Source: Campylobacteraceae bacterium (lineage in GTDB: Bacteria > Campylobacterota > Campylobacteria > Campylobacterales > Sulfurospirillaceae). Taken from it: 30,541 nucleotides of DNA. The position numbers and the translations under genes are program-made. Positions within the stretch are counted from its first letter, which is position 1. Every line of letters begins with the position of its first letter. Under the pieces are notes generated by a model. It ran no database searches, was not told the origin of the DNA, and was given only the letters and a program-made list of their open reading frames with translations. Shown here piece by piece: positions 1-30,541 of this stretch. The stretch is taken from the NCBI GenBank assembly GCA_027040375.1, contig JALUMJ010000105.1, positions 1 to 30,541 on the forward strand, read 5' to 3'.

Positions 1-1028
1 ATAAACACCGATGCCACTACTGTCATATAGTTTTTACCCTCTCTAAGCATTAAGAGATATGGAATAGTCATAGCTAAAAGTATGTACCCTCCAAAAAATA
101 GATATTTAAATGGTCCAAATAGTATCAGAAATGCCCATGCCTTATCTATAGACAAATAAGAAAGTGCTTCATAAACTGCCAATAGTGTAATGGTTATCAA
201 AGCCATTTTCCTCAAAACCTCTATCAAAGTATGATACTCATTTTTAAGAACTTTTCTGTATGTAAAAAAACTATATAACCCCATAACACCTATAGCGGCA
301 ACATATGCGGATATTATAAAGTAGAGTGTTAGCCATGGATATGTTGTCCATAAGTGTCTAGCTTCATTTAGACTAAACAAGTTTGCTTGTATATAATACT
401 CGGCTATATCTATAATCACGGACAAAAATAGTATGGCATAAGATATAGTCTTCACCCATCCCTCTTTTTTGGTTATCAAAAGATATATCTCAAATAACAC
501 AAATGGAATATACACCATATACAATGGTAACATTTGCCACATTCCTGCACCGAAATTTGGACTTCCTGCCATCCATAGCATATGAAGGGGATTCAAGTCA
601 ACCATAATGGTAAAAAGACCTCCGATAACCATAGATATACCAAAAGTTAAAAAGCCAGCCGCAGTTTTTTTGATTATTTGAAGATTTAGTATCTCATCTA
701 ACGCAACTAGGAAAATAATACCACTTCCTGTATATATCATGTACATGTAATTTACGATAAATAAAGACCAAGGCGCTTCTCTTTTTACTTCTCCGCCTTC
801 ACCAAATACTGCATCTTTCATAGCTGTAACCATTTGATGAGTACCCGGATGCATACCAGCATCAGCTGCAGTTGCACCTACTAAAAAATATCTCATTTGA
901 ACAACTTCATAGATACCATATACGCCTATGGCAAGAAGTATGTAAGACAAAAGCATATATCTGTTAAACAAAAGTTCCTTAATTGAAACTCTATTTATCT
1001 CAACTCCTGCGATTACGATTTTTTCCAT
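1..1028 (-). CDS. psrC: NrfD/PsrC-type membrane subunit of polysulfide/thiosulfate reductase-like complex (partial)
   Basis: Reading leftward from ATG at 1028 there is an open frame with no stop before the window edge, about 342 codons; the C-terminus lies outside. The protein starts MEKIVIAGVEINRVS and has many hydrophobic segments separated by short polar loops, including a stretch with TMVDLNPLHMLW-like character (about residues 140-152) and a run ending TTYPWLTLYFIISAY. This is the pattern of NrfD/PsrC proteins, which anchor the periplasmic molybdo-iron-sulfur subunits and oxidise menaquinol. The start overlaps the 3' end of the iron-sulfur subunit gene by 16 bp, so translation is probably coupled. 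The order A-B-C on one strand is that of psr and phs operons. Family assignment is firm; the exact sulfur substrate is not decided by the sequence. Confidence 0.85.
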   Translation of the reverse strand, partial: MEKIVIAGVEINRVSIKELLFNRYMLLSYILLAIGVYGIYEVVQMRYFLVGATAADAGMHPGTHQMVTAMKDAVFGEGGEVKREAPWSLFIVNYMYMIYTGSGIIFLVALDEILNLQIIKKTAAGFLTFGISMVIGGLFTIMVDLNPLHMLWMAGSPNFGAGMWQMLPLYMVYIPFVLFEIYLLITKKEGWVKTISYAILFLSVIIDIAEYYIQANLFSLNEARHLWTTYPWLTLYFIISAYVAAIGVMGLYSFFTYRKVLKNEYHTLIEVLRKMALITITLLAVYEALSYLSIDKAWAFLILFGPFKYLFFGGYILLAMTIPYLLMLREGKNYMTVVASVF

Positions 1029-1687
1029 TGCATACTCCTTTTTGCTTTTGCTGCTTTAATAATAGGAGACATTTCATCCCAAGTATAGATTTTATTGCTA
1101 TGCCCTATAGACTGCAAGGCATATTCTTCGTCATTTTCCGGTACGAGATAAAAAAGTTTTGGAACTGTTCCCTCTTTTGCTTTAAGCACAAAAAACTTCC
1201 TCGTTTTTAAAAGCTGGATTACATCACCATTTTCGTCATCTAAATCACCAAACATTCTTACTTTTGTAGGGCATGTAGCCTGACAAGCCGTAGTGGTTTC
1301 TCCCTTTAAAATTCTAGTATCATAACAGAATGTGCACTTATCTACTGCCACTCTTTCATCATCTACAAATCTCGCATCATAAGGACAAGCTTCCATACAC
1401 CCTTTGCACAAAATACATTTTTTTTGATCGACCAAAACCAAACCGCCTTCAACAAAATGACTAGCTTGAGTAGGACAAACATCGACACACGGAGCATCCA
1501 GACAATGATTACACTGGGAGGGATAAAAATTTACAAACAAGTTTCCAAAAATCACATTATCTGTCTGACCAACCCAAATTCTCTGCTTATCCGCACCGAG
1601 TTGAACATTGTTTTGCTCTTTACACGCTACTTCGCAAGCCTTGCAGTTGATACAATTTTGATAATCTAGCACCATTGCATAATTCAT
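1013..1687 (-). CDS. psrB: 4Fe-4S electron-transfer subunit, PsrB/DmsB-like
   Basis: This 224-residue protein has sixteen cysteines in four clusters: C12/C15/C18/C22, C59/C62/C67/C71, C91/C94/C97/C101 and C118/C121/C135/C139. That is the four-cubane layout of the DmsB/PsrB/PhsB family, which passes electrons from the quinol-oxidising membrane subunit to the molybdenum subunit on the periplasmic face. It has no signal peptide of its own, as is usual for the family, because it is exported together with the Tat-targeted catalytic subunit. The start lies one base after the TGA of the upstream gene, with AAGGTG as Shine-Dalgarno sequence inside that gene's end. Its own end overlaps the next gene by 16 bp. 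The role is well supported; the specific substrate pathway is inferred from the neighbours. Confidence 0.88.
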   Translation of the reverse strand: MNYAMVLDYQNCINCKACEVACKEQNNVQLGADKQRIWVGQTDNVIFGNLFVNFYPSQCNHCLDAPCVDVCPTQASHFVEGGLVLVDQKKCILCKGCMEACPYDARFVDDERVAVDKCTFCYDTRILKGETTTACQATCPTKVRMFGDLDDENGDVIQLLKTRKFFVLKAKEGTVPKLFYLVPENDEEYALQSIGHSNKIYTWDEMSPIIKAAKAKRSMQWKKS

Positions 1688-1688
1688 T

Positions 1689-4055
1689 TCACACCTTCCT
1701 TACTTCAACATTTGTTTCATGCATAACAGCTCCACCATAAACAGGCTCAACCTTATCTTCGATGATACGAGCATCATTTGCACCATGTCCATATGCAAAC
1801 TCCATTTCTTCGCTACTTCCTCCAAAGCCATGAAGTAAAAATATCTGATTTTCACTTATTCTGTCTGTTGGAAAAGCTTTGATATTTATCTTTCCCACAC
1901 TACTTTTCACTTCAAGCTTATCACCAAATTCTATACCTCTTTTTTTAGCAACATCTTTGTTTATCCAAAGATAGTTTGTGCGAATTAAATCTCTTAACAT
2001 TATGTTATTTGTCGTTCCGCTTTGAGTAAACTGAGCATGTCTGCCAGTTATCAGTCTAAATTGACCCTTTGGAACTTCAAAAGCCCACTCATTATGCCAT
2101 TTAGGCATAGGATCAACTCCTTTTTTGGCTAAATTTTTAAAATTCATAATAACCTTAAGTTTATCTTTTTTAGTTGTGTAGAATTTTTTATCATCAGGAT
2201 AATACTCAGATGTATTTGCATTGATTTTCTTGTAGTAAGTTTTCATATTTGGATAGTAAACACCTTTTTCTTCTAGTATATTCCATGCTTCTTCGCCAAA
2301 TGCTTTTACTACTTTTTCTTTATTTGCTTCTTCAACGGTTTTTTCATATAAATCAGTTAAATCAAATCCATTCTCTTTATAATATTTTTCAAGATCACCA
2401 GCATTCATACCTTTTGTATCATCTTGAACATCTTCGTCATATTTTAGAGTATTTTTCCATAATGGTTTTGTTAATTTTTCTGCTAACTCTTTATATATAA
2501 CTTCTGGAGTTTTTGTTTCATATAGAGGCTTTATCGCTGCTTTTCTCTGAACAATTGCCGGTTCTAAAAAGCCATAACTTGCAACCGGTGAAGTTCTCTC
2601 CAAATATGAAGCTTCAGGAAGTATTACATCACAGAACATTGTAGTATCGCTTGGCAATATATCAATCATGACATTTAAATCCATCTTTCTTAAAAATTGT
2701 TCTGTTTTTGTAGTATTTGGAACACCGCTCATAGGATTATGTTTTCGCATAAACATCGCTCTTACTGGATATGGATTTGTTCCCTCTAAAATCATATTCC
2801 TAAACAATATCCATGAACCTGTTTTTCCCGAAGGAATAGCAACAGAGCTCACATCAAATCTCTCTTGTGCCTGTCCATACATCGGCGCGTTTATATCTTC
2901 TTTTGGAAGTTTTAGTTTCTTTCCATATATGATGCCGCCTTTTTTATCAAGATTTCCGCTTAATCCTTGAAAGATTGCCATGGCACGGCGAAGTTGAAAA
3001 TCATTTTTAGCAAAAACGCTTCTTCTTCCTTGATAATATATAGGATTTATAGCTCTCATAAATTCAACTGCGGTTTTGTAAATCTCATCAGCTGGTATGC
3101 CTGTGATTTTTTCTGCCCACTGTGGAGTGTAGTTATGAGAAAGAATATGTTTTTTATAATCTTCAAAACCAACAGCATGCTTAGCAACAAAATCTTTATC
3201 ATAAAGATCTTCTTTTAAAACCACATAAGTCAGAGCCAAAACAAAGGCAAGATCCGTACCTGGATTTATAGCATACCATCTATCTGCATTTGCCACAGTA
3301 TTTGTATATCTTGGGTCTATGGCTATCATTTTGAGACCTCTTCCTCTGTTTCTCTTAAACATATCCATAGTATCTGGAGTGATTATAGCCTCGGCACGAT
3401 TTGCTCCTGCGATTATCAAATAATCACAATTGTTTAAATCTGCTTCTCCATAAGTACCTATTGTATTGAAATATCCCGCAAGTGTTGTTTCAAGGCATAT
3501 ACTAATCTCATCGACATAGTTTGGAGTACCAATCTTTTGTCCCATCAAATCCTCAAAACCCTCTTTTGAAAGGCCTTCGCCATTGCAATAACCTATGGTT
3601 GAGCGATTATCTTTCTCTTCATCAAGAATTTGCAAAATTCCTTTAAACTTATCTGTTCCGTGAAGTATAGCCTTATAAGCTTCATCCCAACTCACTCTTT
3701 TATACTTTCCATCTCCTCTCTCACCTATTCTCACAAGAGGATATTTTAAACGATCTGGATCGTATAGAGTATGAATACCTGCATTTCCTCTTGGGCAAAG
3801 CATATTTCTGCTCTTTGGAAAATATGGGTTTGGATTCAATTTTTTGACAACCCCGTCTTCCACTCTTGCGAAGCCTGCACATTTATTTACGCACATTGCA
3901 CATAAAAAAGGAACATCTTCGATCTTCTTTTCACCCGAAAGCCCATCTTTGCTCTCTTGTGAAAACAACTTATCACTAGAGAGTGAGATGCCGCCTAATA
4001 TACTTAAGGCAACGCTTCCTTGTAAAAATCTTCTTCTGGATATTTCAACATTCAT
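1689..4055 (-). CDS. psrA: molybdopterin oxidoreductase catalytic subunit, polysulfide/thiosulfate reductase-like
   Basis: This 788-residue protein opens with a twin-arginine signal, SRRRFLQG at residues 6-13, so the mature enzyme is expected in the periplasm. The N-terminal iron-sulfur motif is C52-x2-C55-x3-C59 and C87 (in NMLCPRGNAG). C187 in EISICLETTLAGYF is placed where the molybdenum-ligating cysteine of PsrA/PhsA enzymes is found. Later blocks (NADRWYAINPGTDLAF, RHNPMSG-like, C-terminal RLITGRHAQFTQSGT) fit the bis-MGD binding domains of the DMSO reductase superfamily. It heads a leftward operon with the iron-sulfur and NrfD-type subunits. Family knowledge suggests reduction of polysulfide, thiosulfate or elemental sulfur with quinol; sulfur respiration is common in this phylum. 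Arsenate or tetrathionate reductase is less likely but not excluded by inspection alone. AAAGGA precedes the start. Confidence 0.85.
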   Translation of the reverse strand: MNVEISRRRFLQGSVALSILGGISLSSDKLFSQESKDGLSGEKKIEDVPFLCAMCVNKCAGFARVEDGVVKKLNPNPYFPKSRNMLCPRGNAGIHTLYDPDRLKYPLVRIGERGDGKYKRVSWDEAYKAILHGTDKFKGILQILDEEKDNRSTIGYCNGEGLSKEGFEDLMGQKIGTPNYVDEISICLETTLAGYFNTIGTYGEADLNNCDYLIIAGANRAEAIITPDTMDMFKRNRGRGLKMIAIDPRYTNTVANADRWYAINPGTDLAFVLALTYVVLKEDLYDKDFVAKHAVGFEDYKKHILSHNYTPQWAEKITGIPADEIYKTAVEFMRAINPIYYQGRRSVFAKNDFQLRRAMAIFQGLSGNLDKKGGIIYGKKLKLPKEDINAPMYGQAQERFDVSSVAIPSGKTGSWILFRNMILEGTNPYPVRAMFMRKHNPMSGVPNTTKTEQFLRKMDLNVMIDILPSDTTMFCDVILPEASYLERTSPVASYGFLEPAIVQRKAAIKPLYETKTPEVIYKELAEKLTKPLWKNTLKYDEDVQDDTKGMNAGDLEKYYKENGFDLTDLYEKTVEEANKEKVVKAFGEEAWNILEEKGVYYPNMKTYYKKINANTSEYYPDDKKFYTTKKDKLKVIMNFKNLAKKGVDPMPKWHNEWAFEVPKGQFRLITGRHAQFTQSGTTNNIMLRDLIRTNYLWINKDVAKKRGIEFGDKLEVKSSVGKINIKAFPTDRISENQIFLLHGFGGSSEEMEFAYGHGANDARIIEDKVEPVYGGAVMHETNVEVRKV

Positions 4056-4219
4056 ATATTATCCTTTAACGAAATTTTTATTCTACAACAACAAGTCTAG
4101 CGAACTTTACTTTATAAAAAAATAAATATTATCTTTAATATTATATTTAATTATGTAAATATCGAATTAAATACAATATGGCGAAATTTTCTATTTTTTT
4201 GAAAACTAAAAATAAGATT
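4056..4219 (-). promoter_or_regulatory. leader and probable promoter region of the psr-type operon
   Basis: This gene-free stretch is strongly AT-rich. Reading leftward, a TATAAT hexamer lies at 4145-4140, about 85 bp before the psrA-like start, and AAAGGA sits just before the ATG. No -35 box is obvious, which is normal for this phylum. The hexamer could arise by chance in such AT-rich DNA, so the promoter is only tentative. Confidence 0.4.
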
Positions 4220-4918
4220 TTATGCTTTAATTATAAATGCAACTTCAAATTCTAAATAATCATGAGGATAGTGTTCTATGAGATACTTAATTTTTTTATA
4301 ATTTAATATCTCATTTCCTCCTCCTATGCCACTATTTTTTATATACCTAAATATTGAGATATTGTCTGTAAATTTTAGTTTATATGTGTGCTTTGAAACT
4401 TTAGAATTTTCAAATATATCTGATAGCTTAACCAAATAATTATACTCTGGTAAAAAACTCTTTCTATCTAATATATTATAAAGACTTTTAAAAGTACCAT
4501 CAGTAAATATAGAAAAGGCAATTTTGCCACCAATGCTGTTATAAAATTTAAAAGTATTTTCCAAATCTCTTGCCCACTGAAGCGAAGACGAAGATAGTAT
4601 GATATCAAAAGGAGCAATATTGAGTATTTTTTCTTTAAAAGATTTTGATTCAAAATCTTCACAAAATATTGTTACCTCACTACTTTTAGGGTGAAGTTTA
4701 CACATAGTTTGTGAAAAATCAACTCCTGTAAATGCGTCAAGTTTCCAAGTTATATTTTTATATATCTCACCCGTTCCACAACCAACATCCAATACATTTT
4801 TTGGGCAGAAATCTAATCTTTCTACAAGCTCTTTTGCTATACTTTTTTGAATTATAGAGAAAGAATCGTATGTACTTGCGTGTTTTTCAAACTCTATTAA
4901 ATGGTTTTTTTTATACAT
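4220..4918 (-). CDS. bioC: SAM-dependent methyltransferase, BioC-like (malonyl-ACP O-methyltransferase)
   Basis: The 232-residue protein has a class I methyltransferase core: SAM-binding motif I LDVGCGTGE at residues 43-51, and an acidic residue after the next strand in GVDFS (65-69). The stretch SSLQWARDL (111-119) and the following GGKIAFSIFTDGTF (130-143) match the BioC pattern (S-x-LQW-x-DL, then GG-x-x-x-F-S-x-x-x-x-G-T/S). A C-terminal F-R-Y-I-K-x-S-G segment also fits. BioC methylates malonyl-ACP to start pimelate synthesis for biotin. There are no other biotin genes nearby, so the specific role rests on motifs only; a general methyltransferase is the fallback. No clear Shine-Dalgarno sequence precedes the ATG; a TATTAT hexamer stands only a few bases upstream. 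It is divergent from secG. Confidence 0.68.
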   Translation of the reverse strand: MYKKNHLIEFEKHASTYDSFSIIQKSIAKELVERLDFCPKNVLDVGCGTGEIYKNITWKLDAFTGVDFSQTMCKLHPKSSEVTIFCEDFESKSFKEKILNIAPFDIILSSSSLQWARDLENTFKFYNSIGGKIAFSIFTDGTFKSLYNILDRKSFLPEYNYLVKLSDIFENSKVSKHTYKLKFTDNISIFRYIKNSGIGGGNEILNYKKIKYLIEHYPHDYLEFEVAFIIKA

Positions 4919-4960
4919 TATATATAATACTTTGCATTTTCATCTTTTTTTTAACAAATT

Positions 4961-5043
4961 TTGGATATAATCACCGATTATACCAAAGGGTACCTCAATA
5001 ATTGCATAAATAATGAGGACTAAAATCAAAAAAAGGAAATTTT
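4961..5043 (+). promoter_or_regulatory. probable sigma-70 promoter and leader of secG
   Basis: TATAAT at 4966-4971 is preceded by T-rich tracts (about 4931-4963) and no -35 box, as is typical of the housekeeping promoters of this phylum. It would start transcription near 4978. AAAAGGAA just before the ATG at 5044 serves as ribosome-binding site. It would drive the secG-deacetylase-frr-pyrE run. Confidence 0.6.
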
Positions 5044-5385
5044 ATGACCGGAACACTATTGGTCTTACAATTTATATTAGCAGCAGTTTTAACTATAGCT
5101 ATACTATTGCAAAAGAGCTCATCAATCGGATTAGGCGCATATAGCGGAAGCAATGAATCACTATTTGGAGCAAAAGGTCCAGCTGGATTTATGGCAAAAT
5201 TCACATTTGTTATTGGATTTGTATTTTTAATAAATACTCTAGCACTTGGTTATTTTTACAATCAAGAGAAAAAAGTCTCAATTGCAGAAACTATCAAGGT
5301 AGAAAAACCAATAATACCAGTAAAGCCTGCAACAGCTCAAACTCCTGTTGCACCGAAAGCCCCAAGTGCTCCTAAAACAAAATAA
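5044..5385 (+). CDS. secG: preprotein translocase subunit SecG
   Basis: The 113-residue protein has two transmembrane segments (about residues 3-22 and 52-70) around the conserved SecG loop: LLQKSSSIGLGAYSG followed by SLFGAKGPAGFMAK. SecG is the small accessory subunit of the SecYEG channel in the inner membrane. The C-terminal third is a low-complexity tail rich in proline, alanine and lysine, as seen in other SecG proteins of this phylum. A good Shine-Dalgarno sequence and a TATAAT promoter lie upstream. secG followed by frr and pyrE is a gene order I recall for Campylobacterota; here a deacetylase gene is inserted between secG and frr. Confidence 0.93.
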   Translation: MTGTLLVLQFILAAVLTIAILLQKSSSIGLGAYSGSNESLFGAKGPAGFMAKFTFVIGFVFLINTLALGYFYNQEKKVSIAETIKVEKPIIPVKPATAQTPVAPKAPSAPKTK

Positions 5386-5388
5386 ACT

Positions 5389-6333
5389 ATGAAAATAGTT
5401 CTGCTATCGCTATTATTTGTGATAACTTTATGGGCAGATGCTCATATATTTGTTTATCATAGATTCGGCGATAGCAGGCATCCTAGTACTGACACAACAA
5501 AACAAGAATTGATAAAAGAGTTTCAATATTTTAAAGATTTTGGATATAAAGTTATACCTCTTGAAAAACTTGTGAATGCTATAAAAGATAAAGAAACAAT
5601 TCAAGATAATTGGGTTGTGCTAACTATTGACGATAATTTTAAGAGTTTTTACGACAATGGGTTGGAAATATTTAAGAAATTTAACTATCCTTTTTCACTA
5701 TTTGTATATGTGGAGGCTAGTGAAAAAAGATACCCTGATTATCTTACTTGGCAACAATTAAGAGAAATTTCAAAATACGGATCTTTAGAGTTTCACTCAT
5801 ACGCACATCCTCATCTAACAAATATGAGCGATCAGTCAATCAAAGATGACTTCAGTAAGGGTTTAAAAATATTTAAAAAAAACCTACATGTAAGGCCAAA
5901 ATATTATACATATCCATATGGAGAGTATGATAAAAGAGTCGAGAAAATTGCAAAATCTTTTGGATTTGATGCTATAATAAACCAAAATATGGGAGCAGTT
6001 GGGCAAAAAAGCGATTTGTTTGATTTGGATAGAAGTGCACTTGTGGGCAAGACAAATCTAAAATATTTACTAAAATTTAAATACCTAGATGCAATTTGGC
6101 TAGAACCGCTTGTTTATCCAAAAAATGGTGTATTAAAGAGCATACATGTAAAGACCAAAGAGAGAGCTTTTGGTGCCTCTATTTATGTGAGTAAACATGG
6201 ATGGCAAAAAGCAAAAGTAAATGATGGAAATATTGATAAAACAGTAAATTTAAAATTATTAAAGAAAAGAAATAGAGTGATCATCTCGATAAATGATAAA
6301 ATTTCAACAAAACTACTAATGAAGGATAACTAA
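5389..6333 (+). CDS. secreted polysaccharide deacetylase (NodB-like) family protein
   Basis: The 314-residue protein begins with a short hydrophobic signal peptide (about residues 1-16, ending LWADA), so it probably acts in the periplasm or is exported. NodB-fold motifs are visible: TIDDN at 79-83 (usual TFDDG), HSYAHPHL at 136-143 with the metal-binding H-x3-H pair H136/H140, and YPYGEYD at 175-181 (usual R-x-PYG). These support a metal-dependent carbohydrate de-N-acetylase. The last 90 residues are lysine-rich and match no motif I know. Its ATG follows the secG stop by three bases, and its stop overlaps the frr start (TAATG). No Shine-Dalgarno sequence is visible and the start codon lies in a small hairpin, so translation may depend on coupling to secG. 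The substrate (peptidoglycan, exopolysaccharide) is unknown. Confidence 0.8.
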
Positions 6334-6893
6334 TGGAACTAAGTCTTATTTATGAAGAACAAAAAGAACACAATGAAAAATCTCTTGCATCACTAAAAAG
6401 AGATTTTACAACTATAAGAAGCGGGAAAGTATCTACTTCTATCTTAGAGAATGTAAAAGTTGATTATTATGGAACTGCAACGCCTCTTACTCAAGTAGCT
6501 ACAGTTTTAGTAAATGATGCTACAACTATCAGCGTAACCCCTTGGGAGAAAAATCTTTTAAAAGAGGTCGAACACGCTATAGGCTCTGCAAATATCGGCG
6601 TAAACCCGAATAATGATGGTGAAAGTATCAAACTGTTTTTCCCTCCGATGACAACTGAGCAGAGAAAAGAGGGTGCAAAACAAGCTAAAGTTATGGGTGA
6701 TAAAAATAAAATCTCTATAAGAAATATACGAAAAGAAGCAAATGATAAAATTAAAAAACTTGAAAAGGCCAAAGAGATAACTGAAGACGAGGCAAAAAAA
6801 GCATATGATGAAGTTCAAAAGATAACTGACAATGCCACCTCTCAAACCGACTCTTTGGTTAAAGATAAAGAAGCAGAGATATTAAAAATATGA
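6333..6893 (+). CDS. frr: ribosome recycling factor
   Basis: The 186-residue product has the length and sequence of RRF: an N-terminal helix with [17 protein letters not shown], the central beta domain with [16 protein letters not shown], the block [13 protein letters not shown], and a long charged C-terminal helix ending in [13 protein letters not shown] works with EF-G to split terminated ribosomes in the cytoplasm. The start overlaps the deacetylase stop by one base (TAATG) and the end overlaps pyrE by four bases (ATGA), so the three are almost certainly co-translated. Confidence 0.96.
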
Positions 6894-7498
6894 ATATAGA
6901 AGAGATTTACAAAGAGGCAAATGCTCTTTTAGAGGGACACTTCTTGCTTAGCAGTGGCAAACACTCAAAATTTTACCTACAAAGTGCAAAGGTTTTAGAA
7001 AACCCTAAAACTGCTGAAAAATTAGCAATGGCACTAGCTGGGCAAATCAAAAAAAGTGGCATAACTATCGACACTGTTTGCTCACCTGCGCTTGGCGGTG
7101 TACTAGCTGGTTATGAGCTGGCTCGCTCGCTTGGAGTAAGATTTATATTTGCTGAGAGAGTTGATAAAAAAATGACGATAAGAAGAGGTTTTGAAATCAA
7201 AAAAGGTGAAAATATCCTCATCTGCGAAGATATAATCACAACGGGTGGCTCCGCTCTAGAAGCAGCAGTCGTAGCCCAAAGCATGGGCGCAAATATAGTA
7301 GGTTTTAGTGCGCTTGCAAATAGAGGCTTCTGTAAAAGAGTTGGGAGTGACAAAGAATCTAAACCTACATGTAAGTTACCAAAAAATCTCCCTTTCTTTG
7401 CATTGGCTGATTTTGAATTTGACATATATGAAAGCGATGAGTGTCCATTATGCAAAGATGGAAGCACGGCTTATAAGCCAGGCAGCAGAGGAAATTAA
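6890..7498 (+). CDS. pyrE: orotate phosphoribosyltransferase
   Basis: The 202-residue protein has the PRPP-binding motif [13 protein letters not shown] at residues 109-121 and the preceding lysine-rich catalytic loop [15 protein letters not shown] (87-101). It converts orotate and PRPP to OMP in pyrimidine synthesis. The C-terminus contains an added cysteine-containing segment ([10 protein letters not shown]), seen in the longer type of bacterial OPRT. The start overlaps the frr stop by four bases. No other pyrimidine genes are adjacent, so its placement reflects the secG-frr-pyrE cluster rather than a pathway operon. Confidence 0.95.
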
Positions 7499-7504
7499 CC
7501 ATAT

Positions 7505-7969
7505 ATGAGATGGAGAGACACAAAAAAAGGTAAATTCAAGCAAAAAGAAAAAAAAGAATATACGCCAAATATCTCTCCTGTTATAAACAGAATAAAAGCT
7601 TTTTTAACTGACTCATTTATGATTTTTATGCCTATAACTTATGTAGTTTTCTATCTAGTTATCGGTTCGCGTGAAGAATTTAGAGATCACATGTTGTTAG
7701 GTTGGGTATATATCATGATTCCGCATTTCTTCATCACAACTGCTTTTTTATTCTTCAGAGCTCAAACGCCTGGGTACAAAGCATATGATATCAAGCTAAC
7801 AGATGACAAAGGCAACAAGCCTTCTGTTTTCAGCCTCATCGCTAGATATATCATATTTACTATTTCTATCATCATTCCACCTTTTTTCTTAATCATGTTT
7901 TTTACCAAAGAGAAGCTAGGTGTGCATGACATCTTATCGGGGACTATTCCACAGAATTACAAGGCTTGA
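7505..7969 (+). CDS. RDD family integral membrane protein
   Basis: The 154-residue protein starts with a lysine-rich cytoplasmic segment and has about three hydrophobic spans (near residues 38-57, 67-85 and 110-133). The first span opens with the family signature R-x-x-A-F-x-x-D (RIKAFLTDSF, 29-38), and the second block ends with TPGYKAYDIKL, a typical RDD loop; the end HDILSGT is also family-like. RDD proteins are of largely unknown function; some have been tied to ion transport or envelope tasks. GAGGAA near the pyrE stop probably serves as ribosome-binding site. It follows pyrE by six bases and is followed with no gap by a transporter gene. Confidence 0.82.
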   Translation: MRWRDTKKGKFKQKEKKEYTPNISPVINRIKAFLTDSFMIFMPITYVVFYLVIGSREEFRDHMLLGWVYIMIPHFFITTAFLFFRAQTPGYKAYDIKLTDDKGNKPSVFSLIARYIIFTISIIIPPFFLIMFFTKEKLGVHDILSGTIPQNYKA

Positions 7970-7970
7970 T

Positions 7971-9080
7971 TTGAGTCTATTTTTTCGCATATCCTCTTTT
8001 TTCTTTTTTTATTTTGTATTAGTGGCTATCTATATCGTTTTTTTACCAAAGATGCTTAGTGGACTAAACTACTCTACATTTCAAATTGGATTTATATTTT
8101 CACTTGGGCCTTTGATGAGATTTTTATTGCCTTTTTTCTTTTTAAGTAAAATTAATCTCACGCCTAATATATTTCATTTTGGCTTACTTCTTTCACTCAT
8201 ATCGGCAATACTTTTTTACTTTAGTATCCAAAATTTTTACTATTTTATCATTCCAAATATACTCTTAGGAATCTCATTTGGATTAATGCTTCCATTTGTC
8301 GAAACATATGCACTTGGATTTCTAAAAAAAGAAAGATTTGGAAAATCAAGGCTATATGGTTCACTTGGTTTTATGCTTTGTGGCATAATTCTAGCAAGAA
8401 ATTTAAGTAATTACACAGTTGGCTTAAACTATTTTTTAGTAACTGTTGTGATTCTTGCTATTGTTGGTTTTTCAATCACATCCTATAGCGATAAAATATC
8501 TACAATAAAAAAAGTTATAGAAGAAAAATTTTTATTTAAAAAAGTACTTTGGTTTTGGATTAGTATATTTTTTATGCAGATGAGCTTTGGATTCTTTTAT
8601 AATTTTTTTACCATATATGAGACTGATCATGGTATTTCGCTCCAAACCGTTAGCTATCTTTGGACATTTTCAATCATTTGCGAAATCACTCTATTTTATT
8701 TTCAAGCTACACTATTTAAAAGAATTGAGCTTCTTTCACTTATGAAATTAGCTATATTTTTAACTATAATACGATGGCTTTTATTGTATCTTTATCCAAA
8801 CTCTCTTGGCATTGCTTATCTATCCCAATCACTACACGCATTTGGCTTTGCACTACATCACACAGCTGCTATCAGCTTTTTATATTTAACTTATCAAAAT
8901 AAAAAACTTTCATCTCAGTTTTATTATGGGTTATCATTTGGGCTTGGTGGTTTTATTGGAGCTTTGTTATCTGGTTATTTATACGGGGACAAACTATTTT
9001 TGTATGCAGCTTTTATCGCTTCTTTATCTCTATTTTTTCTATTTTTTCAAAAACCTACTGTGCCAAAACAAAATTTCTAA
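7971..9080 (+). CDS. MFS transporter (12-helix, MFS_1-like)
   Basis: The frame codes for a very hydrophobic protein of about 369 residues with roughly twelve membrane spans, beginning LSLFFRISSFFFFYF. The early segment FLPKMLSGLNYSTFQIGFIFSLGPLMRF is a classic MFS first loop, closest in feel to the HcaT/LacY-like subfamily (MFS_1-like). The substrate cannot be told. An upstream in-frame ATG at 7920 lies 50 bp inside the RDD gene and would add a polar tail poorly suited to this family. I prefer TTG at 7971, with AAGG at 7961-7964 as ribosome-binding site, just after the RDD stop. The 3' end overlaps the convergent fliL gene by 26 bp. Confidence 0.78.
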   Translation: MSLFFRISSFFFFYFVLVAIYIVFLPKMLSGLNYSTFQIGFIFSLGPLMRFLLPFFFLSKINLTPNIFHFGLLLSLISAILFYFSIQNFYYFIIPNILLGISFGLMLPFVETYALGFLKKERFGKSRLYGSLGFMLCGIILARNLSNYTVGLNYFLVTVVILAIVGFSITSYSDKISTIKKVIEEKFLFKKVLWFWISIFFMQMSFGFFYNFFTIYETDHGISLQTVSYLWTFSIICEITLFYFQATLFKRIELLSLMKLAIFLTIIRWLLLYLYPNSLGIAYLSQSLHAFGFALHHTAAISFLYLTYQNKKLSSQFYYGLSFGLGGFIGALLSGYLYGDKLFLYAAFIASLSLFFLFFQKPTVPKQNF

Positions 9081-9522
9081 AATAGATAGCTTGGACTTCA
9101 TACCCAAATGTATTGCTAATCATATCTTTTAAATCATTTTTGTACTCTTCTTTTCCTTTTGGGGTAGCTAAAATACTCCCACTTTTTGTAGATGAGTATC
9201 TAAGAATCAAATCTCTAACTTTTTGAATATTTTTTTCTAACTTTTTTTTATCTGCTTTATTCTTCATTTTTATCGTCATGTCTGATTTCATATAAGAGTA
9301 TTGGTTGCCTCTTAGATTGATTAATATACCGTCAACTGCCACATCGCTTGGATCAGTTCCTTCTGTCGAGGTTTTTTTATCTCTTGCAACACTTTGTCCA
9401 AATTTTTTATAATTCGCACTTGTTTGTTTGTCTCCATGCATAAATACGCTAACTATCGTATATATTACAGCTACAACAATCACAACTAATACTGATATTT
9501 TTAAAGCTTTGATTCCATTCAT
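9055..9522 (-). CDS. fliL: flagellar basal body-associated protein FliL
   Basis: The 155-residue protein has a single N-terminal membrane anchor (about residues 8-29) and a periplasmic domain. The domain shows FliL features: a strand pair ILINLRGNQYSYMKSDMTI, a helical stretch LEKNIQKVRDLILRYSS, then TPKGKEEYKNDLKDMI and the ending VQAIYFRNFVLAQ. FliL surrounds the stator at the flagellar motor and supports torque. Spacing of GGAG before the ATG is good, and a leftward TATAAT lies at 9556-9551. It is separate from the hook genes further right. The gene overlaps the end of the MFS gene, so the two transcripts would be partly antisense. Confidence 0.82.
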   Translation of the reverse strand: MNGIKALKISVLVVIVVAVIYTIVSVFMHGDKQTSANYKKFGQSVARDKKTSTEGTDPSDVAVDGILINLRGNQYSYMKSDMTIKMKNKADKKKLEKNIQKVRDLILRYSSTKSGSILATPKGKEEYKNDLKDMISNTFGYEVQAIYFRNFVLAQ

Positions 9523-9550
9523 GATTATTACTCCATTGCTTCGTAATGGT

Positions 9551-9556
9551 ATTATA
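9551..9556 (-). promoter_or_regulatory. probable -10 box of the fliL promoter
   Basis: Read leftward, this is TATAAT, placing the transcription start near 9544 and giving a leader of about 22 nt with GGAG before the fliL ATG. No -35 box is visible. Confidence 0.5.
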
Positions 9557-9579
9557 ACATTTTTAGGGGATATAATTTT

Positions 9580-9613
9580 AGAGATAGTTTTTCTAATCAG
9601 ATAAACTATCTCT
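9580..9613 (-). terminator. stem-loop after typA (possible terminator)
   Basis: An 11-bp perfect stem (AGAGATAGTTT with AAACTATCTCT) and a 12-nt loop lie 13 bp past the typA stop. It is well placed to end the typA transcript or protect its 3' end. There is no clean U-tract after the stem on either strand, so it may not be a standard intrinsic terminator. Confidence 0.55.
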
Positions 9614-9625
9614 GGAGTTGGTTAA

Positions 9626-11428
9626 TTATCTAGCGGCTCTTTTTCTTTTTGTGGCATCCAAAAGTCTTTTTCTTACTCTTATACTTGTTGGAGTTACTTC
9701 CACTAATTCATCATTCTCAACCCATTCTAATGCTATCTCTAATCCCATGTCTCTTGGTGGAACCAATTTTATAGCTTCGTCAGCACCGCTACTTCTGACA
9801 TTTGTAAGATTTTTACCTTTGATTGGGTTTACATCCAAGTCATTTGGTCTTGCGTGTTCACCGATAATCATGCCTTTATATACTTTGATTTGTGGTCCTA
9901 TAAAAAGCGTACCTCTATCTTGTAGATTAAATAATGAATATCCAACAGCGATGCCGTCTTCCATAGATATCAAAGCTCCATTTTTACGATGTTCAACCGC
10001 GCCACTTAAGCTTCTAAATTCTAAAAATGAGTGGTTCATAACACCCTCGCCCTTAGTATCTGTCAAAAATTGTCCACGAAAACCGATAAGCCCACGAGCT
10101 GGGATTTCAAACTCTATCCTAGTTTGCCCATCTCCTGTTGGATTCATAGCAACCATCTCAGCCTTTTTACGACCTAATTTTTCTATAACCACGCCTGTAA
10201 ATTCATCTGGAACATCTACAACAAGATGCTCATATGGTTCCATTTTTACGCCATTTTCTTCTTTTAGTATAACTTCTGGGCGACCTAATGAAAATTCAAA
10301 ACCTTCTCGTCTCATGTTTTCTGCAAGTATTGTTATTTGCAATTCTCCACGACCTGAAACTTTAAATTTTCCCTCGCCTGCATTTTCATATCTCATAGCA
10401 ATATTTGTATTCATCTCAGCTGCTAGTCTCTCGTCAAGTTTATTTGATGTGACATATTTGCCCTCAAGCCCTGCAAAAGGAGAATCATTTACTGCAAATA
10501 CAACTGAAAGTGTAGGCTCTTCTATATGCAAAGGATCAAGCGGCATTGGATTTTCAGGGTCAACAACGCTATCGCCAACATCTAAAGTCTCAAAACCTGC
10601 GATTGCAACGATATCTCCACTTACTGCTTCATCGATATCTATTCTATCTAGCCCTTTAAAGCCTATAAGTTTTGAGATTCTGCCTTTTATAGTTTCACCA
10701 TTTGCTTTGGCAACCATAACAGTTGCATTTTTCTTGATATCTCCATTAAAGATTCTAGCTATTCCTATCTTTCCAACATAATTATCATAATCAAGCGTAA
10801 AAACTTGCAGTTGCAAAGGATTTTCGGCTGAGCCTGTAGGTGCTGGCACTGAATCTATAATTGTCTCAAACAAAGGTTCAAGATTTTTATTTTCATCGCT
10901 CATATCATACTTTGCATATCCCTCTTTTGCAGCTGCATATATTATAGGGAAATCAAGTTGGTCTTCGTTTGCACCAAGGGCAACTAAAAGGTCAAAAACC
11001 TCATCTACAACTCTCTCAGGATCTGCTGCTTGTTTATCTATCTTATTTATAACTACGATTGGTTTCAAACCAAGCTCTAGTGCTTTTTTAAGAACAAATT
11101 TTGTTTGAGGCATTACACCTTCTTGAGCATCCACCAAAAGTAATACTCCATCTACCATCTTCAAAACTCGTTCAACTTCGCCACCAAAGTCGGCATGACC
11201 TGGGGTGTCTATAATATTTATCTTAAAATTCTTATAGTGAATAGCTGTGTTTTTAGAAAGGATAGTTATGCCTCTCTCTTTTTCTAAATCATTTGTATCC
11301 ATCATTCGTTCATCAAGTTTTTGATGGTCTGTAAAAGTTCCCGATTGTTTCAATAATTCATCAACTAATGTAGTTTTTCCATGATCAACATGTGCGATAA
11401 CTGCGATATTTTTAAATACTAAATCCAT
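9626..11428 (-). CDS. typA: translational GTPase TypA/BipA
   Basis: The 600-residue protein is a ribosome-binding GTPase of the EF-G family. Seen motifs: G1 AHVDHGKT at residues 12-19, the switch RGITI at 52-56, DTPGH at 74-78 and NKID at 128-131. The C-terminal half has the TypA-specific block [22 protein letters not shown] and ends in a basic tail. Length is normal for the family. TypA acts in ribosome assembly and stress adaptation, especially at low temperature. A leftward promoter (TATAAT at 11479-11474) and GAGGAG before the ATG suggest it is transcribed alone. Confidence 0.96.
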
Positions 11429-11473
11429 TTTTTTCTCCTCTTAACTTATAAAGTTAAAAATATTAAGCTGTGC

Positions 11474-11479
11474 ATTATA
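11474..11479 (-). promoter_or_regulatory. probable -10 box of the typA promoter
   Basis: Read leftward the hexamer is TATAAT, 45 bp before the typA start, followed by a leader containing GAGGAG. It lies back to back with the sigma-54-type promoter of the fliK genes. Confidence 0.55.
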
Positions 11480-11512
11480 TCTAAATTTTCTTAAAATAAA
11501 ACATATAGAAGA

Positions 11513-11530
11513 TTGGAATGTTTTTTGCTT
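11513..11530 (+). promoter_or_regulatory. sigma-54 (RpoN) promoter before fliK
   Basis: The sequence TTGGAATGTTTTTTGCTT carries GG at 11515-11516 and GC at 11527-11528 with exactly ten bases between, the defining -24/-12 layout. It fits the Campylobacterota flagellar sigma-54 consensus (TTGGAAC-N4-TTGCTT). Transcription would begin near 11540, about 22 nt before the fliK ATG. A nearly identical element lies before the second hook gene at 15286-15303. Confidence 0.8.
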
Positions 11531-11561
11531 ATATCTAATTTATAAAATAAAAGGTTGAATT

Positions 11562-13151
11562 ATGCAAAATCTAATCTCCATTGTAGCAACTGAACCTAAA
11601 GCCATAAATGCACCAAAAAATGGCAAAGATGCAGACCCTTCAAAGACAAAGGATAGCTCAAAGGACTTTGTTGCTATTTTATTTGACCAAATTAAAAACA
11701 ATATCAAGCTAGATGTTAGTGCAGAAATTAAAACATCTGAAAAATCTGATAAAGTTATAGATGCAATGCTTAAAAATGATAAAAAGAAACCCTCAAGTGA
11801 TCTATTATTGAATGAAGTTTTAAACATAATATCTCTTATAAAAAGCCCTAACGAAAATATAAAATTTCCTAAGTTTTCTGACAAACTTGAAAAAATTTTA
11901 AATAATAAATCTATATTGAATGAATTTTTAAGTGCAAAAAATATCGGAGATATCAAAAAAATATCAAAAAAATATGATTTAGGCTTAGAAAATATAAAAT
12001 TTACAAAAGAAAAAATTCAAACACTACAAAAAGATTTTCCAAAACTTGATGTAAAAAAGTTTTTTGAAGTTAAAACTGAGCAAGAGCCTGTTTTAAACGC
12101 TAAGGACATTCCTAAAATTGCACAAAATAACAAAACTATTATAATCAAAAATATTATAAAAAATTTACCTGCGGACAAAGAAGATTCTTCTAAAAATATA
12201 CTACAGACTTTACTTAAAACAATCGACAAAAAAACCGAACAAGTAATCGTACAAACTAACGAGCAAGACAAAAAAAATAAAGTAAATCAATTTATAAAAA
12301 AAGATGTTAAAACCGAAACTGTTGGTACAAATAAGAATATAGATATAAAAACAACTTTGGCTGAAGATAAAGTTATCCCAACTATCAAAAAGGATATTAA
12401 AACCGAAACTGTTGGTACAAATAAGAATATAGATATAAAAACAACTTTGGCTGAAGATAAAGTTATCCCAACTATCAAGATAAAAAAAACAAAAGAAGAT
12501 AAAGTTTCTGAAAAAAAATCTCTCACGAGAACAGATTCGTTGAAACTAAATCATAGTGCAGATGATGTAGTACTAAAAGATTTCAAAATGAAAAAAAATG
12601 AAAAAACTATTAATTTGAATAATATACAAAATTTATCTACAAAAACTTCTTTAGATGATGATTCAAAAAAAGATAAAGAAGTTAAACACGAGCCAACAAT
12701 AAATAAAAATGAATTTAAAACACAAACGAAGATAGAAACACTAAAAACTGTTAAACCTTTACATGTAAGAGAAAGTTTAAGCCAGTTTTCTACTGATTTA
12801 AAAGAAAAAGTTGAAAGTTATAAGCCGCCTCTTATGAAATTACAAATGGCACTTAACCCTAAAGATTTAGGAGAAGTAAAAGTAACCCTTTTAACAAGAG
12901 GTAACAACCTACATGTAAACATAACTTCAAACACAAATACAATGTCGCTCTTCACTCAAAATCAAGCAGAATTTAAAAATTCGCTTGTCAATATGGGATT
13001 TACAAATCTTGAAATGAATTTCTCAGATCAAGGCAAAAACAATCAACAAAACCAAAATAGCAAACAGAGTAAAAACCAATCTTTTGATGAAACACAAAAT
13101 CAAGAAAATTATGAAAGCACTGTAGAACTTATAGTGCCTCAATATGTATAA
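11562..13151 (+). CDS. fliK: flagellar hook-length control protein FliK
   Basis: The 529-residue protein is lysine- and asparagine-rich and low in complexity through its first 390 residues. The C-terminal part (about residues 395-490) is the conserved FliK domain: PPLMKLQMALNPKDLGEVKV, then LHVNITSNTNTMSLF and LGFTNLEM-like text (MGFTNLEMNFSD). FliK is secreted through the flagellar export gate, measures the hook and switches export from hook to filament. Residues about 247-306 hold two nearly identical 30-residue repeats encoded by a 90-bp tandem duplication. AAAGG precedes the ATG and a sigma-54 promoter lies just upstream. flgD follows within 10 bp. The long central region is expected to vary in length between strains because it sets the ruler. 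Confidence 0.88.
   Translation: MQNLISIVATEPKAINAPKNGKDADPSKTKDSSKDFVAILFDQIKNNIKLDVSAEIKTSEKSDKVIDAMLKNDKKKPSSDLLLNEVLNIISLIKSPNENIKFPKFSDKLEKILNNKSILNEFLSAKNIGDIKKISKKYDLGLENIKFTKEKIQTLQKDFPKLDVKKFFEVKTEQEPVLNAKDIPKIAQNNKTIIIKNIIKNLPADKEDSSKNILQTLLKTIDKKTEQVIVQTNEQDKKNKVNQFIKKDVKTETVGTNKNIDIKTTLAEDKVIPTIKKDIKTETVGTNKNIDIKTTLAEDKVIPTIKIKKTKEDKVSEKKSLTRTDSLKLNHSADDVVLKDFKMKKNEKTINLNNIQNLSTKTSLDDDSKKDKEVKHEPTINKNEFKTQTKIETLKTVKPLHVRESLSQFSTDLKEKVESYKPPLMKLQMALNPKDLGEVKVTLLTRGNNLHVNITSNTNTMSLFTQNQAEFKNSLVNMGFTNLEMNFSDQGKNNQQNQNSKQSKNQSFDETQNQENYESTVELIVPQYV
12301..12480 (+). repeat. two-copy 90-bp tandem repeat inside fliK
   Basis: The blocks 12307-12388 and 12397-12478 are identical over 82 bp and offset by exactly 90 bp; the flanking few bases of each unit differ at single positions. 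The repeat keeps the reading frame and duplicates 30 residues (TETVGTNKNIDIKTTLAEDK and flanks). Near-perfect identity, including synonymous sites, indicates a recent duplication. Confidence 0.95.
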
Positions 13152-13161
13152 AGGATAAACT

Positions 13162-13845
13162 ATGGCAACAAATGGAATAACACAAGATTTAAATCAAGTA
13201 GCAAATGGTAATACAAAGTCAAGTGGGACAATAACGCAAAATCCAAAATCTGTGTTAAATAAAGACTCTTTTATGAAACTTTTATTAACCGAGCTTCAAT
13301 ATCAAGATCCAACTAGTCCAATGGATACGGAAAAAATCCTCGCTCAAACTTCACAGCTAGCAACATTAGAATCTGCTAATAATACAAATAAAGCTATGAA
13401 AGATTTGGTAAGTAATCTTAATAGCAGTATGAATATGGGAGCACTTTCGGCTATTGGTAAAATGGCAAGTCTGGGCTCAAACAATATAACACTACCAAAA
13501 GATAGTCCAGCAAAATTTGAAGTTTATTTCAAAAATCCTATTCAAAGTGGATCATTGAGTATATCTGATTCAAAAGGTAATGTTGTAAGAACCGTATCTC
13601 TAGACGACCAAGCAGGAAAAGATGGCATCTTGGAATTTCAATGGGATGGAGTAGATGATAGTGGTCAACAGATGAAAGAAGGATTATACAGTGTTACTGC
13701 GAATTATACTGACAGTGATGGAAGTGCACAAAAAACACAGTTTGGTATATATCCTGTTGAATCAGTTAGATATGACAATGGAAAACCTCTTATGAAGCTT
13801 GGCTCTTCTTATGTTCCGATGGCAAGCATATCTGAGTTTTATTAA
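13162..13845 (+). CDS. flgD: flagellar hook assembly (cap) protein FlgD
   Basis: The 227-residue protein has the FlgD N-terminal signature DSFMKLLLTELQYQDPTSPMD at residues 35-55, cut here to its core, followed by QLATLE. The C-terminal half (from about 100) carries a FlgD Ig/tudor-like region with ISDSKGNVVRT and a FQWDGVDDSGQQMKEG-like block, typical of the family. FlgD caps the growing hook and is discarded when it is finished. It stands between fliK and the first FlgE-type gene, with short gaps on both sides, as expected for one late-middle flagellar operon. Confidence 0.93.
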   Translation: MATNGITQDLNQVANGNTKSSGTITQNPKSVLNKDSFMKLLLTELQYQDPTSPMDTEKILAQTSQLATLESANNTNKAMKDLVSNLNSSMNMGALSAIGKMASLGSNNITLPKDSPAKFEVYFKNPIQSGSLSISDSKGNVVRTVSLDDQAGKDGILEFQWDGVDDSGQQMKEGLYSVTANYTDSDGSAQKTQFGIYPVESVRYDNGKPLMKLGSSYVPMASISEFY

Positions 13846-13854
13846 GATAAAAAA

Positions 13855-15288
13855 ATGAATACCTCTTTTTATAATGGTGTAAGTGGCATAAAAGCAGATC
13901 AGTTTTATTTAGATACAATATCAGAAAACATAGCAAATATAAACACAGTCGGATATAAAAGAAGTGATGCACCTGAATTTTCTACTATTTTTTCTTCAAC
14001 ACTGTCTGATTCATATTTTTCGCCAACTTCAGACGATATTGGCTTAGGCGTAAGAAAAACGGCTCCTACTTTAAATATGAGTCAAGGTATATTTCAAACA
14101 ACTGATAAAAAATTTGATTTAGCGATTGGTGGTAATGGTTGGTTTGGTGTGCAAGGTTCAAATAATAACACATCTTATACAAGAGCTGGTGCTTTCAATG
14201 TAGATGCAAATGGGGATTTGGTAGATGCAAATGGGAATTATCTCTTGGCGACAAGTGGAAATAACATAACACCTACAACTCTTCCACAAAGCACGATGGA
14301 TGATATCGGAAAATATTATGGAAAAGATGGAACAACTCCTGGAAAACCATTTGCTGTATCTGTTTTAAAAGATATCCCTCTTGGGGCTGTTGGTTCTCAA
14401 ACAAAGATAAATCTTCCAGATATACTCTATTATCCAGCAACCGCAACAACAAAGGTAACATATAAAGCAAATTTAAATCCAGAAGTAAATATTGATTCAA
14501 AACAACAAGAGATTCCAAATGTAGAGCACTTTAGTTCAACAATAATATCTCCTGAGGGGAGAAAAGATATACTTGATATGACTTATACAAAAGAAGTTCC
14601 ACAGCCTTCTGAGGGAAGTATTTGGAATGCTGATTTGAAAATTTTATCTTTTTATGAAAAATACAATCCAAACTCAACATATGACCCAACTAAATATCAA
14701 GTTGATAAAAACGGCGATAAAGTTTATAATATAGTTGATTCTAAAACTGGGAATATTTCATTCTCTGGTAGTGGTGAACTTTTAACTTCTAACATACCAA
14801 CGATGTCAAATAGTGGAACACCTTTAAAAATAGATGTTGGAAGCCCCAATAGCTATACAGGATTTATATCAAGTGCAAGCATAGAAAAATCACACTCTGA
14901 ACATCATGATGGCTTAGTATCTGGACTTCTTAAAGATTATAATGTTGATGAAAATGGAAATATTGTAGCAAATTTTAGTAATGGAAGAAGTACTGATATA
15001 GCAAAAGTTGCAATTTATCACTTCCAAAACGATCAAGGTTTGAGTAAAACTAGTGATACACTTTTTAGAGAGTCAGCCAATAGTGGAAAACCTATATTTT
15101 TTACTGATAAAAATGGAAATCCTATCCTTGGGGCAAAAATCAACCCTTATAAATTGGAAAATAGCAATGTTGATTTGACAGTTGCCATGAGCGAACTGAT
15201 TTTGGCACAAAGAACTTATGGAGCAAGTGCAAAAAGCATAACAACAAGCGATCAAATGATACAAAATGCAATCAATATGAAAAAATAG
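13855..15288 (+). CDS. flagellar hook/basal body protein, FlgE paralogue 1
   Basis: The 477-residue protein has the N-terminal flagellar rod/hook signature: FYNGVSGIKADQFYLDTISE followed by NIANINTVGYKR. The middle carries FlgE-type text (FDLAIGGNGWFGVQG) and the C-terminus ends with the conserved LTVAMSELILAQRTYGASAK-type helix (NVDLT, then KSITTSDQMIQNAI). Such proteins form the axial structure of rod or hook. It follows flgD by nine bases and is part of the fliK operon. A second, longer FlgE gene follows under its own promoter. Which one forms the bulk hook is not clear; I infer the longer one does, and this one may be a minor or specialised hook protein. Confidence 0.85.
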   Translation: MNTSFYNGVSGIKADQFYLDTISENIANINTVGYKRSDAPEFSTIFSSTLSDSYFSPTSDDIGLGVRKTAPTLNMSQGIFQTTDKKFDLAIGGNGWFGVQGSNNNTSYTRAGAFNVDANGDLVDANGNYLLATSGNNITPTTLPQSTMDDIGKYYGKDGTTPGKPFAVSVLKDIPLGAVGSQTKINLPDILYYPATATTKVTYKANLNPEVNIDSKQQEIPNVEHFSSTIISPEGRKDILDMTYTKEVPQPSEGSIWNADLKILSFYEKYNPNSTYDPTKYQVDKNGDKVYNIVDSKTGNISFSGSGELLTSNIPTMSNSGTPLKIDVGSPNSYTGFISSASIEKSHSEHHDGLVSGLLKDYNVDENGNIVANFSNGRSTDIAKVAIYHFQNDQGLSKTSDTLFRESANSGKPIFFTDKNGNPILGAKINPYKLENSNVDLTVAMSELILAQRTYGASAKSITTSDQMIQNAINMKK

Positions 15289-15303
15289 GAATGTTTTTTG
15301 CTT
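15286..15303 (+). promoter_or_regulatory. sigma-54 (RpoN) promoter before flgE
   Basis: The element TAGGAATGTTTTTTGCTT has GG at 15288-15289 and GC at 15300-15301, ten bases apart. It shares GGAATGTTTTTTGCTT exactly with the fliK promoter. The TAG stop of the upstream gene supplies the first G of the -24 box. Transcription would start near 15313, leaving a leader of about 83 nt before flgE. Confidence 0.78.
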
Positions 15304-15326
15304 TAATAAACTACAAATGAAAATTT

Positions 15327-15357
15327 AAAGCACAATTTTTAATAAAATTGTAGCTTT
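15327..15357 (+). other. stem-loop in the flgE leader
   Basis: ACAATTTT (15332-15339) and AAAATTGT (15344-15351) pair perfectly around a 4-nt loop, and AAAGC with GCTTT extends the stem by five pairs past a one-base bulge. It lies inside the leader of the sigma-54 transcript. There is no U-tract, so it is more likely an mRNA stability or translation element than a terminator. Confidence 0.6.
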
Positions 15358-15395
15358 AATGCAAAGTAAAACAGTTAGGTAAAAAAGGATATAAA

Positions 15396-17138
15396 ATGTT
15401 AAGATCTCTTTGGGCTGGTGTTTCTGGACTTCAAGCTCACCAAATGGCTTTAGATGTAGAAGGTAACAATATAGCAAATGTAAATACTGCGGGTTTTAAA
15501 TACTCAAGAGTAAATTTTGCCGATATGCTTAGTCAAACTTCAAAGATAGCTACTGCACCTCAAGGTGAACTCGGTGGAAAAAACCCTATGCAAGTTGGAC
15601 TTGGCACTCAAGTTAGTTCAGTAACCAAAATCTTCAAACAAGGTTCAGTCCAAACAACAGATAAAAATACAGACCTTGCTATCCAAGGAGATGGTTTTTT
15701 TGTGGTAAGTCCAGATGGTGGAAAGACTTATAAATTCTCAAGAAATGGAGATTTTGTATTTGACGCAAATGGTAACTTTGTAGATAGCAATGGCTATGTT
15801 GTCCAAGGATGGAAAAGAGACCCCAATACAAATCAAATAGATTCTACAGCACCGATAAAAAATATACAAATTCCACCTGGTCTCACTACACCAGCAAATT
15901 CTACTGCCAATGTAACTCTTAAAGCAAATCTTAACTCAGGTCCTTTAATAAAAAATAAATCATTGATTTTTAAATTAGATTCCACAGCAGGTGATGACAC
16001 AACAACATCAGGAGCAGGCGCTGCACTAGATGTTAGCATGCTTTTTAATGACACAGGAGAGGCACTCGCTTTAAAAGATGGGGATAATTTTCAAATTAGT
16101 TTTGATGGGGGATCAAGTTACACACCATTAACTTATGTGGTAGATTCAAACAATGTTGATGCTACCCATTTTCATAATACAGAAGATTTAAGAAAAGAGA
16201 TACAAGACTTGGCTAAAAATCAAAATAATAATGCTTCCGTTATCGTTAATGATCAAGGAAAATTTGAAGTAACCAATGGCACATCAGGTAATGACTTAAA
16301 TATAAAAGTAAAAGCAGGAGATCAGAATAATCAAAGATTTTTAGATATGATGACTCCATTATCTGGTACCATACCAAATGACGGCAGTTCTAAAATTACG
16401 CAGCCTTTTTATTCTGCCACTCATGCTTCTAGTATAGATATATTTGATTCATTGGGAACAAAACATACTTTAAGATTTGAATTTAGAAAAACTGCGCAAG
16501 ACAAAACTGGTTCCACTTGGCGAATGGTTTTAAGTGTTCCAGATCCTGGAGAAATTAGCACAAGCTCTCCAAAAGGTTATATAAATGGAAATATCAAATT
16601 TAATTCAGACGGATCTTTTTCTACTTCTTCAATTCCAAGTATAAACTTTTCAGGTCACAACGGCTCAACACCTAATCAAACAGTTGACTTAAAATTTGGA
16701 ACTGCAAATCAATTTGATGGAATGACAAGTTTTGATGCAACTTCAAATACTTCTGGAATATCTCAAGATGGTTTTCCAGGAGGAGATTTAAATGGTATAA
16801 GAATTGATGAAACTGGAACTCTTATAGGTTCATTTACAAATGGTAGAAGTTTTGGTCTAGCACAAGTATCGATGGCAAGTTTTGCAAATAATGTAGGACT
16901 TGAAAGTAGTGGTGGTGGAGTTTTTATACAAACTTCTAACTCTGGAGATCCAATCATTGGTCAAGCAGCGACTGGCAAAAGAGGCTTTATACAATCTAGT
17001 GCCTTAGAGATGAGTAATGTTGATCTTTCACATTCTCTCACTCAGCTTATCATAGTCCAAAGAGGTTTTCAGGCAAATGCTAAAACTATCACAACTTCAG
17101 ATCAAATTTTAAACACTCTACTTCAACTAAAACAATAA
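15396..17138 (+). CDS. flgE: flagellar hook protein FlgE
   Basis: The 580-residue protein opens LRSLWAGVSGLQAHQMALDV and NIANVNTAGFKYSR, the conserved N-terminal axial-protein motif, and ends with the NVDLSHSLTQLIIVQRGFQA and ITTSDQILNTLLQLKQ helix pair. The large middle region, which is exposed on the hook surface, is rich in Ser, Asn and Gly. A block LDSTAGDDTTTSG-like and SSIDIFDSLGTKHTLRFEF is typical of FlgE. AAAAGGA stands before the ATG. It has its own sigma-54-type promoter, as expected for a protein needed in bulk. The hook hairpin at 17149-17177 follows its stop. Confidence 0.93.
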   Translation: MLRSLWAGVSGLQAHQMALDVEGNNIANVNTAGFKYSRVNFADMLSQTSKIATAPQGELGGKNPMQVGLGTQVSSVTKIFKQGSVQTTDKNTDLAIQGDGFFVVSPDGGKTYKFSRNGDFVFDANGNFVDSNGYVVQGWKRDPNTNQIDSTAPIKNIQIPPGLTTPANSTANVTLKANLNSGPLIKNKSLIFKLDSTAGDDTTTSGAGAALDVSMLFNDTGEALALKDGDNFQISFDGGSSYTPLTYVVDSNNVDATHFHNTEDLRKEIQDLAKNQNNNASVIVNDQGKFEVTNGTSGNDLNIKVKAGDQNNQRFLDMMTPLSGTIPNDGSSKITQPFYSATHASSIDIFDSLGTKHTLRFEFRKTAQDKTGSTWRMVLSVPDPGEISTSSPKGYINGNIKFNSDGSFSTSSIPSINFSGHNGSTPNQTVDLKFGTANQFDGMTSFDATSNTSGISQDGFPGGDLNGIRIDETGTLIGSFTNGRSFGLAQVSMASFANNVGLESSGGGVFIQTSNSGDPIIGQAATGKRGFIQSSALEMSNVDLSHSLTQLIIVQRGFQANAKTITTSDQILNTLLQLKQ

Positions 17139-17144
17139 TTTTGA

Positions 17145-17150
17145 TATAAT
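17145..17150 (+). promoter_or_regulatory. probable -10 box of the thyX promoter
   Basis: TATAAT preceded by TTTTGA, an extended -10 style common in this phylum. Transcription would begin near 17157, inside the left arm of the adjoining hairpin. Confidence 0.6.
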
Positions 17151-17177
17151 TAGCCCTAATTAAAAAATAGGGCTAAT
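17149..17177 (+). terminator. perfect hairpin after flgE covering the thyX ribosome-binding site
   Basis: ATTAGCCCTA (17149-17158) and TAGGGCTAAT (17168-17177) form a 10-bp perfect stem with a 9-nt A-rich loop, ending two bases before the thyX ATG. It may end flgE transcripts, although only TTTA follows. The only Shine-Dalgarno candidate for thyX, AGGG at 17169-17172, lies in the right arm. Confidence 0.65.
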
Positions 17178-17179
17178 TT

Positions 17180-17785
17180 ATGAAAATAACTCTCTTACAA
17201 CATACATCTTTAGAAGTTTGTGCAAGTGCCATACGAACTTGCTGGCAAAGTTTTGACAAAAGCGACGGTGGCGGTGAAAAAGACAAAGAACTCATAAATA
17301 GAGTTGGCAATAAATTTAAACACGCCTCTACACTTGAACATTTGGTATATACATTTTATATACAAGGAATCAGCCGAGCACTTCTGCAAGAACTTGCAAG
17401 ACATAGACTCGCATCACTCTCAGTGAAAAGTACTAGATATACTCTAAAAGAGCTTAAAATCGAAAATATCTTTACATGTAGAGAGTTTGAGCGAGCTAGT
17501 AAATATCTTGTCATGACAGGGCAAGAAAAAGTGGATGAGATGAGTATAAAAGCTTTAGAAAATTTAAGACTTATCTTAAAAGATGGTATAAGCAATGACA
17601 AGGCAAAATATTGTCTGCCTGAGAGTTATAAAACTGAGCTTACTTGGACTATAAATGCAAGAAGTTTACAAAACTTTTTAACCCTAAGAAGTAGCAAATC
17701 AGCCCTTTGGGAGATACAGATTTTAGCTCACAAACTCTATGAAAACCTGCCATTTGAGCATCAATACCTTTTTACATGTGATTAA
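17180..17785 (+). CDS. thyX: flavin-dependent thymidylate synthase ThyX
   Basis: The 201-residue protein contains the ThyX motif [11 protein letters not shown] at residues 74-84 (R-H-R-x7-S), preceded by [20 protein letters not shown] and followed late by [20 protein letters not shown], the pattern seen in ThyX C-terminal helices. It methylates dUMP to dTMP using FAD and methylene-tetrahydrofolate, replacing ThyA, as in most Campylobacterota. It sits between flgE and the origin region. Its 3' end overlaps the convergent ruvC by 14 bp. Translation may be controlled by the hairpin ahead of the start codon. Confidence 0.94.
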
Positions 17786-18251
17786 CTTTTACCCCATTTG
17801 CATAAGTTAAAGCTATGGCTATGGCATCAGTTATATCAAGAGGTTTAATCTCCTGTTTTATACCTAAAATTCTCTTAACCATAAACGCTACCTGCTCCTT
17901 CTTTGCCTTTCCATTTCCTGTTACTGCTTTTTTGACTTGAAGTGGTGTAAACTCGTGAAAATTTCCTATAACCTGAAGTATCTTTAAACTCAAAGCACCC
18001 CTAAACTGGGCGAGTTTAAGGACAGTTTTAGGATTATGTGCGTAAAACATATCTTCTATAACAACTTCATCAATTTTATGATTTTTAAAGATGATATCCA
18101 AGCCTTCTGTTAGCTCTACTATCTGATGTTGGAGGATTTTTTCTTTGATTTTTATGAGACCTGCTTCTATAAGCTTTGTTCCATTTTTTTCTTTTTTAAT
18201 AATCGCATATCCACAATTTCTTGTACCGGGGTCTATGCCTAATATAGTCAT
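17772..18251 (-). CDS. ruvC: Holliday junction endonuclease RuvC
   Basis: The 159-residue protein has the RuvC catalytic tetrad in the right places: D7 in LGIDPGT, E66 in VVIEDMF, and D139 and D142 in [10 protein letters not shown]. It cuts Holliday junctions with RuvAB during recombinational repair. The gene reads away from dnaA, and its promoter region coincides with the upstream DnaA-box cluster, so DnaA might influence its transcription (inference). It overlaps the thyX end by 14 bp in convergent orientation. No strong Shine-Dalgarno sequence is evident; AAAGG lies about ten bases upstream. Confidence 0.95.
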
Positions 18252-18261
18252 TCTTTAGCCT

Positions 18262-18302
18262 TTATTCACATATTTATTCACACCGTGAAAATCTTTTTCA
18301 CA
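18262..18302 (+). other. upstream DnaA-box cluster (oriC, part 1)
   Basis: Two perfect TTATTCACA boxes stand at 18262-18270 and 18274-18282, exactly 12 bp apart, and a near match TTTTTCACA at 18294-18302, all in the same direction. A weaker inverted match (TTTTCACGG, read leftward) overlaps 18283-18291. Boxes on both sides of dnaA are known for bipartite origins of Campylobacterota. Confidence 0.8.
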
Positions 18303-18303
18303 T

Positions 18304-18394
18304 AATGTCTGTATAACTTTAAAACTATTTCGTGAGGCTCAGACCGCAGGGAGGATTTGTCTCTAAGAAATAGTTTTAAAGTTATACAGACATT
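18304..18394. repeat. perfect 28-bp inverted repeat with 35-nt loop, upstream of dnaA
   Basis: The left arm 18304-18331 (starting AATGTCTGTATAAC) and right arm 18367-18394 (ending GTTATACAGACATT) are exact reverse complements over 28 bp. The loop 18332-18366 is clearly richer in GC than the surroundings and holds CCGCAGGGAGGA; a short inner pairing of AGAC with GTCT is possible. The arms contain no obvious DnaA box. It could be a cruciform element of the origin, a structured RNA in the dnaA leader, or a small inserted element with terminal repeats. I do not recognise it. Confidence 0.9.
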
Positions 18395-18434
18395 TTAACA
18401 TATAACTAATAATATTTTAGATAAAATAAGTCAA

Positions 18435-18450
18435 TATAATGTTAAGGGGA
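18435..18450 (+). promoter_or_regulatory. TATAAT and Shine-Dalgarno sequence before dnaA
   Basis: TATAAT at 18435-18440 is followed almost directly by AAGGGGA at 18444-18450. If this hexamer is the -10 box, transcription would start near 18447, inside the ribosome-binding site, so another start upstream is likely. AAGGGGA supports the TTG start of dnaA at 18455. Confidence 0.45.
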
Positions 18451-18454
18451 ATTT

Positions 18455-19783
18455 TTGTTAGCAGATAATGTATTGGAACTTTTAAAAAATGAAATATCTG
18501 AACAAGAATATCAAAGGTATATAAAACAACTCTCATTTGACGAAAAAAATTCACACTCTGATCAGAAAATCTTTAATGCTCCGAATATTTTGATAAAAAA
18601 TTGGATTCAAACAAAATATAGTGAAAAGATATCTCACCTTTTTGAAGTAAAAACGGGCAAAAAACCAAGTATAAAAATCACTTTAAAAAATGATATTTTA
18701 AAAACAAAACAAAACAAAAAATCTATAAGTAAAACAGATTTAGAAATCCCAACTCCAAATACCATACTTAACCCTTCATATACTTTTGAAAGTTTTGTAG
18801 TAGGAAGTTCAAACCAGTATGCTTATTCTGTGGCAAAATCTGTGGCAAAAAAACCTGGAGTCGTATATAATCCTGTATTTATATATGGGCCAACTGGGCT
18901 TGGAAAAACTCACCTTATACACGCTATTGGTAATTTTTCACAAGCAAATGGTAAAAATGTGATATATGCTACTATTGAGCAGTTTATGAATGATTTTACT
19001 TATAATTTAAAAAATCAAACGATGGATAGATTTAGAGACAAATATAGAAAATGTGATGTTTTACTCATAGATGATACACAATTTTTGTCAAATAAAATTC
19101 AAACTCAAGAGGAATTTTTTCATACTTTTAATGAATTACACTCTGCAGGAAAACAGATAGTTTTAACTTCAGACAAACCTCCTAAGATGATAAATGGGCT
19201 AGAAGAAAGATTAAAGAGTAGATTTGAGTGGGGAACTGTAGCAGATATTGGATTGCCTGAACTTGAAACTAAGATAGCCATCATTAAAAAGAAGTGTGAA
19301 TTAGATGGAATCGACTTAAATAATGAAGTAGCAAATTATATAGCAGTAAATATGGGCGATAATATAAGAGAAATAGAAGGTGCTATCATCAATCTAAATG
19401 CGTATGCTACTTTGATGCGTCAAGAGATAACTATAGATTTTGCAAAAAATGTTATGAAAGCTCAGATAAAAGAGAAAAAAAATCATATAACCTTAGAAGA
19501 TATAATCAAAGTAATTTCAAGAGAATTAAATATAAAACCAAGTGAAATAAAATCTAAAAAAAGAAACAAAAACATAGTAGAAGCAAGAAGAATTGGGATA
19601 TATTTAGCAAGAACACTAACACCAAATTCTATGCCTCAACTTGCATCATTTTTTAGTATGAAAGACCATACTGCAGTTTCACATAATATGAAAAAGATAA
19701 ATCAATTAATAGACGAAAATGAAGCATTTAAATTAAGAATAGAAGAGTTAAAAAACAAAATATTAATAAAAGAAGTAAAATAA
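18455..19783 (+). CDS. dnaA: chromosomal replication initiator DnaA
   Basis: The 442-residue protein has all DnaA domains: domain I (residues 1-80), a short lysine-rich linker, the AAA+ domain with Walker A GPTGLGKT at 145-152 and Walker B LLIDD at 203-207, and domain IV with the DNA-binding signature DHTAVSHNMKKI. The start is TTG at 18455, supported by AAGGGGA four bases upstream; no in-frame ATG is nearby. DnaA binds its boxes on both sides of its own gene here and melts the origin. Box-bearing DNA upstream also suggests autoregulation. Confidence 0.98.
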   Translation: MLADNVLELLKNEISEQEYQRYIKQLSFDEKNSHSDQKIFNAPNILIKNWIQTKYSEKISHLFEVKTGKKPSIKITLKNDILKTKQNKKSISKTDLEIPTPNTILNPSYTFESFVVGSSNQYAYSVAKSVAKKPGVVYNPVFIYGPTGLGKTHLIHAIGNFSQANGKNVIYATIEQFMNDFTYNLKNQTMDRFRDKYRKCDVLLIDDTQFLSNKIQTQEEFFHTFNELHSAGKQIVLTSDKPPKMINGLEERLKSRFEWGTVADIGLPELETKIAIIKKKCELDGIDLNNEVANYIAVNMGDNIREIEGAIINLNAYATLMRQEITIDFAKNVMKAQIKEKKNHITLEDIIKVISRELNIKPSEIKSKKRNKNIVEARRIGIYLARTLTPNSMPQLASFFSMKDHTAVSHNMKKINQLIDENEAFKLRIEELKNKILIKEVK

Positions 19784-19785
19784 TA

Positions 19786-19865
19786 TGTGATTAAATGTGA
19801 ATAAGTCATTTTAATTATTCACAGCAAAATTGATGTATTTTAGTACTTTAGTTGAGATTTTCACA
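19786..19865 (+). other. downstream DnaA-box cluster (oriC, part 2)
   Basis: In the gene-free stretch after dnaA there are an inverted perfect box, TGTGAATAA at 19796-19804, and a direct perfect box, TTATTCACA at 19815-19823. Weaker matches are TGTGATTAA at 19786-19794 and ATTTTCACA at 19857-19865. The last one stands just before the DnaA-trio-like run, the expected position for loading DnaA onto single strands. Confidence 0.82.
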
Positions 19866-19879
19866 ATTTCAACCTAAGC

Positions 19880-19913
19880 TACTACTACTTCTATTTTTAT
19901 ATATAAATAAAAA
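19880..19913 (+). other. DnaA-trio-like run and AT-rich unwinding element
   Basis: From 19880 the strand reads TAC TAC TAC TTC TAT TTT TAT, then ATATAAATAAAAA. Repeated TAC triplets next to a DnaA box and followed by AT-rich DNA match the DnaA-trio arrangement described in Bacillus subtilis, where DnaA extends onto one strand. The AT-rich part (about 19892-19913) is the likely unwinding site. Confidence 0.7.
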
Positions 19914-19924
19914 GGAGAAATCAA

Positions 19925-20992
19925 ATGAAAGTTTCTATAAATAAAGGCGTATTGGAAACAATACTTATAAATGTACAACCATATTTAGAAAAAAAAGATT
20001 TAAGTCAAATTACATCTCATATATTTATAAATACTGTAGAAGATGAATTTATAGCAAAAGCAACTGATTTTGAAATTGGACTTAGTTATAATACTAAAAA
20101 TGTAAAAATATTAGACCATGGAACTGCTACAGCAAATGGTAAAAAACTTCTTGATATTATTAAAATCTTAAAAGATGAAGATGTTACACTTGAAACAATA
20201 AATGATAATTTATATATAAAACAAAATAGTTCAAAATTTAAACTTCCTATGTTTAATATAAATGAATTTCCAAGCTTTCCACAGATAGAGGATAAACCAA
20301 AATTTGATATAAATAGCTCTTTATTTGTAAGATCAATTAAAAAAATTGCACCTTCAATAGATAGCAATAATCCAAAATTTGAATTAAATGGTGCTTTAAT
20401 AGATATAAAAGATAATTTTATAAATTTAGTTTCAACAGATACTAGAAGATTAGCACTTGTTAAAATAGAAAAAAATACTGAAGATAATTTTTCTTTAATC
20501 ATCCCAAAAAAAGCTATAAGTGAGATACAAAAACTTTTTTATGATGAAATAGAGATTTTTTATGATGAAAATATTCTTATAGCAAAAGCTTCAAATTTTC
20601 AATTTTATACAAAACTAATAAATGGAAAATTTCCAGATTACGAAAGAATCATTCCAAAAGAAAAAACTTATAGATTACTTCTAAATAGAAATAAAATTAT
20701 AGAAGCTATAAAACAAGTATCTATAATTTCACATGAAATGAAAATCACATTTAAACAAAATAAAATTGTATTTGAAAGTTTAAATGATGAAAATATAGAA
20801 GCAAAAATAGAGATAGAATATAATACAGGATTAGATAATGAGATATATCTAGCAACAAACAGCAGATATTTGATAGATTTTTTATCAAATATTGAAAATA
20901 ATGATTTTACTTTAGGCTTTAACGATAGTTCTCTTCCATTTACACTAGAAGATGAAAATTTTACAACAATAGTTATGCCTATAATGATATGA
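19925..20992 (+). CDS. dnaN: DNA polymerase III beta sliding clamp
   Basis: The 355-residue protein has the threefold-repeated clamp domain architecture and family sequences such as KATDFEIGLSY, FKLPMFNINEFPSFPQ and VSTDTRRLALVKIE; the last five residues IVMPI end the protein as in other clamps (VVMPM-like). It encircles DNA and tethers polymerase III. AAGGAG lies nine bases before the ATG. Position directly after dnaA and the unwinding region, and ahead of gyrB, is the standard origin gene order. The base composition is even more AT-rich than the flagellar genes. Confidence 0.97.
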   Translation: MKVSINKGVLETILINVQPYLEKKDLSQITSHIFINTVEDEFIAKATDFEIGLSYNTKNVKILDHGTATANGKKLLDIIKILKDEDVTLETINDNLYIKQNSSKFKLPMFNINEFPSFPQIEDKPKFDINSSLFVRSIKKIAPSIDSNNPKFELNGALIDIKDNFINLVSTDTRRLALVKIEKNTEDNFSLIIPKKAISEIQKLFYDEIEIFYDENILIAKASNFQFYTKLINGKFPDYERIIPKEKTYRLLLNRNKIIEAIKQVSIISHEMKITFKQNKIVFESLNDENIEAKIEIEYNTGLDNEIYLATNSRYLIDFLSNIENNDFTLGFNDSSLPFTLEDENFTTIVMPIMI

Positions 20993-21021
20993 TAATGAGA
21001 GCAAAAAAAGGAGATATTTAA

Positions 21022-23331
<2,310 letters not shown>

Positions 23332-23336
23332 GTTTA

Positions 23337-24752
23337 ATGTTATATTCTGAGTCACAAGAGAGGAAAAACCGCTTCATAACTTCTTTGAAGATAGGTTTTC
23401 CTTTTTTGATTTTAACTCTTTTTCTCTTCTTCTTTTTTAAATTTTATCAAAATGATATAACAAGTTATATACTTTTAACACTGTTAATACCTATATATAT
23501 CTACTATATACTTTATCTAATCTATAATGAATTTAATATTACTTTGATAGATCCTATAACACAAACTTTTAATAGAGTAGAGATAGAAAAAAAAATACAA
23601 AATACAAAATATAAAAAGTTTGATTCTACTGTTATACTTATAAATATAGATAATATAGAAGATATAAATAATCGATATGGTATATCAAATGCAGATGATT
23701 TGCTTAGAATTTTTACAATTAAAATAGATGAATTTTTCAAAAATTATAATTTTAAAAATATTTCAATTGGAAGATATAGTGGAGGGTATTTTTTACTTGT
23801 TATAAAAGGAAGAATAAAAGAGTTAAGACATCTATTAACTATATTTTCAAAAGAATTAAAAAATATAGGTATAAATGATATAGAAATTAAGATAGATTTT
23901 TCACTGATTGATTTAAAATATGATGAAAATGTAAATAATATAATAAAAAAACTTTTTATGATGATTGAAGAAAATGGAGAAGATAATATAATCACAAATA
24001 TAAAACCAAATGATTTTGAAAAGATAGTTTGTGATGCAATTGAGCAAAAAAAGTTTATATTTAAATACCAACCATCAATTGAGCTAAAAACAGATAAGAT
24101 TAAAATCCTAGAAGTTCTTACAAAAATTTACTCTAAAAGCGATGGTATGCTCTGCAGAACTCAAATTCAAAGGGTAGTAAATCATCTTAGATATGAAACT
24201 ATTTTTGATAAAAATATACTTAATAATTTAGAAAAAGAATTAAAAAAATCAGATTTTAAAGATATGCTTATAAGCATCAAAATTTCCCCAGCTACTCTAA
24301 GAAACAATGAATTTAGACAGTATTTAAGCCATCTTTTTTATAAAAATTCATTTTCACCAGAAAATTTTATACTAGAATTTACTGAAAGAAGAGCTTATGA
24401 AGAGATACGAAGATTTAAGGAAATTTTAACACAATATAAAAAAATGGGATTTAAGATTTGCTTAGATAATTTTGGTGGCAATAATTGCAGCTTAAAATAT
24501 ATAAAAGAATTACCAATAGACATGGTAAAATTTGATATACAATACACTAAAAATATTGATAATCCAAAATATGCAAATATATTAAAATCATATATAAGTT
24601 TTTTAAGACAAATAAATGTTAAAAGCATGGTTAAATTTATAGACAAAAAAGATATCTATGAAAAAATAATAAAATATAATCCTGATTATATTCAGGGATT
24701 TTTGGTTTCAAAACCAAAAAGTTTAAAACAAATTGGAGAGATAATAAAATGA
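23337..24752 (+). CDS. membrane protein with degenerate GGDEF and EAL domains
   Basis: The 471-residue protein has two N-terminal membrane spans (about residues 17-35 and 43-63), a GGDEF-like domain (about 68-220) and an EAL-like domain (about 225-470). The GGDEF signature is reduced to SGGYF (148-152), so cyclase activity is not expected. In the EAL domain the signature reads EVL (259-261), the metal-binding DDFG is DNFG (377-380), and the glutamate of the usual EGVE block is missing (KFIDKKD near 433-439), although VKFD (397-400) and IQGFLVSKP (452-460) are kept. It is therefore more likely a c-di-GMP sensor or protein-interaction module than an enzyme. It lies five bases after gyrB and overlaps queF by four bases. 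Confidence 0.85.
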   Translation: MLYSESQERKNRFITSLKIGFPFLILTLFLFFFFKFYQNDITSYILLTLLIPIYIYYILYLIYNEFNITLIDPITQTFNRVEIEKKIQNTKYKKFDSTVILINIDNIEDINNRYGISNADDLLRIFTIKIDEFFKNYNFKNISIGRYSGGYFLLVIKGRIKELRHLLTIFSKELKNIGINDIEIKIDFSLIDLKYDENVNNIIKKLFMMIEENGEDNIITNIKPNDFEKIVCDAIEQKKFIFKYQPSIELKTDKIKILEVLTKIYSKSDGMLCRTQIQRVVNHLRYETIFDKNILNNLEKELKKSDFKDMLISIKISPATLRNNEFRQYLSHLFYKNSFSPENFILEFTERRAYEEIRRFKEILTQYKKMGFKICLDNFGGNNCSLKYIKELPIDMVKFDIQYTKNIDNPKYANILKSYISFLRQINVKSMVKFIDKKDIYEKIIKYNPDYIQGFLVSKPKSLKQIGEIIK

Positions 24753-25132
24753 AATACGGTGAAAAAGAGATAAAAGAATTTGATGTAGAAAAAGATTTGG
24801 AGATTTGGCCAAACAAACATAAAAAAGATTATATTATAAAGTTAACACTACCAGAATTTTGTTGTTTATGTCCAAGAAGTGGATATCCTGATTTTGCTAC
24901 TATTTATATAGATTATACGCCAGATAAATTTGTAGTGGAATTAAAAGCTATAAAACTGTATATAAATAGTTTTATGAATCGTAATATCTCCCATGAAGAT
25001 AGTGCTAATGAGATATATGATGTACTTTTTTCAAAACTAAAACCAAAATGGCTAAAGGTATATGCAGATTTTAATCCAAGAGGAAATGTCCACACAACTA
25101 TTGAAATTGACTCGGATAAAGTAAAATGTTAA
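24749..25132 (+). CDS. queF: NADPH-dependent 7-cyano-7-deazaguanine reductase QueF
   Basis: The 127-residue protein is the short, single-domain QueF type. The nucleophile region reads FCCLCPRSGYPDF, giving C41 as nucleophile and D48 as proton donor; VELKAIKLYINSF (63-75) is the NADPH-binding motif and H82/E83 match the substrate-binding pair. It reduces preQ0 to preQ1 for queuosine in tRNA. Two additional cysteines (C38, C39) precede the nucleophile. Its ATG overlaps the previous stop by four bases and its end overlaps the next gene by seven bases, so it is co-translated with its neighbours. Confidence 0.94.
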   Translation: MKYGEKEIKEFDVEKDLEIWPNKHKKDYIIKLTLPEFCCLCPRSGYPDFATIYIDYTPDKFVVELKAIKLYINSFMNRNISHEDSANEIYDVLFSKLKPKWLKVYADFNPRGNVHTTIEIDSDKVKC

Positions 25133-26331
25133 GCCCTAAATTAGTTGAACATTTATTTGCAGCAGCTTCCATACAAAGATGGAATGATTACCCTCGTATG
25201 GTTGAGTTAGTTGAATTAGATAAACAAGCTCATAAATTTATAATCGCATATTTTATGGCAAATATGGAAGAAAATGTCAATAAAGTTCATCTCATAGAAG
25301 CGGGAATTTTTGAATTTTTAAGACGAGTTGTGGTAACCGATATAAGGCCAGATGTTTTTAGGAAAGCTTTACAAAAAAAAGAGAAAGAGATAAATGTTTG
25401 GGTTCTTTCAAAGCTTAGTGATTCTCTTAAAGATATAGAAAATGGAGAATTTCTTAAAAGATTTGAAGAGTATTTAAAAAATCCTAACATGTATAAAAGA
25501 GAAAGATTTATACTAAAAGCTGCTTCTTATTTATCTACAAAATGGGAATTTTCCATAGTATATCAGACAAGCCAATTTTTAAGTGGAATTGACAGAGTAA
25601 AAGAGGCTGTTGATGAAGAGATTGAAGATTATTATGAGCTGGTGAGTGTTAGAAAAATATCCTTAAATAAAAAGATTTCAAAGATTATAGATTTAAGTGG
25701 AAGACTGAGATTTCAAAAAAGATGGGCTCAAACTCCTAGAATCCCTGAAACTTCTGTGCTTGGGCATATGCTGATAGTTGCGATTTTGGGGTATTTTTAC
25801 TCTTTAAAAGTGGGCGCTTGTGAAAAAAGAATCGAAAATAACTTTTATTGTGCCTTGTTCCATGATTTACCAGAAGCATTAACAAGAGATATAATCTCCC
25901 CTGTGAAATATTCTGTTAGTGGGTTAGATGACATTATCAGTGAATACGAAGTAAAAGTGATGGAAGATGAAATTTTTCCTTATATTCCATCAAGTTTTTT
26001 GAAAGAATTTCAGTATTTATTAGGACTTTATGACGGAAAGAAAAACGAATTTTTAGATAAAATCCAAGTTGAAGATGAGATAAAGATAGTAGAAAATATA
26101 CATGATTATAACGAAGATAAATACTGTGCCATTGATGGAATCGCACTTAAAAATTGCGATAGACTATCTGCTTTTATAGAAGCATCACTTTCGGTTTCTC
26201 ATGGAGTGAAATCTAAAGAGTTAGTGCAAGGCAAAGCTCATATATTAGAGGCTTTAAAAGAAAAATCACAAAATGGGAAAGTAAATTTTTATAAATTAGC
26301 AAAAGAAATTGAGAATTTTGTAGAGAGTTAA
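25126..26331 (+). CDS. HD-domain phosphohydrolase, YfbR-like C-terminal half
   Basis: In the 401-residue protein the second half carries an intact HD site: H214 (in SVLGHML), H246-D247 with E250 and D255 (FHDLPEALTRDIISPVKY, residues 245-262), and D345 (LKNCDRLSAF). The stretch resembles the 5'-deoxynucleotidase YfbR, which has HDASEVLTGDLPTPVKY there. The first half starts with IQRWNDYPRMVELVELDKQA, similar in layout to the start of the second half (RFQKRWAQTPRIPETS), so it may be a degenerate internal duplicate that has lost most metal ligands. The exact substrate is unknown. It overlaps queF by seven bases and ends the run that begins at dnaN. Confidence 0.75.
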   Translation: MLSPKLVEHLFAAASIQRWNDYPRMVELVELDKQAHKFIIAYFMANMEENVNKVHLIEAGIFEFLRRVVVTDIRPDVFRKALQKKEKEINVWVLSKLSDSLKDIENGEFLKRFEEYLKNPNMYKRERFILKAASYLSTKWEFSIVYQTSQFLSGIDRVKEAVDEEIEDYYELVSVRKISLNKKISKIIDLSGRLRFQKRWAQTPRIPETSVLGHMLIVAILGYFYSLKVGACEKRIENNFYCALFHDLPEALTRDIISPVKYSVSGLDDIISEYEVKVMEDEIFPYIPSSFLKEFQYLLGLYDGKKNEFLDKIQVEDEIKIVENIHDYNEDKYCAIDGIALKNCDRLSAFIEASLSVSHGVKSKELVQGKAHILEALKEKSQNGKVNFYKLAKEIENFVES

Positions 26332-26339
26332 GGTTTTAT

Positions 26340-26454
26340 AAAACAAACCCTCCTTCAGATTACTGCGGCACACACTTTAAAAGAGTGCTCTGCTGTGTTC
26401 CCACCCTGAAGCATTGTCCTTAGAAAATATTGCACAGGTCTAAAGGAGAGCGGA
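26340..26454 (-). ncRNA. ffs: signal recognition particle RNA (4.5S type)
   Basis: Read leftward, the centre holds TTCAGG-GTG-GGAA-CAC-AGCAG (about 26410-26388): the asymmetric domain IV loop (CAGG against AGCAG) and a GGAA tetraloop, the binding site for Ffh. The ends pair over 12 bp: CTCTCCTTTAGA with TCTGAAGGAGGG. A TATAAT at 26464-26459 would start the RNA near 26452, and a T-rich run (TTTGTTTT) follows the closing stem near 26347-26340, fitting a terminator. Length of about 110 nt is normal for the short bacterial form. The exact ends are uncertain by a few bases. Confidence 0.9.
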
Positions 26455-26458
26455 CAAA

Positions 26459-26464
26459 ATTATA
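26459..26464 (-). promoter_or_regulatory. -10 box of the SRP RNA promoter
   Basis: TATAAT read leftward, seven bases ahead of the likely RNA start. It is back to back with the promoter of the AspT-type gene. Confidence 0.7.
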
Positions 26465-26496
26465 CCCAATTTTACTTAAATAAAAGTTTTAAATAG

Positions 26497-26502
26497 TATA
26501 AT
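26497..26502 (+). promoter_or_regulatory. -10 box of the AspT/YidE-type gene
   Basis: TATAAT after TAG; transcription would start near 26509. TAGGA at 26513-26517 precedes the ATG at 26524 and can serve as ribosome-binding site. Confidence 0.6.
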
Positions 26503-26523
26503 TCGCAAAAAATAGGAATATAT

Positions 26524-28110
26524 ATGATACATAGTGAGATATTTTATCTTTTTTCGATTATTTCTGTTGGATATATTTTAGGAAATATAAAGGTACGAGG
26601 ATTTTCACTAGATATTACAGCTATGCTTTTAGTAGCTCTCATAGCTGGTCATTTTGGTATGGTTATATCAGATAACTTTAAACTTTTTGGATTGGCAATT
26701 TTTATCTATGCAGTAGGACTTCAATCCGGTCCAGGTTTTTTTGAAACTATAAAAAATGAAGGTATTAAACTAAATATCCTAGCTATTTCGCTTTTGCTTA
26801 GCATCTTTATATGTATATACTTAATCGGTTCGTATTTTGGCTTGAGCCACAGTGTTATTGCTGGTATATTTACAGGCTCGCTCACAAGTGTTCCATCCCT
26901 AGCAGCTGCCATAGAAGTTAAAAATGACCCTTTGATATCTGTTATATTTGGTGTTGTTTATCCTTTTGGTATTTTTGCTACTATACTCTTTATAAGAATT
27001 TTGCCTATCATATTTAGAATAAATCTACAAAAAGAAGTGCAAAGCTATGAAAATGAAAAAAAACAAAAATACCCTTTGATATTTACCAAAAATTTTAAAA
27101 TTACAAATGAAAACTTTAAAGACCACCCTATAAAAAAATCTCAAGTTGAAAAGCTTACTTCTACACTTATTGAAAGAATTGAGTCTGTTGATAAATGCGA
27201 TTTAGATGAAAAAGATTGTAAACAATTGCATTTTAATGATATTATCAGAGTTTCAGGCACAAAAGAACAACTAGAAACGCTAAGTGTCATGCTCGGAGTT
27301 GAAATTGGAGATGCTTATAAATTTCATGATGATATGAAAGTTTTGCGTCTTCTTGTGACTTCTAAAGACATAGTCGGCAAAAAAATTGCAAGTATAAAAG
27401 AGTTAAAATCCCTAAGAGCAATAGTTACAAAAGTAAGAAGAGCGGGCATAGATATCGCACCTCACCCTTCTCTTGCTTTGATGCTTGGAGATAAACTTTA
27501 TGTTGTAACTCCTGAGAAATATAGTGAGCGAGTGACAGATATCATAGGAAACAATCTTTTAAAATATCCTGCAGCTGATTTTTTACCTATCTCTTTAGGC
27601 ATAGTATTTGGTATCCTTTTAGGGAGCATCCCTTTTACACTTCCGATGGTTGGTGATATAAAACTTAGTTTTGTGGGAGGCATATTGATAACAGCACTAA
27701 TCCTTGGTAGAATTGGAAGAATTGGTCCAGTAGTTTGGCAGCTCTCTCCACATTCAAATACTTTGATGAAAACCCTAGGACAGCTTATATTTATGGCATC
27801 TATTGGAACAAATGCTGGAAAATACCTACTTCAAGGATTATCACAAAATGGATTTTTACCTATATATATAGCCATATTTGCTTTGATTTTTTCTCTATTT
27901 TTGATAGCTTTTATATGCAGAATCTTTTTAAAGATGAATTTTTTAAATATTTTAGGATTGCTTTCAGGTGGAATGACTTCAACACCAACACTTACGATGG
28001 CAAACAATATATCTAAATCTGATTTTCCATCAGTGTCTTATGCTGCGGTTTATCCGATGGCACTGGTGAGTGCAATTGTACTCTCTCAGCTACTTTTAAA
28101 ACTCTTTTAA
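26524..28110 (+). CDS. AspT/YidE-family transporter with internal TrkA-C domain
   Basis: The 528-residue protein has two hydrophobic halves, each of about five spans, separated by a cytoplasmic segment (about residues 175-355). Both halves carry the family signature: GSLTSVPSLAAA near residue 120 and GGMTSTPTLTMA near 484. FAVGLQSGP-like text (YAVGLQSGPGFF, about 63-74) is also typical. The central part includes TrkA-C-like stretches (DDMKVLRLLVTSKDIVGKKI, then GDKLYVVTPEKY), which in related proteins bind ligands. The family includes aspartate:alanine antiporters and the poorly known YidE/YbjL proteins; the substrate is unknown. Its stop codon lies in a strong hairpin. Confidence 0.88.
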   Translation: MIHSEIFYLFSIISVGYILGNIKVRGFSLDITAMLLVALIAGHFGMVISDNFKLFGLAIFIYAVGLQSGPGFFETIKNEGIKLNILAISLLLSIFICIYLIGSYFGLSHSVIAGIFTGSLTSVPSLAAAIEVKNDPLISVIFGVVYPFGIFATILFIRILPIIFRINLQKEVQSYENEKKQKYPLIFTKNFKITNENFKDHPIKKSQVEKLTSTLIERIESVDKCDLDEKDCKQLHFNDIIRVSGTKEQLETLSVMLGVEIGDAYKFHDDMKVLRLLVTSKDIVGKKIASIKELKSLRAIVTKVRRAGIDIAPHPSLALMLGDKLYVVTPEKYSERVTDIIGNNLLKYPAADFLPISLGIVFGILLGSIPFTLPMVGDIKLSFVGGILITALILGRIGRIGPVVWQLSPHSNTLMKTLGQLIFMASIGTNAGKYLLQGLSQNGFLPIYIAIFALIFSLFLIAFICRIFLKMNFLNILGLLSGGMTSTPTLTMANNISKSDFPSVSYAAVYPMALVSAIVLSQLLLKLF

Positions 28111-28116
28111 AAGTAG
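28090..28116 (+). terminator. 12-bp perfect hairpin across the stop codon of the AspT-type gene
   Basis: CTACTTTTAAAA (28090-28101) and TTTTAAAAGTAG (28105-28116) pair perfectly around CTC. The TAA stop is at 28108-28110, inside the right arm, and the next ATG is eight bases beyond. No U-tract follows, so it may be a processing or translation-coupling element rather than a terminator. Confidence 0.7.
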
Positions 28117-28124
28117 TAAATATC

Positions 28125-28601
28125 ATGAATATGGATAAAATTTCACATAACACTATGTTAGATGATTATATTTTAAATGCCCAGTTATCTATGATAGTAG
28201 GCATATCGTCAAATGCTTATAGATTTTGGAAAAGCGTGGATGCAGTAAAATATGATGGCTCTAATGTTGTTTATCTAAAAGTTGATACTATTCCCAAAAA
28301 ATACGATAAATATATCCAAAAATGCACAAAACTCGACGGTTATACACAAGCTCAAGCTTTTTGCAAATATACAGGTCTTGCGTCATCGCATCTGACAAAA
28401 AGTAACAATTCTAAAATGTATGATATCTTACAAATTTTACAAATTGGAGCTGTAAAATTAGTAAATCTAAAGAAATTTTATGATGATTTGGGGTTGACGA
28501 ATGATTATCAAATTTATATAGAAAAGTGCAAATATTTTGGTCCCTCGCCTCTTGAAAAAAAGATAAAACTTTGCAACGGTATGTGTGTTGGGTACTACTA
28601 A
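28125..28601 (+). CDS. hypothetical protein, 158 residues
   Basis: I do not recognise this protein. It has no signal peptide or membrane span. Two stretches look like helix-turn-helix units: NAQLSMIVGISSNAYRFW (about 18-35) and TQAQAFCKYTGLASSHL (about 74-90), which together resemble excisionase- or MerR-like DNA-binding modules, but this is a weak inference. Five cysteines are present (C67, C80, C135, C150, C154); C150-x3-C154 near the end could bind a metal. Codon use resembles its neighbours. The ATG at 28125 is eight bases after the hairpin of the previous gene and lacks a good ribosome-binding site; M3 at 28131 is an alternative. The last four bases overlap a small leftward frame. Confidence 0.6.
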   Translation: MNMDKISHNTMLDDYILNAQLSMIVGISSNAYRFWKSVDAVKYDGSNVVYLKVDTIPKKYDKYIQKCTKLDGYTQAQAFCKYTGLASSHLTKSNNSKMYDILQILQIGAVKLVNLKKFYDDLGLTNDYQIYIEKCKYFGPSPLEKKIKLCNGMCVGYY

Positions 28602-28696
28602 CGCACAGCATTATATATGCTGCTTATTAGTATAGCCAATATAAATGTAACGCCTATTATTAGGCGTATGTAGAATTGTTTATATTTTTTGTTCAT
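28598..28696 (-). CDS. possible 32-residue membrane peptide (or small RNA)
   Basis: A 33-codon frame reads MNKKYKQFYIRLIIGVTF and continues through a hydrophobic run to end in SIYNAVR. It has the layout of a small membrane protein: a basic start, one span of about 18 residues and a short polar end. A leftward TATAAT at 28707-28702 lies only five bases before the ATG, so its transcript could be nearly leaderless; there is no Shine-Dalgarno sequence. Two hairpins inside the frame (28650-28667 and 28606-28622) allow the other reading, that this is a structured RNA or merely the 3' region of the prx transcript. It overlaps the end of the 158-residue gene by four bases. Confidence 0.35.
   Translation of the reverse strand: MNKKYKQFYIRLIIGVTFILAILISSIYNAVR
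28650..28667. other. short perfect hairpin
   Basis: ACGCCTA and TAGGCGT pair over 7 bp around TTAT. It lies inside the possible 32-residue frame. No U-tract follows directly. Confidence 0.5.
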
Positions 28697-28710
28697 GTTG
28701 TATTATACTG

Positions 28711-28735
28711 AAATCAGGGAAAAAATCCCTGATTT
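28711..28735 (-). terminator. hairpin after the peroxiredoxin gene
   Basis: AAATCAGGGA and TCCCTGATTT form a 10-bp perfect stem with a 5-nt loop, seven bases beyond the prx stop. It is well placed to end or protect the leftward prx transcript. The rightward side has GATTTTATTG, so it could also act in that direction. Confidence 0.7.
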
Positions 28736-28741
28736 TATTGT

Positions 28742-29446
28742 TTATGAAAGAATTTCTTCTATAGTTATATAGTCCCCTACTCTTCCTGTCATCTTTTCTA
28801 CATCTGTATTTACAGGTAGAGTTTTTTTGCCTTCTCTCCAACCAGCAGGGCAAACTTCACCAGTCTTTGTAGCATGTTGCCAAGCTCTTACTTGTCTTAA
28901 AAATTCATTTACATTTCTTCCTACGCTTGGCGCTTGTACCTCTTGAGCTACGCATACACCATCTGGATTTATAAGAAATCTACCTCTAAGAGCGATGCCT
29001 TCATCTTCAATCATCACACCAAAAGCACGACTAACATCACCTTTTGGATCAGCTCCCATAGTAAGTTTTAACCCTTCTAATAGTGGCTCAGTTTCTACAA
29101 ATCTTTTGTGTGAAAATTTAGTATCAGTTGATACTGCCAATATTTCAACTCCAAGTTCACTAAATTCGTCATATTTAGCATTCATAGCTGCAATCTCTGT
29201 TGGACATACAAATGTAAAATCAGCTGGGTAAAAGCATACTACATGCCATTTTCCTTTGTAATCTTCACTACTTACTGTTGTAAAGTGACCTGTTTTTGCG
29301 TCAAACGCATCCATTTTAAACTCTGGTGTTCTTTGTAAAACCATTGATGAACTCATCTTCTTTGTCTCCTTGTTTTTTTCATTTTTTATTTCTGTTTCAT
29401 TTTTTTGTTCTTTTATAGGAACAATACTATCTGAATCACATGCCAT
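28742..29446 (-). CDS. 2-Cys peroxiredoxin (AhpC/Prx1 type) with N-terminal extension
   Basis: In the 234-residue frame the peroxidatic cysteine is C81 in FTFVCPTEI and the resolving cysteine C199 in GEVCPAGW; the conserved arginine region GRFLINPDG is also present. It reduces hydrogen and alkyl peroxides using a thioredoxin-type donor. The core of such proteins is about 200 residues and would start at M31 (29356), MSSSMVLQRTPEF. The first 30 residues are a charged, lysine- and glutamate-rich tail starting MACDSDSI. Both starts have a ribosome-binding site: AAGGA before M1 and AAGGAG before M31. It is divergent from a PerR-type regulator gene, which likely controls it. Confidence 0.93.
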   Translation of the reverse strand: MACDSDSIVPIKEQKNETEIKNEKNKETKKMSSSMVLQRTPEFKMDAFDAKTGHFTTVSSEDYKGKWHVVCFYPADFTFVCPTEIAAMNAKYDEFSELGVEILAVSTDTKFSHKRFVETEPLLEGLKLTMGADPKGDVSRAFGVMIEDEGIALRGRFLINPDGVCVAQEVQAPSVGRNVNEFLRQVRAWQHATKTGEVCPAGWREGKKTLPVNTDVEKMTGRVGDYITIEEILS

Positions 29447-29587
29447 ATCTAATCCTTAGATGCTAATTTTTACTAACAAGGAAATTATAGTGTATGACTA
29501 CTTAAAATAATATTAATTACTTGCAAAAAATTATTATTTATGTTATTATTCGATTAATAAATAAATAAAAATAAAAAAGGTACTATT
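29447..29587. promoter_or_regulatory. divergent prx/perR control region
   Basis: This 141-bp stretch is extremely AT-rich. The leftward prx promoter has TATAAT at 29489-29484, giving a start near 29477. Towards perR, AAAAAGG lies before the TTG start. Several partial Fur/PerR-box-like runs (such as AAAATTATTATTTATG near 29526-29541) are present, but the composition makes any single operator uncertain. Confidence 0.5.
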
Positions 29588-29995
29588 TTGTCACATATAG
29601 AATTATTAAAAAATCACACATTAAAAGCAACACCACAGAGACTTTGTATATTAGATACACTAGAAGAGTGTGGGCATGCAACGCTAGAAGATATACAAAA
29701 GATTATAAGCAAAAAATTTCCAACACTTTCACTCTCTACTATATATAGAAATCTAAATGATATGGTAAAACAAGACATAGTTAGTGAAGTAAAATTTGCA
29801 AATAAAAAAGATTATTTTGAGATTAGTAAGAACAAGCATATACATTTGGTTTGCCAGGAGTGTGGAAATATCGAGGATTTTGAAATGGAAACAGATAATA
29901 TCTCAAAAAAAATAGAAGATTTAACGGGTGACAAAGTCTTAAATGATACTATCTCTTTTGATGTTATATGTAAAGATTGTCTAAGCGCAAAGTAG
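29588..29995 (+). CDS. perR: Fur-family regulator, PerR type
   Basis: The 135-residue protein has a winged-helix domain (ATPQRLCILDTL at 14-25, recognition helix LSLSTIYRNLNDM near 47-59) and a dimer domain with two structural zinc pairs, C89/C92 and C128/C131. Candidate sensing ligands H30, H84, H86 and D97 align by eye with the PerR set of Bacillus subtilis (H37, H91, H93, D104); D97 rather than glutamate favours PerR over Fur. The remaining ligand (D85 there) is E78 or D75 here. The start is TTG at 29588 with AAAAAGG upstream. The divergent peroxiredoxin gene supports a role in peroxide response. Confidence 0.8.
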   Translation: MSHIELLKNHTLKATPQRLCILDTLEECGHATLEDIQKIISKKFPTLSLSTIYRNLNDMVKQDIVSEVKFANKKDYFEISKNKHIHLVCQECGNIEDFEMETDNISKKIEDLTGDKVLNDTISFDVICKDCLSAK

Positions 29996-30023
29996 ATATA
30001 CTCTTTTTCTTATTTCTACATGT

Positions 30024-30111
30024 AGAGAGGTGTCCGAGTGGCTTAAGGAGCACGCTTGGAAAGCGTGTGTGGGGCAACTCACCGAGGGTTCGAATCCCTT
30101 CCTCTCTGCCA
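30024..30111 (+). tRNA. tRNA-Ser (anticodon GGA)
   Basis: An 88-nt cloverleaf with acceptor stem AGAGAGG/CCTCTCT, discriminator G and encoded CCA. The anticodon stem CACGC/GCGTG encloses TTGGAAA, giving anticodon GGA. The long variable arm (about GTGGGGCAACTCAC) is typical of class II tRNA-Ser, and the T-arm has GGTTCGAATCC. The 3' end is a common target of integrases, and one follows. Confidence 0.97.
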
Positions 30112-30152
30112 TCACCCAATTCCATACAACTCCAAAATGGCACAAAAAGCCC

Positions 30153-30169
30153 TAAAATACGGTATTTTA
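30153..30169. other. perfect palindrome between tRNA and integrase
   Basis: TAAAATACGGTATTTTA is an 8-bp arm palindrome around a single G. It lies 42 bp after the tRNA and could end the tRNA transcript or be a protein-binding site of the island. Confidence 0.45.
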
Positions 30170-30222
30170 ATGATGTTTATCGTCTATTACTGTCTAATAG
30201 AGTTTATCTAATTCTAACTTTT

Positions 30223-30255
30223 TTTACGGTACAATTTACGGTACAAATGGTACCG
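30223..30255 (+). repeat. tandem 12-bp repeats and inverted half before the integrase
   Basis: TTTACGGTACAA occurs twice in direct tandem (30223-30234 and 30235-30246), and GTACCG at 30250-30255 is the inverse of the shared core CGGTAC. Repeats of GGTAC-containing units just before a DUF4102-type integrase gene fit integrase arm-binding sites or a local operator. Confidence 0.75.
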
Positions 30256-30271
30256 CAAAAAAGGATCTGAT

Positions 30272-30427
30272 ATGCCTAAAATAGTAAAACCATTAAGTGA
30301 CCAAGAGATAAAAAAAGCAAAGCCAAAAGATAAACAATATAAACTTTTTGATGGGATTGGACTTAATCTTACTATTTCCCCGAATGGAATTAAAAGATGG
30401 GTTTTTAATTACTCATTTAATAACTGA
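30272..30427 (+). pseudogene. N-terminal fragment of a DUF4102-type tyrosine integrase
   Basis: From ATG at 30272, with AAGGATC upstream, 51 codons match the start of P4-like integrases: LSDQEIKKAKPKDKQYKLFDGIGLNL is reduced here to its recognisable parts LSDQEIKKAKPKDK and LFDGIGLNLTISPNG, then KRWVFNYSFNN and a TGA at 30425-30427. Intact family members run to about 400 residues and continue with NGK after the last F. The catalytic domain is absent and the next 114 bp show no integrase-like frame. The likely cause is an insertion near 30422 or a deletion. Position right after tRNA-Ser in the same direction is typical of island integrases. Confidence 0.78.
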
Positions 30428-30541
30428 CCTTACGCACTTTTCAATTTCTGCAGCTCCATAAATGAAACTTGATTAGCTTTGATGAGCAACTTCATCCTAA
30501 GAGCGCCATCAAATGGTGTTTTATTTTTAGTTTTTCAAGCT
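30424..30541. other. unplaced sequence after the integrase break, possible insertion-sequence end
   Basis: The DNA changes character at about 30422: CTGACCTTACGCACTTTTC follows directly on the integrase codons. Read leftward from the edge, a short frame (about 33 codons, KTPFDGALRMKLLIKANQVS and onward, stop at 30432-30430) lies next to the junction, as the 3' end of a transposase gene would. I cannot assign it to a family. Confidence 0.35.

Follow-up and report, generated by a model that had tools for sequence, protein, structure and literature searches.

The region examined lies in a 30,541-bp stretch of contig JALUMJ010000105.1 (the window), in which NCBIfam models place RuvC at positions 17775 to 18251 on the reverse strand, followed on the forward strand by DnaA (18455 to 19780) and DnaN (19925 to 20989). 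Between the first two genes, 52 nt from ruvC and 60 nt upstream of the dnaA start codon, a 91-bp hairpin occupies positions 18304 to 18394 of the forward strand, on which its parts are also given. An earlier note had described two exact 28-bp arms enclosing 35 nt, and this was borne out: the left arm (18304 to 18331) and the right arm (18367 to 18394) are perfect reverse complements, where composition alone predicts about 3e-9 perfect 28-bp repeats with a spacer of up to 200 nt in the window. The loop is also richer in G+C (0.54) than the arm (0.21) and the surroundings at 18200 to 18455 (0.30), as had been stated. This loop region (18332 to 18366, GTGAGG...TCTCTAA) contains at 18338 to 18359 a conserved core, CTCAGACC-GCA-GGGAGGATTTG, delimited by an alignment of 75 family copies, pair counts, and pairwise identities as 19 conserved positions around a variable trinucleotide (NNN). 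Compared with the other family copies, the inner part of the left arm, TTTAAAACTATTTC, resembles the inner-arm consensus, and its outer part departs from TAGACTTCTT.

Folded as RNA or as DNA, on either strand, the sequence forms one long hairpin with a z-score of approximately -10 or -11 relative to shuffled sequences. The 35-nt loop is correct as a length, but its single-stranded part is shorter, owing to extra inner pairing in the predicted RNA fold. Just outside the hairpin, and not part of it, are DnaA-like boxes at 18262 to 18302 (two of TTATTCACA and one TTTTTCACA, forward strand). The hairpin does directly follow the last upstream box, at a distance of one base (TTTTTCACA at 18294 to 18302) rather than the two given previously, and the arms lack a DnaA box, containing merely two-mismatch resemblances. 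A search of positions 17800 to 18700 against Rfam returned four matches, all below the gathering score, and a known Rfam RNA family was set aside.

The hairpin is a member of a dispersed family. The earlier note had proposed a search for copies in the genome and its relatives; run with the 91-bp query, it returned 12 rows from the same genome (G000), corresponding to 11 places since one copy was matched on both strands, plus copies in congeners, as expected of a repetitive or mobile element. A covariance model (R1) likewise found 11 places. By BLAST, the family is present in 11 of 41 genomes and in 8 of 10 within the genus, while R1 detected it in at least 29 of the 298 genomes sampled from the order, at least 13 of 81 genera, and six families; with strict filters and no more than 18 candidates scored per genome, these counts are a lower bound. 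A near-exact core pattern matched 8 of 298 genomes of the phylum. Among the genomes behind 76 of 80 dnaA loci compared, R1 identified carriers in 4 of 30 and 2 of 46. Carriers known by name include those of L026 (Campylobacterota bacterium M_MetaBat.86), L031 (Sulfurospirillaceae bacterium STCSWMC_226), L058 and L069 (both labelled Sulfurospirillum sp.), L044, and L047. Genome G008 has at least 22 matches (22 of 53 candidates scored), and 14 copies were counted in G040, a genome of two contigs. Of the 82 rows, 81 place the copy outside any called reading frame. No BLAST match was obtained in plasmids or phages and no exact core in viral contigs, so carriage by phage or plasmid was set aside. 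A literature search, with subscription journals outside its coverage, found no paper on this hairpin family in the text available to it.

Several arrangements of copies deserve mention. At the end of contig G004:C235 (L183), the core forms a direct tandem repeat, recurring about every 95 nt. Oppositely oriented copies, paired at approximately 90 to 250 nt from centre to centre, occur at L202, L205, L206, L207, L135, and L182, and L179 resembles a single core joining the outer arms of both L182 copies. A further dispersed repeat, approximately 115 bp long (GTAGGGACTTTGAGTCCCTGCC...), lies in the right flank of L126 and has numerous matches across G000, G001, G002, G006, and G007.

The position of the hairpin, between DnaA-like boxes and dnaA and shared by three congeners, invites a reading as a cruciform or hairpin that promotes unwinding at oriC1 or controls it. 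The available part of one study (PMC5043019) puts oriC1 of class members at this location, which by analogy would place the hairpin in the oriC1 area, in the upstream half of the origin region. However, the same source places the unwinding element of the studied relatives between dnaA and dnaN, and the same family occurs at many sites away from the origin, at unrelated gene starts. At the dnaA site itself, the congener G006 (locus L026) has a shorter stretch without the hairpin, and no core (allowing up to three substitutions) is present in any of the 80 dnaA loci (L026 to L105). The role in origin opening raised by the earlier note is thus not supported, and an origin cruciform, which we consider scarcely credible, was set aside. 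No origin function is indicated: the hairpin is ordinary as an origin feature and unusual as an element.

Alignment of 75 of the 82 rows (all except L127, L131, L170, both rows of L172, L179, and L183) revealed a core of CTCAGACC-NNN-GGGAGGATTTG closed by GAGR/YCTC, followed by arms that vary in sequence from copy to copy while complementarity is kept. In the structure so defined, 94.3% of cells pair and 204 cells show two-sided change, compared with a mean of 45 after shuffling; controls in which the pairing was slid reached at most 64.9% of cells pairing and 76 cells with two-sided change. The number of pairs with any two-sided change was hardly lower in the slid controls (10 to 15 vs 16). 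Counts of mismatches, core identity, and similarity to insertion sequence ends used 77 of the 82 rows, with one row of L184, L170, one row of L172, L179, and L183 omitted for low stem scores, and copies L112 and L120, which have no anchor, were left out of the arm comparison by anchor. Between copies within a genome (seven genomes), the 19 core positions are 84 to 98% identical, a figure to be read with the caveat that the copies were found via their core, and NNN is 38 to 73% identical. The arms of G040 copies are 34 to 39% identical, compared with 32% for shuffled arms. As NNN, an internal yardstick, varies beside the kept core, the copies are not simply recent. Across five orthologous G000/G007 pairs, differences were counted at 9 of 95 core positions, a level similar to that of the flanks.

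Arm mismatches on the core strand are biased toward G-T (34) over A-C (9) at 60 sites with one copy each (p=0.0002), with 13 to 1 in G040 and 5 to 5 in G000. This excess points to folding of the core strand as RNA or single-stranded DNA. A double change from C-G to T-A adjoins NNN in four copies (L109, L175, L177, and L218). Taken together, a conserved core beside a variable NNN and variable arms, and the G-T excess, ask for a constraint that a plain miniature inverted-repeat transposable element (MITE) does not predict. As a separate observation, a variant core in which GGCTCGTGAGC replaces GGCTCAGACC occurs in four copies from four genomes (L108, L129, the second copy of L135, and L173); this variant is a local palindrome and, judging from its sequence, has the look of a small product of template switching. 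The sequence GGCTTTAGCC occurs in L168 and L180.

Comparison of orthologous sites indicated where copies are present or absent. Copy L112 is present in G000 and its site is cleanly empty in G007 and G006, L154 is present in G008 and cleanly empty in G002, and the site of L117 is cleanly without the element in a congener. L126 is present in G007 and cleanly empty in G000, where deletion between AGGTAA repeats would also be possible. At L119, L127, L145, L152 (in G006), L160, and L166, the element is absent and a short, unlike sequence stands instead; presence or absence is partly clear at L002, L111, and L121, and L108, L118, L120, L146, and L148 were uninformative. At the dnaA site, G000 and G007 share the hairpin, and in G001 the loop of the hairpin is inverted and one of its arms contains additional sequence. 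We also considered whether the arms were derived from the target or from a pre-existing palindrome. This was rejected: the outer-arm sequence is missing at the clean empty sites of L154 (in G002) and L112 (in G007), so the arms arrive with the element. The arms of young-looking copies read TAGACTTCTTnnAAAACTATTTC, and possible target duplications are TA beside GACTTC in several young copies and TAA or AGGTAA at single sites. A different palindromic element of approximately 200 bp with ends AGACTTGTTGTGATATA begins near position 240 of L295 (G003:C295), almost exactly where the G008 copy L154 has its hairpin; the ends of this element resemble AGACTTCTT of the hairpin.

A candidate partner for mobility was found in one congener. 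In G008 (contig C63, L309:1448-2357), a 910-bp insertion sequence with inverted ends TAGACTTCTTGCATAAC contains two open frames that match IS5-family models, namely NF033581 (both pieces, each below the whole-protein cut-off), HTH_Tnp_4, DDE_Tnp_4, and DDE_Tnp_1. The first frame has 519 relatives at E ≤ 0.001, and it is 147 amino acids long in most of its closest homologues too, which suggests from the sequence that L309 is a normal two-frame insertion sequence. The best copy, L126, matches the L309 end at 16 of 17 bases, and among the 77 copies, 19 left and 20 right arms reach at least 12 of 17, compared with 0.45% of shuffled arms. In addition to the multiple places in the genome and the empty sites in congeners, this IS5-family element with similar ends upholds the option of a small non-autonomous mobile element that the earlier note had listed. 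DDE_Tnp_1 was found at 14 places in 10 of 18 genomes, with matching ends at L309 alone, and the genome of the window has no match to DDE_Tnp_1 or DDE_3. Against mobilisation of this kind in G040, only 1 of 11 copies there reaches 12 of 17, and none of the three transposase families searched (Y1_Tnp, DDE_Tnp_1, and DDE_3) is present; with arms unlike the insertion sequence end and no such transposase, mobility in that genome is unexplained by an IS5 partner. An IS630-type partner was rejected, as DDE_3 occurs in 2 of 18 genomes and there is no matching end pair at the two loci. A search with the arm-end pattern gave counts near those of the reversed control except in G008, and no insertion sequence is shown by the pattern alone.

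An alternative route of spread is that of REP-like elements, moved as single-stranded hairpins by a Y1 (RAYT) transposase. The hairpin form, the intergenic placement, the inverted pairs approximately 90 to 250 nt apart, and the strand-specific mismatch preference would all be in keeping with it. However, the carriers G003, G004, G040, and G266 have no Y1_Tnp, 12 of the 13 non-carriers searched do have it, and by eye there is no conserved tetranucleotide at the hairpin foot. A RAYT partner, whose presence does not track the element, was set aside, and we hold this route to be highly improbable. The preferred reading is that of a non-autonomous element with an IS5-type partner.

The orientation of the loop also differs between orthologues. 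Relative to its flanks, the loop is inverted in 6 of 10 ortholog groups and 8 of 17 pairs, the L179/L182 group being excluded from this count. The inverted groups are the dnaA site, L109/L125, L107/L128, L106/L176, L110/L129, and L167/L161, and no inversion was found in L113/L130, L168/L180, L114/L123, or L122/L178. Between G000 and G007 alone, 3 of 5 shared copies differ in loop direction. A further flip, of L206 relative to L202, was recognized by eye in another family, beside a gene that we take to be argG. One explanation of such frequent inversion is an invertible, phase-variable switch driven by a recombinase. The arms are not conserved in sequence, unlike what would be expected of recombinase sites, and a spacer of approximately 35 nt is short for a recombinase synapse; we therefore judge a recombinase to be very unlikely.

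Template switching offers another explanation. As far as the accessible parts of the two reports go, template switching between the arms of an inverted repeat homogenises the arms and inverts spacers (PMC8604942), and it creates and maintains RNA hairpins, with loop inversions (PMC8794818). The inversions described in those parts are short, 2 to 5 bp in yeast and up to 7 to 8 nt in rRNA (PMC8604942, PMC8794818), compared with 35 nt here. On our comparison of orthologues, template switching is the likeliest mechanism of loop inversion: after insertion, switching between the arms would re-make near-perfect arms and flip the loop. The earlier statement that perfect arms suggest selection or a young insertion is accordingly incomplete, since it omits a third cause, arm homogenisation by template switching, to which the inverted loops point.

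Many copies are close upstream of gene starts. In the 82 rows, both neighboring genes are directed against the core in 34 cases, the genes diverge in 24, both run with the core in 15, and they converge in 5; the remaining rows have one side unknown (3) or lie inside a called frame (1). With one copy per site (60), the corresponding numbers are 25, 20, 11, and 2. The shortage of convergent sites is only suggestive because divergent gaps are usually longer. An intrinsic terminator was rejected in view of the 5 convergent rows, the low G+C content of the arm (21%), and the presence of only TTTT across the stem end. Among start codons within 80 nt, 47 of 75 are 12 to 28 nt from the element (35 of 59 with one copy per site). 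A -10-like box within 12 nt of the far base was found at 30 vs 19 sites in all copies (61 stretches); counted by stretch, the gene strand has 27 vs 16 of 61 (p=0.013), and with one copy per site the bias is 23 vs 16 of 50 (p=0.09). A loose -10 consensus did not discriminate (45 vs 41 of 75). It is plausible that copies sit in mRNA leaders.

Replication strand was also considered. In G040 (G040:C1), 12 of 14 copies have their core on the lagging-strand side (p=0.013), as do 7 of 8 in G141 (G141:C1, p=0.07), with the replication arm called from GC skew in 20 sampled stretches each. The two genomes belong to one genus and may therefore have copies in common. For 22 copies of G008, local skew gave no strand bias. 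The direction of genes could cause the lagging-strand bias.

A placement in leaders raises the possibility that the core strand is a selected RNA leader, folding into a motif that a protein or the ribosome recognizes by binding and that influences the neighboring gene. This would fit (i) a core well kept within genomes beside a variable NNN and, in G040, arms near the shuffled level, (ii) the preference for G-T over A-C mismatches and the double change beside NNN in four copies, and (iii) the short distance of most nearby starts from the element. In contrast, relative to nearby gene starts the core is in antisense orientation in 44 of 75 cases (36 of 59 with one copy per site), and it flips at orthologous sites, such that either strand would be in mRNA; the -10-like box is only weakly strand-biased with one copy per site; and core positions in the G000/G007 pairs change about as much as the flanks. 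Covariation and the G-T preference leave some room for a structured RNA of the kind suggested in the earlier note, but at dnaA the 60-nt distance from the start codon speaks against it. We regard a selected RNA leader as unlikely overall. A combined version, in which a mobile family installs a selected loop motif upstream of gene starts, this motif folds on one strand and thereby produces the G-T excess, and template-switch flips are rapid enough to serve many genes as a recombinase-free orientation switch, seems decidedly doubtful.

The explanation that we consider probable as a whole is that the hairpin is a non-autonomous, MITE-like foldback element of the Campylobacterales that is moved in trans and whose loop is flipped by template switching. 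An IS5-type transposase would mobilise the hairpin through its arm ends, and the copy near dnaA may have been acquired by an ancestor of the three sampled congeners, in the upstream half of their origin region, or may have been lost in the others, and would be tolerated at the origin. The conserved core would then be something that the element requires in cis, either to spread or to behave as it does near gene starts. With its dozens of equivalent hairpins, the family offers a natural setting in bacteria for following template switching. Here, inverted loops accompany the kind of paired arm changes that are usually taken as proof of RNA structure. A warning for similar cases is that even a perfect inverted repeat located at an origin may be no more than a mobile passenger. 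If the loop does act near gene starts, the family would represent a regulatory motif that is mobile and carries its own direction switch.

Among the known systems close to this one are MITEs. Like them, the hairpin family is short, non-coding, and dispersed, differs in presence between congeners at orthologous sites, and has inverted ends similar to those of an autonomous IS5-family insertion sequence, as in L126 and L309 of G008, although not in G040. Unlike in MITEs, the arms reach almost to the centre and make a single hairpin of the entire element, 19 core positions are kept while the arms drift, the loop inverts often, and there is no clear target duplication. The REP/BIME elements associated with RAYT, as portrayed in the available part of PMC2817692, are also palindromes between genes with some inverted pairs, but several carriers of the hairpin have no Y1 transposase and its conserved part is the loop. 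Dispersed palindromes of Neisseria and Yersinia go by the names NEMIS/Correia and ERIC. The dispersed palindromes of these two genera that affect mRNA (PMC2267715, as described in its accessible part) are alike by description in that they are hairpins outside genes that may act at the RNA level. Lastly, the template-switch hairpins, including the small inversions of chloroplasts, share near-perfect arms kept through paired changes and inverted loops (as far as the accessible parts of PMC8604942 and PMC8794818 describe them), and loops inverted between orthologues with the arms kept were found here both in the ortholog groups counted above and in the dnaA alignment; the difference is that the present hairpins form a dispersed family with a 35-nt loop containing a conserved core.
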